From positions 2,695,659 through 2,759,658 of the forward strand of contig CP091278.1 in NCBI GenBank assembly GCA_021650895.1: 64,000 nucleotides of DNA. The letters run 5' to 3'. Of this stretch, positions 1 to 64,000 are shown in pieces; positions within the stretch are counted from its first letter, which is position 1; every line of letters begins with the position of its first letter. This DNA is from Candidatus Jettenia sp. Its GTDB lineage: Bacteria; Planctomycetota; Brocadiia; Brocadiales; Brocadiaceae. The notes beneath the pieces are model-generated. The model worked only from the letters and a program-made list of their open reading frames with translations, ran no database searches and was not told the DNA's origin. Both the position numbers and the translations under genes were made by a program.

Positions 1-1008
1 TCTATTCCACAAATCGGAGGTATGTACCATGGAGATCGGGCACGTAAAGAGGTTTTGGTCGAATATGGCTTCCGTCTACCCTCTGCATTGGATAATCGGC
101 CTTTAAGATTTGACGAATGGGAATCGAAGATCCATCAAGTTTTATTTGTCTCAGCAACGCCGGGTTCCTATGAGTTGAAAAAATGTCATGGTACCGTAGT
201 TGAACAAATTATTCGTCCCACAGGACTTGTTGATCCAATAATCTCTGTGAAACCTGCAAAGACGCAGATAGAGGACTTGCTGAGGCAAATCAGGAACAGG
301 GCACAGAAAAAGGAACGGGTACTGGTAACCACATTAACGAAGCGGCTCGCAGAGGATCTTAGTGAATATATTAAAGAAGAGGGTTTGAAAGGTATGTATC
401 TTCATTCTGAGCTAAATGCTATAGAAAGGGTAACGATTTTAAGGGATTTAAGGTTGGGGAAATTTGATGTATTGGTGGGTGTCAATCTACTCAGAGAAGG
501 TTTAGACTTGCCGGAAGTTTCTTTCGTAGCAATTTTGGATGCAGATAAGGAGGGCTTTCTCCGTTCAGAGACCTCGCTAATACAGACTATTGGCCGAACT
601 GCAAGAAATGTAAATGCTGAGGTGATATTGTATGCAGATGAGATAACAAATTCGATGAAACGAGCAATGGATGAAACCAACCGCCGTCGTACCCTGCAAA
701 TTGCATACAACAAAAGGCACAATATCACGCCAGCTACCATACAAAAAGAGATCAAGAAGGGCATTGAAGATGAGGTTGCATCGCATAAGATCGTTTATGA
801 GACTGTTGCTGAAAGTGAAGAAGAATACATTACCCAGGAGTTTGTGAATGAATTGGAAGAAGAAATGCTTAAGGCCGCAGAGACATTGCAGTTCGAGCGG
901 GCAGCTGAGCTAAGGGATAAAATACAACAGATACGATCAAAGTGCAGCGTGGGCAGTTTATCATCAAAACCGAAACAGGCCACCAAAAAAGTTGCATCGA
1001 AAAGTTAA
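1..1008 (+). CDS. uvrB: UvrABC excinuclease subunit B, C-terminal half (5' end outside window)
   Basis: The reading frame is already open at base 1, so this is the 3' part of a longer gene. UvrB is the DNA-helicase-like damage-verification subunit of nucleotide excision repair and works with UvrA and UvrC. Visible signatures are PQIGGMY and [18 protein letters not shown] just inside the window, helicase motif V/VI stretches ([26 protein letters not shown]), and a C-terminal UVR domain ([23 protein letters not shown]) that contacts UvrC. The remaining 336 residues match the C-terminal half of the usual ~670-residue protein. The tail after the UVR domain is a short Lys/Ser-rich extension. The next gene is convergent, 70 bases away. 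Confidence 0.97.
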
Positions 1009-1078
1009 AAAGAGGGGAATTTTAAGGAATATAAGGAATAAAAGAATTCAAAATTTTATAGGTGAACGAACCAGTTTG

Positions 1079-1582
1079 CTAAAACACCTTCCAGATAAAT
1101 ATAATAATCATAGCCAGTCCAATTATTATTTTTACTATTGATCCTCCCAAAAAGCCTGCAAAATTACCTAAGCCAGACTTCAATGCTCCCTTGTAACTCT
1201 TTCCGCCAATAACCTCAAAGACAACAGTGCCTGCAACAGGTCCTAATATCAATCCTATAGGGCCGCCCATATAAAACCCAACTCCGGTGCCTATTATTGA
1301 GCCTATGATTCCCCATTTTGTAGCGCCAAACCTCTTTGCTCCATATACATTCCCAAGATTTTCAAGTACAATAGAAAAAATGGTAAGGAGCGCAAATATC
1401 AGCAATATCATCCACGTAATTTTTTCAAAATGTGTGAATAGAGCATAGAGAAATGCTCCAATCCAAATAAGCGGGATGCTCGGTATTATGGGTACTATAA
1501 TTCCGGCCATACCGACCACCATTATTATGAGCGAAATTACAAATAAGATAATTTCCCAAATTCCCATATTTTGCCCATCCAT
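1079..1582 (-). CDS. DUF456 family membrane protein
   Basis: A small, very hydrophobic protein with about five to six membrane segments and the glycine-rich repeats typical of DUF456 proteins (IGSIIGTGVGFYMGGPIGLILGP, then GALKSGLGNFAGFLGG). No enzymatic motif is visible and the family has no firm function. The frame opens further upstream from a TTG at 1627, giving 182 residues, but the ATG at 1582 (MDGQNMG) or the ATG at 1567 (MGIWEIIL) is more natural; neither has a strong Shine-Dalgarno sequence. It stands alone between uvrB (convergent) and the divergent sensor fusion. Confidence 0.8.
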   Translation of the reverse strand: MDGQNMGIWEIILFVISLIIMVVGMAGIIVPIIPSIPLIWIGAFLYALFTHFEKITWMILLIFALLTIFSIVLENLGNVYGAKRFGATKWGIIGSIIGTGVGFYMGGPIGLILGPVAGTVVFEVIGGKSYKGALKSGLGNFAGFLGGSIVKIIIGLAMIIIFIWKVF

Positions 1583-1704
1583 GATAAATACCCAATACAA
1601 GAAATTATTTTTGAAAAAAAGTAACAATACGATAATATATCATTGTAGCTTATGTCCAATAAAATCGCCTGGATAAAGTTAAATATTTGTAAGGTGGAAT
1701 ACTT

Positions 1705-3891
1705 ATGATATGGTTTTTAATAGGAGTGATTGCTGCAATCTGCTCATCAATAGGATTTATACCACAAATCATTCAGGGTATAAAAACTAAATCATTGTCT
1801 GATGTTTCGCCAGCCATGATGACCATTGTAGTAGTAGCAAGCAGTTTGTGGTTAGCCTATGGAATCCACATAAAAAATTCTACCATTATATTTTCAAATG
1901 TATCTACGCTCTCATTTGCTGTAATAACCCTTTTATTGCGTTTTTTATTTAAACCTGAGTTTGCTCAATTAAAGAGAAAATTACTATCAATTTCAATTAA
2001 AAACCGGCTTATTCTATTGCTCATCACTTTTACGCTGTTGCCATTCGTTTTACTGAGGATTTTAGCGTATCCAAGAATACAGGCTGATGTTCAGGATGTG
2101 TTGATACGGAATCTCGAGGGTATTGTCCATAAACAGGCTGAATTGGTAACGAACTGGATATATGAGAGGGTAAAGAATGCGCGTGTAATTGCAGACAATC
2201 CCCTCATAGCAAAGGGTACGGAGATTACTAAAGAGGATAAGGATTATCCTGATATTGTTCAATATCTTGAAGAAATTAAGAATGAATATGGGTATAAAGG
2301 GATAATGATGAGTAATAATAAGGGATTAGTAACTGTTGCTACCTCAGGAGAGAGTGTTGGAAGGGATATCCTGCAAACTGATTATTTTCATGGAGCAATG
2401 CAAGGAGATTCATTTGTATCAAGTATTGTTCCATCAGAGATCCCCCTTATCAATGAATACGCAGAAGAAGAACTGGGTATCCCTACGATGTTTGTTTCAA
2501 CACCATTGAAAGATAAAGGGGGGAATATCACTGGCGTTGTTGCATTGAGGATCGATGTATCCAGGCTGAACGATGTAATGTTAAGCCTTAATCTAGGGAA
2601 GACAGGGAAAACGTATCTTGTCAACAAAGATGGATACATGGTTACTGAATCAAGGTTTGCAGGATATCTCAGAGATATGGGATTAATAAAAAAGAGATGT
2701 GCGCTAGAATTGAAGGTGATTGATCGGGAAACGGGTAAAGTAACTCAAGGTGTTCAACAGTGCATTTCAGGCAATAACGGCTTTGATGCACAGGGCTATA
2801 AGGATTATAGCGATGTAACCGTGTTAAGTGCATGGCGCTGGTTGCCTAAGTTTCATTGGGGTATTATAGCAGAAATCGACAAAGATGAAGGATACGGAGT
2901 CGCTTATAACCTGAATTATATTGTATGGGGTGTGCTCTTAACTCTTGCATTTCCCTTTGTTATGGTAGCATACCTTGTGGGGAGGAAGCTTTCAATACCT
3001 ATTCTTACTTTAACCGAAGTAATCAAGAAGATGGCATCAGGAGATTTAGCACAACGGGTAGACATCCAGAGAGAAGATGAACTGGGTGAATTGGCAAGTT
3101 CATTTAATGTTATGGCAAAATCCCTTGATGAGAAGACAAAAGAGATCATCATTTCTGAGAAGAGATACCGGGAGATCTTTAACTCGATTAAAGAAGGGGT
3201 GTATCAGTCAGAGCCAGGAGCGGAAGGAGTCTTTACGTTTATCAACAAGGCAGGGGCAGAGATCTTGGGATACAGCACGCCGGAAGAGGTAATCGGAATG
3301 AAGGTAAAAAATATCTATGTAGATACGGCAGACCGGAATCGGTTGTGTGGGAAACTGGAGAAGGATGGGGTCTGGAGAGAGTTTGTATCGCTGTGTAAGA
3401 GGAAAAGCGGTGAGAGTTTCTATGCAGAGCGTACGAGCAGTATGCTGAGGGATGAGAAAGGCAATCCGGCAGCTATTTATGGAGTATTCCGGGATATTTC
3501 CGAGAGGAAGAAGGTAGAGATGGAGGTCATAGAGTCAGAGAAGAGATACCGGTTATTATTTGATTCACTGAAGGAAGGGGTATATCAATCCGAGCCGGAG
3601 GTGGATGGGGTATTTACCTGGATTAATCAGGCAGGGGCAGAGATGCTTGGCTATAAATCTCCAGAAGAAGTGATTGGACTTAAGGTAAAGGATGTTTATG
3701 TAAATCCGGATGACCGGAAAGAATTAATTGATACCCTGGAAAAGGATGGTATATGGAGAAGTTTTATCTCATATTGCAGGAGGAAAAATGGTGAACGGTT
3801 TATTTCCGAAAGCACTTGTAATCTGGTACGTGATGAGGATGGTAAGCCGGCAAGAATTGATGGTATACTTAGAGATATAACGGAAAGATAA
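1705..3891 (+). CDS. SemiSWEET - dCache - HAMP - PAS - PAS fusion protein, no output domain
   Basis: Residues 1-83 form a complete SemiSWEET/PQ-loop unit of three membrane helices (GFIPQIIQG with the PQ motif; KTKSLSDVSP). SemiSWEETs are small sugar or small-molecule carriers that act as dimers. It is fused to a chemoreceptor-like sensor: a fourth helix (about 101-121), an extracytoplasmic double-Cache ligand-binding domain (about 125-395), a fifth helix (about 403-425), HAMP (about 426-478) and two PAS domains (about 486-602 and 611-728). The PAS domains are close copies of each other (EKRYR, KEGVYQSEP, GVFT.IN.AGAE.LGY). The protein stops at RDITER, exactly where such proteins normally continue into a kinase, GGDEF or other output. 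Start ATG has an AAGGTGG ribosome site. The output partner is unknown; the fused architecture is unusual. Confidence 0.85.
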   Translation: MIWFLIGVIAAICSSIGFIPQIIQGIKTKSLSDVSPAMMTIVVVASSLWLAYGIHIKNSTIIFSNVSTLSFAVITLLLRFLFKPEFAQLKRKLLSISIKNRLILLLITFTLLPFVLLRILAYPRIQADVQDVLIRNLEGIVHKQAELVTNWIYERVKNARVIADNPLIAKGTEITKEDKDYPDIVQYLEEIKNEYGYKGIMMSNNKGLVTVATSGESVGRDILQTDYFHGAMQGDSFVSSIVPSEIPLINEYAEEELGIPTMFVSTPLKDKGGNITGVVALRIDVSRLNDVMLSLNLGKTGKTYLVNKDGYMVTESRFAGYLRDMGLIKKRCALELKVIDRETGKVTQGVQQCISGNNGFDAQGYKDYSDVTVLSAWRWLPKFHWGIIAEIDKDEGYGVAYNLNYIVWGVLLTLAFPFVMVAYLVGRKLSIPILTLTEVIKKMASGDLAQRVDIQREDELGELASSFNVMAKSLDEKTKEIIISEKRYREIFNSIKEGVYQSEPGAEGVFTFINKAGAEILGYSTPEEVIGMKVKNIYVDTADRNRLCGKLEKDGVWREFVSLCKRKSGESFYAERTSSMLRDEKGNPAAIYGVFRDISERKKVEMEVIESEKRYRLLFDSLKEGVYQSEPEVDGVFTWINQAGAEMLGYKSPEEVIGLKVKDVYVNPDDRKELIDTLEKDGIWRSFISYCRRKNGERFISESTCNLVRDEDGKPARIDGILRDITER

Positions 3892-3912
3892 ATAATATTT
3901 GAGGAAAAGATT

Positions 3913-4197
3913 ATGTTATGGTCTATAATGGGGACGATTGCTGCAATTTGTACAACGGTAGGGTTTATACCGCAAATTATTCGTGGCTTAAAAACGAAGT
4001 CATTATCTGATGTTTCGCCGATGATGATGACTCTTTTATTTGTAGGATGCAGTCTGTGGATGGTTTATGGGATTCATTTAAAAAATCTTATTATTGCACT
4101 TGCGAATGGGTTTACCCTTTCATTTGTTACTACCATTATTTTATTACGTATTTTATTTAAAAAAACAACGCAGGATCTTGGTACTGAAAAGACCTGA
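3913..4197 (+). CDS. SemiSWEET transporter, stand-alone paralogue of the preceding N-terminus
   Basis: This 94-residue protein has three membrane helices and the PQ-loop sequence GFIPQIIRGLKTKSLSDVSP. It matches the first 83 residues of the upstream fusion at about 50 positions by eye, so the two arose by duplication. It begins 21 bases after the upstream stop with a GAGGAAAAG ribosome site, so it is probably cotranscribed. SemiSWEETs function as dimers (known for the family); a heterodimer of the free subunit with the fused domain is a plausible inference. Confidence 0.85.
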   Translation: MLWSIMGTIAAICTTVGFIPQIIRGLKTKSLSDVSPMMMTLLFVGCSLWMVYGIHLKNLIIALANGFTLSFVTTIILLRILFKKTTQDLGTEKT

Positions 4198-4362
4198 TTA
4201 TTCTTTCGGTGTCATTTTTATAAGATAGGAAAATAGAAAGTTTACAGAAAATAAGCTTTCTCAAATTGAGTTTGCAAAACGATACGATGTGAGATGTATT
4301 ATTTATTATTGCCTTATGATTTTACACGAGAGGAAGTATGCTAAAGATGTGTCAGGGTTAAT

Positions 4363-5193
4363 CTAAACAATCTGACTACTATTTCTCAGTGTGAATAAGG
4401 TAATTTCTGGTCGTGCACAGAATCTTATCGGTAGACAAGAAGTTCCAATGCCTCTATTTACATACATAATTGTCTTTCCTTCCCGAAACAATCCTGATGC
4501 ATAGCGGATACAAAATTTAGAAGATGTAACCAGAGACCCATAAAAAGGCAGATTGACCTGCCCGCCATGAGTATGGCCTGCTATGACAAAATCAATATCT
4601 GTATGCTGAATCATTTCCATGATGTCTGGATTATGGGACAATAAGATTTTTGGTTTATTATCCATGCCCTTCAGGGTAGCTTCTAAATTAACTTCCCCTT
4701 CCCATAAATCATCTATACCTGCAATAAAAATATAATCCTTTTTTCTATAGAGGGGGATATGTCTGTTGATTAATACATGGATACCTTCCTTACGGAATGC
4801 ATTGAAAGCGCTTCCTTTATTATCATGATTTCCTACTACGGCAAAAATACCTTCTTTTGCCTGTAATTCTGCCAATTCTTTTGCAACGGGCAGGAGAAAA
4901 TTATCGGAATTATGGATATAGTCGCCTGTCAAAACAATAATATCGGGAGATAATGCATTTACCTTCCGGACACATCTTCGGATAAATTCCCGGGGAACAT
5001 ATTTACCATGATGAATATCAGAGAGTTGAGCAATCGTCATTCCCTCAAATCGTTTTGGCAGGGCATTAATCTTTATGGTGATAGCATTTATTTCAACCCA
5101 GCGAGGTTCTAACAGGCAGCTATAACCACCAAGGGATGCAGCTACAACTATATGACCAAACGCGCTTTGCATGAAAGTACGTCGGGAAATCAT
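4363..5193 (-). CDS. Tat-exported calcineurin-like metallophosphoesterase (YkuE/YaeI type)
   Basis: Residues 3-25 are a twin-arginine signal (SRRTFMQ followed by a hydrophobic stretch), so the enzyme should act outside the cytoplasmic membrane. The dinuclear-metal phosphoesterase motifs are all present in order: D59-I-H61, GD at 90-91, GNHD at 121-124, HNPD, and GHTHGG near the C-terminus. This subgroup includes YkuE and YaeI, proposed to act on phospholipid or lipid-linked diphosphates; the real substrate cannot be read from the sequence. It is convergent with the SemiSWEET gene and monocistronic. Confidence 0.88.
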   Translation of the reverse strand: MISRRTFMQSAFGHIVVAASLGGYSCLLEPRWVEINAITIKINALPKRFEGMTIAQLSDIHHGKYVPREFIRRCVRKVNALSPDIIVLTGDYIHNSDNFLLPVAKELAELQAKEGIFAVVGNHDNKGSAFNAFRKEGIHVLINRHIPLYRKKDYIFIAGIDDLWEGEVNLEATLKGMDNKPKILLSHNPDIMEMIQHTDIDFVIAGHTHGGQVNLPFYGSLVTSSKFCIRYASGLFREGKTIMYVNRGIGTSCLPIRFCARPEITLFTLRNSSQIV

Positions 5194-5365
5194 TCTTCAT
5201 CCTCGTTGAATGGATTATATTTGAACATACGTATAGATTAAACTGTACGTTTTGAACTGGACTCCGGGATTTACATGCATACAGTGAAACAGAATCATGT
5301 GAAATGTTTTAACTCAACCGAAGATAATCGAAGACCTAATTGAATGTATAGGGATTTTAATATAT

Positions 5366-5413
5366 GTAAGGCGCTCCCTAGAGTTACCTGGCAAAGCTAA
5401 AGCTTCGCCCTAC
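5366..5413. repeat. Dispersed palindromic repeat, family A
   Basis: The stretch beginning GTAAGGCGCTCCC and ending GCTTCGCCCTAC matches the repeat at 44494-44542 across its length and shares its GGCAAGGCTAAAGCC core with 60836-60984. The rest of the 294-base gap from 5194 to 5487 shows no other recognisable element besides AT-rich DNA. Confidence 0.7.
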
Positions 5414-5487
5414 GTTACTTCTATCTTTTCATGAGTGCTACAGAAACAATCTAAATGTATTTTATCTGCCTTGTATCAAGAAAACCA

Positions 5488-5712
5488 TCATCTTTTAAGA
5501 TCACAGGGGGATGCGCAATCTGCACAAATTCCCTCTTCCCATTCTTCTCTAACAAATGGTATCCAATCTTCCGGGGAGTTTCGGCAGGACAAACATATTC
5601 CAAGATCACAAAGCCCTTCAACTGCGTTGTTTGCATCATTTATTGCAGCTCCACAGCATGCGCATTGCCATGTAATCATATCACTGCTTATATGGCCACC
5701 TACGTCACACAT
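5488..5712 (-). CDS. Small cysteine-rich (putative zinc-binding) protein
   Basis: A 74-residue protein with ten cysteines, including CACCG (17-21), CLSC (40-43) and CADCASPC (62-69), consistent with one or two treble-clef or rubredoxin-like metal sites. I do not recognise a named family. The gene is credible because an AAAAGGAG ribosome site lies six bases before its ATG and it is followed by coding neighbours on the same strand. Overlapping open frames on both strands lack such a site. Its function is unknown; a regulatory or metal-carrier role is only a guess. Confidence 0.65.
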   Translation of the reverse strand: MCDVGGHISSDMITWQCACCGAAINDANNAVEGLCDLGICLSCRNSPEDWIPFVREEWEEGICADCASPCDLKR

Positions 5713-5741
5713 TTTGTACTCCTTTTAATTTATGTTAAGCG

Positions 5742-6158
5742 TTAAGCTTTTTTTTGATACTCGTCTATGAAGTATTGTAATACATCAGTCTCTGTAATCA
5801 AACCAATTAATTTATTTCTATCTTTTACTACCGGCAGACACCCTACCTTTTTATCGATCATAATCTTTGCAGCTTCCTCGACTGTAGTATCTGGTGAAAC
5901 AGTAGTTACATTCTTTGTCATTACTTCTGAAACCTTGATAGAATCCAGAAATTCCTTATTCTCTCTCCAATTTGTAAGAATGGAAGTTAGCGAAGCACGG
6001 TAGAGGTCTCTCTGGGATAAGATGCCTACAATATCTTCTCCTTTCATAACAGGTAAATGTCTGATTCGCCCCAGATACATGATATCGTTGGCAAAACCAA
6101 GTTTTGCATCAGCATTCAATGTTACCAGTTGTGTTTTCATCATCTCTTTTACGAGCAT
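5742..6158 (-). CDS. Protein of two CBS domains
   Basis: The 138 residues form a tandem CBS pair (Bateman module): first CBS about 1-60 (VKEMMKTQLVTLNADAKL..IRHLPVM..VGILSQRDL), second about 75-135 (VSEVMTKNVTTVSPDTTVEEAAKIM..GCLPVV..LIGLITETD). Such modules bind adenine nucleotides and sense energy state. No enzymatic domain is attached, so it is a free regulatory subunit or sensor. It has a strong GGAGGAG ribosome site and its start overlaps the end of the upstream YkgJ-like gene by 50 bases in another frame, indicating translational coupling. Confidence 0.92.
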   Translation of the reverse strand: MLVKEMMKTQLVTLNADAKLGFANDIMYLGRIRHLPVMKGEDIVGILSQRDLYRASLTSILTNWRENKEFLDSIKVSEVMTKNVTTVSPDTTVEEAAKIMIDKKVGCLPVVKDRNKLIGLITETDVLQYFIDEYQKKA

Positions 6159-6918
6159 CTTTCTCCTCCATTTCTATGGCATCTTTAAGCCTTATTTCCC
6201 ATTCTGACCCATAATGATTTTGAAGATTTTTTTGTATCTTTGCTTCCCATCTATCATATGCTTGTCTTATTGTAGTGATTGGCTGATGTTTTTCTGATAT
6301 ATAGAGAACTTTATGTACTTGTTTTGGAAGAGGAATCAGGATATAGTCTCGTTCTTTTTTCCCTTCACATATGGTTACACAATGAGTATCTTGTGCTTTT
6401 ACTATTGTTTCTCTTGCGGTCATAGCGTCCTCATTGAGAAATATATTTTGCATTGCCTCTGCCCGGTCTTGAATTGCATAAAAGGCTTGCCACTCTCTCT
6501 TGTATACAAGTTTCTTGTATGTACGGGAAGCCGTATATTCGTTAAAGATACACGGGCCGCTAATCTTGTGATATACGGATTCTCCTGCCATGTCCGGATA
6601 TCCCATACATTGGCTAGGCCTGGATTTATAAATACTGCAGCGTAAGTCCATTTTTAGACTGGCATCCGGAGATGCCTTCGAGATCGTAAAATCCAGAAAT
6701 TTGCATGAGTCATATAATTCATTTTTATATCCTTTGCTCATTACTAATAATTTAACATATGGTGAACCCGTACCCTTTTTCCATAGTGATTTGAAAAAAC
6801 CGATATGTCCATTATTAGGTGGAATGACGCAGGTAAAGCAGCACATTCCATCTGAGCACTCGCTTTCCACAAAGGTCATAGTACAGGAATTTCCGTGTGT
6901 TGTGCAATTGTTATTCAT
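6109..6918 (-). CDS. YkgJ-family cysteine-cluster (Zn/Fe-S) protein
   Basis: The protein contains the YkgJ/UPF0153 cysteine pattern: CSDGMCCFTC near residue 30, then DSCKFLDF, then LRCSIYKSRPSQCMGYPD. These cysteines bind a metal cluster in the family; the precise cofactor is not settled. The C-terminal half (from about residue 140) is helical, charged and without known motifs. Translation could start at TTG 6942 (277 residues), but that codon lies 15 bases from any Shine-Dalgarno; the ATG at 6918 has AAGG five bases ahead and is preferred. It follows the carbonic anhydrase gene immediately and overlaps the CBS gene. Confidence 0.75.
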   Translation of the reverse strand: MNNNCTTHGNSCTMTFVESECSDGMCCFTCVIPPNNGHIGFFKSLWKKGTGSPYVKLLVMSKGYKNELYDSCKFLDFTISKASPDASLKMDLRCSIYKSRPSQCMGYPDMAGESVYHKISGPCIFNEYTASRTYKKLVYKREWQAFYAIQDRAEAMQNIFLNEDAMTARETIVKAQDTHCVTICEGKKERDYILIPLPKQVHKVLYISEKHQPITTIRQAYDRWEAKIQKNLQNHYGSEWEIRLKDAIEMEEKDARKRDDENTTGNIEC

Positions 6919-6931
6919 ACAAGCCTTATAT

Positions 6932-7723
6932 TCAGGATTCAATGCGTGTTACTTTTTCCTCAATCAATTGACAAACGAGCTTGTATCCTTCACTTGATTC
7001 ATTATAGCTAGGTATCCTCTTAATGATTTTCCTGGCCACTTCCTGGAGTTCTCCCGTGTTAAAAACACCATTAATATTGGTAATCAGGATTCTTCCCAGT
7101 TCTTTTGAATAGGCGCCCACAAAATCATAAATCCCCCCAATAATAGTCAATTTGTTCTCTTTTACCCTATTACCATAATATTTTAATGCCTTTTCTACTT
7201 GATAATCTACATTTATTTGACTCAGATAAGCAAGCTCTTTCTTCTCATTCCTGATTTTTTCTAGTTGTGGTATTCCTCTTTCAATAGGGATTGTCAAGGG
7301 AAGCATTTCGCTTTTTACCTCATGACTAATTTTTGAATAATCTGTTTTTATGAGTTTATCAAAAGATTTTGCCAGATTAACAATTTCTTCGGATTGTGTT
7401 ATGCAGGCATGTGTGGCAAACTTTACGGCGCCACAATCCGTATGACCCAGGACAAGCATAACAGGGGTATTAAGGACAAGGATTGAATACTCTATAGATC
7501 CTCTATTGATGGCTACCTGATTGCCAGCATTTCGAATGATAAATACTTTATTGAAAATATCTATTCCCAGAATCTCACCCTGTACTCGGGAATCAGCACA
7601 GGTAAGCAAGGTAATATACGGATTTTGATGTGTTGCATATGCCAGAAATTTTGTCTCATCTGTCTTTTTAACAAAGGCCTCGTTATGGACTAACAAGTGC
7701 CGAAAAATATTTCCAACTTCCAT
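6932..7723 (-). CDS. Beta-class carbonic anhydrase
   Basis: This enzyme interconverts CO2 and bicarbonate. Zinc ligands C42, H94 and C97 are visible with the catalytic dyad D44/R46 (TCADSRVQGE; VLGHTDCGAV). At 263 residues it is longer than the 200-230 typical of bacterial beta enzymes; the additional length lies in a charged insertion after the second motif (about 103-150). No signal peptide is visible, so it is cytoplasmic. It has an AAGGAGG ribosome site and leads a group with the YkgJ-like and CBS genes. In an autotroph it would supply bicarbonate or CO2 for fixation; that role is inferred. Confidence 0.93.
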   Translation of the reverse strand: MEVGNIFRHLLVHNEAFVKKTDETKFLAYATHQNPYITLLTCADSRVQGEILGIDIFNKVFIIRNAGNQVAINRGSIEYSILVLNTPVMLVLGHTDCGAVKFATHACITQSEEIVNLAKSFDKLIKTDYSKISHEVKSEMLPLTIPIERGIPQLEKIRNEKKELAYLSQINVDYQVEKALKYYGNRVKENKLTIIGGIYDFVGAYSKELGRILITNINGVFNTGELQEVARKIIKRIPSYNESSEGYKLVCQLIEEKVTRIES

Positions 7724-7897
7724 ACATCCTCCTTAATAAATTTAAACTTTTTATATATAGTAAAGTTTCTCGTTTTAACCACATTATGATTCTACAAAAT
7801 AGAGAAAACTTTATCCCTTTAATAAGCGGTTTTTAAAATACCATATCTAAAGTTAAAAGGATGTAGAGTTGGATATATGTTTTGTTCTGGTTCTCTG

Positions 7898-9244
7898 TTA
7901 CGTTGTCTCGAAATATTTTTTATGTTCCCATTCTGTTACCTGTATTCTATATTCATCCCATTCAGCTATTTTTGAATGTATATAAATTTGGTACGTGTGT
8001 GTGCCCAAGGTTTGTTCCATCAATTTACTTTTTTTCAACTCTTCGATTGCTTCTCCTAAAGAGCCGGGTAAGGTAGCAATATTTCTGTACGCTAACTCAT
8101 CCTTATTAAATTCATATACATTTTCTTCTACAGGATTAGGGGGTGTCATACTTTTTCGAATCCCATCGAGTCCTGCTTCCAGCATAACTGCAAGGGTAAG
8201 GTAAGGGTTATTGCTGGGGTCTGGACACCTTAATTCTACTCTGGTCGCTTGCTCTCTTCCGGGAGAATATCTTGGAATCCGTATCAGGGCAGATCGATTT
8301 TTTTGTCCCCAGCAAATATATACAGGAGCTTCATATCCCGGCACCAATCTTTTATAAGAATTTACTGTTGGAGATAGAATAGCACTCATTGCCCTTACAT
8401 GCTGTAGCTGCCCTGCAACAAATTGCCTTGCTACCTTACTCAGTTTATATTCATCCTTTTCATCGAAAAAGATATTCTTTCGTGTATTGAGATCAAAGAA
8501 GCTTTGATGGCAATGCATTCCACTGCCACATACCCCAAAAATTGGTTTTGGCATGAAAGTAGCATATAAATCATGTTTATGCGCAATAGACTTTACCACC
8601 TGTTTAAAGGTTAATGCATTTTCCGCCGTCTTCAATGCTTCTGCATATTTAAAATCAATCTCATGCTGGCCAGGAGCTACCTCATGATGGCTCATTTCAA
8701 CGTTAAGGCCCATTTTCTCTAAAGTGAAAATAATATCTCTTCTCACATTCCCGGCAAGGTCTCTTGGTGAGAAGTCGAAATAACTTCCTACGTCGTGCGG
8801 AGTAGGCTCTACTTGTCCATTGCTTTTCGGTTTGAACAAGAAAAATTCTAACTCAGGTCCTACATTATATCCAAAGTTCATTGCCTCAGCATTTTTAATT
8901 GCTCTTTTTAGGATATATCGGGGGTCACCCTCAAAAGGGGATCCATCAGGCATGTATACATCGCAGAATAATCTGGCAGTTGCTTCTTCTGTTTCCCAGG
9001 GAAGCAATGCATAGGTATTTGTATCGGGTTTTAAAAACATATCGCTTTCGCAAATCCTTGTGAAACCATCAATTGAAGAGCCGTCAAACCAAATACCTTT
9101 CTCTAAGGATTCCGGGAATTTTTCTACCGGTATAATAACGGCTTTGATATTTCCATTGATGTCTGTGAACTGCAACTGGATAAATTTCACATTGTCTTCT
9201 TTTGCGCGATTGATTATTGCTAAATCTGCATGCTCGCTAGTCAT
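7898..9244 (-). CDS. glnA: Glutamine synthetase, type I
   Basis: GlnA makes glutamine from glutamate, ammonium and ATP and is the main ammonium entry point. The GS beta-grasp domain is at the N-terminus (WFDGSSIDGF about 52-61), then the catalytic domain with GPELEFFLF, APGQHEIDF, GSGMHCHQS, NSYKRLVPGYEAPVYICWG and RVELRCPDPSNNPYL. At 448 residues it matches the shorter GSI-alpha subtype. A tyrosine is present in NVYEFNKDEL but without the NLYxLP context of adenylylated enzymes, so control by adenylylation is doubtful. The start is supported by an AAAGGTGAG ribosome site. It is monocistronic; no sigma-54 promoter was recognised upstream. Confidence 0.97.
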   Translation of the reverse strand: MTSEHADLAIINRAKEDNVKFIQLQFTDINGNIKAVIIPVEKFPESLEKGIWFDGSSIDGFTRICESDMFLKPDTNTYALLPWETEEATARLFCDVYMPDGSPFEGDPRYILKRAIKNAEAMNFGYNVGPELEFFLFKPKSNGQVEPTPHDVGSYFDFSPRDLAGNVRRDIIFTLEKMGLNVEMSHHEVAPGQHEIDFKYAEALKTAENALTFKQVVKSIAHKHDLYATFMPKPIFGVCGSGMHCHQSFFDLNTRKNIFFDEKDEYKLSKVARQFVAGQLQHVRAMSAILSPTVNSYKRLVPGYEAPVYICWGQKNRSALIRIPRYSPGREQATRVELRCPDPSNNPYLTLAVMLEAGLDGIRKSMTPPNPVEENVYEFNKDELAYRNIATLPGSLGEAIEELKKSKLMEQTLGTHTYQIYIHSKIAEWDEYRIQVTEWEHKKYFETT

Positions 9245-9540
9245 GTAAATCTCACCTTTCTATACATTATTCATTATTTATCTAAAAATAGCCTATAGCA
9301 TGGTCTTTAATCATCCTCATGTCCCAGTAATCTTAATAATACAATCTATGATGCTAAATACCACTACTATGGCATGATTATTGTAGAGTTGCTTAAACTT
9401 AACTCATAGTGTAAGATCCATTGAATTTAATAATATACTGCAACCAGGGTATTTCCTTTTCTACAAAAAAGTTTGTTAATTCTAATCATATTATTGTAAA
9501 AAAACAAGTAATTTATGATCAACTGATATAGGGTTCCTGC

Positions 9541-9569
9541 TTGACACTCTAAACATATCGTGCTAAACT
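9541..9569 (+). promoter_or_regulatory. Sigma-70-type promoter for the MOSC-mogA pair
   Basis: TTGACA at 9541-9546, a 17-base spacer and TAAACT at 9564-9569, about 90 bases before the MOSC start. The remaining intergenic sequence from 9245 to 9540 is AT-rich; it must also hold the glnA promoter on the other strand, which I cannot place. Confidence 0.6.
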
Positions 9570-9660
9570 TCAGCTTACGTTATAATTTAGTATCCACAAT
9601 ACTACATCCTTTACTCAGAGAATTTAAGGTAGGGATAAAGATATTTCTATTGAGAAGATT

Positions 9661-10116
9661 ATGGGGAAAATTATTGCAGTTTGTATAAGCGAAAAGAAGG
9701 GTACCCAAAAAAGGGATATCCGCTCAGGTAAACTTATTGAACAGTTTGGTCTGGAAGGAGATGCCCATGCTGGAAAATGGCATCGCCAGATAAGTTTGCT
9801 GGCAAAAGAAAGTGCAAATAGTATGCGCGAGAAAGGATTGAATATTAAAGATGGTGATTTTGGAGAAAACATTGTAACGGAGGGTATCGAACTAAAATCC
9901 CTCCCTATAGGGACTTTGTTAAAAATTGGCGAAGGTATACTTATTCGGGTGACTCAGATTGGCAAATTATGCCATGATCGTTGCGCTATTTACTACAAGG
10001 CTGGTGATTGTATTATGCCAAGAGAAGGCATTTTTGCTGAAATTATTACCGGGGGCACTATTAAAGTAGACGATGAAATTACCGTACTTGAGAAGGATGC
10101 AGCAATAAAGATATGA
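9661..10116 (+). CDS. MOSC domain protein
   Basis: A 151-residue stand-alone MOSC domain (GLEGDAHAG near residue 30, DFGENIVTEG, IGTLLKIGEGILIRVTQIGKLCHDRC). MOSC domains occur in molybdenum-cofactor sulfurases and in YiiM-like proteins and are thought to handle Mo-cofactor or its ligands. The paired cysteines KLCHDRC are typical of this group. Its stop overlaps the start of mogA (ATGA), so the two are translationally coupled and belong to molybdenum/tungsten cofactor metabolism. Confidence 0.92.
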   Translation: MGKIIAVCISEKKGTQKRDIRSGKLIEQFGLEGDAHAGKWHRQISLLAKESANSMREKGLNIKDGDFGENIVTEGIELKSLPIGTLLKIGEGILIRVTQIGKLCHDRCAIYYKAGDCIMPREGIFAEIITGGTIKVDDEITVLEKDAAIKI

Positions 10117-10610
10117 TTCGGGCTGCTATCCTGACATTAAGTGATAAGGGGTCCAGAGGAGAGCGAGAGGACAAGAGCGGTGAGGTTATTCGTAATATGC
10201 TCATGGGTATCGATGCTGTTATTACCGCCTATGAGATTATTCCTGACGAGAAGGAACTTATTACAAAAAAACTCTTCGAATTTGCTGAAAAATCCGATCT
10301 CATTATCACTACAGGTGGTACCGGTGTTGGGCCCAGAGACGTTACACCTGAGGCAACACGGGCAATTATAGAAAAGGAGTTACCAGGTTTTGCTGAAGCT
10401 ATGCGAATGGAAGGACTCAGGCATACTCCCAGAGCTATGGGTTCAAGGGCTATTGCCGGAATTTATAAACAGACACTCATTATTAATCTTCCCGGCAGTC
10501 CTAAAGGTGTAGCTGAAAACCTGGCCGTTGTTTTACCTGTTATTCAACATACCATTGGTCTTATCAAAGGCAATGTCAGCGATTGCGCAAAAGACCGCGA
10601 TAAGCACTAA
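10113..10610 (+). CDS. mogA: Molybdopterin adenylyltransferase MogA/MoaB
   Basis: The enzyme adenylylates molybdopterin before metal insertion. The MoCF-binding fold shows TTGGTG at 66-71, DVTPEAT, and LPGSPKG in the C-terminal half, and the 165-residue length fits MogA/MoaB rather than MoeA. The two subfamilies cannot be separated with certainty by eye. It overlaps the MOSC gene by four bases. Confidence 0.93.
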   Translation: MIRAAILTLSDKGSRGEREDKSGEVIRNMLMGIDAVITAYEIIPDEKELITKKLFEFAEKSDLIITTGGTGVGPRDVTPEATRAIIEKELPGFAEAMRMEGLRHTPRAMGSRAIAGIYKQTLIINLPGSPKGVAENLAVVLPVIQHTIGLIKGNVSDCAKDRDKH

Positions 10611-10966
10611 CAATTAAGATATATTCTCAGAATAATAATATCAGTATCATTCCGGGGGCAACAGTCCAAATCAATCTCATTTCCTCTTCAAAACATCATT
10701 ACCCACATCTTTTCTCTATAAGGGGAAATAAGATCATTTCCTTACTTATGAACAGAATAAATCTAGGAAAGCTAAAGCCCAAAAGGCTGACATAAGATAG
10801 CTTGAGATGATTAGTTCTCATGATTTTCATGGATTTATATTGACTTGGAAGCTTATTTGGCTTACCTTCTGTGGATAGTCTCAAATTAAGAGCATATCGG
10901 CTGTGATTAAAATTTAAAGTATTATAGTCTTGATTTGAGGGACAATTTTATAAAGGGGGGCAATTC
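10611..10966. other. Intergenic stretch with a small nested hairpin
   Basis: No gene is visible in these 356 bases. At 10770-10802 there is a nested hairpin: outer arms AGCTA/TAGCT and an inner AGCC-CAAAA-GGCT stem. It does not match a riboswitch class I can name. A weak TTGACT (10840) with a poor -10 lies before the next gene, which has a strong AAAGGGGGG ribosome site. Confidence 0.4.
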
Positions 10967-11299
10967 ATGAAGAAATTGATTGTGCTAGTGGTTTTGTGTT
11001 TGTTTATATGTGGCCTTACAAAGGTAACGATCGCAGGCGATATTTATGGGTATGTATACGATACTCATGATAAAGCTATACCTGGTGTTGAAATATCTAC
11101 AAAAGACGACCATAACGTTTATAGTAAAGAAACATCCGGTAGTGGCCTTTATTATCTTTCTTTAAAGGTAGGAGCTTATACAATCAAATATAAAAAAGAA
11201 GGTTATCAAACTCAAATGAATGATATAAGTTTACTAAAGAATGAAAAAAAATGCTTAGAAATGGTTGTTATGGTAGCAAACCCTATTCCGGCTGACTAA
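10967..11299 (+). CDS. Secreted carboxypeptidase-regulatory-like domain protein
   Basis: Residues 1-23 form a Sec signal peptide (KKLIVLVVLCLFICGLTKVTIAG). The mature part is one carboxypeptidase regulatory-like beta-sandwich: GDIYGYVYDTHDKAIPGVEIST, then SGLYYLSLKVGAYTIKYKKEGYQ. Such domains serve as structural or ligand-binding modules of exported proteins. At 110 residues it is a single-domain protein without catalytic parts. No membrane anchor is present after the signal. Its partner and target are unknown. Confidence 0.8.
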   Translation: MKKLIVLVVLCLFICGLTKVTIAGDIYGYVYDTHDKAIPGVEISTKDDHNVYSKETSGSGLYYLSLKVGAYTIKYKKEGYQTQMNDISLLKNEKKCLEMVVMVANPIPAD

Positions 11300-11496
11300 A
11301 TTTTGTTAAGTAATTGTAAAAGGGATAGGGTAGTTCCTGAGAATTGTGACCTTGAAGCCCCCTAATAATTTTACTTAGGACGTTAAACGTATGCAAAATG
11401 GCAAAACTGCCAAATAATGAATATGTTGCAAAGCAAAAGCAATTCAAGGGTAAGATATTAGGTAATGTTAGATAGACTTTAACCCTTAAATATTAT

Positions 11497-11525
11497 TTGA
11501 CTTATCGAATATTTTTGATTAAAGT
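11497..11525 (+). promoter_or_regulatory. Sigma-70-type promoter for the ABC/TPR/hppA cluster
   Basis: TTGACT at 11497-11502, a 17-base spacer, and TAAAGT at 11520-11525, 70 bases upstream of the ABC ATPase start. The surrounding 295-base gap is very AT-rich with no gene. Confidence 0.55.
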
Positions 11526-11594
11526 ATTAAAAATTTAATCTACTTTAATTCATATCACAAAATATCTTATTTAGGATAGGAAAATTAAAAATAT

Positions 11595-12443
11595 TTGGAT
11601 AATCTCGCAGTTAGGACAGAAGGGCTTACAAAGATTTACAGGGATTTTTGGAGACGTAAAAGTACCTTAGCCCTGACGAATCTCAATCTCAATATTGAAC
11701 GTGGAGAGATATTTGGATTGCTCGGTCCTAACGGATCGGGCAAAACGACTACAGTAAAATTATTACTTGGTCTTCTGTTTCCCACCTCTGGTAAATCCTG
11801 GTTGTTAGGATACCCTTCAAGCGATTTAAAGATTAAAAGTAAAATAGGGTTTTTACCGGAGGAGTCTTATTTATATAAATTTCTTAATGCAGAAGAAATT
11901 TTAGATTTTTACGGAAAACTTTTTGATATTCCAAGAAGAGAAAGAAGAGGACGGATTGATAAATTAATTCACGATGTAGGACTATGGCCGCATCGGAAAC
12001 GTCCATTAAGCCAATATTCAAAAGGTATGCTCCGGAGAATTGGACTGGCGCAATCCATGATAAACAACCCGGAGTTGATACTATTGGATGAACCTACAAG
12101 TGGGTTAGATCCTATTGGTAGTTATGAGATTAAGAATCTCATCCTGGAATTTAAAAAACAGGGGAAGACAGTTGTTCTTAGTTCCCATCTTCTGGCTGAT
12201 GTTCAGAATATTTGTAACCGAATTGCTATTCTGAGTAAAGGTATTTTGCAAGTAACAGGTAGTGTTCAGGAATTACTTTCTCAAAAAGATGTTATACAAT
12301 TTCTGGTAAGGAATCTCTCACAGAGTGATATTCAGGCAGTAGAGAATTTTATTAAGAATAAAAACGGTAATGTACTCTCTATCGGTCACCCGTCCTCAAC
12401 TTTGGAAGAGTTATTTGTAAAGACCATACAAAATCAGTCATAA
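11595..12443 (+). CDS. ABC transporter ATP-binding protein
   Basis: A 282-residue ABC-2-type ATPase with Walker A GPNGSGKTT, signature SQYSKGMLRRIG (a variant of LSGGQ), Walker B LILLDEPTSGLDP and switch histidine SSHLL. It powers the membrane subunit that follows 14 bases downstream. The start is TTG; an in-frame stop lies three codons upstream, so no earlier start is possible, and only a distant AGGA precedes it. Substrate is unknown. Confidence 0.93.
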   Translation: MDNLAVRTEGLTKIYRDFWRRKSTLALTNLNLNIERGEIFGLLGPNGSGKTTTVKLLLGLLFPTSGKSWLLGYPSSDLKIKSKIGFLPEESYLYKFLNAEEILDFYGKLFDIPRRERRGRIDKLIHDVGLWPHRKRPLSQYSKGMLRRIGLAQSMINNPELILLDEPTSGLDPIGSYEIKNLILEFKKQGKTVVLSSHLLADVQNICNRIAILSKGILQVTGSVQELLSQKDVIQFLVRNLSQSDIQAVENFIKNKNGNVLSIGHPSSTLEELFVKTIQNQS

Positions 12444-12457
12444 TATAGTTCTTTCAC

Positions 12458-13747
12458 GTGTTTACAATATTACTAACTATTGCTAGTCATACCTTTCGGG
12501 AAGCGATTCGAAAGAAAATACTGCATGTATTGATTGGGCTTGGCATTCTTATTATGGCTGTTGTATCTATCGTCCCGACAACAGATGAACCAGATGCCAG
12601 GATCAAAATAATGCTTGTGGTATTTTTTCAGGTAGTAGTGGTTCTCTGTATGATAGGGATAATTCTTCTCTCTGCTACATCATTACCTCATGAAATAGAA
12701 GACAGAACAATTTATGGTATTTTATCAAAACCTATTTCGAGATTAAAGGTCATTGCAGGAAAAATACTAGGTTTTACCTTAGTATCAGCTTTTGTGTTGG
12801 TGATTTTAAGTTTTTTCAATATGGTTGCTGTTCAGCGAATTACAACACAATTACCAGGCGAATGCCAAAATATAGTAAAGGCAAGGAATGAATGTAAGGT
12901 ATCACAGTTTTTCATTCAGGGTAAGCCGCATCATATTAGTGAAGGAATCGTATGGATTGAAGGTGGAAGGACAGGGATTGCTGTATGGAATTTTTCCGAT
13001 GTATACAAAAAGCTGAATAGTAAATTTTCTCTTGAAGCGGAGTTCCATGTAAAGATTGAGAGTAGCGGAGATTTTATTGATACGGTCCCGTTAGCTGTAA
13101 GGATAGAAAATGCCGTTTCAGGACAGGGTAAAACCGAGGTTTTATCAGGAAAGGCTGATGAGCCATTTAATGTGAGAATAGACCCTGATATTGTTCAGGA
13201 CAACAGTGCCGTAACCATTACTGTTTTTCCTGTACATAAGACGGATTATATCGGTGTAACTCCTGGTGGTGTCAGAGTATTTAGTGTGCAAAAAGGTTTT
13301 ATCCCTAATTATACAAAGGCTGTTTTTATAACCTTTTTGAAATTTTTTTTAATCGTAGTGATCGCTGTCATGGGATCTACGTATCTATCCGCGCCTGTTA
13401 ATATACTATCATCCTTAATTATTTTTTTGTGTGGGCACGTGTTAGATTTTATCAAAGATTTCTCTTTTCTTATTCAAAACCATGATATCCACGGACATTC
13501 TTCTCATGCGGTATCTGGAGAACCTAATATTTTCTTGATTTACCTCGATAGTGCTATGGAAAAGGTCTTGGAATGGTTTTCGGTTATTTTGCCGGATTTT
13601 AAGAAGTATGATAGTTTACAATTTCTTCTGAAAGGCATAAATATTCCTTTAGAAACCGTTGAGATTTCTTTAGGATATACTGCTTTGTATGCAGGTATTT
13701 GTCTCATTATATCCTCTATACTATTTAAGAAGAGGGAATTTTTCTAA
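12458..13747 (+). CDS. ABC-2 family permease with large extracytoplasmic domain
   Basis: A GTG-started, 429-residue membrane subunit. Helices lie at about 25-42, 52-75 and 100-125, then a soluble beta-rich segment of about 150 residues (130-285), then helices at about 290-330, 335-350 and 400-425. The motif EDRTIYGILSKPISR just after helix two is typical of ABC-2 permeases of the NosY/gliding type. The size of the external insertion suggests that it binds a periplasmic (or, in anammox cells, intracompartmental) partner. It pairs with the preceding ATPase. Confidence 0.85.
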   Translation: MFTILLTIASHTFREAIRKKILHVLIGLGILIMAVVSIVPTTDEPDARIKIMLVVFFQVVVVLCMIGIILLSATSLPHEIEDRTIYGILSKPISRLKVIAGKILGFTLVSAFVLVILSFFNMVAVQRITTQLPGECQNIVKARNECKVSQFFIQGKPHHISEGIVWIEGGRTGIAVWNFSDVYKKLNSKFSLEAEFHVKIESSGDFIDTVPLAVRIENAVSGQGKTEVLSGKADEPFNVRIDPDIVQDNSAVTITVFPVHKTDYIGVTPGGVRVFSVQKGFIPNYTKAVFITFLKFFLIVVIAVMGSTYLSAPVNILSSLIIFLCGHVLDFIKDFSFLIQNHDIHGHSSHAVSGEPNIFLIYLDSAMEKVLEWFSVILPDFKKYDSLQFLLKGINIPLETVEISLGYTALYAGICLIISSILFKKREFF

Positions 13748-13756
13748 GTACTTTTG

Positions 13757-14557
13757 ATGCGTCGGAAGAGGGTTTTTCTTTTAGGAATATTATTAGGCAC
13801 TATTTTCCTTGTTAACATAGGGATTGTTTCTCTGCAGGACTCATCAAAGCCGGGTATTATTCACTATGATCTGACCGAAAATGTCCCCATGCTTCTTTTA
13901 GGAAGCTTTCGGGGGGTTGCGGTTGATTTTCTCTGGGCAAGAGCTATTGTCCGGCATGAGGAGAAAAAATATTACGAATTATTAACTATTAACAATCTTA
14001 TATCAAAATTGCAGCCTAATTTCCCTGCGGTTTGGATTTTCCAGGCATGGAATATGGCATATAACATTGCCCATGAGTGGGATGCGCCACAAAACAAGTG
14101 GAAATGGATTCGCGCTGGATTAGACTTTGCCAAAAGGGGTGCAGTAAAAAATCCGAAGAGTGGCGATCTTTTCTTTGAGCTTGGATACATGTATTTACAT
14201 CTGTTCGATCAGAGGTTTTTTACCTATGCAGCCTATTACCGGGAACAGTTGAAGAAAGAGGACGGAGAGGATAATTATGAATCATCGCTTTATTGGTTAA
14301 GAAGGTCTCTTTCAAATACCCCGAAACTGTATAATATTTTAGCCATAGAAAGAACTATTTGTCACGCATTAAGGTATGCTTCGGCATGCGCAGAAAAGGA
14401 AGGGAATTTTGATAAGGCATTACAGTATACAGAATCAGCCATACAGGAATGGAATGCCTACCGAGTAAATCATCCGGAGGATGCTTTAACTCATGTGGAT
14501 GATTTCATAAATACACTTGAGATGAAAAAGGTATTTTTACAAACTTTATTAAAATAG
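13757..14557 (+). CDS. TPR-like membrane-anchored protein of unknown function
   Basis: An N-terminal hydrophobic helix (about 5-25) anchors a helical domain. The body has TPR-like pairs (FPAVWIFQAWNMAYNIAHEW; GDLFFELGYMYLHLFDQRF; FDKALQYTESAIQEW) but no clean consensus. Start may be ATG 13757 or the TTG just before it. It lies between the ABC permease and the pyrophosphatase with short gaps (9 and 21 bases), so it is part of the same transcript and probably assists the transporter or pump; that is inference. Confidence 0.7.
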   Translation: MRRKRVFLLGILLGTIFLVNIGIVSLQDSSKPGIIHYDLTENVPMLLLGSFRGVAVDFLWARAIVRHEEKKYYELLTINNLISKLQPNFPAVWIFQAWNMAYNIAHEWDAPQNKWKWIRAGLDFAKRGAVKNPKSGDLFFELGYMYLHLFDQRFFTYAAYYREQLKKEDGEDNYESSLYWLRRSLSNTPKLYNILAIERTICHALRYASACAEKEGNFDKALQYTESAIQEWNAYRVNHPEDALTHVDDFINTLEMKKVFLQTLLK

Positions 14558-14578
14558 AAAGGAGAAAAATCTAAATCA

Positions 14579-17004
14579 ATGAATAATTTTCGGCATAAGT
14601 TTAAACCTGTTTTTAAGAATAATTGTGTTAGTATTGTGATGATACTTTTAATGCTAACCATTCTGATCGTTGGAGTATCGAAGTCAGGTGTATTTCCCCG
14701 TAGCGCTCAGGCTGCGTTAAAGACGGGTGGAGAAAAACCCGTATTCGATATTGGGGAATCCACGCAAACAGAAAGGCCATTATTCGAGTTAGAAGGGTCT
14801 GTCCATAAGGTAACAGAAGAAACATCGCATACAATACCGAGATTGTGGTGGGTTGCACCGATTGGTGCATTATGTGCTCTTTTTTATGCAAGAAAATTCT
14901 ACAAAGAAGTTATGAAGGCGCCTGAAGGAAATGAAAAAATGGTTTCGATAGCCCATCATGTGAGAGTAGGGGCTTATGCCTATCTGAAACAACAATACAA
15001 AGTAGTAAGCATATTCTTTCTTGGCGCTTTTCTTGTCCTCCTTTTTATTTCCTTTGGACTACACCTCCAGTCCAAGGTAGTACCTTTTGCATTCCTGTCC
15101 AGCGGTTTCTTGTCTGGTCTTGCAGGCTTCCTGGGTATGAAAACAGCCACAAGCGCCAGTTCAAGGACAGCGGAAGGCGCAAGGAAATCTCTGAACCAGG
15201 GACTGCAGGTTGCGTTCAGAAGTGGCGCCGTAATGGGACTCATTGTCGTGGGTATGGGTCTTTTGGATGTTTCCTTATGGTTTTTTGTATTTCGCAAATT
15301 TACCAATATTTCCCTGCTTGATATGGCTATGATGTTACCGTGTTTTGGTATCGGTGCTAGTTCTCAAGCCTTATTTGCAAGAGTGGGTGGCGGGATATTC
15401 ACTAAGGCAGCCGATGTAGGAGCTGATTTAGTTGGTAAAGTAGAAGCTGGTATTCCAGAGGATGATCCGAGAAATCCTGCTACTATTGCGGATAACGTCG
15501 GAGACAATGTTGGTGATGTGGCTGGGATGGGTGCAGATTTATATGAATCGTATTATAATTCTATGCTGGCCTGCGCAGCACTAGGAGTAACTGCCGGTTT
15601 GGGCATTGCAGGAATGATTGTACCGATGGTCTTATCGGGAATAGGAATCCTCCTCTCTATCATTGGTATCTATGCTGTTAAGACAAAGGAAGAGGCATCA
15701 CAGAAAGAACTCTTAAAGGCGTTGGGGAAAGGAATCAATCTGAGCTCAATCCTGATCCTGATTTTTTCAGCGGTGGTTATCAAATATTTATTACCTGAAA
15801 ATTTCGGTGTTTGGGGGTCGATTGTAACCGGTTTAGTAGCAGGTGTTATTATCGGTAAAGGTACGGAATTCTATACCTCTTCTAATTATTCACCAACAAA
15901 AGGTGTTGCTGGACAGGCAAAGACAGGTCCAGCTACCGTAATTATTGATGGTATTGCTACGGGGATGATGTCTACCATTATACCTGTCATTACGATTTCC
16001 ATAGCAATCTTATTAAGCTATGCCTTTGCGGGTGGCTTTTCAAATATCTCGCTTGGACTTTACGGGATTGCTATTGCAGCAGTTGGCATGCTTTCAACGT
16101 TGGGATTAACATTAGCTACAGATGCTTATGGGCCTATTGCGGATAATGCCGGTGGTAATGCAGAAATGAGCGGTCTGGAACCCTATGTCAGGGAAAGAAC
16201 TGATGCGCTCGATGCATTAGGAAATACAACAGCAGCTACAGGAAAGGGCTTTGCTATTGGCTCTGCCGCACTAACTGCTATGGCATTAATTGCTTCCTTT
16301 GTGGAGCAAATAAAAGTAGGATTAGAAAAATCAGGGTGCATGTTATTCAGATTGCCGGAGTTTCTATAGATCTGGCCAATGCGAAATTATCGGATCTTAT
16401 GCATTACCTGGATATTACTTTGATTAATCCCATGGTGTTGGTAGGTCTGTTTGTCGGCGGTTTATCAGCATTTATCTTCAGCGCTATGACGATGAAGGCT
16501 GTAGGCCGTGCTGCCGGAAGTATGGTAGAAGAGGTGAGAAGGCAATTTCGGGAGATTGCGGGTATTATGGATGGAACAGGAAAGCCTGACTATGCGGCAT
16601 GCGTTGCTATCAGTACGAAAGGGGCACAGCGGGAGATGCTCGTTCCTTCTATGCTCGCATTATTGGTGCCTATTGTTTCTGGTTTGATACTGGGTGTTCC
16701 TGGCGTCGTAGGACTTTTAGCCGGCAGTTTAAGTGTGGGTTTCCTGCTGGCGGTCTTTATGGCAAATGCGGGTGGAGCATGGGATAACGCAAAAAAGTAT
16801 ATTGAGGGTGGAGCTCTTGGCGGAAAAGGCTCTTCTGCGCATAAGGCTGCTGTCGTTGGCGATACAGTAGGTGACCCATTCAAAGATACATCAGGGCCAT
16901 CCTTGAATATTTTGCTGAAATTGATGTCGATTGTATCGGTAGTATTTGCTGGGATTATTATCAAATTCTCACCAAAGATAAGTGCCCTATTGCATCTCCA
17001 TTGA
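14579..17004 (+). CDS. hppA: K+-dependent membrane pyrophosphatase HppA, interrupted by a one-base frameshift
   Basis: This pump couples pyrophosphate hydrolysis to H+ or Na+ transport across the membrane. Signatures include [57 protein letters not shown], and [17 protein letters not shown]. The stretch [16 protein letters not shown] has Ala where K+-independent enzymes have Lys, so it is the K+-dependent class; H+ versus Na+ cannot be decided. The frame opened at 14579 stops at 16369, and the remaining 222 residues continue in the -1 frame up to 17004. Restoring one G in the GGG at 16334-16336 gives a seamless ..[14 protein letters not shown].. and about 808 residues. The ~90-residue leader with an extra membrane helix is longer than usual. 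The break could be a sequencing error or a real mutation. Confidence 0.9.
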
Positions 17005-17041
17005 GAAGAACACAAGCCACAGAAAAAGGTATAAGATACAC

Positions 17042-17074
17042 TCCCCTTCCCTGACAAATAAGGGGAAGGGGGGG
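17042..17074 (+). terminator. GC-rich hairpin after hppA
   Basis: CCCCTTCC (17043-17050) pairs with GGAAGGGG (17064-17071) around a 13-base loop. There is no downstream U-run, so it is only a possible terminator or mRNA-stabilising hairpin. Confidence 0.45.
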
Positions 17075-17129
17075 ATCTGTGGACCGTGCGTTAAAATTTA
17101 GATAATACTATTTAAAACCGGAGGTAGTT

Positions 17130-17387
17130 ATGCAGGGTGGTATGATTACGGAAAAGGATGATAGAATATGTCCTAATACAAATTGTCAATATGATAATCA
17201 TGTAAAGGGAGCAAATTTTTGCATTCTCTGTGGTACGCTTCTTTACCATAGATGCGAAAATTGTGTCGATGTGAACCCGCGTTATGCGAGATTTTGTTAC
17301 TATTGTGGAAGTAGTATAACAGATATTAAGCCTTCTGCTCAATATGAGGCTGATTTTGGTGGAAATATAGGTACACAACAGAGATAA
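17130..17387 (+). CDS. Double zinc-ribbon protein
   Basis: An 85-residue protein with two zinc ribbons: CPNTNC..CILC (about residues 12-37) and CENC..CYYC (about 45-62). The GGAGG ribosome site is well placed before the ATG. Double zinc ribbons mediate protein or nucleic-acid contacts. No other domain is present. It precedes rsfS by 20 bases and could be cotranscribed with it. Confidence 0.85.
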   Translation: MQGGMITEKDDRICPNTNCQYDNHVKGANFCILCGTLLYHRCENCVDVNPRYARFCYYCGSSITDIKPSAQYEADFGGNIGTQQR

Positions 17388-17408
17388 ATTTAAGGAGAGA
17401 CTGAAACG

Positions 17409-17759
17409 ATAAACTCAAAGGAAACTGCAACTATCTGTGCTAAAATTGCTGACGATAAGAAGGCTGAAGATATTCTGATCTTTGATGTGCGGGAAGTAAC
17501 CTTTATTACCGATTTCTTTGTTATTTGTAGTGGATCTAATAAACGGCAATTGCAAAGCATTGCGCGCGATATAGAATTAAAACTCCATAGTTACGGTATT
17601 CATATGGTAGGTATGGAAGGATACGAAGATGCCTTATGGATACTGATGGACTATGGAGATGTTATAATTCACCTTTTTGATAAGGAAAAGCGTCGTTTTT
17701 ACGATTTAGAACTTTTATGGGGCGACGCTCCAAAAATACATTGGAAATCCAATGCTTAA
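17409..17759 (+). CDS. rsfS: Ribosomal silencing factor RsfS (Iojap family), apparent AUA start
   Basis: RsfS binds uL14 of the 50S subunit and blocks subunit joining during starvation. The body shows VTFITDFFVICSGSNKRQLQSIA, GYEDALWILMDYGDVIIHLF and the C-terminal RRFYDLELLWGDAP. The first usual start codon (GTG 17487) would remove the conserved first helix. The frame is open back to 17394, encoding NSKETATICAKIADDKKAEDILIFD, with an AAGGAG site at 17392-17397. No ATG, GTG or TTG lies between; the best-placed codon is ATA at 17409, eleven bases from the site, giving 116 residues, the normal length. The stop lies five bases from the convergent rpsU stop. Confidence 0.85.
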   Translation: MNSKETATICAKIADDKKAEDILIFDVREVTFITDFFVICSGSNKRQLQSIARDIELKLHSYGIHMVGMEGYEDALWILMDYGDVIIHLFDKEKRRFYDLELLWGDAPKIHWKSNA

Positions 17760-17764
17760 AAGTA

Positions 17765-18001
17765 TTAATAGCTGCTCTTTTGGGGACGACTAAAACTCGT
17801 TATTCCTGATATACCTAATTTTTGTGCTCTTTTAATATTTTTAATTCTGCGGCTTTCCTCGCGGCGCTTCTTTTCCGATGGTTTTTCAAAATAAGCAATA
17901 CGTTTTGATTGATTAATGATACCTTCTTTATCGCACATTTTCTTAAATCTTCTTAATGCATCTCTTATATTTTCATCCTGTGTTATTTGTATTTTCGCCA
18001 T
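17765..18001 (-). CDS. rpsU: 30S ribosomal protein bS21
   Basis: A 78-residue basic protein with the S21 pattern ENIRDALRRFKKMCDKEGI and FEKPSEKKRREESRR. bS21 helps initiation at the 30S platform near the anti-Shine-Dalgarno end of 16S rRNA. The C-terminus is slightly extended by GITSFSRPQKSSY. It is monocistronic and divergent from trpD. Confidence 0.95.
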   Translation of the reverse strand: MAKIQITQDENIRDALRRFKKMCDKEGIINQSKRIAYFEKPSEKKRREESRRIKNIKRAQKLGISGITSFSRPQKSSY

Positions 18002-18048
18002 AAATGATCTAATATTCCTTTCTTTAAATTGTTATTTGGTTAAATTTT

Positions 18049-18075
18049 TTGAAAAAATATTTTAATTTATATAAT
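18049..18075 (+). promoter_or_regulatory. Possible trpD promoter
   Basis: TTGAAA at 18049-18054 and a perfect TATAAT at 18070-18075, but with a short 15-base spacer. The region is extremely AT-rich, so chance matches are likely. Confidence 0.35.
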
Positions 18076-18114
18076 ATTCTACGTCAAGTAAAAAATCTTA
18101 TTTAAAATACGAGT

Positions 18115-19134
18115 ATGTTTATAAAAGCGACTATATCAAAGCTGGTAAGTAACCAAAATCTAAGTATTGAAGATAGTATGGCGGTGATGACAGAAATAAT
18201 GGAAGGAAATGTTACTGATGCACAAATTGCATCTTTTATTACCGCTTTACGTATGAAGGGAGAAACTGTCGAAGAAATTACCGGATGTGCTTTAGCCATG
18301 AGAAAAAAGGCTATTAAGATCAGAGCAGAAGATGGTGTCATAATCGATACATGCGGGACAGGAGGGGATGCTAAAAATACCTTTAATATCTCTACTGCTG
18401 CTGCCTTCGTCGTAGCAGGTACCGGCCTGAGGGTGGCAAAACATGGCAATAAAGCATCGTCCAGCCAGTGTGGGAGTGCAGATGTATTAAAACAGTTAGG
18501 TATCAATATTGAAGCTGATGTTAAGATAGTAGAAAGATGTATCAGGGAGGCTAATATTGGATTTCTCTTTGCTCCCATGTTGCACCAGGCAATGAAATAT
18601 GCCATCGGCCCTCGAAAGGAAATTGGAATTCGTACGGTATTTAATATCCTTGGGCCCTTAGCAAATCCAGCTGATGCTACCCATCGTATTCTTGGTGTGT
18701 ATAGTGAGCACTTAACTATTATTATGGCAGAAACCCTGCAGCGGCTTGGGGACCAACATGCCTTTGTCGTACATGGATTGGACGGTATGGATGAGATAAC
18801 GATTACAGATAAGACCAAGGTGTGTGAACTTGTAGGAAATACGATAAAAAGTTATTATCTCAACCCGGAAGACTTTGGTATAAAAAAATCAAAGCTTTCT
18901 GAGCTACTCGTAAATACACCGGATGAAAGTTCTCACGCAATTAAAGAAGTGTTGGATGGTATTCAAAGTCCAAAAAGGGATGTGGTGCTTTTAAATGCAG
19001 CAGCAGCGATTATTGCGGGGGGATTAGCAAAAGATTTTATAGAAGGGTTAAAAATTGCAGCACAATCTATCGATTCCGGGAGTGCAAAAGATAAGCTAAG
19101 GAAGTTACAGGAAATCAGTTGGCAATCCCTGTAA
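18115..19134 (+). CDS. trpD: Anthranilate phosphoribosyltransferase
   Basis: TrpD transfers phosphoribose from PRPP to anthranilate, the second committed step of tryptophan synthesis. PRPP/Mg motif DTCGTGGD is at 78-85 and KHGNKASSS at 109-117; the second metal site is represented by VHGLDGMDE. The 339-residue length is normal. No other trp gene lies nearby. The IIA-containing pseudogene starts 50 bases downstream. Confidence 0.96.
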   Translation: MFIKATISKLVSNQNLSIEDSMAVMTEIMEGNVTDAQIASFITALRMKGETVEEITGCALAMRKKAIKIRAEDGVIIDTCGTGGDAKNTFNISTAAAFVVAGTGLRVAKHGNKASSSQCGSADVLKQLGINIEADVKIVERCIREANIGFLFAPMLHQAMKYAIGPRKEIGIRTVFNILGPLANPADATHRILGVYSEHLTIIMAETLQRLGDQHAFVVHGLDGMDEITITDKTKVCELVGNTIKSYYLNPEDFGIKKSKLSELLVNTPDESSHAIKEVLDGIQSPKRDVVLLNAAAAIIAGGLAKDFIEGLKIAAQSIDSGSAKDKLRKLQEISWQSL

Positions 19135-19183
19135 GGGTGAGGGTAGCGAAAAAAATGCAAGCCTCTTGTCCGGAGGGTATGTC

Positions 19184-20196
19184 ATGAAACTTTCCGATTT
19201 TTTAGATAATAAAGTTATTACCATAAATCTCAAAGCAAGGCACAGGGGCACTGCGTTAAGTGAGATGGTGGGAATTCTCAAAAAAGCTGGGAAGATAAAA
19301 GACTCTGATACAATAATAAAGGCACTTTTGGAACGTGAAGCAACTGGTACCACGGGTATTGGGCAAGGGATGGCTTTTCCCCATGCGAGAATTTATGGAC
19401 TTAAGGATCCCGTAGCCTTGATCGCTCTATCGCAATTGGGTGTCGATTTCAATGCAAGGGATGCAGAACCTGTCTATCTATTTTTTCTCTTTTTAACTCC
19501 TACAGAGGAAACATCACTCCATCTTCAGATACTCTCAAAGACATTAGCGATTTTTAAAGATAAACAATTTCGTCGCTCACTTCAGCATGCCAAGACATCA
19601 AGCGAGGCCTTCAGTATTATTCTTAATTATGAGAAGGGTGGAAAAGAGGTCTTTTTCCCTCTTTCTATAGATGAAATATACAGGGAACTTGGAACAAATC
19701 CTTTAGGACTGTCTGAATCAGAGGCAAAAAGGCGACTTGAAAGTTATGGTCAAAATATTCTCAGAGAGGTGAAGAGGAAGAGTCTCATCCTGAGATTTAT
19801 AGAAAATCTCTATAATCTCCTTTAGCTTATGTGAAAGGAGTGCCTAAGGAAATTTTTAGTCTCTGTACCGGTATATTAATACATGGAAAAGCGGAACCGT
19901 AAATAGTACCCTTCATAGCCTTTGTTTTATTTAAGATACCTCTTCCTTTAACGGTCGTGCAAATACTGGCTAGGGAATCGATCTTTAAGGTTGGCTTCTT
20001 CAGCAATAAATTAGTGCTATTGGGAATAGCATCAGAGTTAATAATTATTTCGGCTCTGGTGTATACACCATTCCTGGAAAGGATATTTGGCCTTTTACCG
20101 ATAGGGTTAAAGGAGTGGGGATTTCTCTCTGTTTTTGCTCCAACCCTCCTCTTAATAGAAGAAGGGAGGAAGTGGATAGTGAGAAAGTGGCGGTAG
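19184..20196 (+). pseudogene. Remnant of a PTS IIA - P-type cation ATPase fusion
   Basis: From ATG 19184 (GGAGG seven bases ahead) a PTS EIIA-Ntr/fructose domain runs over residues 1-150, with phospho-histidine H67 in GMAFPHARI. It is followed by the N-terminal domain of P-type cation ATPases (IYRELGTNPLGLSESEAKRRLESYGQNIL). The frame stops at 19825 in what should be the first membrane helix. From 19903 in another frame the pump's end reappears: IVPFIAFVLFKIPLPLTVVQILA, directly joined to RESIFKVGFFSNKL..LLPIGLKEWGFL..EEGRKWIVR, ending at 20196. The A-domain, the phosphorylation domain with DKTGT and several helices are missing, and a second deletion lies between VQILA and RESIF. The gene is non-functional as a pump; the IIA part might still be made. 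Confidence 0.8.
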
Positions 20197-20392
20197 TAAG
20201 CATTTTCATTGCTGCCGGTATTTTTAAATCAGGTAATCTGGGAAAGGTATCAAATTTCTATCATTGTCAATATTTTATTGTTTTCATCTTGATTTCCGGG
20301 TTTGGCTCTGATAAAAAACAGAAATTGTATATGTATAATAACTTGTTAAGCGTCCGGCAGGTATGGATGACTGCCTGACTGAGGGATTTTAG

Positions 20393-21253
20393 ATGAAGTC
20401 GATTAGCGATATTTTCTCAAAGACCTACGAGACACAAGAGGGGTTATGCTTCGTCGTAATGCCATTTTCAGAAAATCTAAGCGAGATTTACGAAAGAGTG
20501 CTCAAACCATCGGTTACGAGTGAGCCCCTTCTCATGCGCTGTATTCGTGGTGATGAAGTATATACGGACAAGCCAATAATGGGTGACGTCTGGGAGTTCA
20601 TTCAGAAGGCTGAGATTGTTATTGCCGATTTAACCGGAAGAAACCCAAACGTGCTTTACGAACTTGGCCTTTGTCATGCGCTCTGGAAGAAGGTCGTTAT
20701 GATTGCTCAATCTATTGAGGACTTGCCTTTTGATCTTCGCCATTTTCGGGCGATCATCTATAAACACACACTACGCGGTGCTGATGAGTTGCGGGAGAAC
20801 TTAGTAAGCGCAATTATGGAACTGCGTGCGCTGCCATCCGCATCGGAAGGAGTCGAATTTCTCCGGGATGATCCCGATTCTCTAAAGGAATTCGATGGAA
20901 TCCGGGTTATTGCGAAGAAAGACGCTTTATCCCCAACGCGAATTGTAATCAGGCGAGCGCATACGACTCAGATAAAGTATCCAACCATCACCATCTCTGT
21001 TTCCACAATAAATGTGACTGAGGATGGAGAGACCGAGTTCAGTATTGGATATATAATGGCTGGTTCCCGTATTCCAGAAAGCTTGAAAATTAAACTATAT
21101 CCGTCCCAGTACATAACGATTCGTAATACACGCTCCGTTCAGTTGTTTTACCTGACCCTGAACGCGATTGATTCGGAGCGAAAGAGTGCGCTAATCGATA
21201 TCGTTCCGCTACCAGCAGCAGAAGAAGGTGAAGAGTCATCTGCATCAAGCTAA
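20393..21253 (+). CDS. Nucleoside deoxyribosyltransferase-like (DRHyd) protein with C-terminal beta domain
   Basis: Residues 17-125 have the nucleoside 2-deoxyribosyltransferase-like fold: CFVVMPF, IYERVLKPSV, IMGDVWEFIQKAEIVIADLTGRNPNVLYELGLCHAL, IEDLPFDLRHFRAIIY. Glu90 of LYELG corresponds to the catalytic glutamate of the family. Stand-alone versions of this domain are predicted to attack nucleotides or NAD-like molecules in bacterial conflict systems. Residues 180-275 look like a beta-sandwich of unknown role. Base composition is visibly richer in G+C than its neighbours, suggesting transfer. The last four residues and the stop lie inside a repeat shared with 31548-31604, so the 3' end may have been altered. 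Confidence 0.72.
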   Translation: MKSISDIFSKTYETQEGLCFVVMPFSENLSEIYERVLKPSVTSEPLLMRCIRGDEVYTDKPIMGDVWEFIQKAEIVIADLTGRNPNVLYELGLCHALWKKVVMIAQSIEDLPFDLRHFRAIIYKHTLRGADELRENLVSAIMELRALPSASEGVEFLRDDPDSLKEFDGIRVIAKKDALSPTRIVIRRAHTTQIKYPTITISVSTINVTEDGETEFSIGYIMAGSRIPESLKIKLYPSQYITIRNTRSVQLFYLTLNAIDSERKSALIDIVPLPAAEEGEESSASS

Positions 21254-21295
21254 GGGTGTCGTTCCCTAAGAGAGGAATGTGTCCATTTTTTCCTC
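21241..21295 (-). repeat. 55-bp repeat, family C, copy 1
   Basis: Read on the minus strand, this segment (GAGGAAAAAATGGACACA.. to ..CTTAGCTTGATGCA) matches 31548-31604 with few changes. It overlaps the end of the DRHyd gene. Confidence 0.75.
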
Positions 21296-21370
21296 TAGAA
21301 AGATTTATCCTTACCTGCACTTTTGCCACAAGGAGCAGGGCAATCGCATCAAAATGAGAATGGTAGGCGG

Positions 21371-21395
21371 CACTGACAAACTTCGTTTATCAGTG
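21371..21395. repeat. Family B palindrome
   Basis: CACTGACAAAC and GTTTATCAGTG form an inverted repeat around TTC; preceded by GGCGG as in the other family B copies, which carry GGGTGG. Confidence 0.65.
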
Positions 21396-21423
21396 TTTTC
21401 TATTCCTTATGTGTATTCAAACA

Positions 21424-21482
21424 GGCACAGACAAATCATTCCTGCTCAAGACATACAGGGACAGGATTTATCTGTGTCGTGC
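21424..21482. repeat. Family B-like inverted repeat
   Basis: GGCACAGACAAATC and GATTTATCTGTGTCGTGC flank 27 bases of CAGG-rich sequence. This is a longer-loop member of the CACGGACAAA / TTTGTCCGTG family. Confidence 0.55.
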
Positions 21483-21675
21483 TCTAACTTAATACAACTG
21501 GCGTAGCCGTTAACTGATATTCGAGAGGTTCTCTTGTAAGCTGAGCTGAAGAACTATTTTTTAGCGGTTGATAGGCTGCACCATCAAAGGCAAAATAATC
21601 TCTGAGTCCTTTTCAGATGCAATGGTGGATTTACTTTGTTTAATCTACCCTACCAGATGATTGAGGAGTGAGTAA

Positions 21676-21701
21676 GGTGGATTAAGCGAAGCGAATCCAC
21701 C
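21676..21701. repeat. GGTGGATT inverted repeat
   Basis: GGTGGATT at 21676-21683 and AATCCACC at 21694-21701 around AAGCGAAGCG. The same motif is a common dispersed palindrome in many bacterial genomes. Confidence 0.6.
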
Positions 21702-21845
21702 AAAGGGATAAACTCCAGGCATGGATATAAACTTTGCAGGCAACCTCTTAGAAGCTATCCCAAAACCTATTTCTGTACGGGAACCTCTCTATTTTCAAAT
21801 GATTCTAAATACTAACAGTAAGGTTTTTAGATAACTCTCCAGACC

Positions 21846-21944
21846 GGGTGGCACGGACAAACTTTGTTTGTCCGTGCTTATTTACCTGCGTACATGGATA
21901 TGGATTACAAAACACTGACAAACAAAGTTTGTCAGTGCCACCCC
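21846..21944. repeat. REPIN-like pair of family B palindromes in opposite orientation
   Basis: The left unit (GGGTGGCACGGACAAAC..GTTTGTCCGTGC, 21846-21877) and the right unit (CACTGACAAAC..GTTTGTCAGTGCCACCCC, 21913-21944) are each palindromes and are also inverted copies of one another, so the 99 bases can fold as two hairpins or one long arm. This is the layout of REP doublets. Confidence 0.75.
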
Positions 21945-22408
21945 AGGTACCGGCTTACAGAGTATGAAAAATTCTCTCCTTATACCTACTATGTCTCACA
22001 TGATTCTCGATACCAAATTGAGGTTTTGGGATGACCTCTAGTATTTTTACCATTCCCGTAATAAAAATGCTTAATGACATTGCCCTGCCACCTCAAAAAC
22101 CGCTTACCTCAGATGATCCCGTCTCTTAGTAGGAAGCATTTCAAAAGCATTATTACCCGGCATACCTTTTTCTTTCCTTTCCGAAGGTTTTTACCGGAGA
22201 GATTCATGTAACCTCCTCAAAAATCAATCACCATCTCTCGATACTCGTGAAAATTTCTTGAATGTCAATTGCATATGATAAGTACATGAGGAATAGCAAA
22301 CTCTAGAGGCATCATAGGTAATTATGACTTTATTTTAAACTAATTAAGATGCGGTCGTGTCCAGTATTGGTCTCGTAATAATCCCAGGAAAGTATCATAT
22401 TACGCTGC

Positions 22409-23725
22409 TCATATCTCTCTCAAATATCCCCAGGTGTGAAGTTTGTCTGAGTCCTCAAACCATCGCTCTCCAATGTCGTCTCTGTAGTAGGCGTGTGGTA
22501 TGATGATGTTTTTGATTCTTTTGTAGACTTGTGCTTGTGCTTCTTTCATTGTTTGTCCTGTTCCGCATACGATGAGCACAACTCCTGTGTTTCCTGTAAC
22601 AATCCATTTATCGTTGACGAGTTTAACATCTTCGATGTGCACTCCTTCTGCTGGTTTTTTCTTGAAGTGTATGATGGAGTCTTTTGATTTGATCTTGAAT
22701 GTTTCTTTGTCATTGAAGGGAAATGGTGGTACGACGAGTCGTACGCCTATTTGAAATCCTTTTTTAGTTTTGAACTCTTTGAGCTTTCCTGTTGCAATGC
22801 CGTGGAGGAATTCTCCGATGGGTGTGAGCATCCCTTCCTGTTGTATGCTGATAGTGGGGTAGCCGAAGCGCGATGTCCACTCGAGTGGATAAATACCGTT
22901 ATTATTCGCGATGCAGTTGATGTCGATATAACCTACGTAATGTTCTTCCGCTAGTTTTTGTTCGAATTTTTTGAGTGTTGCATTAAAGATCTTGTTTGGT
23001 CCTGACCAGAACATCGAAGTCCCCATTTCTCCTGTTGATGGTCCCAGGTTTCCCGGGAAGAGTTTTTTGTGCTCGAAGTTGATGTTGATGGGGTAGACGA
23101 ATTCTTTCCCGTTGAAGAATGCTCCGACTGCGATTTCTACTCCTGTGATGCGTTTTTGGAGTTGGAAGACCGGTATTTTTTTCGCGAGTGCTTTTTTGTA
23201 ATCTTCGAGCACTTGTATAACATCTTTTCCGTCTTCTTCTTCTCCGACAAAAAGAAGTCCTTTCGTGTTTTGTGATTCTCCGCTTGGCTTAATGACGTAG
23301 CGTCCAGGGTTTTGGTGAACGTAGGTTATGGCATCTTCGAAATTTGTGAACTCTTTGTAGAGGATGATGGGTATGCCGTGCTTTTTAAGTTCCTCTTGTC
23401 CGAAGGTGCGGTCGTCTTCGAGCTTGTCCGTATATGGCGTTCCTCCGATCACATTTTTTCCTTGTTGTCGTAATCGTTGTGCTTTTGCTCCTTGTCCGAG
23501 CACGTCATCAAAGACGATTACGTCTGCCCAGGCAACTTCTGTTTCCCAATTGTCTACTTTTTGTATAAATCCGTCACCGACTTCTTTTTCATCTTCACTT
23601 TCAGTGTAAAACTTAACAGAGTGTCCTTCCCTGGCGACATGCCATGCGATGTCGGCAATTAAAGCATCGATGGTGACGAAAAGAAAATTTTTTGGAGTCG
23701 GAGTAAGTGTTTTTTGTTCGTTCAA
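22409..23725 (-). CDS. PurD-like ATP-grasp ligase
   Basis: The protein resembles phosphoribosylamine-glycine ligase: an N-terminal Rossmann-like domain, GGTPYTDKLEDDRTFGQEELKKHGIP entering the ATP-grasp domain, YVIKPSGESQNTKGL, and YIDINCIANNNGIYPLEWTSRFGYPT. True PurD would make GAR in purine synthesis. The context (next to arginine decarboxylases) and the divergence make a different amine or amino-acid ligase possible. The start is TTG 23725, chosen because GGTGAGG lies five bases ahead; the frame continues upstream without a better site. 438 residues, close to PurD length (~425). Confidence 0.7.
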   Translation of the reverse strand: MNEQKTLTPTPKNFLFVTIDALIADIAWHVAREGHSVKFYTESEDEKEVGDGFIQKVDNWETEVAWADVIVFDDVLGQGAKAQRLRQQGKNVIGGTPYTDKLEDDRTFGQEELKKHGIPIILYKEFTNFEDAITYVHQNPGRYVIKPSGESQNTKGLLFVGEEEDGKDVIQVLEDYKKALAKKIPVFQLQKRITGVEIAVGAFFNGKEFVYPININFEHKKLFPGNLGPSTGEMGTSMFWSGPNKIFNATLKKFEQKLAEEHYVGYIDINCIANNNGIYPLEWTSRFGYPTISIQQEGMLTPIGEFLHGIATGKLKEFKTKKGFQIGVRLVVPPFPFNDKETFKIKSKDSIIHFKKKPAEGVHIEDVKLVNDKWIVTGNTGVVLIVCGTGQTMKEAQAQVYKRIKNIIIPHAYYRDDIGERWFEDSDKLHTWGYLREI

Positions 23726-24047
23726 TGGTACCTCACCAGATGATAAAAAGATGAACAGAAATTGCTTTTCCCTTTGTAGATATAATAAGATAAACATGAA
23801 GAAGATTGCAAGGTATTTAATTCTTTTGATGTGGTGAGAGTGGAAGAAGGCAGATCTTTTCAGATTCGTGGAATTTCAATAATGACATGAATATCCCGCA
23901 GAGGCTGCGTACCGATGGGAATTTTGCTGATATTTATAATATCCTCATATTCTCTTAGGCGTGTGGTTTTTTATTTCGCGGGATTGCAATTTTGGTTATG
24001 ATTGTTTCCAGGAAAAATCTTAGATAGATTCCGTTGCTCCGTGAAGC

Positions 24048-25487
24048 TTACCATCCGAATTGTTTACCAACCTCTTCCGCTGTCTCGCGTTTTCGTGCAA
24101 CGGTGATAACACCATTTTGAGCTATAATCTTGGCTGGTGATGAGAGCAGGCAGTGGTGTGAGGCTAGTGAATCCTGGTAAGCCCCTGTATCGAAGAATGT
24201 GATGTAAAGTGATTTATCGTTCTGCTCTAAATCCTCCAATCTGGGTAAAGATACATAATTACTGTTGCCGGTATACTTGTCATCCGAATCACACGACGAC
24301 CCGGCAAGCCATACGCGGGATGAACGTTCGGCGTTCAGGTAGTTTACCGGAACGACATGCCATTTCTGGTGGATTGCCCACGTATCGGGTAGGTCATTGA
24401 TAAAACTGCCATCAATAATATACCACCATGAAGCCGTAGATTTTGGTATGGGTTTTTGAGAGATGATTCTGTAGATAGTGATTTGTGCAGGCGCCACGAG
24501 ATACCTTCCCCATTCAACGATAATGTTTGGGTGTGGAATTCCACGTCTGTCTGCTATTTCCTTCAGGGTTCTTAGCAAGCGTTTGACAATACTATCGGCT
24601 GAATACATTTTGCGCTTTATATAGGGAACGGCAAAGCCGCCGCCGAGATTAATGGTGTCGAGCGTGGGGTTCATAGCCTTAAGTTTAATGTAAACATCCA
24701 TTACCTTTTTTAAGGGAGAAATCATATCTTCTAACTTAATGATCTGTGACCCAATATGATAATGGAGTATTTTTAGGTTACGGATGCGCCCAAGTTCTAA
24801 GAGTTCCCGTCCGGGAAAGCCGAAGCGATCAATCCGTTTATCCCAGTGTGATTGTACTTTGATCTCCGGATCTACACGGATGCCAAGTTCTCCCCGGTAT
24901 TCCTTTAGAGAATCAAGCTCATAACGGTCTTCAATGATGGGGACAATATCAAGTCCCTTTTGTTTCAATTCGTAAATGAGACCAAGGTACTTATTGGTCT
25001 TGGGCCCGTTGCAGATAACCTTTATTTGCCGGGAAAACTGTTCCTGTTCCCACATTCGTTTGACTATCCATAGCTCATTAACCGATCCCACCTCGATATG
25101 TGCACCTTCGGAGATAATAGGTAAGACAAACTCCTTATTCTGATTCACCTTCATGGGATAATGGAAATAGAATTTGCCACGGTATTTGTTGAGCCGAATA
25201 TAATATTTGAAGGTGTTGATGAGTTCGTTTAAACGTTCCTCAATCACAAAAGGAAATACGACCTCAAGCGGAGTACCAAATCGCTTTACAAGATCGTGTA
25301 TATTATACTGGTAATTACCCTCACGTACGATGAGCTCTGCATTTGAGGAGACATCGAAATGTTTTGTGGCAAGCTCCTCAATACCCAATTTCCACTTATG
25401 TCGTATATTATGTTTTTTCGTTTTTGCTTTGTCTTTTTTCTTCTTTACTTTATCTTTTTTCTTCTTTACTTTATCTTTTTTATTCAT
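24048..25487 (-). CDS. speA: PLP-dependent (fold III) arginine decarboxylase, SpeA-like
   Basis: Members of this alanine-racemase-fold family convert arginine to agmatine. PLP lysine K113 lies in FYFHYPMKVNQN; further marks are IRVDPEIKVQSHWDKRIDRFGFPG, LGGGFAVPY, VEWGRYLVAP and the substrate-side GSSCDSDDKYTGN. At 479 residues it is much shorter than E. coli SpeA (~650). The first 25 residues are a lysine-rich tail made of a repeated KKKDKV unit, encoded by a 21-base tandem repeat at about 25420-25487. An ornithine or diaminopimelate specificity cannot be excluded, but the SpeA-type N-terminal FGTPL and MKVN context favours arginine. Confidence 0.78.
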   Translation of the reverse strand: MNKKDKVKKKKDKVKKKKDKAKTKKHNIRHKWKLGIEELATKHFDVSSNAELIVREGNYQYNIHDLVKRFGTPLEVVFPFVIEERLNELINTFKYYIRLNKYRGKFYFHYPMKVNQNKEFVLPIISEGAHIEVGSVNELWIVKRMWEQEQFSRQIKVICNGPKTNKYLGLIYELKQKGLDIVPIIEDRYELDSLKEYRGELGIRVDPEIKVQSHWDKRIDRFGFPGRELLELGRIRNLKILHYHIGSQIIKLEDMISPLKKVMDVYIKLKAMNPTLDTINLGGGFAVPYIKRKMYSADSIVKRLLRTLKEIADRRGIPHPNIIVEWGRYLVAPAQITIYRIISQKPIPKSTASWWYIIDGSFINDLPDTWAIHQKWHVVPVNYLNAERSSRVWLAGSSCDSDDKYTGNSNYVSLPRLEDLEQNDKSLYITFFDTGAYQDSLASHHCLLSSPAKIIAQNGVITVARKRETAEEVGKQFGW

Positions 25488-26024
25488 GGATGTTAAAAAG
25501 GGTAATGATTCTTTTGATAGGGATAATGTTTATTGAAACCTTTGAAAACGTGCTTATAGGTGAACTGAACGGCCGGGTATATTTGTGACATGGACTTTGA
25601 GTCAAGAACTTCTCCATTCCCATGACGAACTCTCTGAAAGAGAATTCAGTTGTATTTCGACCGAGGTAGTAATATTAGTTATTCTATGATATTGTATAGA
25701 TGAAGCTCTTCTTTATCAAAGTAGTTATTTGCTCTTGCAAGGAGAAGCTCATCAATATCATCTCACGTTAAAACAAGAAGTTATAAAAAATAATTATAAG
25801 TATGTATTGTAACAAATTTAAGGAATTAAATAACACAAAATTTTAATAAATACAATATATTTTTCAAATTTTTACAGGGAAATAACCCTCTTTCTCTATT
25901 TTTCTGAAATTATTTCTGTCTTTGAAATTTTATTGCATTTCATGGAGAAATTTGTTTCACTAAATCGGGTTTCATTGGGGTCTGTATCTATACTGCATAA
26001 ACTATTTAAAGGAGCCAATCAATT
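25488..26024. other. 537-base divergent intergenic region
   Basis: No gene, tRNA or repeat is recognisable. The second half (from about 25780) is extremely AT-rich and should contain the promoters for the two divergent arginine decarboxylase genes. An AAAGGAG ribosome site precedes the right-hand gene. Confidence 0.5.
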
Positions 26025-26570
26025 ATGATGATACCAAGGTTGGTGTTCTTTACCAAAGGGGTAGGAAAGCATAAAGACAAATTGCAGTCATTTGAACTTG
26101 CCCTGAGGAAAGCGGGGATCGAGAAATGCAACCTGGTAAGGGTTTCGAGTATCTTTCCGCCAAATTGCAAAATTATTACAAGAGAACAGGGCGTTGCAAT
26201 GCTAAAAGCAGGACAAGTGATTTTTTGTGTTATGAGTGAAAACTCCACCAGTGAGCCAAACCGTATGATCTCTTCATCTGTTGGCATGGCTGTACCCTCT
26301 GAGCATGCGCACTACGGATATCTTAGTGAGCACCATGCATTTGGTGAGACTGAAGAGAAATCGGGCGATTATGCAGAGGACCTTGCGGCTACCATGCTTG
26401 CGAGTACCTTAGGTATCGAATTTGATCCGGCAAAGAACTACGATGAGCGTAAAGAGATCTATAGAATGAGTGGCAAAATCGTAAAAACGAGGAATATTAC
26501 ACAAGCTGCACGGGGAGATAAGAATGGTTTGTGGACTACGGTAGTTGCTGCAGCTGTGTTTATTTTATAA
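26025..26570 (+). CDS. Pyruvoyl-dependent arginine decarboxylase
   Basis: A 181-residue proenzyme of the PvlArgDC family, which makes agmatine from arginine with a pyruvoyl group formed by self-cleavage. The cleavage site is the Ser41-Ser42 pair in VSSIFPPNC. Other marks are [25 protein letters not shown] and [25 protein letters not shown]. It is unrelated in fold to the PLP enzyme encoded divergently 540 bases away, so the cell has two routes to agmatine. Confidence 0.92.
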
Positions 26571-26691
26571 TCCTGTTTTATGCGATCTAAAAAAATGATT
26601 ACCTTCCTAAAATATCTTCAGCATAACACATCAAATAGTATTGAACCAATGAGTATTTTTCTATTTTAATATTGAGAATTTTACCATGAAA

Positions 26692-26748
26692 GGGTGGCAT
26701 GAACAAACCATGTCCCTGTATGCATTGGACAGGGATTGTTTGTCCGTG
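26692..26748. repeat. Family B repeat, degenerate
   Basis: GGGTGGCATGAACAAACC and GGATTGTTTGTCCGTG flank a TGTCC..GGACA inner palindrome. It lies 17 bases upstream of argJ. Confidence 0.6.
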
Positions 26749-26764
26749 TTTGACTTGATATACC

Positions 26765-28012
26765 ATGCAAGAAAGAGTGTCTTATAACATAGAGGTTATT
26801 ACTACAGGAAGCATTGTTGCGCCCAGGGGATTTCAGGCAGGGACTACCTATTGTGGGATTAAGACGGTAAAGGATAGTCTTGATTTGGGTGTTATCTTTT
26901 CAGAATATCCTTCAACCGGTGCAGCACTATTTACAACAAATCAAATTTATGCAGCACCTGTAAAACTTAGTAGAAAGGCTGTTCAAAAGGGACGTACGCG
27001 GGCTATTGTTATCAATAGTGGAAATGCTAATGCATGTACAGGAGAACAAGGTGATAAAGATGCTGAAGAGATGGTACGGCTCACAGCAGAATGCCTTAAA
27101 ATTTCTGAGGATGAGATACTTGTTGCCTCTACCGGGATCATAGGAAGACCTCTCCCCATGGATAAAGTTCGTGCTGGCATTCAGGCAGCAACGGCATCGA
27201 TGGGAAACACCCCGGCGCATGGTAATGCCATGGCACGGGCTATTATGACAACGGATACCCGGCAAAAGGATATTGCCGTCAGATTAAAGATACAGAATAA
27301 GGATGTAATCCTTGGTGGTATTACCAAAGGTGCAGGAATGATTGCTCCTAACCTTGCTACCATGCTATGTTTCATTACAACAGATGTCTCCATGCCAGCC
27401 TCTCTTCTCGATAAATGTCTCAGGAAATCCGTAGAATCCTCTTTTAACCGCATTACCATTGATGGTCACACGAGCACAAACGATACCATTGCCATTATTG
27501 CAAACGGTGCCTCTGGGGTGAATATTCCTTCTAACAAGAGTGCTGATCAATTACCTTTGCAAATCTTCCAGCAAGGGTTGGATTATGTAACGGGCTATTT
27601 GGCAAAAGCTATTGTGAAGGATGGAGAAGGCGCTACAAAATTTATCCAAATCGATGTGATCGGTGCAAGGTCACGAGGCGATGCTGCACGGATTGCCCGA
27701 TCAATTGCAGATTCTCCACTCGTAAAGACAGCAATCAATGGCGAAGACCCCAATTGGGGGCGTATCGTCTCTGCCGCTGGTTATGCAGGTGTAGAATTGA
27801 ACGAATCAAAAACCAATCTCTACATCAACGATATCTTGATCTTTACTAAAGGAATGCCGACACAATGTGACCTTATTACATTAAGTACGTCCATGAAAAG
27901 TACAGATATTCAGATTCGCTTGGAACTTGGATTGGGTGATTACTCAGATACGGTATGGACATGTGACTTATCCCATGAGTATGTCACAATCAATGCAGAA
28001 TATCATACATAA
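26765..28012 (+). CDS. argJ: Bifunctional ornithine acetyltransferase / N-acetylglutamate synthase
   Basis: ArgJ transfers acetyl from N-acetylornithine to glutamate in the cyclic arginine pathway. The precursor cleaves itself before Thr199 in KGAGMIAPNLATMLCF, visible here, with VINSGNANACTG, STGIIG and NGEDPNWGRI also present. Length (415) is typical. No Shine-Dalgarno is visible before the ATG. It follows the arginine decarboxylase gene in the same direction with a repeat between them, so arginine supply and arginine-to-agmatine conversion are neighbours. Confidence 0.96.
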   Translation: MQERVSYNIEVITTGSIVAPRGFQAGTTYCGIKTVKDSLDLGVIFSEYPSTGAALFTTNQIYAAPVKLSRKAVQKGRTRAIVINSGNANACTGEQGDKDAEEMVRLTAECLKISEDEILVASTGIIGRPLPMDKVRAGIQAATASMGNTPAHGNAMARAIMTTDTRQKDIAVRLKIQNKDVILGGITKGAGMIAPNLATMLCFITTDVSMPASLLDKCLRKSVESSFNRITIDGHTSTNDTIAIIANGASGVNIPSNKSADQLPLQIFQQGLDYVTGYLAKAIVKDGEGATKFIQIDVIGARSRGDAARIARSIADSPLVKTAINGEDPNWGRIVSAAGYAGVELNESKTNLYINDILIFTKGMPTQCDLITLSTSMKSTDIQIRLELGLGDYSDTVWTCDLSHEYVTINAEYHT

Positions 28013-28598
28013 GCTTTCCCAACGCATATTTTAGCTGGTACAATTACTGTTGATTTCATTTATTGCTAAACTCAATTTTGTATAAGGCAGCATAATAGCT
28101 CAGGGCAAACACATCAAAATGAGAAGAGAGAAATAGGAGTAACAAAAGGGATTGCAAAGGAATAGGTCATTTTCTATGCTATAGTATTTTCAAGAATTAT
28201 TGTTGGTATTGCAGTGAAAAGAAAGCTCGCTGGCTTGGAGTAATGGATTACCTCTTACAGTATTATTGGGATGATTTGATGCGTTTTCCCTGACCGCTAC
28301 ACAAGATTTATGCCTCCGGATAAACCAGGCTGTAGTGCCGACCTTTTTACATGACCCATTGAATTTACTGGCTGAGCGGCTCATACACCCCTCGAATTGT
28401 GAATGTCGGGTTAAGTCATATTCTTCTTATTTCCCTTGTATTTCGCTGCTCTGAGGTAAATTTATACTATTTCTATGCAACTTATGTATATATAGTCATT
28501 GACGGTGGTCTATTTCCCTGGATTGGGAAAAACTCAATATCTTTCATAATGCACACGAAAAGCGAAATAGCCTCAAACAGGGATATCCAAGACCTGTC
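28013..28598. other. 586-base stretch without an intact gene, probably decayed DNA
   Basis: Short open stretches occur but none is recognised. An AGGGCAAACACATCAAAATG block near 28099 recurs near 21338. From 28503 the frame of the following RAMP gene is already open (ending ..KQGYPRPVLKF), and a TGA closes it at 28500. This looks like the edge of a deletion that removed the front of that gene. Confidence 0.5.
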
Positions 28599-30101
28599 TT
28601 GAAATTTATAAAAGATCGGGTTGAATACACCATTCCCAAGCGGTGTGAGCGCATATTTTGTATTCCAGTAAAAAATACAATCGAATACAAAGTGTCTTCA
28701 AAAGCCTGTAAACAATACAAAGATATACTGATCGATTATGAGAAAAATTTTGGGCATATTGATAATATATTTACCACAAAAATCCAAAAGAGAGAACTTA
28801 CCGAAGGTGATTTGGTCTATTTTATTCCCAACGAAGGTGCAGACAAAACCGTACAGGCTATCATGCCTGTGCCTCTTTCACGGGTAACCGATAGCAGAAC
28901 ACTGGGAGAACGATTACCCCACAAAAATCTCTTACCTTGCATTCACGATGTTAATGAAGATCTTTCGTCCGGCATGTTAGACTCTCTTGATAAAAAACTC
29001 CTTTCCATTCACCCGGAAGGCCTTTGCCCGGCCTGCCGTCTTTTTGGGACGACATATTACAAAGGGCGGGTTCGTTTCGGGTTTGCAAACCTTATGAACA
29101 AACCCAAATGGCTGGTAGAGAGAGAAAATGGTTATGGTGGGTATGTAACCCTTCCACTCCTTGAAAGACCACGTCTGACATGGTCAGTGCCTTCCGATAA
29201 ATGTGATGTACCAAGGAGGAAATTTTATGTCCATCATAATGGCTGGCAGGAGGTACTAAGGAACAACGATATAACACCAAAAACTGAAAATAACCGTACG
29301 GTGGAACCATTAGCCGCGGGCAATAGATTTACCTTTGATGTCCATTTTGAGAATCTGAGGGAGTGGGAATTAGGGCTTCTCTGCTATTGCCTTGAACTTG
29401 AGCCGGGAATGGGACATAAACTTGGCATGGGTAAGCCACTGGGCTTTGGCAGTGTAAAAATAGCGATAGAAAAGTTACAGACCTTTACTGTTCATCAGGA
29501 CGGTATAAACTGGAAGTCTTCCGAAAATGAAATTGGGATTTATGTGCAGAAAGGAAGAGAAAAGCTGGTTGAGTGGTTTATACCTTTGACTCCGCATAAA
29601 AATATGGAATGGAACAAGGTAGAACACATCAAAGACCTCCGTTCTTTACTCAGCATACCCGACAATAAACCCACCGTAAAATATCCCATCCTTAACAAGG
29701 ACGCTGAGGGGGCTATACCTGACTATACGTATGAACGGCTCTCTGATACAAAGCTGCTGCCTCATGATAAACGGGTAGAACACCTGAGAACCCCGTGGAA
29801 TCCTTGGAATATCTTTGTGAAGGAAGCCGGGTATTCTCCTTCAGAAAAAAGTGATGAAAAGGGTAGTGGAACTATACGCACAAAACCTAAATCTCTACCT
29901 TCTGTGAAATCAATTGGTAAGGTTAAATGGTTTGATGAAGGTAAGGGTCTCGGTATTCTTGTTATGGATGATGGCAAAGAGGTATCGATAAGCAAGAATT
30001 CTATCCGGAGAAATATCTTGCTAAAAAAAGGTCAAAAGGTGACGTTCCATATTGTACAGAGGTTAATACCAAAGGCTGAAGATATAGAAATAGCGAAGTA
30101 A
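28599..30101 (+). CDS. CRISPR-associated RAMP (Cas7-like, TIGR03986-type), N-terminal half missing, with cold-shock domain
   Basis: The 500 residues correspond to the second half of a two-domain TIGR03986-type RAMP protein of type III systems: LTEGDLVYFIPNEG, LPCIHD, LCPACRLFGTTYYKGRVRFGFANL, LPLLERPRLTW, RRKFYVHHNGW, and a RAMP glycine-rich loop (EPGMGHKLGMGKPLGFGS, about 268-285). A cold-shock-like OB domain follows at 438-488 (GKVKWFDEGKGLGILV). The RAMP half normally found upstream is absent; a TTG at 28599 is the first usable start, without a ribosome site, and the frame is open only to 28503. No CRISPR array, cas2 or intact effector module is in the window, so this is an orphan and probably inactive remnant. 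Confidence 0.7.
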   Translation: MKFIKDRVEYTIPKRCERIFCIPVKNTIEYKVSSKACKQYKDILIDYEKNFGHIDNIFTTKIQKRELTEGDLVYFIPNEGADKTVQAIMPVPLSRVTDSRTLGERLPHKNLLPCIHDVNEDLSSGMLDSLDKKLLSIHPEGLCPACRLFGTTYYKGRVRFGFANLMNKPKWLVERENGYGGYVTLPLLERPRLTWSVPSDKCDVPRRKFYVHHNGWQEVLRNNDITPKTENNRTVEPLAAGNRFTFDVHFENLREWELGLLCYCLELEPGMGHKLGMGKPLGFGSVKIAIEKLQTFTVHQDGINWKSSENEIGIYVQKGREKLVEWFIPLTPHKNMEWNKVEHIKDLRSLLSIPDNKPTVKYPILNKDAEGAIPDYTYERLSDTKLLPHDKRVEHLRTPWNPWNIFVKEAGYSPSEKSDEKGSGTIRTKPKSLPSVKSIGKVKWFDEGKGLGILVMDDGKEVSISKNSIRRNILLKKGQKVTFHIVQRLIPKAEDIEIAK

Positions 30102-30433
30102 ATACGGTATATTTATGAAAAAGAATTTTAATAGTGTGGCAGTAAACTCTGGCAGCGATCCGTATAGTTTTTTATAAAAATTATTTTTCCATTTTTAGCA
30201 AAAATATTCTTTACGACTAAGAGGAGTATAATTAATGCTGTAAAGGGAAGCTTTTACATCACGATCTGAGGTTTGACATGAAGAAATACAGTAAATAAAG
30301 TATAATCTAACGAGGCGAAATATCAGACCGATAAAAAGAGATAGGAACCACAGATTCCACGGATTACACAGATTGTGGTTTCAGCAGTTTTTTTGCTCGG
30401 CTTCTTTGCGAAGACAAAATTCAGGAAATAGAT
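30102..30433. other. Gene-free stretch with a CCACAGATT palindrome
   Basis: AT-rich DNA without a gene. A palindrome lies at 30346-30380 and a TTGACA (30274) with TATAAT (30302) has an unworkably long 22-base spacer. Confidence 0.45.
30346..30380. repeat. CCACAGATT dispersed palindrome
   Basis: AACCACA at the left and TGTGGTT at the right enclose GATTCCACGGATTACACAGAT. This sequence type recurs between genes in many bacterial genomes. Confidence 0.6.
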
Positions 30434-30764
30434 ATGATCAACGACGACCTTCTAAAACAACTCGTAGAAAGATTGAAACCTTTAAATCCAGAAAGGGTCA
30501 TATTATTTGGAAGCTATACCTCGGGACGGCCTCATGTGTATAGCGATATTGATTTGATGGTTGTTCTAAGAGATGATTTTATTCCGGAAAATTTCAGGGA
30601 AAAATATGAAGGTGTATTTGAAGGTGTCTACGGTTTTTAGAGATTTAAAAAGGAAAATTCCGATAGACCTGATTGTTTATACAAGGCCTATGTATGAAAA
30701 ATTTGTTGAACTTAAAAGCAGTTTTTCAAAAGAGATTTTATCCAAAGGTATAAACCTATTATGA
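30434..30764 (+). pseudogene. MNT-type minimal nucleotidyltransferase, frameshifted
   Basis: The first frame gives MINDDLLKQLVERLKPLNPERVILFGSYTSG.. with the polymerase-beta signature GSYTSGRPHVYSDIDLMVV, then runs off frame. The expected remainder (VYLKVSTVFRDLKRKIPIDLIVYTRPMYEKF..SKEILSKGINLL) is found in the +1 frame to 30764. A one-base change near 30601-30612 is enough to explain it. MNT antitoxins AMPylate their HEPN toxin partner; here the downstream HEPN gene, which overlaps by ATGA, is also broken. Confidence 0.8.
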
Positions 30765-30968
30765 GATTTTTGGCACAGGAATGGTTCAAGGCTGCAAACG
30801 ATGCATTGTAGTTCTAGACGAAATAGTTGATAATCCGATTATAACCAATTAACAGCATTTCATTGTCAACAATGCATAGAGAAGTGTTTTAAGGCAGTTT
30901 TAGAAGAACATAAATTGAGAATCTCGAAGATTCATAGCCTTGTAACTCTTTATGAAGATGTAAAAAAA
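30762..30968 (+). pseudogene. HEPN-domain toxin remnant
   Basis: Starting at the ATG that overlaps the previous stop, MRFLAQEWFKAANDAL is followed by a frame change (VVLDEIVDNPIITN) and another (TAFHCQQCIEKCFKAVLEEHKLRISKIHSLVTLYED), the typical HEPN order. Two frameshifts and stop codons make it non-functional, and the 3' end is cut at about 30968. Confidence 0.7.
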
Positions 30969-30975
30969 GTATATA

Positions 30976-31245
30976 GCTGCAGAAAAAATTATCGCTGTAT
31001 TGAAAGAATTCGGATTTGGTTCTTCGGGCTTAAAAATGAATGATTTTTGTAAACCTGGTTTCGTAATACAACTTGGTTACGAACCGAACAGAATAGACAT
31101 TCTGACTTCTATAACGGGAGTAGATTGGGAAGATGTGTGGAAAAATAAAACAAGAGGTATTTTTGGAAATTCAAATATCTCTGTATACTTTATAGGGAAA
31201 AAACAGCTTATTAAAAATAAGTTAGCAACAGGGCGTTTTGTAGAT
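30976..31245 (+). pseudogene. C-terminal piece of a nucleotidyltransferase-like (DUF6036/AbiEii-type) protein
   Basis: The frame encodes AAEKIIAVLKEFGFGSSG, KPGFVIQLGYEPNRIDILTSITGVDWEDVWKN and VYFIGKKQLIKNKLATGRFVD, which resembles the second half of short AbiEii/DUF6036-type nucleotidyltransferases. It has no N-terminal half, is fused at its front to the broken HEPN gene, and after GRFVD the frame runs into unrelated DNA until 31470. Confidence 0.55.
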
Positions 31246-31298
31246 AATCTGGGTAAGATTATTGCGGTAGTTGGTCCGCCGGGTGGAAGTTCTGGTGA

Positions 31299-31490
31299 AA
31301 TATCCTTGTTACAGAAACCAGGAAAAAGATTTCAAAATCGGTCATTGGCCGCCTTTCAAGCGAGACTTGGTTTCACGGCCGCAGGCTTACTCTTCGAGAG
31401 GTTATTCAGGAACAGGCTTACAATATTAAAAAACATCTTTCTCATAAAGCTCAATATCATCCTTCTTTAATCCCCTTAGTCCCCCTTTAG
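31299..31490 (+). pseudogene. Probable Cas1 C-terminal remnant
   Basis: In the frame starting at 31299 (different from the longer open frame over this region) the translation contains NILVTETRKKIS, VIGRLSSETWFHGRRLTLRE and VIQEQAYNIKKHLSHKAQYHP before a stop at 31488. The order (TE.RKK, then LTLRE.IQ.QAY.. and a Y-x-P end) matches my recollection of the last ~60 residues of Cas1 integrases. The catalytic part is absent. The stop lies in the palindrome that follows. Confidence 0.5.
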
Positions 31491-31544
31491 AAAAGGGGGA
31501 AAATAGGGAAATCCCCCTTTTCTAAAGGGGGAAACAGGGGGATT
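31469..31544. repeat. CCCCCTTT/AAAGGGGG inverted repeat, family D
   Basis: AATCCCC..CCCCCTTTAGAAAAGGGGG on the left and CCCCCTTTTCTAAAGGGGG..GGGGATT on the right form two hairpins inside one larger inverted repeat. Confidence 0.75.
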
Positions 31545-31547
31545 AAG

Positions 31548-31604
31548 GAGGAAAAATGGACACACATCCTCCTCTCTTAGGGAATAATACTCTTAGCTTG
31601 ATGC
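31548..31604 (+). repeat. 57-bp repeat, family C, copy 2
   Basis: GAGGAAAAATGGACACAC.. to ..CTTAGCTTGATGCG matches 21241-21295 on the opposite strand. Here it stands directly before an IS630-like helix-turn-helix remnant. Confidence 0.75.
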
Positions 31605-31611
31605 GTATGGG

Positions 31612-31713
31612 GTGGAGCGGGCAAGGATTATTTTGAATCATGTGGAGGGAAAGACAGATAAAGGAATAGCACACGAGATCGGGATTCATCGGTTCACGGT
31701 AAAGAAAGGATAG
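31612..31713 (+). pseudogene. Helix-turn-helix remnant of an IS630-like transposase
   Basis: The 33 codons VERARIILNHVEGKTDKGIAHEIGIHRFTVKKG end at a stop at 31711. ERARIIL and the following HTH are typical of the N-terminus of IS630-family transposases. It differs from the intact element starting at 31827, so it is an older insertion. Confidence 0.6.
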
Positions 31714-31826
31714 AGTTATTTATTGATGAATCGAATAAAATGCCCGTTGTGTTTCGTTGGAAATATAAAATGTCCGAAGTATTGATCAGAATTTATATGT
31801 GTATTCATTAAGAGAATAATATGCTA

Positions 31827-33035
31827 GTCCTGCTTCTATTTAAATTGCACCTATAAATATATTTTGGTATACTTCTTCCAAGGAAGGATGCGATTATGCC
31901 AAAAAAAATATATAATGTTCAATTAAGCGAAAGAGAACGAGAAGAGTTAGAAACGTATGTAAAACAAGGGAAAAAATCAGCCAGAGCAATAAATCGAGCA
32001 CGTATTTTATTACTGTCAAATGAGGGTAAGATCGATGACGAAATAATCAGTGTATTAGGGGTTTGTAGAACAGCCATATATAAAATGCGGAAGAAGTTCA
32101 CGCAAAGCAAGTTTGATACTATCGTGGAATTGCTACAAGAGAAGCCTCGAAGCGGCCAGCCTCTCAAAGTAGATAAGAGGGTGGAATCTGCTGTTTCCAT
32201 GATAGCCTGTTCAGAGCCTCCCCAAGGGGCTGTACGATGGACACTGGAGTTAATAGGGGAGAAACTGGTAGAGTTAAAAGTAGTAGAATCCCTTTGTTTA
32301 GAAAGTGTAAGAAAGGCTTTAAAAAAAACGAACTGAAACCGTGGCTGAAGAAGCGATGGTGTATAGGGAAAATAACGGGCGATTATATCTGGCATATGGA
32401 AGATGTTCTCCATCAGTATGCTCAACCCTATGATCCTTTGCGTCCTCTGATCTGTTTTGATGAACGGCCGTGTCAGCTTCTTGGTGATAGTATTGTTCCA
32501 ATACCCATGAAGCCGGGAAAACTCAAACGGGAAGATTATGAGTACGAGCGCAATGGTAGTTGTTGTGTTTTACTCGCTTTTGAACCCCATACTGGCTTTC
32601 GTTATGTTCAAGTAAGAGAAAGGCGTACTGCAGTTGACTATGCCGAATTTGTGAAACAATTCGTTCAGGTATATTATCCTGGGGTAGAATGTATTCGTCT
32701 TGTTCAAGACAATTTGAATACCCATACACCTGGTTCTTTTTATGAAGTATTTCCACCTGAAGAAGCTTTTGATCTTGCTGAAAAATTTCAGGTACACTAT
32801 ACGCCCAAAAAGGGGAGTTGGCTGAATATGGCCGAAATAGAGTTTTCTGCTCTTTCTCGGCAATGCCTCGACCGACGTATTGCCGATAAGGAGACCTTAG
32901 AAAAAGAGGTTCTTGCATGGGCTGAAAATCGTAATAGAAAATGCACAACGGTAACCTGGAAATTTACGAAAGACACTGCTCGTGAAAAGCTTAAAAGCAA
33001 ATACCATATGTTGAAAAATTAAATAGAAGCAGGAC
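31827..33035 (+). mobile_element. Intact IS630-family insertion sequence
   Basis: Terminal inverted repeats of 20 bases (GTCCTGCTTCTATTTAAATT at the left, 19 of 20 matching at the right end) flank a two-frame transposase. TA dinucleotides stand immediately outside both ends (31825-31826 and 33036-33037), as expected for the TA target of this family. Length is 1,209 bases. Both ends and all catalytic motifs are present, so it may be active. Confidence 0.92.
31896..33022 (+). CDS. IS630-family transposase, two frames joined by -1 frameshifting
   Basis: The first frame (31896-32336, 146 residues) is the helix-turn-helix DNA-binding part (INRARILLLSNEGKIDDEIISVLGV). The second frame continues in -1 phase to 33022 and carries the DDE catalytic triad: ICFDERPCQ, LVQDNLNTH and GSWLNMAEIEFS. 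At 32321-32328 the run of eight A within TTA AAA AAA ACG allows -1 slippage, giving ..KALKKNELKPWLKKRW.. Such slippage is usual for the group, so the two-frame structure is probably programmed and not damage. Confidence 0.9.
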
Positions 33036-33060
33036 TAGCCAATGTCAGCTTGTTATATTC

Positions 33061-33486
33061 TCATTGAATGAAAACCATTCCTTCTTTTTCCGCAGCATGG
33101 TTTAGCTTTGCATCATTACTTGAAAAATACACCTCTGATCTGATTTTGTGTTTTAAATTGATGGCTGATGCCAAATGAATGGCATCAAAACCCCTGAGAA
33201 GATACTTTTGGGCAATATCACCGGCAAGCCGTATTAAACCATCTGTTACCTCAAGTACAAAATAACTTTCCCAATCTCTGGTAAAATCTTCTGCAATTTT
33301 TTGCAGTATCTCCTTAGAAATCCCATCGTCTTTCTGTTTCCTTGCAAAGGCCGCCCTTGCTTCGGCATAAGCTACTTTTGAAGTAGAAACAACTGTTGCA
33401 GTGCGGACCATATCCTTCGTTCTTTTAGAACCAATTTCCTCAACGTACAATTTCACCAGGTCGCTGGTATCAAGATAAAGGATCAC
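33061..33486 (-). CDS. vapC: PIN-domain toxin (VapC-like)
   Basis: A 141-residue PIN ribonuclease: acidic residues D6 (ILYLDTSDLVKLY), E42 (AYAEARAA) and D100 region (RGFDAIHLASA) form the metal site. VapC toxins cut tRNA or rRNA to stop growth. Its start overlaps the antitoxin stop by four bases, the standard arrangement. It lies 25 bases outside the IS630 end. Confidence 0.92.
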   Translation of the reverse strand: MILYLDTSDLVKLYVEEIGSKRTKDMVRTATVVSTSKVAYAEARAAFARKQKDDGISKEILQKIAEDFTRDWESYFVLEVTDGLIRLAGDIAQKYLLRGFDAIHLASAINLKHKIRSEVYFSSNDAKLNHAAEKEGMVFIQ

Positions 33487-33752
33487 CTTCTCTCCTCAAT
33501 GACAATCTCAGAAACGGTCTTCCCTTTGATTTTAACAGGATATTTACTTCCCACGGGTTTGCCGCCTTTCCACACAGCAAAACCTTCTTTAACAAGAGAA
33601 AGGAGCTGGGAGTCTTCGTTTGCTCTTTCCACAGGAACAATGGTGGCTATTACCTTTTCCCTTTCGGTAATCACTATCTTTTCGCCTTTCTTTATTTCGC
33701 GGAGATAATGGCTTAATCTGTTTTTTAACTCTTTAATACCAACAGTAATCAT
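33483..33752 (-). CDS. vapB: Phd/YefM-type antitoxin
   Basis: An 89-residue antitoxin with the Phd N-terminal pattern (VGIKELKNRLSHYLREIKKGEKIVITEREKVIATIVP), which binds DNA and represses its own operon. The tail (about 55-89) should wrap the PIN toxin encoded immediately downstream. Confidence 0.92.
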   Translation of the reverse strand: MITVGIKELKNRLSHYLREIKKGEKIVITEREKVIATIVPVERANEDSQLLSLVKEGFAVWKGGKPVGSKYPVKIKGKTVSEIVIEERR

Positions 33753-33877
33753 GGCTACATTTTAATAGTAAGTAGCTACTTTTGTCAATTGTTTTAAAAG
33801 GATAGGGCATACGCGATTGACCTTTTGCCAATCTTTACCATGTACAAGCTTAAATCAGCCAGGGGAAAGATGAGCCG

Positions 33878-35437
33878 CTACTTCCACAAAGTCCTGTCCA
33901 GGCTTCTGTACTGTATTGCCTCTGATATATGGTCTATCTTTATGATTTGACTTTCATCAATATCCGCAATAGTGCGTGCTACTTTGAGTACCTTGCTATG
34001 TCCACGTGCAGAAATTCCTAAGCCCGTCATTGCCTGGTGTAGTAGTGTTTCTGCGGGTTTATCAAGGATACAATACTTTTTGACCTGTTTAGAGGACATA
34101 CGGGCATTCACTATAATTCCCTGTTCCTGTCCATAATTGGAGAGCAGGTCTTTAAAACGTTCTTTTTGCATTATACGGGCTGCCAGTACTTTTTTCCTCA
34201 TATCATCTGAAGACTGTACCTCTCTGTCTGCAACAAGCTCATGGTAGCGTACAGCCGGAACCTCCAGTTGTATATCAATTCTATCTAACAGAGGTCCGGA
34301 AACCTTTGACATATAGTTTTGAATTTGGTGAGGCGTACAGCGGCAAGGGTGTTGTTTATCTGTATAGAATCCACAGGGACAAGGATTGCAAGAAGCTACA
34401 AGGACCGAGCTTGCCGGATAAGTAACTGAGCTCATAGCCCGTGAAATTGTTATACTGCCTGTCTCCAGAGGCTGCCGAAGCACTTCCAGTGTCTTTCGGT
34501 CGAATTCCGGAAGCTCATCTAAAAAAAGTACCCCGTGATGTGAAAGACTTATCTCTCCTGGTCTTGGAAATGAACCACCTCCAACTAACCCGGCAGTGCT
34601 AATGGTATGATGCGGGGCACGAAAAGGTCTTGTTGCAATCAATGATTGCTCCGGATTAAGAAGGCCTGCTATGCTATAAATCCTGGTTGTATCTAAAGCT
34701 TCTTCCAGGGTAAGAGATGGCATGATAGTAGGGATCCGTTGTGCAAGCATTGTCTTGCCTGATCCTGGTGGCCCTACCATAATGAGATTATGATTTCCGG
34801 CTACAGCAACTGTCAACGCCCGCTTAGCATGCTCCTGGCCTTTTACATCGGCATAATCCACATCATAGCTGCAGGATTCCTTAAATATCTCTTCTACCGT
34901 AACCTTGTGAGGAATGGCGGGAATAGATTCGGTGAGTATTCCTACAGTATCTGCAAGGGTTTTAACAGGGATAACATCAATTCCGGCAACAATAGCCGCC
35001 TCAGATACATTCTCGGAGGGAACCAGCAATTTTTTTATACCTAGTTCTTTGCATTTAAGCGCCATCGATAGGCATCCCTTAACAGGGCGTAACCTGCCAT
35101 CTAACGATAGTTCGCCTACAATAGCATATTCCCGGATACCTTGTATTCCGATTTGGCCAGTTGCCATAAGGATTCCAATCGCTATGGGCAATTCAAAAGC
35201 AGGCCCCTCTTTCTTGCGGTCCGCAGGCGCCAGGTTTATGGTCATTGGCTTGTGGGGAAATCGATAACCGCTGGTATTGATTGCTGCCTTTACTCTGTCG
35301 CGACTTTCCTTAACCGCAGTGTCAGGTAACCCAACGATGGCGACATAAGGCATATCGCCTGTGGCGATATAAATCTCAATATCTAATAAATATGCGTCAA
35401 TTCCGAAAACGGCAACACTTTTAACTTTTGCCAGCAT
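33878..35437 (-). CDS. comM: ComM/YifB Mg-chelatase-like AAA+ ATPase
   Basis: A 519-residue protein: N-terminal Lon-protease-like domain (about 1-170, with VGLPDTAVKESRDRVKAA), Mg-chelatase AAA+ module with Walker A GPPGSGKTM, HRTIS-type linker and LFLDELPEF, then a C-terminal helical domain with RGHSKVLKVARTIADI. ComM is a hexameric helicase that drives branch migration during natural transformation. A ComF homologue is encoded at 55-56 kb. The cysteine cluster CNPCPCGFYTDKQHPCRC is typical. Confidence 0.95.
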   Translation of the reverse strand: MLAKVKSVAVFGIDAYLLDIEIYIATGDMPYVAIVGLPDTAVKESRDRVKAAINTSGYRFPHKPMTINLAPADRKKEGPAFELPIAIGILMATGQIGIQGIREYAIVGELSLDGRLRPVKGCLSMALKCKELGIKKLLVPSENVSEAAIVAGIDVIPVKTLADTVGILTESIPAIPHKVTVEEIFKESCSYDVDYADVKGQEHAKRALTVAVAGNHNLIMVGPPGSGKTMLAQRIPTIMPSLTLEEALDTTRIYSIAGLLNPEQSLIATRPFRAPHHTISTAGLVGGGSFPRPGEISLSHHGVLFLDELPEFDRKTLEVLRQPLETGSITISRAMSSVTYPASSVLVASCNPCPCGFYTDKQHPCRCTPHQIQNYMSKVSGPLLDRIDIQLEVPAVRYHELVADREVQSSDDMRKKVLAARIMQKERFKDLLSNYGQEQGIIVNARMSSKQVKKYCILDKPAETLLHQAMTGLGISARGHSKVLKVARTIADIDESQIIKIDHISEAIQYRSLDRTLWK

Positions 35438-35604
35438 AGATAGTTGTGATAACTTTACTCTGTAATTCTAACTAATTTTAGCATTCATCTTATTAATAAG
35501 TTTATCTGCAACTTTTTAAGAATATACATGGGATCTTTTTCCCTGCTCTTCGATAATTTCGGATATTATATACCTTTGCCTCTCAGTTTTCTAGGGTTTT
35601 ACCA

Positions 35605-35632
35605 TTGCCTGGATATTTTTTTATGTTAAAAT
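35605..35632 (+). promoter_or_regulatory. Possible promoter of the radical SAM / sugar transferase genes
   Basis: TTGCCT at 35605-35610, 16-base spacer, TAAAAT at 35627-35632, about 110 bases before the chosen start. The 304-base gap from 35438 holds no gene. Confidence 0.45.
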
Positions 35633-35741
35633 TATCAGGTAAATATGTTGTATATCCGGAACGGCATATGTCTATGTGTGTTATACTAATGTGTGGAGAG
35701 AGCCTCATACGCCACATCAAATCCAAAATTGTATATCAAAA

Positions 35742-37268
35742 ATGAAAATTCTTTTGATAGATCCTCCCTTTTATAGATTTTTTAATTACTATAACCGTTA
35801 TTTTCCTTTAGGACTAAGTTATCTATCCTCAACACTAAAAAAGGCCGGACATCAGGTAATCCTGTATGATGCTGACTGTAATATAAGCCCAAAGGGTATA
35901 GATTATACGAGATTGCCTGATAAATATCATACCTATGTAAAGGAGTTGAAGAATCCGGAAAATCCGATTATCAAAGAAATTTCCCGGGTCTTTGAGAAAT
36001 TCCAGCCTGATGCCGTTGGGGTAACCGTTATGACTCCTAAAGCAGCATCTGCATTCCTTGTTGCTTCTTTAGCAAAAAGATATAATAAAGATTGTTACGT
36101 TATTTTTGGCGGTCCTCATGCAACATTAAAGGCAGATGAAATTCTTAAAAATACGCGAGATGTTGATTTTGTTATACGTGGAGAGGGTGAAGCATCGATG
36201 CTTGAATTGGTAAACATATTAAGCACGGCAGACATCGGCTCCCCTGCCAGCAATGGTAAAACAGATATTTCTCCTGCCCTCAGTAACATATACGGACTTT
36301 CTTATCGGGATGGTAATAAAAATATCCATAATGCTACAGGAAGATTTATCGATAATTTAGATTGCCTTCCATTTCCAGACCGGGAATCACTTTTAGGTTT
36401 ACATACCTATACCTCAGAAGATATGGGCTTATTCATGGGAAGCCGGGGTTGCCCGTATAATTGTTCCTATTGTGCAACACAGATATGGACAAAAAAAGTG
36501 AGGTATCGCTCTTTCACTAATATTTTAGAAGAAATCAAGTATGTATATCAACGCTATGGAACCCGTCAATTTACCTTTAAGGATGATTCTTTTACCATTC
36601 ACAGAAAGAGAGTTTTGGAATTTTGTGGCTGGCTGTCAGATGCAGGAATAAAGATCAATTGGGATTGCAATACACGGGTAGATTTAGTGGATTCAGAACT
36701 CCTGAAAGCTATGAAAAAGGCCGGCTGTAATAGTATAAAGGTTGGAATTGAATCGGGCAGTGAAAGAATATTAAAGTTAATAGATAAAGGTATTACTCTG
36801 GAACGGATAAAAGAATCATCAAGACTCTTCCGTGAGGCAGGTATTCATTGGACAGCTTATTTTATGATGGGTATACCTACGGAGACGAAAGAAGATACTA
36901 AACATACTCTTGATTTACTCTATGAGATAAAGCCTGGTTTTGCCTCGATCGGCGTTTATGAGCCTTTCCCCGGTACAAGACTTTTTGATATCGGTGTTGA
37001 ATCCGGACTTTTAAATAAAGAAATGTCATATGAGGATTTCTTTACCCGTATACCGAGCGACTATTATCTGAAGGATGTAAATCGAAGGATCGATACTATG
37101 AGTCATGAGGATTTTACAGTATTGGAAAACGAGCTAAAGAATGCCTTTCACCGTTATAATAAAGGCGTTATGCGCATCCTTGAAAGGGTAAAGGCCAGAA
37201 GCTATCTTTATGTAAACAATCCCAGGATTTTCTTCAATGATATCGAAAAATTCTTTGGTTGGATTTAG
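35742..37268 (+). CDS. B12-binding radical SAM protein
   Basis: Residues 1-150 form a cobalamin-binding domain (MKILLIDPPF, then GVTVMTPKAA, IFGGPHATLKADEIL, VDFVIRGEGE). The radical SAM core starts with C237-x3-C241-x2-C244 (GSRGCPYNCSYCATQIW), followed by KDDSFTIHRKR, IKVGIESGSERILK and MMGIPTETKEDT. Family members methylate or rearrange lipids, cofactors or antibiotics; the substrate is unknown. The ATG at 35742 is preferred over an upstream GTG (35676), which would add 22 unconserved residues. The glycan-lipid transferase gene follows 105 bases later, so a role in envelope lipid or polysaccharide is possible. Confidence 0.9.
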   Translation: MKILLIDPPFYRFFNYYNRYFPLGLSYLSSTLKKAGHQVILYDADCNISPKGIDYTRLPDKYHTYVKELKNPENPIIKEISRVFEKFQPDAVGVTVMTPKAASAFLVASLAKRYNKDCYVIFGGPHATLKADEILKNTRDVDFVIRGEGEASMLELVNILSTADIGSPASNGKTDISPALSNIYGLSYRDGNKNIHNATGRFIDNLDCLPFPDRESLLGLHTYTSEDMGLFMGSRGCPYNCSYCATQIWTKKVRYRSFTNILEEIKYVYQRYGTRQFTFKDDSFTIHRKRVLEFCGWLSDAGIKINWDCNTRVDLVDSELLKAMKKAGCNSIKVGIESGSERILKLIDKGITLERIKESSRLFREAGIHWTAYFMMGIPTETKEDTKHTLDLLYEIKPGFASIGVYEPFPGTRLFDIGVESGLLNKEMSYEDFFTRIPSDYYLKDVNRRIDTMSHEDFTVLENELKNAFHRYNKGVMRILERVKARSYLYVNNPRIFFNDIEKFFGWI

Positions 37269-37373
37269 CGTAATTGCCTATCTCTTTGCAGGTTCAAATT
37301 TATCATGTGAACCTCCTGTTGAGAACGCTAATGCAACAGTAATTTCCTCTGGATAAAGAAATCCATTTCTCTT

Positions 37374-38765
37374 ATGCCAATTAAGATTTTTAACTATCCA
37401 TTCTCAAAACGCCAGATAATCCTTAGTGCAGGGGATGTAATTATTGTAAATGGCGCTATCTTTTTATCAGCGATACTTCGTTTAGGTCTAAGTACCGGAT
37501 GGGACTATATAAGAGATAATCTCTTATCGTTTCTATTGACCGGGTTAATCTTTGTTTTCATGTTCTTTCTTACCGAACTTTATGATATGCGGAAGGACTT
37601 TAAGTCAGTAAGTAATATCATAACTATCATTTCTGCATCCACCAGTGCATTTATTATTACAACGTTTCTGTTTTATATGAGTTGGTCACTGAGAATAGGA
37701 CGTGGCGTATTCATAATATTAGGCATACTTATTACGTTTTTTATCATAGGTTGGAGGATTTTGTATAGCTATTTACTCGATCAGCCGATTTTTAACCGAA
37801 ATACATTAATTATTGGCGCCGGCTGGGCAGGGAGGTCGATTTTAGAAGAAATAAATAAGTCAAAAAAAACAGGGTTGAAGGTTATTGGTTTTATTGATGA
37901 TGATATGCTGAAGAGGGATACACGTATTGGTGGAATTCCCGTGATTGGTAATAGATATGCCTTACCCACTATTATTCATACCTATACTATTAATCTTATT
38001 ATTGTAGCTATTACCCATGAGAAGCATGCCGATTTGATTAAGGCTTTGATTCGCTGTTCATGGAGTGGGATAGATATTATTGATATGCCAGCCATTTATG
38101 AGCAACTTACCGGTAAAATACCCTTTCATCACATTAATGATACGTGGATGTTACATATCCTTATTAGTAAACCGAAATTATACGGCAAATTAGTTAAACC
38201 CGTTCTTGAAGTATTCATTGCGTTCATGCTTTTCATCCTGTTAACACCTACTATGCTTATTATAGCGATGCTCATTAAAGTTACCTCGCAAGGCAGTATT
38301 TTTTACACCCAGGAACGTATGGGAAAAGACAAGAGAAGGTTTACCATGGTAAAATTTCGTACCATGTTAGAAAATGCAGAATTAAACACGGGCGCAGTTT
38401 ATACTGCAGATAATGACCCCCGGATTACAAAAGTTGGAAAATTCCTCAGAAAGTGGAGGTTGGATGAGATTCCTCAACTGTTAAATATTATGAATGGGAA
38501 TATGAGTTTAACTGGACCTCGTCCGGAAAGACAGGTCTTCATAAAGGAGTTTGAGGAAAAAATACCTTTTTATAACCAACGACTTACTGTCAGACCAGGC
38601 TTAACAGGCTGGGCGCAAATAAAATACCCTTATGCATCATCAATTGAGCAAACCGAAGAAAAATTACAATACGATCTCTATTATATAAAAAATATGTCCT
38701 TCCTCCTGGATTTTGTAATATTGCTCAAGACCATAAATGTAGTATTATTCGGAAAGGGAAAATGA
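37374..38765 (+). CDS. Polyprenyl-phosphate hexose-1-phosphate transferase (WbaP/WcaJ family)
   Basis: This initiates assembly of a surface polysaccharide by moving hexose-1-phosphate from a UDP-sugar to undecaprenyl phosphate. There are four N-terminal membrane helices (about 17-125), a Rossmann-like CoA-binding-3 domain (NTLIIGAGWAGRSILEEI), a re-entrant helix near 280, and the catalytic domain with KFRTMLENAE, RKWRLDEIPQLLNIMNGNMSLTGPRPERQ and VRPGLTGWAQIKYPY. Length 463 is typical. No other glycosyltransferase genes follow. Confidence 0.95.
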   Translation: MPIKIFNYPFSKRQIILSAGDVIIVNGAIFLSAILRLGLSTGWDYIRDNLLSFLLTGLIFVFMFFLTELYDMRKDFKSVSNIITIISASTSAFIITTFLFYMSWSLRIGRGVFIILGILITFFIIGWRILYSYLLDQPIFNRNTLIIGAGWAGRSILEEINKSKKTGLKVIGFIDDDMLKRDTRIGGIPVIGNRYALPTIIHTYTINLIIVAITHEKHADLIKALIRCSWSGIDIIDMPAIYEQLTGKIPFHHINDTWMLHILISKPKLYGKLVKPVLEVFIAFMLFILLTPTMLIIAMLIKVTSQGSIFYTQERMGKDKRRFTMVKFRTMLENAELNTGAVYTADNDPRITKVGKFLRKWRLDEIPQLLNIMNGNMSLTGPRPERQVFIKEFEEKIPFYNQRLTVRPGLTGWAQIKYPYASSIEQTEEKLQYDLYYIKNMSFLLDFVILLKTINVVLFGKGK

Positions 38766-38788
38766 AACGGGGAGTTTTCCGTGAATAG

Positions 38789-39274
38789 TTATAACATTCT
38801 CCTCAATAATGTACGCCTTTCATATTCAGACGCCTTTTGTGTGTTAATGAGCTCTTTTATTTTATGGGGATTTTTAATTCCTCTCAATATACGGCTAATA
38901 CACTCAGTATTTATGGTAAGATTACCAATCTTAAAACGCTTTTGTACAGATCCTTGTTTGATCATAATATTGTTAATATCACAATAGCTTATTTCTTTAA
39001 ATCTTATTGAGAAAGGACCTTGTCTGACCAAAAGTCCCCGATGTGTAATTAAATATCTCGTAGTGCAAACTGAAATAATGATATAAGCAGCAAGAGAACT
39101 ACTGACAGATAATATGCTTATTCCTGTGATAGTGTTTACACCAAATCTCCGAAATGATAAAAAAATTGAAAATGCAAGAAAAATAGATGCGAGCCAGTAT
39201 TGGAGAATACTAGGCCTTAAGGATTGAATAATTTCAGTCTTTGTGTTTTTCTTGCGAATATGTTTTTTATTCAC
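38789..39274 (-). CDS. Membrane protein with bacterial PH domain (bPH_2)
   Basis: Two membrane helices (about 25-45 and 50-70) precede a YdbT-type bacterial PH domain (YLITHRGLLVRQGPFSIRFKEISYCDINNIMIKQG..GNLTINT). The start is GTG 39274. The role of these proteins is unknown. It is convergent with the sugar transferase, 23 bases away. Confidence 0.78.
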   Translation of the reverse strand: MNKKHIRKKNTKTEIIQSLRPSILQYWLASIFLAFSIFLSFRRFGVNTITGISILSVSSSLAAYIIISVCTTRYLITHRGLLVRQGPFSIRFKEISYCDINNIMIKQGSVQKRFKIGNLTINTECISRILRGIKNPHKIKELINTQKASEYERRTLLRRML

Positions 39275-39388
39275 GATTTTTGCTAACAGAATTTCTGTAT
39301 TTGATATTTCTACTTTCTTTAATAAGTTCTACTCTCAATTATAAGAAAAGGAATTTTATATGTCAAGGTAATGGTATATAAAAATAAA

Positions 39389-40075
39389 TCATTTAAGATT
39401 ATACTCAAGGGGACATATTGGTTTTATACAATGAAAAATCCAGCTTCCGAAATAAGCAAAACATAAAAGTGTTGCCCAGAAAGACTTTAAAAATTCTGTA
39501 TACCGGGTATTTTTTGTATAAAATTCAAGCCCTTTTACCGATAAGGTAATCAACGCTGGATTTAACAGGAGATCATTCGTGCCCGGAGGGCTATTATAGC
39601 CAATGAGATTAATAAGTAAACCAATTACGATGCTGATAAATAAAGAAAGATAAATATTTTCTTTAACGATCATGATACAAAAAATAACCAGTAGATGTGA
39701 TCCTATGGATTCTATTGCGATATAGAAACTTCGGTAGAATTCGAAAGAGGTAATAAAATAGGGAATAAGAAAGGCAAACAGGATGGTATCAATGTTTCCG
39801 TTCTTGTTGTATATAAGCAAACATAAACAAGTTGGAGCAATGAGTTTAAGCACATCGTTATCACTCAAATAACCAATATCGCCAAAGAAAATACATGCAA
39901 CGCCGATGAGGGTGCCCAGATATAAAAAAAATTCTGCCCCATAACTAAACTTGAGCATCCATTTAACTAAGGCAAAAACAATTATAGACTTAAATACGGT
40001 GAGGCATTCTTTGAGCCAAAATATCTCTTCGTATATATAAATCAGTCCTTCTATACTATCAAATATAAATTCCAT
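39389..40075 (-). CDS. Polytopic membrane protein, family not recognised
   Basis: 228 residues with about six to seven hydrophobic helices and few charged residues. The only notable polar loop is IGYNSPPGTNDLLLNPA near residue 170. No motif permits a function. It lies alone between the PH-domain gene and the sensor kinase operon. Confidence 0.6.
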   Translation of the reverse strand: MEFIFDSIEGLIYIYEEIFWLKECLTVFKSIIVFALVKWMLKFSYGAEFFLYLGTLIGVACIFFGDIGYLSDNDVLKLIAPTCLCLLIYNKNGNIDTILFAFLIPYFITSFEFYRSFYIAIESIGSHLLVIFCIMIVKENIYLSLFISIVIGLLINLIGYNSPPGTNDLLLNPALITLSVKGLEFYTKNTRYTEFLKSFWATLLCFAYFGSWIFHCIKPICPLEYNLK

Positions 40076-40231
40076 ACTATATAAATCTAAATCTTTATGA
40101 GATCATAGATAAGATTTGCATAAACCATTCTATAATTATAAGGTGAAATTGTTCCACTTTAAATAAAATAATTAACGAGAATAATTATTTTTAGTTGATC
40201 TGTATTTATCGGTGATCAATGTGTGATTGAG

Positions 40232-41992
40232 TTACGTTGTACGTTTGGGCTGCTGTTTCGGTAGTGTGATTATGAATCTGCTTCCAACGCCTGGAGTACT
40301 TTCGACTTTAATAAGTCCGTGGTGGAGATTAACAATATGTTTAACTATAGGAAGACCTAATCCTGTTCCCCCCATTTCTCGGGACCGAGCCGGATCAACC
40401 CGGTAGAATCTCTCAAAGATGCGTGGGATGTGTTCTTTGGGAATACCGATACCTGTATCTGATACTTCAAACAGTACAGATGAATTGACCGGTTCAATCT
40501 TCAGACCTATCCGACCACCTTTTGGCGTATACTTGATAGCATTATCAAGCAAGTTGGTTAGCAATTGGCGCAAGATATATTCATTTGTTTCAATCATAGG
40601 TATACGATGAGGTATATTGAGTTCAAAAGTTTGATCCCTTTGTATGCAGTGTTCCTTGTAATGTGAAAACAGACCTTCTATACAAGAATATATGTCTAAA
40701 CTCCGAAGTTCTATTTTTAAATCATGGGAATCTAATTTGGATAGCTCCAGAATATCTTTAATCAGGTTATCGAGCCTCTGGGTATGTTTCATGATAATCG
40801 TGAGAAATTCTCGTAAATGTTCCTGATCTATTATCGTATTATCGAGTAATGTTTCCACATATCCCTTGATGGAAGCGAGAGGTGTTCTTAATTCATGAGA
40901 TACATTGGCGACAAATTCTTTCCGTGTGTTTTCGAGTTTTCTCAATTCTGTAATATCATGGAACACGAGAAGAACTCCCCGGGTATTTTTATCAATCTGG
41001 ATAAGAGAAAGATGTGCCTGTAACAATTTCTTTTCAGGTGAAAGAAGCTCAATTTCTGATATCCTGATCGTTTGAGTCTGAATGGTTTCCCTCACCAGAT
41101 TACATAATTTCTCATTTCGTATTTTTTCCCATAGATAATCTCTATGCAAGGTAATCTTTGGTATTCCAAATAAGACTTTAGCTGCATGGTTGATAAGAAT
41201 AATTCGTTCCTGCAAGTCTGTTGTAATTATTGCATCATTCATATTAACCATAATAGCGTCCAATTTATTTTTATCATCCAGAATAGTTTGCATTTGGGAT
41301 TGGAGTTCAACACCCATAGTATTGATGGCATTTGCCAGATCGCCCATTTCATCTGAAGATACAATTTCTACTTTTCGAGCAAAATTGCCCTGTGCAAAAT
41401 TTTGTGCTATTTGGGTAATATTTAGGAGAGGGGATGTATTTATTCTAATAACGACAAAGCCCATAGCTAATGTTATTGCAAATGCGAGGAGTAAGTAAAG
41501 CATAACGGTTTTTGTAGCAGCAGTTAGACTTGCTGTATCGGCTATAAAAGAGGCTGATGTAATCAGAAAAAACTTTCTATCTTCGGATATTTTTATCGGT
41601 GTAACAGTATAGGTTAATCCAGAACGACTGTCATGATATATTGTATCTGTCTTGTTTTTTAACACATTATCAATACGGTCTTTATGACCAGATTTCATAA
41701 TTTCCGATTGGCTGATGATCTCTCCTGTATAAGTTGTGATAACGATGTTAAGGTTTAAACGCTGGCTCAATGTTTTACAAACGCGGGTAATCTCTTCTGT
41801 ATCATTCTTTGATAATAATGCTTTGATAGAGTGATGAATAAACGTTGCATCAGATTCCAGGTTTTTTGTGAACAGATTTACCTGATATTTCTTAATTACT
41901 CTGTTTACAAAATATCCTGTAAAGACCAGGCATAGACACAAAAGTATGGTATAGCTTGTAAAAATCTTCCAAAACAATGTATTTCTCATCAT
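40232..41992 (-). CDS. Sensor histidine kinase (PhoR-like)
   Basis: Domain order: membrane helix about 9-30, extracytoplasmic sensor about 31-160, helix about 162-182, HAMP about 183-236, PAS about 245-350, dimerisation domain with phospho-His366 (FVANVSHELRTPLASIKG) and ATPase domain with NLLDNAIKYTP, DTGIGIPKEHIPRIFERF and GGTGLGLPIVKHIV. It resembles PhoR. The response regulator precedes it by two bases and the K+/H+ antiporter precedes that, so cation homeostasis or envelope stress is as likely a signal as phosphate. Confidence 0.93.
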   Translation of the reverse strand: MMRNTLFWKIFTSYTILLCLCLVFTGYFVNRVIKKYQVNLFTKNLESDATFIHHSIKALLSKNDTEEITRVCKTLSQRLNLNIVITTYTGEIISQSEIMKSGHKDRIDNVLKNKTDTIYHDSRSGLTYTVTPIKISEDRKFFLITSASFIADTASLTAATKTVMLYLLLAFAITLAMGFVVIRINTSPLLNITQIAQNFAQGNFARKVEIVSSDEMGDLANAINTMGVELQSQMQTILDDKNKLDAIMVNMNDAIITTDLQERIILINHAAKVLFGIPKITLHRDYLWEKIRNEKLCNLVRETIQTQTIRISEIELLSPEKKLLQAHLSLIQIDKNTRGVLLVFHDITELRKLENTRKEFVANVSHELRTPLASIKGYVETLLDNTIIDQEHLREFLTIIMKHTQRLDNLIKDILELSKLDSHDLKIELRSLDIYSCIEGLFSHYKEHCIQRDQTFELNIPHRIPMIETNEYILRQLLTNLLDNAIKYTPKGGRIGLKIEPVNSSVLFEVSDTGIGIPKEHIPRIFERFYRVDPARSREMGGTGLGLPIVKHIVNLHHGLIKVESTPGVGSRFIITLPKQQPKRTT

Positions 41993-41994
41993 TC

Positions 41995-42681
41995 TTAGTA
42001 TTCTTTAAATTTATAACCAATTCCCCGTATAGTAACGATGAAATTTGCAAAAGACTTTAGTTTTTTTCTCAAAGAGGCGATATGTACGTCTATTGTCCGG
42101 TCAATAACGGTGATCTCGGGTCCGGATACCGCATCGAGTAATTGTTCTCGGGTAAATACCCGTCCTGGTTTATTGGCAAGCTGATGAAGGAGCTTGAATT
42201 CTGTAAGGGTCAATGGAATGGATTCTCCTTGTATGGATACCTCATGTTTGTATACATCGATTGCAAGATTGCCTATTTCAATATAATCTCGTTTTACCAG
42301 AGAAGTTTTTATTCGTCTGAGCACTGCTTGTATGCGTGCTATGAGTTCTTTTGGGCTGAAGGGTTTTGTTATATAATCATCTGCACCCAATTTTAAGCCA
42401 ACCGTTATATCGGATTCTTCACCTTTTGCCGTTAACATGACAATCGCAATGGTAGTTAGTTCCGGGGTTGTTTTTAATTTTTTACATACCTCAAGACCAT
42501 CAATTCCTGGTAACATAAGGTCTAATACGACAAGTTCCGGTCTTTCTCTTCGGGCCATAAAGAGTGCGTCTTCACCATTCGAGGCGGATAGTACTTTATA
42601 TCCGTCTTTTTCAAGGTGGTAGCGTATGAGTTTCACAAGGTCTTGCTCATCATCAACAATAAGGATTTTTTCTTTTGGCAT
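41995..42681 (-). CDS. OmpR/PhoB-family response regulator
   Basis: Receiver domain with phospho-acceptor D54 (VVLDLMLPG), the acidic pair at 10-12 and K105 region (MLTAKGEE), then a winged-helix output domain (LTLTEFKLLHQLANKPGRVFTREQLLDAV..VDVHIASLRKKL). Although similar to PhoB, no phosphate transport gene is in this operon. It lies one base after the antiporter stop and two bases before the kinase start. Confidence 0.94.
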   Translation of the reverse strand: MPKEKILIVDDEQDLVKLIRYHLEKDGYKVLSASNGEDALFMARRERPELVVLDLMLPGIDGLEVCKKLKTTPELTTIAIVMLTAKGEESDITVGLKLGADDYITKPFSPKELIARIQAVLRRIKTSLVKRDYIEIGNLAIDVYKHEVSIQGESIPLTLTEFKLLHQLANKPGRVFTREQLLDAVSGPEITVIDRTIDVHIASLRKKLKSFANFIVTIRGIGYKFKEY

Positions 42682-42682
42682 A

Positions 42683-44116
42683 TTATTTACTTAGCTCTGA
42701 TCTAATAAGATCTATTTTTTCATATGATGCAATTACAAATAGTATATCATGCTTTTTTAGGATAGTATTTTCTTTTGGGATAATAATATGATTTTCTCGT
42801 ATTATTGAAGTTATCAATGAATCGGGAGGTAAGTTTAATTCTTGTATTCTCGTACCATCAATACTCGATATTTCCGGAATTTGTATTTCAAAGACATCGA
42901 TATTACTTTTTTGCGTAGTAATTAACTCAATAGAATGTTTTGATTTGGGACGAGAAGGAAGGGATAACTTCAGTTTGTCTGCTACCCAACCAATGGTAGT
43001 ACCCTGCAATAAACACGATAAAAATACTGCGAAAAATACAATATTGAAGATAAAGTGATTATCATCAAGACCATAGACGGCTGGATATGTAGCCAACACG
43101 ATGGGAACAGCCCCCTTTATTCCTCCCCACATGATGAACAAATTTTCCTTTAATTTAAATCTCCTAAAAGGCAATGTACAAATGAGTACTGTTATTGGGC
43201 GTGCAACAACAATCAATAGCAACGCAATGAGTACCCCTTCCCTCCAGACAGGTACAAGATTCTTAGGGAATACTAATACTCCCAATAACAAAAATATTGC
43301 CATATTACTAAATGTAGAAATACCATTCACAAAATAGCCAACTCCACGCCGATAAACAAAATCTGTATTACCAAGCCAATATCCGGTGAAAAATACGGCA
43401 ATAATACCATTTGATTTAGTAACATCTGCAAGACCGAATGCAAGCAGGCTAACTGCTATGCTCATAACATGGTAATAACCTCTGTTCTCTGCTTCGAGTT
43501 TATCAAATAGCTTACCACCCACCTTACCAATGATCCATCCAATCAGTATTCCTCCACCAAGCTGCCAGGTTAGGTGAATCAGGAACAGTGGTACATTTCT
43601 TGTTTCACCAGAAATTATTTGTATAACGATCACGGTAAGAAGGATTGCCATGGGATCATTTGTGGCCGATTCGACCTCTAATGTTGTGGAGACGTTCCTT
43701 TTTATAATTTTTTGTCTGAGTATCATTAAAACTGCCGCAGCATCGGTTGAGGATATTATGGAACCGATCAGGAAGGAGTATAGTAAGTCAATGTGAACAA
43801 CATAATGAATCAATAATCCAAGAATAGCTGCAGTGAGAACTATGCCGAATGTCGCTAGAGTCAATGCCGGACCAAAAACAAATGTAAGAGCATCTCTTCG
43901 GGTATTAAATCCTCCCTCAAATAAGATAAATATTAATGCTATATTGGCTATTTTTTGGGTAAGTACCGCATCGTCAAAATAAATGAAGTTGAGTACATCA
44001 CTACCGATCAGCATTCCAATTCCTAAGAAAAGCAGTAATACTGGAATGCCCAGTTTTGATGTTATCTTAGTAGCGTATGTTGCGATAATCAGTAATAATG
44101 CGATGAGAAGAAACAC
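42683..44116 (-). CDS. Monovalent cation/H+ antiporter, NhaP2/CvrA type
   Basis: A CPA1 antiporter with about 12 helices (FLGIGMLIGSD, EGGFNTRRDAL, SSTDAAAVLMILR, VESATNDPMAI with the transport-site acidic residues) and a C-terminal RCK/TrkA-C domain (about 395-477: IQELNLPPDSLITSIIRENHIIIPKENT). NhaP2 members exchange K+ for H+ and the TrkA-C domain regulates this. It is the first gene of an operon with the response regulator and kinase. Confidence 0.92.
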   Translation of the reverse strand: MFLLIALLLIIATYATKITSKLGIPVLLLFLGIGMLIGSDVLNFIYFDDAVLTQKIANIALIFILFEGGFNTRRDALTFVFGPALTLATFGIVLTAAILGLLIHYVVHIDLLYSFLIGSIISSTDAAAVLMILRQKIIKRNVSTTLEVESATNDPMAILLTVIVIQIISGETRNVPLFLIHLTWQLGGGILIGWIIGKVGGKLFDKLEAENRGYYHVMSIAVSLLAFGLADVTKSNGIIAVFFTGYWLGNTDFVYRRGVGYFVNGISTFSNMAIFLLLGVLVFPKNLVPVWREGVLIALLLIVVARPITVLICTLPFRRFKLKENLFIMWGGIKGAVPIVLATYPAVYGLDDNHFIFNIVFFAVFLSCLLQGTTIGWVADKLKLSLPSRPKSKHSIELITTQKSNIDVFEIQIPEISSIDGTRIQELNLPPDSLITSIIRENHIIIPKENTILKKHDILFVIASYEKIDLIRSELSK

Positions 44117-44263
44117 GACAGCTCCTAACTAATGAAATGCAGCACAATCAAAATAAACCGTGCCCATCGAGAATTACAATCAAGTCGAACATATAATGAA
44201 TGTATGTTTAATAGGGATAGCAACTATAGTACCCTCTGTATGAAACCGAACATACCACATTCA

Positions 44264-44320
44264 GCCCCGAAGGGGTGAAATGATTCTAGACCGTATAATC
44301 AAATCCCGAAGGGATGACAT
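44264..44320. repeat. CCCGAAGGG repeats, family E
   Basis: Two spaced units, CCCCGAAGGGGTGAAATGAT at 44265 and ATCCCGAAGGGATGACAT at 44303-44320, about 38 bases apart, with a third degenerate unit (CACCTCTTTAGGGTTG) from 44342. Each has a palindromic CCC-GAA-GGG core. This kind of short repeat often occurs in tandem between genes. Confidence 0.65.
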
Positions 44321-44416
44321 CTCAACGCAGATATCCCATGTCACCTCTTTAGGGTTGAAGGGCTTTTTTCTGCTTTTTCTATAATCATGACATCTCTACG
44401 AGATTAGGCAGGAAAG

Positions 44417-44440
44417 GAGAGGCGCAAGGTTTTGCGTCTC
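44417..44440. repeat. GAGGCGCAA / TTGCGTCTC palindrome, family F
   Basis: A 9-base inverted repeat with one G-T pair around a short GGTT loop. Confidence 0.55.
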
Positions 44441-44493
44441 TACCATTGCAACATCGTGTATCTCTGTGTTTAACGTTGAGAAATTTCAATTCC

Positions 44494-44542
44494 GTAGGGC
44501 AACCTTTTAGGGTTGCCTGGCAAGGCTAAAGCCTCGCCCTAC
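44494..44542. repeat. Family A palindromic repeat
   Basis: GTAGGGC at 44494-44500 and GCCCTAC at 44536-44542 enclose GGCAACC..GGTTGCC and GGCAAGGCTAAAGCC. It matches 5366-5413 over its length and part of 60836-60984. Confidence 0.75.
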
Positions 44543-44715
44543 ATCGACTCCGTGAATGTTTTCCTGGTAAATATTGATCATGATACCGTAGAGCATGTGG
44601 TATACAAAACTTCATCTCCGCCATATGCTGTCTGGTTTCAATCGTTGATCACTATATTTATTATTTTTCCGAGGTCTTCCCGACATCGAAGAATTTCTCT
44701 CGTTCTATTTTCGTA

Positions 44716-46056
44716 TTATCTGTTTTCTATCGTCTCTTTCAAACATTCTTCAAAGAGAGATAATGCAATATCTGCATCATTTTTTGAAAGGATTAAGGGT
44801 GGGCAGAAGCGGATTGCGCTGCGGCCGCAGGTCAATAATAAAAGTCCTTTTAAGAATGCCTTCTGGACGATACGATCCCGTTCTTCGATAGCATATTCTT
44901 TGGTCTCATTATCTTTTACAATCTCAATTGCCAGCATTAATCCTAAGCCCCTCACGTCGCCGATTATAGGATATGTTCGCTCCAATCTCTTTAATTCATT
45001 CATGATGTAGGCACCTTGTCTGGCGGCATTATCTATCAATCCTTCTTCGAGAAGCTTGATAGTAGTAAGCGCGGCCTGGCAGCTAACGGGATTACCTCCA
45101 AACGTACTTGCATGACTGCCCGGTATCCAATCCATTATTTTTCCCGATGCAACGGTGGCAGATAAGGGAAGTCCTGAGGCTATACCCTTAGCAAGGGTAA
45201 TGATGTCGGGAATTATGTCAAAATGTTCGGAGGCAAACATTTTGCCTGTTCTGCCCATGCCTGATTGTACTTCATCAGCAACATAGAGGATATCATAATC
45301 GCGTGTTAGTTGATACAATGCCGTATGAAATTCTTTTGGAGGCACAATATATCCACCTTCTCCCTGGATAATTTCAACAAAGATTGCTGCCACATCATCC
45401 GGAGATACCTTTGTTTTGAATAACTCCTCTCGTACCCATGTTACGCATGCCATATGACAATTATTGGGGGTTAAACCATAGTGACATCTATAGCAATATG
45501 CATATGGGATATGAATAACCTCTGAAATAAGAGGTAAAAAATGCCTGCGTTGGTTTAATTTACTAGCCGTTAGCGAAAGCGCACCCATGGTTCTTCCATG
45601 AAAAGCGTTGTAAAAGGCGATGACAATGTTGCGCCTGGTATGGTATCGCGCTAATTTAAAAGCAGCTTCTACCGATTCTGCGCCAGAATTCCCAAAAAAG
45701 ACTTTTTTTGTATGGGAGCCTGGGCAGATCGTAGATAGCTTTTCGGCTAAATGGATTTGCAGCGGGTTGTAAAAATCCGCCCCGGACATGTGAAGAAGGG
45801 TGCCTGCCTGGCTGGTAATTGATGATATGACTTCATCATGATTATGTCCGGTGTTGCAAACGGCAACTCCTGCCGTAAAATCAAGGAAGATATTATTATC
45901 AACATCCTCTACAAGCATGCCTTTTGTGCTTTTTACCACGAGTGGATAGCCTTTTGTCGAAGATGGTGAAATAAACTGTGTTTCCTTTTCCAGATATTGA
46001 ATTGCGTTAGGACCGGGAAGTTTCGTATGAATACGAGGATAATTTTTGAGTGACAT
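44716..46056 (-). CDS. Class III PLP aminotransferase (4-aminobutyrate / acetylornithine type)
   Basis: A 446-residue fold-type I aminotransferase. PLP-binding K290 (IITLAKGIASGLP), D261 (YVADEVQSGMGRTG), FFGNSGAESVEAA and FYNAFHGRTMGALS are present. A four-cysteine insertion (CYRCHYG..CHMAC, 188-204) is seen in a subgroup annotated as 4-aminobutyrate aminotransferase. The donor could also be putrescine, ornithine or acetylornithine, of interest given the arginine and agmatine genes elsewhere in the window. It stands 30 bases downstream of the duplicated-module gene. Confidence 0.88.
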   Translation of the reverse strand: MSLKNYPRIHTKLPGPNAIQYLEKETQFISPSSTKGYPLVVKSTKGMLVEDVDNNIFLDFTAGVAVCNTGHNHDEVISSITSQAGTLLHMSGADFYNPLQIHLAEKLSTICPGSHTKKVFFGNSGAESVEAAFKLARYHTRRNIVIAFYNAFHGRTMGALSLTASKLNQRRHFLPLISEVIHIPYAYCYRCHYGLTPNNCHMACVTWVREELFKTKVSPDDVAAIFVEIIQGEGGYIVPPKEFHTALYQLTRDYDILYVADEVQSGMGRTGKMFASEHFDIIPDIITLAKGIASGLPLSATVASGKIMDWIPGSHASTFGGNPVSCQAALTTIKLLEEGLIDNAARQGAYIMNELKRLERTYPIIGDVRGLGLMLAIEIVKDNETKEYAIEERDRIVQKAFLKGLLLLTCGRSAIRFCPPLILSKNDADIALSLFEECLKETIENR

Positions 46057-46085
46057 GTAATCTCCTATACCGTATCAAGTATGCG

Positions 46086-46652
46086 TTAGTAAATTTTAGA
46101 ACAATAATACTTATATACTAAGTCAGCAAAGGTTTCTAATCCATATGAGCCTTTTCCCAGGTCTGCAAGACACTTTCTGAATTCACGTAGATTTTTAAAA
46201 TTTTCGGATATATAATGGGCGACAAATGTTTCAGCAGATATAAAATTCAATTCCGGACCTTTATCATCGGGGCTTTGATAGATTTTATATGCCACGATAT
46301 CGGTAATTATTTTTACGTGAGCATCTTTCCCTTTTGAAATTAAGTCTTTGACTATTTCAAAAGTTAGCTGTTGCTTGTCCTGATAGTAATTATATACCTT
46401 GTCAGCCAATTGGTTTATGGATTGTAGTTCTTTACCAAACCGGGATAACTGTTTTTCAAATGCATTTACATCGGTAAAGTTTTTTGATATATAGTAAGTT
46501 ACTGCATCAATAGCGGCTAAAAAATTTGACTCAGGCCCCATATTTTCCGGACTTTCATATATCTTATATGCTACGATATTAATAAGAGTTTTGAGTGGGG
46601 TCTCATCTTTGCTCTGAAGTTTGCTTTTTATAAAATCTTTATCGATCAGCAT
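46086..46652 (-). CDS. Unknown protein built of two copies of a ~70-residue module
   Basis: Residues 22-90 and 114-183 are internal copies: both have IVAYKIYxSPxxxGPExNF, then YIS-x-NF, then LADxVYxYY. The two are joined by a Lys/Asp-rich linker. No signal peptide, membrane helix or catalytic motif is visible. I do not recognise the family. A GGAG ribosome site lies eight bases before the ATG. The repeat suggests a pseudo-dimer, perhaps a ligand or protein binder. Confidence 0.72.
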   Translation of the reverse strand: MLIDKDFIKSKLQSKDETPLKTLINIVAYKIYESPENMGPESNFLAAIDAVTYYISKNFTDVNAFEKQLSRFGKELQSINQLADKVYNYYQDKQQLTFEIVKDLISKGKDAHVKIITDIVAYKIYQSPDDKGPELNFISAETFVAHYISENFKNLREFRKCLADLGKGSYGLETFADLVYKYYCSKIY

Positions 46653-46796
46653 AGTGTTTCTCCATTGTCTCGAAACAAGAACTTTATACTTAACCTTGAC
46701 AAACAGGTGTTCTCTGCATATATTTACTACTAGTGAGCAACAACTATACTCAATCCTGATGATAAAATAAATATATTTTATTTAAAAGATCAAAAA

Positions 46797-47237
46797 ATGG
46801 AAACGGAAGCAAAAAACAGATTCCTTACCTCAATTACCTTGCCTGATTACGAATTTATCATTAATCTTCCAGAATTTAAAAAAGAGGGAGAAGAATTTAC
46901 CGTATGGTTTCTTGAGGGTATTCTTGAAGACAATCCAAATTATATTGATTGCCTTATGTATTTAGGCAACGTGTATACGGCAAACGGGATGTATGAAAAA
47001 GGCCTTTTGATAGATAAGAAATTATGTCGCCTTAGACCGGAAGATCCTTTGGTCTATTATAACCTCGCCTGTAGCTATGCGTTGCTGAAAGATTCTGATG
47101 CTGCTTTCGATGCATTAGAAAATGCGATTACGCTTGGTTATAATGATATTTATCATCTTGAACAAGATGAGGATTTGATTCTTTTGAGAGGGGATATTCG
47201 ATACAAAAAACTGATCGAAAAAATTAAAAAGCGTTAA
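46797..47237 (+). CDS. TPR protein
   Basis: 146 residues with two to three tetratricopeptide repeats (VWFLEGILEDNPNYIDCLMYLGNVYTANGMYEKGLLIDKKL; PLVYYNLACSYALLKDSDAAFDALENAI), ending in a TPR-capping segment DLILLRGDIRYKKLIEKI. It is cytoplasmic and mediates protein contacts. Its TAA overlaps the stop of the convergent coaX by four bases. Confidence 0.85.
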   Translation: METEAKNRFLTSITLPDYEFIINLPEFKKEGEEFTVWFLEGILEDNPNYIDCLMYLGNVYTANGMYEKGLLIDKKLCRLRPEDPLVYYNLACSYALLKDSDAAFDALENAITLGYNDIYHLEQDEDLILLRGDIRYKKLIEKIKKR

Positions 47238-48001
47238 CATCGTTTATTTGAAATAAGGCTAATTGTATAGGTAGCTTGTATTCCTTCCAAAGTAAGGTGA
47301 GGGATTACCTCTGAAATAAGAGGGATTTCCTGTGCTAACATACTTGCATTTCCACCGGTTGCAAGTATCCTTGGCTTGCATTTCAACTCATCATAAAGCA
47401 TGTTTATGAGCTTATTTACCATACCAACAGTGCCCCAGTAAATACCAGAATTTATTGCTTCTTCCGTTCTTTTACCGAGAATATGTTTTGGCTTATGGAC
47501 GGATATTTCAGGTAAAAGCGCCGTATAATTGTGTAGCGCTTTTGAAGATATATCTATGCCCGGCGCAATAATTCCTCCTATAAATGCCCCTGTATTATTT
47601 ATTACATCAATCGTTATTGCAGTACCTGCATCAATAATGATTGTCCAGTCTTTTGTCCGTTTAAAAGCTGCTACTGCATTCACTAATCGGTCAATACCGA
47701 CTCTTTCCGGGTAATCGGTGAGCACCGGGACAGGAATGGGAATGTCTTTCCCAATACGCCAGGGTTTTATAAGGAGATATTTTTTAATATATTCAATAAC
47801 AAAAACTTCTGTTTTCGGATTAACAGAGGAAAGGATAGCAACTTTTGGTCTGGAAATGATGGTCGAACTCAAAACTTCTGTAAAATTTACCTGAAATGCA
47901 TGGGGAGGGCTAATTCCTAATGAATAGGAAGAATGCAGGATATCTTCTTCAAATATCCCGATATGAATATTTGTATTGCCGATGTCGACGGCTAATAACA
48001 T
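47234..48001 (-). CDS. coaX: Type III pantothenate kinase
   Basis: CoaX phosphorylates pantothenate in CoA synthesis. ASKHA-fold motifs are DIGNTNIHIGIF at the start, DYPERVGIDRLVNAVAAF (pantothenate site), IIDAGTAITIDVI and GGIIAPGIDISSKAL. Length 255 is typical. It follows obgE by ten bases and ends the large minus-strand housekeeping block. Confidence 0.96.
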   Translation of the reverse strand: MLLAVDIGNTNIHIGIFEEDILHSSYSLGISPPHAFQVNFTEVLSSTIISRPKVAILSSVNPKTEVFVIEYIKKYLLIKPWRIGKDIPIPVPVLTDYPERVGIDRLVNAVAAFKRTKDWTIIIDAGTAITIDVINNTGAFIGGIIAPGIDISSKALHNYTALLPEISVHKPKHILGKRTEEAINSGIYWGTVGMVNKLINMLYDELKCKPRILATGGNASMLAQEIPLISEVIPHLTLEGIQATYTISLISNKRC

Positions 48002-48011
48002 GGCGATTTAC

Positions 48012-49022
48012 TCATGCACCAGACTGGATTTCATGAAGGGCGCTTGCCATCAAATGGATAAGTGTACGTATATTTTTACCGGTAGCCGTAGAAACGGGAC
48101 AAACAGATTTGGATATTTTTTCTTCAAGCATTTTAATGTGCTCATTACAACTCTCCGGATCTAAGAGATCTATTTTATTTGCAACGATAATCTCCTTCTT
48201 TTCTGCAAGCTGAGGATTGAATTGTTTCAATTCGTTCCGCACAATATGATATGCGTCTGCGGGATCTATTTTTGCGCAGGGTGAAATATCCAAAAGATGC
48301 ACGAGTAATTTTGTTCTCTCAATATGGCGTAAGAACTTATCTCCAAGCCCTGTTCCTCCATGTGCCCCTTCAATAAGCCCTGGAATATCAGCAACAACAA
48401 ATCTTTTGTAATCTTCTGATTCAACAATACCCAATTGAGGTTGGAGTGTGGTAAAAGGATATTCAGCAATTTTAGGTCGTGCAGCAGATATTCGGGAAAG
48501 CAATGTTGACTTTCCTGCGTTCGGCATCCCGATGAAGCCAACATCTGCGAGCAGCTTTAATTCCAGGATCAACCATCGCTCTTCACCCGGCTTTCCTTTT
48601 TCTGCATTCCGTGGAGCCTGATTCGTAGAAGTTGCAAATTGCTTGTTTCCTCTTCCTCCTCTCCCTCCCCTTGCAATGACGATGCTTTCGCCGACAGTGT
48701 TCATATCTTTTAAGATACGTCCACTTTCTTTATCTTTAACTATGGTACCCCTCGGTAAATCGATAAGGAGATCTTTGCCATCCTTGCCTTTTCTCGTAGA
48801 TCCTTTTCCGTGTACTCCACTTTCTGCAATATGTTTTACCCGGGAAGTAAGATCAAGTAATGTATCTATTTTGTCACTGACACGAAGTATAACGTCTCCG
48901 CCCTTACCACCATCTCCGCCATCCGGGCCTCCGTGAGGGACGTATTTTTCTCTTCGGAAGCTTACACAGCCATTTCCTCCATCCCCTCCTTTTACGAATA
49001 TAACAGCTTCATCAACAAACAT
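48012..49022 (-). CDS. obgE: GTPase Obg
   Basis: A 336-residue Obg GTPase that binds the 50S subunit during late assembly. The N-terminal glycine-rich Obg fold (KGGDGGNGCVSFRREKYVPHGGPDGGDGGKGGD) is followed by the G domain with GMPNAGKST (165-173), DIPGLIEGA and NKIDLL. No C-terminal OCT extension is present. It is in the classic rplU-rpmA-obgE order, but a 204-base structured gap lies between rpmA and obgE. Confidence 0.97.
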   Translation of the reverse strand: MFVDEAVIFVKGGDGGNGCVSFRREKYVPHGGPDGGDGGKGGDVILRVSDKIDTLLDLTSRVKHIAESGVHGKGSTRKGKDGKDLLIDLPRGTIVKDKESGRILKDMNTVGESIVIARGGRGGRGNKQFATSTNQAPRNAEKGKPGEERWLILELKLLADVGFIGMPNAGKSTLLSRISAARPKIAEYPFTTLQPQLGIVESEDYKRFVVADIPGLIEGAHGGTGLGDKFLRHIERTKLLVHLLDISPCAKIDPADAYHIVRNELKQFNPQLAEKKEIIVANKIDLLDPESCNEHIKMLEEKISKSVCPVSTATGKNIRTLIHLMASALHEIQSGA

Positions 49023-49104
49023 AGTTCTAAAAGATTATAAGGATGTGCAGGATAATACCTGTATTGATAAAATTACGTTATGAAAAACTTCTTTTAAAAT
49101 AGGT

Positions 49105-49165
49105 GCAGGGAACGAAGTATAGGTGTCTGTTAACACCCTTGCATAGTCTGCAATTCGTTCCTTGC
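49105..49165. other. Three-way-junction fold between rpmA and obgE
   Basis: Plus-strand reading: outer stem GCAGGGAACGAA (49105-49116) with TTCGTTCCTTGC (49154-49165), 12 pairs with one G-U; inside it hairpin GGTGT-CTGTTA-ACACC (49122-49137) and hairpin TTGCA-TAGTC-TGCAA (49139-49153). On the minus strand, the coding direction, the same fold has one mismatch. It may be a small RNA, a leader or attenuator for obgE, or a mobile palindrome. I cannot assign it to a known RNA family. Confidence 0.5.
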
Positions 49166-49226
49166 AACAGGTTTTAAATTCCCTGATTATTATGGCTGTT
49201 CCGTTTTTAGTTCATGTGTTACTTAT

Positions 49227-49469
49227 CTAAGAGTTATATACACTTACACGGTGTCTTGTTTCGAATTTTACCACGCCGTCTATCAGAGAAAAAAGGGTAT
49301 CGTCTTTTCCGATACCAACGTTCATCCCTGGCCTGAATTTTGTTCCACATTGACGGATTATTATAGAGCCGGCTGTTACGAATTGTCCGCCATATCTCTT
49401 TACACCCCGCATTTGAGGATTACTATCTCTTCCATTCTTAGAAGAACCTTGTCCCTTTTTATGTGCCAT
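49227..49469 (-). CDS. rpmA: 50S ribosomal protein bL27
   Basis: An 80-residue bL27 ([47 protein letters not shown]), which reaches toward the peptidyl-transferase centre. The N-terminus begins directly with AHKKGQGS, so it lacks the cleaved leader found in Firmicutes. It follows rplU by about 50 bases. Confidence 0.98.
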
Positions 49470-49520
49470 GTTATAAATCTCCGATTAAAAATATATAGGA
49501 AACTAATAAAAAATAGATGT

Positions 49521-49841
49521 CTAACCGAGAAGGATCTCTTTAATTTTTATCTGGGTATATTTTTCACGATGTCCTTTTCTGGTCATCGACTCTTTTCTTC
49601 TGCGAAATTTTATTGTCATAGACTTTGCGGTTTTTTTCATACCCTCAATTTCTGCAATAACTTTTGCATTTTTATTATCTGCGGCTCTAAAAGCTGCATT
49701 ACCTTCCTCATCGGAATAAACTAATATATCATGAAACTCTACAGTTTCTCCGATCTGTGCGTTAGCCTTTAAATCAATAAGATGGCGTTCACCAGCCCTG
49801 ACCTTGTATTGTTTACCCCTGTCTTTTATTATTGCATACAT
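49521..49841 (-). CDS. rplU: 50S ribosomal protein bL21
   Basis: A 106-residue bL21 (MYAIIKDRGKQYKVRAGERHLIDL; C-terminal KFRRRKESMTRKGHREKYTQIKIKEI). The ribosome site GGAGAG precedes the ATG. It starts the bL21-bL27 pair after rng. Confidence 0.98.
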   Translation of the reverse strand: MYAIIKDRGKQYKVRAGERHLIDLKANAQIGETVEFHDILVYSDEEGNAAFRAADNKNAKVIAEIEGMKKTAKSMTIKFRRRKESMTRKGHREKYTQIKIKEILLG

Positions 49842-49927
49842 GTAGTACTCTCTCCTTTCCTTATTTAGTTTTTATACATTCAGACATAAGAATATTTTGA
49901 TATAAAGTAAAAAATGTTATAAAGAAA

Positions 49928-51448
49928 TTATACGATAACAGGCTCGTCCTTATGGTTCAAGTAACGAATATTCACCTTGCCGTATTCATGATCCGCTGTA
50001 CTGAGGATGTATATTTTCTTATTATAGGATTCTTCGATTTCTATCATTTGTTTTCGTTTTTGATTTTGCAGGTAGTTAGCAACCTCAGGGTTTGCAATGA
50101 TTTCAATTTTAGCGATCTGGGGTGAATGGATTGCAAACTTAAGATCCCGCATGGCATTCAAACAAAGGCTTTCCACCGTCTTGCTATACCCCGTTCCCCG
50201 GCAAAATTTGCATTCTTCAAAAAGAACATCCCGAAGACTGTGCCGAATCCTTTGCCGGGTAAGTTCGATAGTGCAGAATTTCGACATTTTTAACATTTTC
50301 GTTCGTGCTTTATCTCTTTTTAAAGCATCGGCAAGGGCTTTTTCAATGGCATGGATATGTCCTTCTTCCTGCATATCAATAAAGTCAATTACAATAACAC
50401 CTCCAATGTCTCTTAATCGGATCTGCCGGGTAACTTCTTTTGCAGCCTTTAAATTCGTTTTAAAGGCGGTTTCCTCCGGGTCGCTTTCGTCTTTAAACCT
50501 ACCACTATTAACATCAATTGCAACAAGCGCCTCAGTCTGTTCAATTACAATGGAACCTCCACGCGGTAAAGGAATCTTTTTGCAGTTTATATCCTCAATT
50601 TCCTTCTCGATATTATATTTGTGAAATAATGGTTTATCTTCTCTATAGAGGGTTAAAAGTTTTTCATATTTCGGCATAATTATCCGAAGAAAATCTCGTG
50701 TTCTTTCGTATACGGCCTCTGAGTCTACAAGAATTTCCCGTATATCTGTTGAAAAGATGTCTCTGATAGCACGAATGACGAGATCGCTTTCCTGGTAAAT
50801 CGTTGCGGGTGCGCTGGCATTTTTTGACCGCTTCTCAATATTTTTCCACAGTTTTAAGAGATAATGGAAATCTTTATGGATCTCTTTTTTTGTCTGCTGC
50901 TCTCCTGCTGTTCGTATGATGAAGCCGATATTTTGAGGTGGATTTAAACCGGCAAGTATTTTCTTTAAACGTTGCCGTTCCTCTTCACTCAAAATTTTCT
51001 TCGATACCCCATGGCGTGGTACGCCTGGCATTAAAACCAAAAACCTTCCCGGCAAACTAATATAGGTTGTTAAGCTTGGACCTTTTGCACCCATGCCCTC
51101 TTTTGTTACCTGAACCAGGATTTCTTGTCCCAGATGGAGAATATCGCGTATTTTCTGTGGTTCCCGATGAGGCTTCTGGGCAGTATCTCCTTCAGATGAG
51201 TGGTTCCCATTACCGTTAGGAGGCAGAACATCTGATATATGTAAAAAACCATTTTTTTTGAACCCAATATCAACAAAAGCTGCCTCAATGCTGGATTCAA
51301 TATTGACAATTTTTCCCTTATAGATATTTCCCGCAATCTGTTCACGGGAACTTCGTTCAATGTACAGTTCCTCTAAAACATTATTTTCTAAAATGGCCAT
51401 ACGGCATTCTTCTGGCTCAATTGCATTAATAAGCATCCTTTTATCCAT
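49928..51448 (-). CDS. rng: Ribonuclease E/G family endoribonuclease
   Basis: Single-strand-specific RNase involved in rRNA 5' maturation and mRNA decay. An S1 domain (about 35-125: GNIYKGKIVNIESSIEAAFVDIGFKKNGFLHISDV) leads to the RNase H-like catalytic core with metal-binding aspartates in LVAIDVNSGRF and GGVIVIDFIDMQEEGH, and the Zn-link CKFCRGTG. With 506 residues and no long C-terminal scaffold, it is RNase G-like. DUF2344 lies 14 bases upstream, as is common. Confidence 0.95.
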   Translation of the reverse strand: MDKRMLINAIEPEECRMAILENNVLEELYIERSSREQIAGNIYKGKIVNIESSIEAAFVDIGFKKNGFLHISDVLPPNGNGNHSSEGDTAQKPHREPQKIRDILHLGQEILVQVTKEGMGAKGPSLTTYISLPGRFLVLMPGVPRHGVSKKILSEEERQRLKKILAGLNPPQNIGFIIRTAGEQQTKKEIHKDFHYLLKLWKNIEKRSKNASAPATIYQESDLVIRAIRDIFSTDIREILVDSEAVYERTRDFLRIIMPKYEKLLTLYREDKPLFHKYNIEKEIEDINCKKIPLPRGGSIVIEQTEALVAIDVNSGRFKDESDPEETAFKTNLKAAKEVTRQIRLRDIGGVIVIDFIDMQEEGHIHAIEKALADALKRDKARTKMLKMSKFCTIELTRQRIRHSLRDVLFEECKFCRGTGYSKTVESLCLNAMRDLKFAIHSPQIAKIEIIANPEVANYLQNQKRKQMIEIEESYNKKIYILSTADHEYGKVNIRYLNHKDEPVIV

Positions 51449-51462
51449 GATTTTTCCCTTAG

Positions 51463-52089
51463 TCAGGCAGAAGAAGATAAGTTGACTTTCGTCCTGATAA
51501 TTTCAAAGAACTCTTTTTCCCTATCTCCGCATAAGGCGTGAAGTACCTCTTCAGGTTTCGCTGTACCCTCAGGTGTTGGTTTTATAGTCAAAATCAGACC
51601 ATTGGGTTTTTCCTTAATCTCTTCTATAGATGGTCGAATATTAAAAAGTTTTTGATGTCCGTCCTTTGATCGGTTTACAATGATAGATGACTGTTGTAGA
51701 AGTTCATTAATCTTTACTGTCTCTAAGAGATCTGTATTCTTGAAGACAACCTCATAGGTTATATTGCGAACAAGGTCTTTTTTGGAATTTGATATATCCT
51801 CTACTGAGAGAATAGAAATTTCTTTTGGCAGTTGCAGACCTAAGCTCTTAACTAACACCTCAGAAGGTATTGATTTTTGCAGATCGAGTTCCAAAATCTC
51901 GTCTCTACCAATTATTCCAACACTTAAAGCCAAAGGGATGGAAAGTTTCGGGTGAGGGTTAAAACCTTTGGACATTACGATAGGTAGGTTAGCCCTTCTA
52001 ATAGCCCTTTCAAAAACCCTCATCAAATCATGATGAGAGATAAAGCGAATATCTCCTGATTTACTAAATCGAATACGTACTTTTACGAT
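51463..52089 (-). CDS. DUF2344 (TIGR03936) protein with no standard start codon at the conserved N-terminus
   Basis: The family is usually found beside the TIGR03960 radical SAM protein and RNase G and is thought to act with the radical SAM protein, possibly on RNA. The frame is open upstream of the first usual start (TTG 52026) and encodes the conserved VKVRIRFSKSGDIRFISHHDLMRVFERA. That block is plainly coding, but between the upstream stop (52105-52107) and 52026 there is no ATG, GTG or TTG. An AGAGG lies before ATC at 52089 and TTA at 52101. I give the outer limit at 52089 (about 208 residues). A sequencing error or an unusual start are both possible. Confidence 0.82.
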   Translation of the reverse strand: MVKVRIRFSKSGDIRFISHHDLMRVFERAIRRANLPIVMSKGFNPHPKLSIPLALSVGIIGRDEILELDLQKSIPSEVLVKSLGLQLPKEISILSVEDISNSKKDLVRNITYEVVFKNTDLLETVKINELLQQSSIIVNRSKDGHQKLFNIRPSIEEIKEKPNGLILTIKPTPEGTAKPEEVLHALCGDREKEFFEIIRTKVNLSSSA

Positions 52090-52188
52090 ATGCTTAGTTA
52101 ACCTCTAAAACTTCAAATATAATAAATTTAAATACTTAAGGCAAATTCTAATAATGATATTTCTCAGTGTCAAGGACATTTTTAGCTA

Positions 52189-54225
52189 TCAAAAGGCCTC
52201 TGGCAATATTTCAATAGCGATGTTCCTGAGATAATTCATTGTTTTTTCCGGATCATCAAAACGACAAGCTGTTTCCGCTACTTCTTTTGCTTTTTCCAGA
52301 GTAACAGACCGGATAATCTTTTTTATTTCAGGTATAATAGTGGCTGGCGCTACACTAAACTCTGTAATTCCTAATCCAATAAGGGGTATGGCATATTCGA
52401 CTTCACTTCCCATTTCCCCGCAAATTCCTACAGGGATATTATTTTCTTCTGCCGCTTTTATTGCAAGTTTCAAAAGCCTTAAGATGGCAGGATGTACAGG
52501 ACAATATAAATAAGCCACCCGTTCATTGTTTCTATCTACAGCCAAAGAATACTGGATAAGATCGTTAGTTCCGATGCTAAAGAAGTCACATTCTTTTGCC
52601 AAGGTATCTGCAATCATAACAGATGAAGGGACTTCAATCATAATTCCCATCTCGATGTTTTTATTGAACGGGATTTTTTCTTTATCTAATTCTTTCATGA
52701 CCTCCCAAACCATTTGTTTCGCACGTCTCAATTCCTGAAGGGAGGATATTAAAGGAAATAAAATTTTTACATCCCCCATGGCCGAAGCTCGTAAAATTGC
52801 TCTTAATTGTATTCTAAATATGGATGGGTTTTCAAAACAATAACGTATAGAACGACATCCCAAAAAAGGGTTTCCTTCTTTTCTATCATCAGAAAGAGCA
52901 AATTTATCTGCTCCTAAATCAAGTGTTCTAATAATAATAGGTTTATCCTTTAATTCCCGGACAACAGAGGTATAGGCTTCTAAATGTTCTTCTTCTGTTG
53001 GAGGTGTGGGAGAACCTAAATAAAGGAATTCTGTTCTATAAAGTCCAATTCCCTCAGCGCCGTATTTTGTATTTATATGGGTTTCTTTTGGAAACTCAAT
53101 ATTCCCATAAATGGAAATATGTTTTCCGTCCCGGGTTGTAGATGGCTGATCTCTCAGTTCGGTTGCTAATTTTTCCTCAAAGACATGGATGCTCTTAACC
53201 TTGCTTTGATAGGTTAAGAGTGTTTCTTCATCAGGCCTGACAATAACAATACCTCTGTTGCCATCTACAATTACAGTATCTCCGCCAAAGATATCTGTAG
53301 TGATGGTGCCTAATCCGACTACAGCCGGTATGCCCAAAGCGCGGGCAACTATGGCAGTATGGGACGTCCTTCCGCCTACATCAGTGGCAAATCCTCTTAC
53401 TTTTTCAGTATCAAGCGAAGCAGTTTGAGAAGGTGAAATATCATGTGCTATTAATACTACCTCCTGGGCAAGATTTTTCAGTTCTTCTCTTTTTTCACCC
53501 AATAAATTTCTGAGAAGCCTTCGTTCAACATCAAAAATATCACTTACTCTTTCTGCCAGATAAGAATCATTAACATCCTGAAATTTTCTGATGTAAACAC
53601 GTAAGGCCAGGGATACAGCAAATTCCGGTGTGAAATTTGTTTTCTTTATTTTATCGATAATTTCATTTTTTAAACGTATGTCTTGTAAGACCATTCGGTG
53701 TGTGCCAAAGATAGATCCAATTTCAGAACCTAAATTCTCAGAGACCCTCGATTCTAAATCCTGAATTTCCTTTTTGGAATCTTCTATGGCCTTCTCAAGC
53801 CTGTAGATCTCTCCATCTACCTCTTCTTTTCGTATAATATGGCGAGGAATGCGGTATCCTTCACTCTCAAACATAAAGGCCTCACGAATGACCACCCCTG
53901 GTGAAACTGCAATTCCCTTCCTGATCTCCATGAATTCTTCTTCAAATTTACTCTTTACCAATCCTTCCAGTGCGTCCAGTGCCTCTGCTGCATCAACTCC
54001 TTTCGCACTCATTACTATCTCTGTATCATTTTCTGCACCAAGAGTTAAGAGCTCAATGACGCTTTTACCATCAACCTCTTTATTTTTTGTTTTTATACGA
54101 ATCTCTGATGTATATTTATTGGCAATTTCAGCAAATTTAGTAGCAGGCCGAGCGTGCATGCCATTGGAATTGGAGATTTTTACTTTTCTTTCTAATAATT
54201 TACAATTGATACTATGAATATCCAT
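52189..54225 (-). CDS. ptsI: HPr - Enzyme I fusion of the phosphotransferase system
   Basis: HPr occupies residues 10-95 with phospho-acceptor H24 (NSNGMHARPATKFAE) and a Ser55 region (GKSVIELLTLGA) like the kinase site of Gram-positive HPr. Enzyme I follows from about 100 (RKGIAVSPGVV), with active H289 (TDVGGRTSHTAIVARALG) and the PEP-binding barrel (EGIGLYRTEFLYL, IRTLDLGADK, GTNDLIQYSLAVDR, PVGICGEMGS). One chain thus passes phosphate from PEP to HPr. The only acceptor seen is PtsN, encoded about 100 bases upstream. No sugar permease is in the window, suggesting a regulatory PTS. Total 678 residues. Confidence 0.95.
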   Translation of the reverse strand: MDIHSINCKLLERKVKISNSNGMHARPATKFAEIANKYTSEIRIKTKNKEVDGKSVIELLTLGAENDTEIVMSAKGVDAAEALDALEGLVKSKFEEEFMEIRKGIAVSPGVVIREAFMFESEGYRIPRHIIRKEEVDGEIYRLEKAIEDSKKEIQDLESRVSENLGSEIGSIFGTHRMVLQDIRLKNEIIDKIKKTNFTPEFAVSLALRVYIRKFQDVNDSYLAERVSDIFDVERRLLRNLLGEKREELKNLAQEVVLIAHDISPSQTASLDTEKVRGFATDVGGRTSHTAIVARALGIPAVVGLGTITTDIFGGDTVIVDGNRGIVIVRPDEETLLTYQSKVKSIHVFEEKLATELRDQPSTTRDGKHISIYGNIEFPKETHINTKYGAEGIGLYRTEFLYLGSPTPPTEEEHLEAYTSVVRELKDKPIIIRTLDLGADKFALSDDRKEGNPFLGCRSIRYCFENPSIFRIQLRAILRASAMGDVKILFPLISSLQELRRAKQMVWEVMKELDKEKIPFNKNIEMGIMIEVPSSVMIADTLAKECDFFSIGTNDLIQYSLAVDRNNERVAYLYCPVHPAILRLLKLAIKAAEENNIPVGICGEMGSEVEYAIPLIGLGITEFSVAPATIIPEIKKIIRSVTLEKAKEVAETACRFDDPEKTMNYLRNIAIEILPEAF

Positions 54226-54339
54226 AATGCGTTACTCATTACCTTTTTGAGGTTATAGGGTGAAAAACTTATTTTGCATTGCAATCTTCTTGGGTTCAGT
54301 GAGTGGAATAGTCGCGGGTTTATTTTGAATGAAATCAGA

Positions 54340-54810
54340 TCAAACTTGAATACCATCAACCTCTTTTAATATTTCAATAATACCGGTTTTACCATTCGCT
54401 TCACGCATAAAGCGGCGGAAATCATTATCTCTTATAACTGTAGATATTTTCTCTAATGCGGCAAGATGCGATCCGGCAGAATCATTGGGAGAAAGTAACA
54501 AGAAGAAAAGGTAGACAGGCTCTCCGTCCAGAGCATTGAAGTCAACACCACTTGATGACCGTGCAATTGTTCCCACGATCTTTTTTGTACAATCATGTTT
54601 CGTATGAGGAACAGCTACGCCTTTTCCTATGCCGGTACTCCCCAATTCTTCCCTTTTCATAAGGGATTTAATAACATTCTCAACATCTTTACTATTAATT
54701 TTCTGCGCGTCTTTAAGAGAAAATACCATTTCCCGGATTACCGCTTCCTTTTCAGTAGCTTTAAGCTCTGTAATAATAGCGTCTTCTACAATAAAATCAG
54801 TTAGTTTCAT
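54340..54810 (-). CDS. ptsN: PTS EIIA-Ntr-type regulatory protein
   Basis: EIIA-fructose/Ntr domain with phospho-His69 (GKGVAVPHTKHD), LGSTGIGKG and VDFNALDGEPVYLFFLLLSP. The frame extends to TTG 54828 but the ATG at 54810 is preferred because GGAGG lies eleven bases ahead and both relatives begin MKLTDF/MKLSDF. It is similar to the IIA domain at 19184. It lies between hpf and the HPr-EI fusion. Confidence 0.93.
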   Translation of the reverse strand: MKLTDFIVEDAIITELKATEKEAVIREMVFSLKDAQKINSKDVENVIKSLMKREELGSTGIGKGVAVPHTKHDCTKKIVGTIARSSSGVDFNALDGEPVYLFFLLLSPNDSAGSHLAALEKISTVIRDNDFRRFMREANGKTGIIEILKEVDGIQV

Positions 54811-54837
54811 ATAAAAAGATACCTCCAATAGAATTGT

Positions 54838-55197
54838 TCATGCTCCTGCCCCACTTTCAAGACCTTCTGTTTCAGTGGTTGAGGGCTTTTTTCTACGGAC
54901 AATCTTTGTTTGAATTTTTCCTTTATGCTTTTTTAGTTGGGCCTCAATTTTATCTACCACAAGGTCAATTGAACGATACATATCGGAATTTGATGCCACC
55001 GCAACCATTGCAGGGCCTCTTGAGACCGAAACAATCATTTCAGCTACATGACTATTGTCACCATCAATATCCAGGGTAACTTGTATCTGTAAAATCCATT
55101 CAAAAAATTTTTTTATTTTTTGGGCCTTTTGCAAGGCATAATTTTTAATAGCCTCTGTTATCTCTAAATGCCTTGCAACAATTGTGATGTTTTCCAA
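54838..55197 (-). CDS. hpf: Ribosome hibernation-promoting factor, short form
   Basis: A 119-residue HPF/YfiA domain (ITIVARHLEITEAIKNYALQKAQKI; SNSDMYRSIDLVVDKIEAQLKKHKGK) with a short Lys/Ser-rich tail and no long dimerisation domain. HPF occupies the decoding site of idle ribosomes. It is 27 bases ahead of ptsN; the hpf-ptsN pairing is also seen in proteobacteria next to rpoN. Confidence 0.93.
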   Translation of the reverse strand: MENITIVARHLEITEAIKNYALQKAQKIKKFFEWILQIQVTLDIDGDNSHVAEMIVSVSRGPAMVAVASNSDMYRSIDLVVDKIEAQLKKHKGKIQTKIVRRKKPSTTETEGLESGAGA

Positions 55198-55303
55198 AGC
55201 TGAGATCCTTTCTTAAAAGGTAAAGATTTATAAATCTTCAAAAAATATCATTTTACTCATTGCAAAATTATCCGTCAAGGAAATTAAAATCCTGCATTTC
55301 ATG

Positions 55304-56038
55304 TTATAGCCTTACCGTTGCTAAGATAAGCAAGTGAATCGATTGGGCTCCGGCTTCCTTTAGCTTCCTGGAACACTCTGTTGCAGTTATGCCGGTGGTT
55401 AATACATCATCTACCAGTAATATTTTTTTCCCTTTTAATAATTCAGGATACTTGATAAAAAATGCATTACAAACGTTTGCTTGCCGTTGATTTTTTGATA
55501 GTTGTGTCTGTGATAAAGTATTTTTTATACGGCAGAGGTTATTTGCAGATATGGGCTTAAAGAATTGTTTTTGAATTCCCCGCGATAAAAGCTCAGATTG
55601 ATTAAAACCACGGTGTCGTTTCTTTAACCAGTAAAGAGGTACCGGTATTATAATATCTATATTCGGGACAATTTCTTTCAACCTTTGATCTGCTAGTATG
55701 ATATCATTAAGAATTTCGGATAAAAATTTCTGTCTGGCATATTTAAATTTATGTATCAAAGTCTTAATAACGCCATCATAATAAGTAACCGATGTGATAG
55801 TCTCAAAGTGAAGATATTTCCCTTTGCATGCTGCACATCCTTCTTTCATATTCGATATATTATAAGGTCCTGAAGTAATACCGCATCGGATACAATAGGC
55901 ATCATTACGGTAAGGAATTTGTTTTTTGCAAGTACTACAAATATTGAATTCAAATGAATTATTCAGATTGCAGTTACAGTGGAGACATAATCGGGGATAA
56001 AAAAGATCTAAGAATGCATGTAAGTAAGTGCTTAACAT
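55304..56038 (-). CDS. comF: ComF-family phosphoribosyltransferase-like protein
   Basis: An N-terminal zinc finger (CLHCNCN..CSTC..CIRCG..GCAACKG) precedes a type I PRTase domain with the PRPP loop KILLVDDVLTTGITATECS. ComF proteins are needed for natural competence, probably in handling of incoming single-stranded DNA, and here a ComM gene is also present. Length 244 is typical. It follows the LptF/G gene by four bases. Confidence 0.93.
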   Translation of the reverse strand: MLSTYLHAFLDLFYPRLCLHCNCNLNNSFEFNICSTCKKQIPYRNDAYCIRCGITSGPYNISNMKEGCAACKGKYLHFETITSVTYYDGVIKTLIHKFKYARQKFLSEILNDIILADQRLKEIVPNIDIIIPVPLYWLKKRHRGFNQSELLSRGIQKQFFKPISANNLCRIKNTLSQTQLSKNQRQANVCNAFFIKYPELLKGKKILLVDDVLTTGITATECSRKLKEAGAQSIHLLILATVRL

Positions 56039-56042
56039 AATC

Positions 56043-57116
56043 TTACATTCTCATCATATCAAAAAACAATAATCCTGCAGATCCAAAAATAATAATAGGC
56101 AGCCATGCCGCTAATATCGGATGAAGCATTCCTGTGTTACCAAGGTTGGAACAGATAAACAGCAGTGCATAGAAAATACCGCAAATAAGAACACATAAAC
56201 CTACTCGTAAAAACAAATTCCTGCTTAGCCGTTCAAATCCAACTACCAGTGGTATACCGAGTAAAAGAAGTACAAAATGGGTAAGGGTATAAGCAATCCT
56301 GGAATGAAATAATACACTATTTCTCGGATTATCTGGCTCATTTTTACAGAGATTTTTTAATTGCTCAAAATTTAATAAACTAGGATCTAACTTAATCTTC
56401 CCCAGTTCTCCAGGAGTTATCGTTGATTCAAATTCTAAACTATCGATTTTTTGTACCGGCGCAATCCATTTACCATGTTCATCATAAACATGCTTTACCA
56501 CCTTGGTAAGTAACCATGTATTGTTTCCCAGCCATGTTCCCTCTTCGGCATTGATAGTAAATTTCTTTTTTCTGTTCTCATAGCGTGCAAGGATAAATAC
56601 GGACTCCATATGTTGTGTTTTATTATTATATTTCCATATCCGTATTAACGTATTGTTCTTATTATCTTCCAAGAGGAGATTGCGTTGGATATTACTGCTG
56701 AACGAAGCTTGTTGTAACTCCTCCAACCTTTCAGCAAATCGTGGAATAATCCATTCCTGGTCACCAAAAGAGGCAAAGGACAGAAATACGGTAACAACAA
56801 AGATAGGAAGTAATATCCTGTACAGCGAGATGCCGGCAACCTGCATAGCGAGTATTTCCCGGTTTTTGACCATCCGTACAAGGACAATGCTAACGGCTAT
56901 CAGGGTGATGGCAGGAAAAAATTGAAAAATAATTACGGGAAAGAGATAGATATAATAGCGCATTCCTGTCATAAACGCTTCTCCTCCCATATCCAAAAAA
57001 TCTCCCAATTTTTGAAGGATGTCAATGATGACATAGATCCCTGAAATAATGATGAGGCATAAGAAAAATGTTGGAATAAAAGCTCTTAATATATAGTTAT
57101 CTAATCTTGAGAACAT
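56043..57116 (-). CDS. LptF/LptG family permease
   Basis: A 357-residue YjgP/YjgQ membrane protein with helices at about 11-30, 52-78, 95-115 and two to three more after 275, flanking an extracytoplasmic beta-jellyroll (about 125-265, LLLEDNKNNTLIRIWKYNN..TWLLTKVVKHVYDEHGKW). In Gram-negative cells LptFG with LptB extracts lipopolysaccharide from the inner membrane. Only one copy is seen here, so it may form a homodimer or its partner lies elsewhere. F and G cannot be distinguished. Confidence 0.92.
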   Translation of the reverse strand: MFSRLDNYILRAFIPTFFLCLIIISGIYVIIDILQKLGDFLDMGGEAFMTGMRYYIYLFPVIIFQFFPAITLIAVSIVLVRMVKNREILAMQVAGISLYRILLPIFVVTVFLSFASFGDQEWIIPRFAERLEELQQASFSSNIQRNLLLEDNKNNTLIRIWKYNNKTQHMESVFILARYENRKKKFTINAEEGTWLGNNTWLLTKVVKHVYDEHGKWIAPVQKIDSLEFESTITPGELGKIKLDPSLLNFEQLKNLCKNEPDNPRNSVLFHSRIAYTLTHFVLLLLGIPLVVGFERLSRNLFLRVGLCVLICGIFYALLFICSNLGNTGMLHPILAAWLPIIIFGSAGLLFFDMMRM

Positions 57117-57136
57117 ATAAATATTTCTCTGGTAAT

Positions 57137-57601
57137 TTATGAAATTTGGAGTTCTTTATATAATTGAAGAATAGTCTTTTTAAAGAGGGGATGAACAATA
57201 TTCGGCTCAATCTCAGCCAGTGGTTCCAGAACAAATGACCGTGTATGCATCAAAGGGTGAGGTATTTTCAAATAATCTTTATCTATGATCTCATCACCGC
57301 AAAGCAAGATGTCAATATCAATGGTTCTGGGCCCCCATTTTATCGTTCTGATCCTGCCCATGAGGGTTTCTATATGCTGGAATTGTTTGAGTAACTGGGA
57401 AGAGGATACTACCGTTTTCATACTGAGAGCCGCATTTAAAAACATTGGCTGGGGAGGGCCTCCCACCGGTATTGTTTCGTAAAACCGGGAAAGCTTTACG
57501 GACTGTATTCCTTCAAGGGAAATAATGCGATCGTAAGCATGCAACAAATTGCTTGCCCGATTCCCAACATTTGAACCTAAACTAACACAAACAGGTACCA
57601 T
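57137..57601 (-). CDS. folK: 2-amino-4-hydroxy-6-hydroxymethyldihydropteridine pyrophosphokinase
   Basis: FolK pyrophosphorylates the pterin precursor of folate. Signatures are VSLGSNVGNR at the start, YETIPVGGPPQPMFLNAA, and GRIRTIKWGPRTIDIDILL followed by IPHPLMHTRSFVLEPLAEI. The 154-residue length is standard. It lies between the radical SAM gene and LptF/G, about 20 bases from the latter. Confidence 0.96.
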   Translation of the reverse strand: MVPVCVSLGSNVGNRASNLLHAYDRIISLEGIQSVKLSRFYETIPVGGPPQPMFLNAALSMKTVVSSSQLLKQFQHIETLMGRIRTIKWGPRTIDIDILLCGDEIIDKDYLKIPHPLMHTRSFVLEPLAEIEPNIVHPLFKKTILQLYKELQIS

Positions 57602-57699
57602 GAATAACCTTTTCTAATTGAGAAATAAACAGATTCTATAATTTTAAACTACAAATTTTACATTACAAATCTTAAATAAATTCATGGTAGAGGAAATTT

Positions 57700-59547
57700 T
57701 CATTCTGCAGTACAAAAATTTTTAGACCGCGCACAGCTTCCGCAATCGGGGCAATTGTCTGTACGACAATCCAGGGTGAATTCCCTGTTTAACGATTTCC
57801 GATTTTCTTCTATAAGGAAGGGTTTTACTACACCACAATTGATGTGATCCCAGGGAAATACCTCGTCTTCATTTCTTTGACGGTGTGCGTAAAAGCTCCA
57901 GTCTATTCCGGCTTTATGAAATGCATCCAGCCATTTTTGAAATTTGAAATGTTCTTCCCATGCATCAAATTTGCATCCATCCTGCCACGCCATAGAAATA
58001 ACCTTGCCTAATCTTCTGTCCCCGCGTGCAAATATTCCTTCCAGAATACTACGTTCTGCATTATGGAATTTAATACGAATACACTTTCTCTGAATTCTCT
58101 TGAATAATGCATTTCTAATTTCTTTTATCCTTTCCAGGGTAATCATCGGTTGCCACTGGAAAGGGGTGTGTGCCTTTGGCACAAAGGGCGCAATGCTGAT
58201 ATTGACTTGCCCAAAAGAGCCACAGATGCCTTTCCTTAAATCAGAGATATTATAGGCTAACCGTGCGATAGCATCGATATCATCATCTGTTTCTGTCGGG
58301 AGCCCAATCATAAAGTAGAGTTTAACAAGATTCCAACCCTGTTTAAAAGCTTCTTCAATACCTCTATAGAGGTCTTCATCGGTAATATTTTTGTTAATGA
58401 TCTTTCGCAGATTCTGGGTTGCTGCCTCTGGTGCTAGGGTAAGTCCTGACTTGCGAACGGTATTTAGCATGGATGGCAAAAGGACAAGCTGTTCGTTTAT
58501 CCGTAAGGACGGGAAAGAGATATTTACCTGTTTCTGGGTAAAGATACAATTCATCTGTTCCATCAATGGTTTTAAGAACGGGTAGTCGCTAATAGAAAGA
58601 GATGCCAGGGAAATCTCGTTATGTCCTGTATTTGCATAGCTAAGTTCTGATAACTTCAAGATATTTTCAACCGTACGAGGACGGGTAGGGCGCTTACTCA
58701 TACCAGCCTGACAAAACCGGCACCCCTGTGTACAGCCACGCATGACCTCAATGGTAATGCGATCGTGAATGGTTTTTACATAGGGCACAATAGGTTTCGT
58801 CGGATAATAGGTCTTATTTAAATCCCTGACAGAAGCAGAGCGTATAGTTGATGGTAGACCGGATAATTTCGGATGTATCCCTTGTAGGGTATTATCCGAA
58901 TGGTATGAGATAGTATAGAGAGAAGGAGCATAGACATTTCTCAGGGTTTGTGCTAGAGAAATAATCTTCTCTTTCCGGGAGAGTCCTCGCTGTTTCATAT
59001 CCTTATAGAGTTCAATAAGCTGTGGCAAGCTTTCTTCTCCATCTCCTACAAGGAAGATATCGATAAAGTCTGCCATAGGTTCCGGAGAAATAGCGGCTGG
59101 GCCACCTGCAATGACAAGAGGATCTGTCTCATTTCGCTCCGATGCTATGATGGGAATTCCTGAGAGATCGAGCATGTTTAAAACATTCGTATACAATAAC
59201 TCATATTGGAGTGAGAAACCTACCATATCGAACTCTCTCAAAGGTGTATAGGTTTCGAGAGAGAATAGGGAAATCTGGTGCTTCCTCATAAGCAGTTCCA
59301 TATCTTCCAAAGGGGCAAATACCCTCTCACAAACAGTGTCCTTTCGGTCGTTGAGGAGCCCGTAAAGGATTTGAATGCCTAAATGAGACATACCGATACT
59401 ATAGGTATCAGGAAACGCCAGCACAATTTTTACTTCGCTATCAGCATGGTCTTTCGTAATGGAATTCCATTCTCCTCCAATATACTGCCCGGGCATTTCC
59501 ACGCATGGCAATATATTCTCTGTTATAAAATGTTTTAATGTATTCAT
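57700..59547 (-). CDS. Radical SAM protein, TIGR03960 family
   Basis: 615 residues. The N-terminal half is a B12-like domain (VLAFPDTYSIGMSHLGIQILYGLLN; AGGPAAISPEP; VGDGEE). The radical SAM cluster is C272-x3-C276-x2-C279 (EVMRGCTQGCRFCQAG), followed by SLASLSISDYP and MIGLPTETDDD. The tail ends with a cysteine-rich motif (CRTDNCPDCGSCARSKNFC) that may bind metal. In most genomes the partner DUF2344 is adjacent or fused; here it is about 5.6 kb further along the same strand. Confidence 0.94.
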   Translation of the reverse strand: MNTLKHFITENILPCVEMPGQYIGGEWNSITKDHADSEVKIVLAFPDTYSIGMSHLGIQILYGLLNDRKDTVCERVFAPLEDMELLMRKHQISLFSLETYTPLREFDMVGFSLQYELLYTNVLNMLDLSGIPIIASERNETDPLVIAGGPAAISPEPMADFIDIFLVGDGEESLPQLIELYKDMKQRGLSRKEKIISLAQTLRNVYAPSLYTISYHSDNTLQGIHPKLSGLPSTIRSASVRDLNKTYYPTKPIVPYVKTIHDRITIEVMRGCTQGCRFCQAGMSKRPTRPRTVENILKLSELSYANTGHNEISLASLSISDYPFLKPLMEQMNCIFTQKQVNISFPSLRINEQLVLLPSMLNTVRKSGLTLAPEAATQNLRKIINKNITDEDLYRGIEEAFKQGWNLVKLYFMIGLPTETDDDIDAIARLAYNISDLRKGICGSFGQVNISIAPFVPKAHTPFQWQPMITLERIKEIRNALFKRIQRKCIRIKFHNAERSILEGIFARGDRRLGKVISMAWQDGCKFDAWEEHFKFQKWLDAFHKAGIDWSFYAHRQRNEDEVFPWDHINCGVVKPFLIEENRKSLNREFTLDCRTDNCPDCGSCARSKNFCTAE

Positions 59548-59678
59548 ATTTAGTTTATATTAATAGGAAATCAGATATTAAGCAAGTATGTTTCATTTTA
59601 AAATGACAATTGGAATGCCACTTGGAACGGTGTACTGGATATCGATTGGGGATGATATATTGGATTTCGGACGGACTC

Positions 59679-60791
59679 TTAGTATCTCATTTCATAAAGG
59701 CGCCGGGATGCAAGGTCAATCTTTGAGCGCATCTTGACATTGAAAATAATGGAAAGGGCAACAAAAGATGTAAGCATAGAGGATCCTCCATAGCTAATGA
59801 AAGGTAGTGTTACTCCTACGATAGGAGCTACTCCTAAAGTCATACCGACATTCACTACTGTTTGGGTTGCAAACATCGTGACAAGACCAATTACGACAAG
59901 TCTTCCATAGGGGTCTCGTGTATTCCTGGCAATACCGATACCACACGCAACGAAGGCGATGTAAAGAAGTAAGACAAGACAAGCCCGTAAGAATCCCCAT
60001 TCCTCGGCAATAACGGCAAAGATAAAATCGGTATGGCGCTCGGGTAGAAATTTCATCTGGTTTTGTGTGCCATTTCCCCATCCTGTTCCGAATAGACCTC
60101 CCGAACCAATGGCGATAAGAGATTGGAGCCTATGATAACCAGCTCCCCAATCAGTAGTTTTTTCAGGCCAAAGAAAGCCAATAATTCTCAACTTTTGATA
60201 CGATTTAAGCATAAACATCCAGAATAGTGGTGAAATAGCTAATCCTGTACCGATTAATATGAGGAGGTAAGAAAGCCGGATACCGGCAGCGTATAAAATG
60301 GAGAATAAGATAGGAACCAGAATTAACGCTGTACCCAGGTCTGGCTGTTTCATAATAAGTGCCATGGGTATAAATGCCAGAAGGAGAGAAATTCCTATAT
60401 CAAAGAGTCCCAGTCCGTACTTCTTATACCTGAGAAATCTTGCAAGGGTAAGAACCAGGGTGATTTTCATAAATTCAGATGGTTGGACAGAGAAAGAACC
60501 AATAGAGAACCAACGCTGTGAGCCTTTCACAGAGCCTCCAACACCTAATAATAAAATCAAAAGAAAAAGAACTGATGCGTAGATGATATATGCATAATGT
60601 TCAAATGAAAGGTAATCAAAATAAAGAAGGGTAAAAAAAAGGGTGAATCCCATTACAACCCAGATGATTTGTTTGAATAAAAATCTTTCGGACGATGCAC
60701 TCCAAACGAAAAATACCCCTATCGTTAAAATAGTGCACAGTATAAGAAATATCAGCCAATCAAAATTTCTTAGATTTACCTTACTTGACAT
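59679..60791 (-). CDS. rodA: RodA peptidoglycan polymerase (SEDS family)
   Basis: A 370-residue SEDS glycosyltransferase with about ten helices and the family marks KQPDLGTAL, GTGWGNGTQNQMKFLPERHTDFIFAVIAEEWGF and LPFISYGGSS. RodA polymerises glycan strands during elongation with PBP2, whose gene lies about 250 bases upstream. Its presence indicates a peptidoglycan wall. Confidence 0.97.
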   Translation of the reverse strand: MSSKVNLRNFDWLIFLILCTILTIGVFFVWSASSERFLFKQIIWVVMGFTLFFTLLYFDYLSFEHYAYIIYASVLFLLILLLGVGGSVKGSQRWFSIGSFSVQPSEFMKITLVLTLARFLRYKKYGLGLFDIGISLLLAFIPMALIMKQPDLGTALILVPILFSILYAAGIRLSYLLILIGTGLAISPLFWMFMLKSYQKLRIIGFLWPEKTTDWGAGYHRLQSLIAIGSGGLFGTGWGNGTQNQMKFLPERHTDFIFAVIAEEWGFLRACLVLLLYIAFVACGIGIARNTRDPYGRLVVIGLVTMFATQTVVNVGMTLGVAPIVGVTLPFISYGGSSMLTSFVALSIIFNVKMRSKIDLASRRLYEMRY

Positions 60792-60835
60792 AGATTCGTT
60801 CTAAAAAAGATTTTTCCTCTCATTCCTGCCTTGCT

Positions 60836-60984
60836 GTAGGGCAAGGCTTTAGCCTTGCCTCCCCGCCCGAATACATGTACGGGGATAGCGTATACATTAA
60901 GCTAAAAGTATCATTCCCTACGAAAGGGGATTTCTCCTTGTAAAAATCGGGTTGCCTCTTTGCAAGGCTGAAGCCTTGCCCTAC
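60836..60984. repeat. Family A palindromes in inverted pair (REPIN-like)
   Basis: GTAGGGCAAGGC..GCCTTGCC at 60836-60859 and GCAAGGCTGAAGCCTTGC CCTAC at 60962-60984 are each palindromic and mirror each other, with GTAGGGC and GCCCTAC at the outer ends. They fill the gap between mrdA and rodA. An inner CCCCG..CGGGG hairpin is at 60860-60883. Confidence 0.75.
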
Positions 60985-61040
60985 ATCGGCTCTGTTGCTG
61001 CCAAAGGCTTCATGAAAAATATTCAAGGATATACCTTCTT

Positions 61041-62969
61041 CTAGGACGCCTGGTTTATTTCTGGAAATAAATAAGATAAAAGTTCTCTGGCAATAGGACA
61101 TGCAATGTCTGCGCCGTGTTTTGGTGTATGCTCCACGAGGATTACGAAGCAGTATCGGGGATTATCATAAGGAGCATAGCCGGCAAACCAGGCGTGGTTG
61201 TCATTTTGGCGCCTCGTTTCCGCTGTACCTGTTTTACCGGCGACCCTATATACATCCAATCCTCTGTCTTTTCCCGTTCCATAAACGATTACATTCTGAA
61301 GAGAGGTGCATATAACTTCGAGGATAGCAGGTTGTATAGATATTTTTTGTTTATTTTCAGAGGTAAAGGTTCTGATAACTTCTTCCTGACTATTTGTTAT
61401 TTTTAATAACACATGAGGCTGGACTAATGTGCCACCATTTGCTATAGCAGCATAAACACGAACCATTTGAAGTGGTGTCGTGAGCAGATTTCCCTGTCCA
61501 ATAGCAATGTTCATGGTTGATGGTGCGGTGACTTTCTTAGGCAAATTTCCATCTTTTTCATAAGGAAGGTCGATACCTGTTTTTTCACCAATCCCGAATT
61601 CTTTTGCAAGTGCGTATAAAGATTCTCCACCGAGAATCTTTGCAGTTTCGAAAAAGAAAACATTGCAGGAATAGGCAATAGCATCTCTTATAGTAACCAA
61701 ACCATGCCCGGTACCCGACCAGCATTTTAAAATGATATTTTTGTACTTAGTATAACCATGACATTCAAAAACGGTATCATCATTGATATGGTCTGCACTT
61801 AAGGTAGCAATTGCGGTAATAATTTTAAAAATAGATCCGGGAGGTAATGTGCCTTGTATAGCTCTATTGAGAAAGGGTTTGGAAGGCTGTTTGATAAGTT
61901 CGCCAAAATTCTCGTTAAGGATATTGGGATTAAAACGTGGGTTATTAGCCATAGCCAGTATCTCACCTGTCCAGGGATCCATAACGATAATTGTCCCCAT
62001 ATTTGCGCCGAGTGATTTTTCTGCGTAAGCCTGAATTTGACTGTCAATGGTCAGATAAAGGTTATTTCCAGCGACTGAGGGTCTTTCGAGTATTACCTTT
62101 TCAATCTGATTGTTTTTACAGGTAATTTCTTCAAATCTTTTACCACGCATTCCGCGTAATTCATTCTCATATTGTGCCTCAACGCCTGTTCTTCCTATCA
62201 TATCGTTTTCGGCATAACCCTCATACAGCAATGTGGAAGTTTCTGTACCAGTACTGCTCGATGCCAAAAGAAAATTATTCCAGTTATTACTATATTCTTT
62301 CCATTCATCTTTGTTCAGTTTACCCATATATCCTAAGATATGTGAGGCTGATTCTTGTTCTGGATAAACCCTTTTGGGTTTCGGAGTGATACGTATGCCG
62401 GGAAAGTGATCTTGTTTAACCTCTATCTGGATAACCTTCTCCCATGCAACATCAGAAATAACCGTATGATACTCGGTTTCCTCCTTAATTCTTATTTCTC
62501 TGCCCGCCCTTTGCTCAACATTTTGCTTAAGTCTTTCCACCTTTTCAACGACCTGTTTTACGTTGTTCAATAGCTTAGTCTGTGGAATTTCTAATAATCC
62601 GGATAATCTTTTTAACCATACATCCTGATTTTCGTGGCACTCTATACACGATTTTTTTGTCTGGTTGTGTATCTTTAAATCGGTAATACGGGAGATTGTT
62701 TTATTACTATGGGTACTGTAGCAATAGAGTAGGTATTTATATTGTACCGAGACATCAAAGATGTGCTGGTCCATAGCCAATACCCTTCCGTTTCTGTCAA
62801 AAATGGAACCTCGTGTAGTTTCCAGGAGGGATGTATCTATGCGGCGACTGTTGGAGATACCTTTATATTTATCACCTTCGATAATTTGAAGTTGAAAAAG
62901 GCGGACGGTAATGCCAATAAAAAGCAGGGCGAAAATAATTAATATAATTTTAAACCGGTAGGGATACAT
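61041..62969 (-). CDS. mrdA: Penicillin-binding protein 2 carrying a haem c (CXXCH) motif
   Basis: A transpeptidase of the elongation complex: N-terminal membrane anchor (7-28), pedestal domain, and transpeptidase domain with S379-x-x-K382 (PPGSIFK), S434-C-N436 and K579-T-G581 (AGKTGTAE). The catalytic set is complete. The unusual feature is KKSCIECHENQ at 105-115: C108-x-x-C111-H112 is a textbook covalent haem c attachment site in the extracytoplasmic pedestal, within an insertion of about 35 residues compared with normal PBP2 (DVSVQYKYLL.. to ..LSGLLEIP). 642 residues. It follows mreD by three bases and precedes rodA. Confidence 0.95.
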   Translation of the reverse strand: MYPYRFKIILIIFALLFIGITVRLFQLQIIEGDKYKGISNSRRIDTSLLETTRGSIFDRNGRVLAMDQHIFDVSVQYKYLLYCYSTHSNKTISRITDLKIHNQTKKSCIECHENQDVWLKRLSGLLEIPQTKLLNNVKQVVEKVERLKQNVEQRAGREIRIKEETEYHTVISDVAWEKVIQIEVKQDHFPGIRITPKPKRVYPEQESASHILGYMGKLNKDEWKEYSNNWNNFLLASSSTGTETSTLLYEGYAENDMIGRTGVEAQYENELRGMRGKRFEEITCKNNQIEKVILERPSVAGNNLYLTIDSQIQAYAEKSLGANMGTIIVMDPWTGEILAMANNPRFNPNILNENFGELIKQPSKPFLNRAIQGTLPPGSIFKIITAIATLSADHINDDTVFECHGYTKYKNIILKCWSGTGHGLVTIRDAIAYSCNVFFFETAKILGGESLYALAKEFGIGEKTGIDLPYEKDGNLPKKVTAPSTMNIAIGQGNLLTTPLQMVRVYAAIANGGTLVQPHVLLKITNSQEEVIRTFTSENKQKISIQPAILEVICTSLQNVIVYGTGKDRGLDVYRVAGKTGTAETRRQNDNHAWFAGYAPYDNPRYCFVILVEHTPKHGADIACPIARELLSYLFPEINQAS

Positions 62970-62972
62970 TGG

Positions 62973-63473
62973 TCACCTATCCCCAACTGAAAAAAGCCTT
63001 TGATTTGGTTGAAACTTGCCCAGTATCCAGAATAAAACAGGAATAATAACGGCCGTATATAATGAACAGATAAAGATTACCCATAGTGTCGGTAAAAGAT
63101 TTAGTGAACGAAAAGAGACGGCAACATATGCTGCATAGAATATATTATAAATAACCGAAAAAATAAAGGTAATCAAGACCTGGGTAATTAAATGTCCTTT
63201 ATACAGTATTCCCCTGATTGACCAGATAAGCAAACCTATAGCAACAAAAAATACGGAGTTTATTCCAAGGCTACTTTCTGAAAGCAAATCTTTTGATAAG
63301 CCTGTGAACCAATTGGTAATGGTATTTCGTTTTATATCTGTGAGAAAAGAATAAAATACTACCAATGAAAAATACAGATCAGGTACTGCAGACCCGATAG
63401 TAATCCATTTTATCATGGTCGATTGAAAGGCAGAAATGCATATCAGTATGCAAAAGAATGTAAACCACCGCAT
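62973..63473 (-). CDS. mreD: Rod shape-determining protein MreD
   Basis: A 166-residue membrane protein with about five to six helices, with PDLYFSLVVFYSFLTDIKRNT and GLSKDLLSESSLGINSVFF matching MreD. It links MreC to the elongation machinery. It sits in the canonical mreC-mreD-mrdA-rodA order. Confidence 0.9.
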   Translation of the reverse strand: MRWFTFFCILICISAFQSTMIKWITIGSAVPDLYFSLVVFYSFLTDIKRNTITNWFTGLSKDLLSESSLGINSVFFVAIGLLIWSIRGILYKGHLITQVLITFIFSVIYNIFYAAYVAVSFRSLNLLPTLWVIFICSLYTAVIIPVLFWILGKFQPNQRLFSVGDR

Positions 63474-63506
63474 GATTATCTTCTTGAAATTTCTCTTATC
63501 ATTGTA

Positions 63507-64000
63507 CTAATTTGTAATGACTAATACACTCTCAATTTTTGAAATATTTACCATTGGCAATACTTTTACCGACCGGAAGAGTGCACCACCTTTTATTTCA
63601 TTTTGCATAACAGTGCCAATAGGCAAAGAGGGCGGATAAAGCCCACCTATGTCAGAAGAGACGATATTGTCTCCTTCTTTTAATTTCGCCCATCGTGGTA
63701 TATATTTTAATTGGCAAAAAGCGGTAGCATTTCCCTCCACAATTACTTGCTCCCGTGTTTGGAGAATTCTTCCCGGTATGCGGGAGGCTGGATCGGTAAT
63801 TAATTGAACTATACTGCTTCCACTCCCAACCGTAATGATCCTTCCAATCAGGGTATTATTTGATACCACAATATTATTGACTTTTACTCCCTGTTTTGAA
63901 CCCGCATTGATCGTTATGCTTTTTCTAAAGTTTGATGTATCATATCCGATAATATCCGCTGGTATCACGCTTGTTTTAATATTTTTATTCTCAATTTGGA
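63507..64000 (-). CDS. mreC: Rod shape-determining protein MreC, C-terminal part (continues beyond the window)
   Basis: The frame is open to the window edge, so the start is missing. The visible 160 residues are the extracytoplasmic beta-barrel domains of MreC: ADIIGYDTSNFRKSITINAGSKQGVKVNNIVVSNNTLIGRIITVG, SIVQLITDPASRIPGRI, and IVSSDIGGLYPPSLPIGTVMQ. MreC organises the elongasome by binding PBP2. Confidence 0.95.
   Translation of the reverse strand, partial: QIENKNIKTSVIPADIIGYDTSNFRKSITINAGSKQGVKVNNIVVSNNTLIGRIITVGSGSSIVQLITDPASRIPGRILQTREQVIVEGNATAFCQLKYIPRWAKLKEGDNIVSSDIGGLYPPSLPIGTVMQNEIKGGALFRSVKVLPMVNISKIESVLVITN

Follow-up and report, generated by a model that had tools for sequence, protein, structure and literature searches.

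What protein was once encoded by a broken gene of Candidatus Jettenia sp., in which a domain of the phosphotransferase system (PTS) runs into the beginning of a P-type ATPase and then stops? The gene lies in a stretch of 64,000 nucleotides (contig CP091278.1, positions 2,695,659 to 2,759,658), referred to here as the window and numbered from its first letter. Comparison with related sequences makes it probable that the window holds the pseudogene of a ~1068-aa protein, in which an N-terminal EIIA-Ntr domain preceded a P2C-like ATPase, and that this protein was a Na+/K+ pump under the control of the PTS-Ntr phosphorelay, since lost in the window genome. As a pseudogene the wreck is ordinary, but the domain combination behind it is unusual. 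Literature searches, which drew mostly on the opening lines of abstracts, found no paper describing an EIIA–P-type ATPase fusion.

Remnants of the fusion gene in the window

The open frame at 19184-19822 on the forward strand comprises 213 codons, which encode an EIIA domain and then a Cation_ATPase_N domain. The Pfam family PTS_EIIA_2 is matched over residues 6-148 (E 3e-31; 108.8 bits against a cut-off of 27) and Cation_ATPase_N over residues 160-212 (E 6e-13). The ATG at 19184 is the start common to the orthologues, and a Shine-Dalgarno-like GGAGGG is present 6 nt 5' of it (19172-19177, forward strand); a scan for promoters and terminators did no better than on shuffled sequences. Pfam, solved relatives and the orthologue alignment assign codons 1-155 (19184-19648) to the EIIA-Ntr-type domain, with His67 at 19382-19384, and Pfam and identity to an intact orthologue assign codons 156-213 (19649-19822) to a linker and the P-type ATPase N-terminus. 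This orthologue, L025 from the same-genus genome G002, is 97% identical to the window over the 213 residues. The sequence-only reading, that an intact EIIA-Ntr domain with its active histidine runs into the pump N-terminus and stops, is borne out by the Pfam domains and by His67.

That reading had also proposed two internal deletions, but alignment to L025 (6373-9576) reveals three. The first removes L025 7012-8212 (1201 bp), with loss of frame and a TAG stop (19823-19825, forward strand) right at the junction, 19822/19823; it is followed by a forward-strand remnant of the cytoplasmic part of the ATPase (19823-19896; L025 residues about 614-638, AYVKG...). The second removes L025 8287-8958 (672 bp) at junction 19896/19897, after which a TM5-6 remnant on the same strand (19897-19970; residues 863-887, IVPF...VQILA) carries an in-frame TAA. 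The third removes L025 9033-9350 (318 bp) at junction 19970/19971, which is the VQILA to RESIF join, already described correctly, and leads into a forward-strand remnant of the last helices (19971-20196; residues about 993-1067; 95% identity to L025). The pump's last helices had been said to reappear 80 bases beyond the open frame. They are indeed there, with Cation_ATPase_C on the ORF at 19957-20196 (E 4e-14), but the 80 bases are filled by the scraps of residues about 614-638 and 863-887. Perfect microhomology at the three joins amounts to 0, 0 and 1 bp, and a C-to-T change at 20194 creates a stop one codon ahead of that of the orthologues. The 1201-bp block was not found elsewhere in the 3.82-Mb genome, where the sole match was 109 bp at 72%. 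Compared with the intact orthologues, the catalytic domains and the frame are gone, which makes the locus a pseudogene, and the pump is dead in the window genome.

The ORF lists place a gene that we take to be trpD (18115-19134, forward strand) 49 bp upstream of the fusion remnant. On the same assumption for the genes of the siblings, trpD is found just upstream in all three Jettenia genomes and in Loosdrechtia (G005), and an H+-pyrophosphatase gene is found further up. In the window the latter (14579-17004) is in two frames, 1 bp being lost from a run of G near 16333, and in both sibling genomes it is one frame of 808 codons; the split could be a sequencing error or a real break. Downstream of the pseudogene, a gene at 20393-21253 is conserved in both siblings; its only match, to nucleoside deoxyribosyltransferase, is below threshold (E 0.011). 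A segment of about 880 bp at 21458-22335 is absent from the sibling G002 and has palindromes of the type GGCACGGACAAACTTTGTTTGTCCGTGC; it is possibly a small mobile element or a repeat.

Class and neighbours of the pump

With L025 as the query, the best-scoring NCBIfam subfamily model is TIGR01106 (Na,H/K; 663 bits), ahead of TIGR01522 (PMR1 Ca; 650) and SERCA (588). All of these scores lie below cut-off, that of TIGR01106 being curated at 946 bits, and the pump is therefore called only P2C-like. A PDB profile search with the fusion returns Na,K-ATPase alpha first (3e-191), and for L057, a stand-alone ATPase from the same family, the best PDB match is LMCA1. A tree of 20 ATPase rows, which included one animal and one LMCA1 reference and left out L051, splits with 100/100 support into nine fusions, Na,K alpha3 and the archaeal stand-alone L043 on one side and LMCA1 with eight stand-alone ATPases on the other. 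The branch of the animal sequence is long, and its exact place has 84/78 support. At the ion site, in Na,K-ATPase position numbers, all nine fusions agree with Na,K alpha3 at 10 of the 13 positions read (E327, Y771, S775, N776, E779, D804, T807, D808, Q923 and E954) and differ at T774 (A), D926 (N) and E953 (S or T). All nine rows of the P2A side have N in place of D804 and a residue other than E at position 954. The catalytic motifs DKTGT and TGDGVNDAP are invariant in the seven orthologues aligned, and TGES is found in six of them, with SGES in L029.

The fusion thus resembles Na,K-ATPase alpha and prokaryotic P2C-like ATPases in best subfamily model, best PDB matches, tree side and 10 of the 13 ion-site residues read, and is unlike Na,K-ATPase alpha in its N-terminal EIIA domain, its score below the TIGR01106 cut-off and its three substitutions. 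By sequence class the pump is P2C-like, on the Na,K-ATPase side, and not Kdp-like, which corrects the first reading. The KdpFABC K+ pump (P1A) is comparable as a P-type ATPase tied to PTS-Ntr through KdpD, but it belongs to another P-type class, given that L025 reaches 107 bits with the kdpB model TIGR01497 against 663 with TIGR01106.

Genes for K+ or Na+ handling (KimA, KdpD/KdpE-like, NhaD) are found near four of the 11 copies in the family. In G030, a KimA homologue (PDB 6s3k, 8.6e-57) lies 117 bp upstream of the fusion, and a kinase like the C-terminal half of KdpD and a response regulator lie downstream. A similar kinase lies 54 bp downstream of the fusion in G003, again with a response regulator. 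Both kinases match the KdpD model by far the best, at 368 and 380 bits versus about 180, with scores below cut-off and with the N-terminal KdpD part missing. The order in G020 is trpD, a KimA-like permease and the fusion; this permease matches Pfam amino-acid permeases, and the name KimA-like reflects its resemblance to the permease of G030. Downstream of the fusion in G004 are genes for NhaD, which is in two frames, for an ArsB/MamN-like transporter and for a CBS protein. The fusion of G006 is flanked by what we recognise as pst genes and by phoU. For the other seven copies, we recognised no gene for K+ or Na+ transport in the flanks read, some of them short.

Could the ATPase half instead be a Ca2+ pump (P2A-type) or another cation pump that is merely Na,K-like, such that the IIA domain regulates something besides K+ and Na+? 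The closeness of the TIGR01522 and TIGR01106 scores, neither at cut-off, would allow for this, as would the N at D926 and the copies near pst/phoU (G006) or pyrophosphatase (G005), which give no hint of K+. We consider it unlikely, given the pattern at D804, S775, N776 and E954, the 100/100 grouping with Na,K alpha and away from LMCA1, and the KimA, KdpD-like and NhaD neighbours. The earlier proposals, that the lineage had a cation pump with a built-in PTS domain and that this parallels the control of K+ by PtsN, are supported to the extent that sequence class and these neighbours can support them.

The IIA domain and its proposed phosphate donors

The IIA half is of the EIIA-Ntr type, given its Pfam score above cut-off and a phospho-accepting histidine in a PH motif. 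Each of the five solved relatives among the matches listed is a PTS IIA protein, and the four best are nitrogen-regulatory IIA/PtsN; His67 aligns with the PH of the nitrogen-regulatory structures. The domain is not filed as PtsN, since it scores 80.6 bits with the PtsN equivalog model TIGR01419, which has a cut-off of 138.7. In a tree of 22 IIA rows, several forks of which are weak, the fused domains group as a single clade, separate from the PtsN-like proteins that these bacteria also encode.

A donor chain exists, because the same window carries an HPr-EI fusion and a free-standing PtsN-like EIIA, both on the reverse strand and 32-35 kb from the pump remnant. The HPr-EI fusion (52189-54225) has the Pfam domains PTS-HPr and PEP-utilizers and scores 601 bits with TIGR01417 (cut-off 342), and the PtsN-like protein (54340-54828) is 45% identical to the fused IIA over residues 1-145 and matches TIGR00848 at cut-off, with 103.5 bits. 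A further IIA domain, less closely related (36%; L003, G000:C1:2100167-2100652, reverse strand), adjoins a frame of 342 aa that by eye looks like a CorC/HlyC-type protein.

The fused IIA might also be a passive passenger, with its fold kept but with no role in a phosphorelay. That neither the PtsN nor the fruA model reaches its cut-off, and that His67 is the only residue examined for function, leave some room for such a passenger. It is nonetheless an improbable one, since His67 and its PHA motif are invariant in seven of seven aligned orthologues, even though identity to the window over the first 213 residues falls to 62% in the most distant of them, and since EI and HPr are present. For a regulatory IIA, as in the preferred reading of a PTS-gated pump, PtsN control of K+ transport offers an analogy. 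Unphosphorylated PtsN binds and controls TrkA, YcgO and KdpD, and a second ptsN is found in the kdp operons of about 10% of alpha-proteobacteria (PMC13104625, PMC11808508). The fusion has the same type of EIIA, and its target, monovalent-cation transport, is probably of a similar kind. However, PtsN is a separate protein that binds transporters and sensors, whereas here the IIA domain is covalently part of the pump. An AlphaFold model of the L025 fusion from an 11-row alignment was discarded (mean pLDDT 42.9, pTM 0.27), and no docking of IIA on the pump could be seen from it.

Distribution, decay and meaning of the fusion

The two parts would be accidental neighbours if no genome carried an EIIA domain fused to an intact P-type ATPase, but a search of related genomes finds such fusions. 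Among the 33 genomes of the family, that of the window included, eight have an open fusion (G001-G006, G026 and G028), three have differently broken copies (G000, which is the window genome, G020 and G030) and 22 have none. Seven of the open fusions are complete, and that of G028 ends with its contig after 1061 residues; together with one fusion from outside the family (L041), they are 1061-1071 aa long. When the last 188 residues of L025 are used as the query, 11 of the 33 genomes match at 57% identity or above; of the other 22, 20 match at 36% or less and two not at all. Across 392 genomes of the phylum, the IIA-ATPase junction is found solely in this family among the matches listed (10 genomes, at least 62% identity). 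A scan of named genomes with two short peptide patterns, which distant fusions could escape, gave 10 loci, eight of them with the fusion: seven from Planctomycetota, including Candidatus Jettenia ecosi, Candidatus Loosdrechtia aerotolerans and Brocadia-type bins, and L041, labelled Desulfuromonadales.

No relative of the fusion was found on viral contigs. Plasmids match in 444 records, all below 60% identity, and the matches in 10 of these all begin at query residue 157-163 and are thus ATPase without IIA. Stand-alone relatives of the pump occur in a Methanobacteriaceae genome and also on plasmids, those of cyanobacteria and Lactiplantibacillus being 44-47% identical (10 of the 444 records).

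The fusion of L041 (6001-9213, on a 38.8-kb contig) is intact and 74% identical to L025 over residues 1-1065. That this might be a mis-binned Brocadiales contig was rejected from one gene compared, as the ProS encoded there is 90% identical to that of G417, of the same order, and 52-54% identical to those of six Brocadiaceae genomes. The copy outside Brocadiales therefore looks to have been transferred, which we regard as probable. In the ATPase tree it is sister to the family fusions; in the IIA tree, where resolution is low, it is placed within their group. This genome also contains a further C-terminal fragment of 70% identity (G415:C65). Both the ATPase and the IIA tree unite the fusions in one clade, at 100/100 support, and a single origin is thus the simplest reading.

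The two other broken copies (L033 8998-11082; L034 5701-7779) have no break in common with the window. Compared with G028, the copy of G020 is missing its first 40-odd nt, a further 214 nt are deleted and 2 nt are inserted, and the frame of the KimA-like permease upstream runs straight into the IIA domain. The copy of G030 has an in-frame loss of 855 nt and a 1-nt frameshift. Single-base breaks in these two copies may be errors, given that G020 is in three contigs and G030 in about 300. This history of three distinct breaks and one probable transfer suggests that the gene is of use under some conditions and can be spared under others.

In the window genome, 6 private changes fall in the open frame (639 nt; 3 nonsynonymous) and 12 in the remnants (360 nt; 8 nonsynonymous), with one ambiguous IIA site set aside; the two siblings together have 21 and 9. 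The open frame differs from the remnants both within the window genome (Fisher p 0.011) and against the siblings (0.018), and does not differ from trpD (12 in 1017, p 0.81). These small counts hint that the IIA frame is still constrained. The frame of the IIA part is open and preceded by a good ribosome-binding site, and the IIA part may still act as a second, free EIIA.

That misassembly created the three deletions, the gene being intact in the organism, is very unlikely, for although the H+-pyrophosphatase gene in the same window has a 1-bp homopolymer indel that could be an error, the genome is a single 3.82-Mb contig and 99.9% complete, the deletions are separate and accompanied by frame loss, the 1201-bp block is absent from the rest of the genome, the remnants hold the excess of private changes over the IIA frame that is expected after decay, and the same gene is broken differently in two other genomes.

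For the intact relatives, the preferred reading is of a pump switched through its own IIA domain. Phosphate from PEP would reach His67 by way of EI and HPr, and whether the IIA domain is phosphorylated would set the activity of the Na+/K+ pump. In this way, monovalent-cation balance would be tied to the PEP/energy and nitrogen state of the cell. In its fullest form, which we offer tentatively, the proposal is of a prokaryotic Na+/K+-type pump switched by the PEP phosphotransferase chain via a built-in EIIA, with the pump lost in the window organism and the IIA kept as a free second PtsN-like regulator.

A 2023 review implicates the N-termini of eukaryotic P2C pumps in regulation, and treats the role of P2C (Na,K-type) ATPases in archaea as an open question, the archaeal products being uncharacterised (PMC10654040). 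A PTS domain fused to a P2C-type pump would give a concrete handle on pump regulation. The theme of PTS-Ntr control of K+ would become a physical link within a single polypeptide, testable with one purified protein. In the ammonium-oxidising relatives, a pump like the animal sodium pump that carries a PTS IIA domain could tie ion pumping directly to the energy state.

Follow-up and report, generated by a model that had tools for sequence, protein, structure and literature searches.

The question raised by this locus is whether a wall-building enzyme of an anammox bacterium, penicillin-binding protein 2 (PBP2), carries a covalently attached haem. The window, by which we mean the whole stretch of 64,000 nucleotides analysed, comes from a Candidatus Jettenia genome of 3.82 Mb in a single contig, which encodes a hydrazine synthase alpha domain, and the host is therefore an anammox bacterium. 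The closest named record to the window PBP2 is from Candidatus Jettenia ecosi, with 96% PBP2 identity. The features that concern us are as follows, with fractions referring to PBP2 sequences of the order Brocadiales.

59679..60791, minus strand: rodA, SEDS glycosyltransferase and partner of PBP2 (TIGR02210, 376.8 bits against a cut-off of 336.7)
61041..62969, minus strand: mrdA, insert-bearing PBP2 of 642 aa (TIGR03423, PF00905, PF03717)
62616..62618, minus strand: Trp118, nearly invariant, just past the CXXCH motif (58/60)
62619..62741, minus strand: additional part of the PBP2 head, spanning residues 77-117 or so (alignments and AlphaFold2 model)
62634..62648, minus strand: CIECH, predicted haem c attachment motif, residues 108-112 (C 60/60, C 60/60, H 59/60)
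62667..62669, minus strand: His101, candidate sixth (distal) haem ligand (44/44 outside Scalinduaceae)
62757..62759, minus strand: Phe71, counterpart in the alignment of Phe71' in the hydrophobic zipper by which H. pylori PBP2 binds MreC (60/60)
62973..63473, minus strand: mreD, elongasome partner (TIGR03426, 39.9 bits against a cut-off of 34.85; PF04093)
63507..63998, minus strand: mreC, elongasome partner, 5' end outside the window (PF04085, 143.5 bits; TIGR00219)

The open reading frame at 61041-62969 is that of PBP2/MrdA, with 519.7 bits to TIGR03423 (cut-off 455) and with the Pfam Transpeptidase and PBP_dimer domains. It lies in an elongasome gene context, with mreC (its reading frame still open at the window end) and mreD upstream of mrdA and rodA downstream, all on one strand. 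The catalytic SxxK (S379, K382), SxN (S434, N436) and KTG (K579, G581) residues are invariant in an alignment of 56 sequences. An earlier note on this DNA had placed CIECH at residues 108-112 of an intact PBP2, and the translation, the profiles and the catalytic residues bear this out. Full-length homology, catalytic motifs, the gene order mreC-mreD-mrdA-rodA and the fold are all shared with the PBP2/MrdA proteins of E. coli, H. pylori and T. thermophilus, and the anammox protein is a variant of PBP2 and not a new family. It differs from the known proteins in having about 32 extra head residues with a CXXCH motif, and in the three PDB alignments among the matches listed residues 99-135 or thereabouts are unmatched.

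The AlphaFold2 model, made from a 56-row alignment, has a mean pLDDT of 88.5 and an N-terminal helix at residues 3-30. The insert is modelled, at a pLDDT of about 72-82, as short helices at 77-88, 93-96, 99-103 (with His101) and 108-111 (the motif), followed by one at 117-126. The best Foldseek matches are the PBP2s of Yersinia, E. coli, Campylobacter and H. pylori. The E. coli PBP2 head is about 32 residues shorter than that of the window PBP2; the earlier note had put the insertion at some 35 residues. The insert is predicted to lie outside the cytoplasm from the N-terminal helix of the model and, for the remainder, from PBP2 homology.

With regard to conservation, we sampled 62 Brocadiales genomes, of which 59 yielded 60 PBP2 sequences from five families. 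Those left out are G050 (N-terminal region cut), G054 (PBP2 not found) and G014 (frame break), and G053 is counted twice as it has two PBP2 copies. In G014 (L102) the frame is broken shortly past the motif, with CGECH itself encoded, and this is possibly an assembly error; the two copies of G053, which is of Scalinduaceae type, are different (L105, L110) and may represent contamination by a second strain.

The alignment confirms that CXXCH is a conserved, order-wide feature of Brocadiales PBP2, with Cys108 and Cys111 in all 60 sequences and His112 in 59. Close relatives, whose lack of the motif had been set beforehand as ground for rejection, keep it throughout the order. The two X positions vary (entropy of 3.16 and 1.69 bits, the average for residues 77-125 being 1.94 bits), the first being K, I, G, R, E or others, and the insert as a whole varies fast except for C, C, H, Y77 and W118, mean pairwise identity being 32% for residues 78-107 as against 58% for the transpeptidase domain. 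Both synonymous codons are freely used for the three motif residues (TGC/TGT 31/29 for one Cys and 32/28 for the other, CAT/CAC 41/18 for His), so that selection is on the residues and not on the bases. The sole exception at His112 is G033, which has CRECR (codon CGT) in an otherwise normal PBP2; G032, of the same genus, has CKECH. In G033 (L029) either the axial His has truly been lost or a base was miscalled; unless the latter is the case, this His has proved dispensable on at least one occasion.

A lone CXXCH is not significant, since 2 of the 108 stop-to-stop ORFs of at least 90 aa in the window carry one, and on that count alone the PBP2 motif could have arisen by chance and have no function. 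Such a reading has a negligible probability given that C/C/H is retained in 59 of 60 sequences despite the 32% identity of the insert, and that a control motif lacks such conservation. The control is CYRCH of a cytoplasmic aminotransferase, in which Y-R is present in 30 of 30 orthologues and the His is lost in 8 of 30, a pattern with fixed X-X and dispensable His that is the reverse of that of the candidate haem motif. The chance origin is thus refuted by the order-wide alignment and the aminotransferase comparison together. The aminotransferase-like gene (window 44719-46056, minus strand) has further Cys residues after CYRC(H) (CYRCHYGLTPNNCHMAC), with CYRC present in 30/30 within the order, and this region may form a separate metal site or cluster of Cys residues.

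In the case of genomes beyond the Brocadiales, the motif was found in G065 (family f8, same class but another family), which has two CXXCH in a homologous PBP2 insert, with an upstream EHK, ...LSSMREHKEVGPPAPDGSNCAQCHRPG...KGRCLECHSPD. It was not found in the PBP2 of other members of the class, namely G064, two genomes from f6 and seven from f9, and the f9 PBP2s have a far shorter stretch at the insert position. Nor was any CXXCH seen in the PBP2s read from elsewhere in the Planctomycetota (about 39) or in a set of about 40 PBP-like loci (L061-L100), of which almost all belong to other phyla. A DNA pattern (DRxGxxLA and then CXXCH, gap 110-140), which recovers 53 of the 62 known loci, was run over 392 Planctomycetota genomes. 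All of its PBP2 matches were in Brocadiales, and about 14 further matches elsewhere were not PBP2-like by eye; this pattern is blind to G065, which has no DRxG, and to long-insert forms, so that rare variants elsewhere are possible.

In the PBP2 tree G065 clusters with f9 and not with the Brocadiales (support 99/96), and the motif label requires three changes, G033 being one. The motif either goes back to the class ancestor, with several later losses, or arose twice within a shared insert. Our judgement from the sequences favours a single origin, because the framework YxNLLY...HK...CxxCH is common to Brocadiales and G065.

The earlier note had also asked whether a distal Met or His is conserved, and this was borne out in part. 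His101 is conserved in all 44 sequences outside Scalinduaceae, but it is absent in 16/16 Scalinduaceae sequences, and no conserved Met was found in the 60-sequence alignment. In Scalinduaceae Cys86 is present in 16/16, and the His101/Cys86 difference could mean that one distal haem ligand has taken the place of another, or that the fourth ligand of a zinc site has been swapped. The spacing from H101 to C108 ranges from 6 to about 28 residues.

The insert resembles the class III and c7 multihaem cytochromes (PF02085, PF14522) in having a His some residues ahead of CXXCH and short helices, but it has one haem motif only (two in G065) and is grafted into a wall enzyme. A Pfam cytochrome domain was considered for the insert and rejected, as matches are below threshold: the only Pfam matches of the window insert are to class III cytochrome (E 0.0044; 17.8 bits, below the curated 22.9) and c7 (E 0.021), and the G065 insert alone matches c7, doubled-CXXCH, cytochrome c and c3 profiles at E 0.0014-0.006, again under the curated cut-offs. 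We give these matches little weight, because among shuffled inserts in which CIECH was kept 3 of 10 also match PF02085, if more weakly (E 0.031-0.13).

Attachment of haem c requires a maturation system, and the assumption that the host has one proved sound: the System II genes known from anammox bacteria are likewise encoded in the window genome (G000), as a ResB-like gene at C1:3040255-3041946 and CcsA at C1:3042170-3042742. ResB was detected in each of the 11 Brocadiales genomes tested (including G033) and in G065, and CcsA in all four ResB-positive genomes tested from the motif-bearing order and G065 (G000, G033, G061 and G065). CcsA was not found in 7 of 12 class members in which the motif was not seen, namely 6 of 9 f9 genomes and G063, the 12 including G069 and G070, whose PBP2 was not read, and several of the genomes compared being incomplete so that absences are soft. 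As G062, G064, G067 and G068 have CcsA and lack the motif, possession of the ligase does not imply the motif, and from gene content a haem c ligase looks necessary yet not sufficient for it. The window genome has two more CcsA-like (PF01578) genes, at G000:C1:350209-350817 and G000:C1:1054405-1055016, apart from the CcsB-CcsA pair at 3040255-3042742, and these could serve another membrane.

There is a difficulty in where the haem would be attached, and it is the main one. Published work localises the cytochromes c of anammox bacteria and their maturation to the anammoxosome (PMC2881027, PMC4222556), and System II (CcsA-CcsB) to its membrane (PMC4222556), whereas PBP2 should be at the cytoplasmic membrane and a haem-bearing form would require maturation there. 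As the motif also occurs in G065, which is not a member of the anammox order, the trait may perhaps be independent of an anammoxosome. Haem on PBP2 would thus be a test of whether anammox cells mature cytochrome c at the cytoplasmic or the anammoxosome membrane.

We suggest that a c-type haem is likely to be attached to the PBP2 head, with the upstream His101 probably the second ligand outside Scalinduaceae, and we think it probable, with some reservation, that haem attachment is a selected feature of Brocadiales PBP2. Support, all of it from sequence, comes from the order-wide C/C/H with variable XX and mixed synonymous codons, and from the two CXXCH with an upstream His in the homologous insert of G065. 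The case is weakened by the loss of His in G033, the lack of His101 in Scalinduaceae, the variable spacing and the anammoxosome placement of maturation.

The same residues could instead form a structural zinc site, in which Cys108, Cys111, His112 and His101 (Cys86 in Scalinduaceae) would staple the insert. There are indeed four candidate ligands, the fourth swapped from His to Cys between families, and such exchange is common in zinc sites. However two adjacent ligands on one zinc, as C111-H112 would be, are geometrically unusual, the spacing to the fourth ligand is widely variable, G065 has a second CXXCH unit, the insert has only cytochrome profile matches, weak as they are, and the motif-bearing genomes tested have the haem c ligase, all of which makes zinc improbable. 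Just as improbable is a disulphide between the CXXC cysteines of the head, whether structural or redox-active, in which the His would tune thiol reactivity. It has a precedent in the class B PBP SpoVD of Bacillus, in which a disulphide near the active site is linked to control of activity (PMC5626683). The anammox site differs in belonging to the head and, on our reading, in having haem attached. The Cys pair is indeed present in 60/60, even in G033 where the His is Arg, but His112 is kept in 59/60 over five families and the best structural matches are all PBP folds. Thioredoxin-type motifs have characteristic XX residues, and here XX is unconstrained.

A further alternative accepts haem attachment and overlaps our preferred reading as a sub-case of it: the haem would be just structural, or an ancestral leftover, with no role in regulation. 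The drift of the insert in all but C, C, H, Y77 and W118, and the loss of His in one species, are as one would expect for this. Conservation over five families and the second motif of G065 argue for use, and f9, in which 6 of 9 genomes lack CcsA, has lost the insert yet keeps PBP2, so the PBP2 fold does not depend on the insert. We think it somewhat unlikely that the haem is without regulatory function.

With regard to what a regulatory haem might do, the position of the insert is suggestive. PBP2 of H. pylori binds MreC by a hydrophobic zipper to which Leu69', Phe71', Tyr127' and Tyr134' of the head contribute (PMC5626683), and Phe71' aligns, by way of C. jejuni PBP2, with the invariant window Phe71. 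The insert thus comes directly after a strand belonging to the MreC-binding surface of H. pylori PBP2; it begins six residues past one half of the zipper, with the other half coming later in the sequence. In E. coli the L61R change in the N-terminal region of PBP2 activates RodA (PMC7793260). GT51 polymerases were not found in 12 of 12 Brocadiales genomes, an absence already published for Kuenenia (PMC4432595), and RodA-PBP2 is thus without a known class A backup. It is because of the insert position and the missing GT51 polymerases that we prefer MreC-dependent regulation as the function.

As we envisage it, the System II ligase (CcsB/ResB-CcsA) would link a single haem to Cys108 and Cys111. 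The proximal ligand of the iron would be His112 and the distal one, except in Scalinduaceae, probably His101. The haem site would adjoin the head/anchor surface that opens for MreC, and the redox or ligand state of the haem (for example NO or O2) would bias PBP2 towards the open, RodA-activating form and so gate the elongation synthase in cells that lack GT51 polymerases. That haem state gates RodA/PBP2 through MreC-dependent opening is speculative and could well be wrong. The fuller proposal, that anammox PBP2 is a haem-based sensor in which haem c state controls MreC binding and RodA activation, with cytochrome c assembly also at the cytoplasmic membrane, is more tentative still. We found no report of a haem-bearing penicillin-binding protein in the open literature, subscription papers being outside this coverage. 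With haem attached, a central enzyme of wall synthesis could sense redox or gas chemistry directly, in cells that have no class A PBP as a substitute. The near-universal retention of the motif suggests that anammox wall growth may be tied to such chemistry.

One minor observation relates to the class members outside the anammox order. G064 and G065 (L135, L136) have 11 and 16 matches respectively to hydrazine synthase alpha (PF18582), mostly in large proteins, and relatives of this domain are thus widely expanded in these two genomes.
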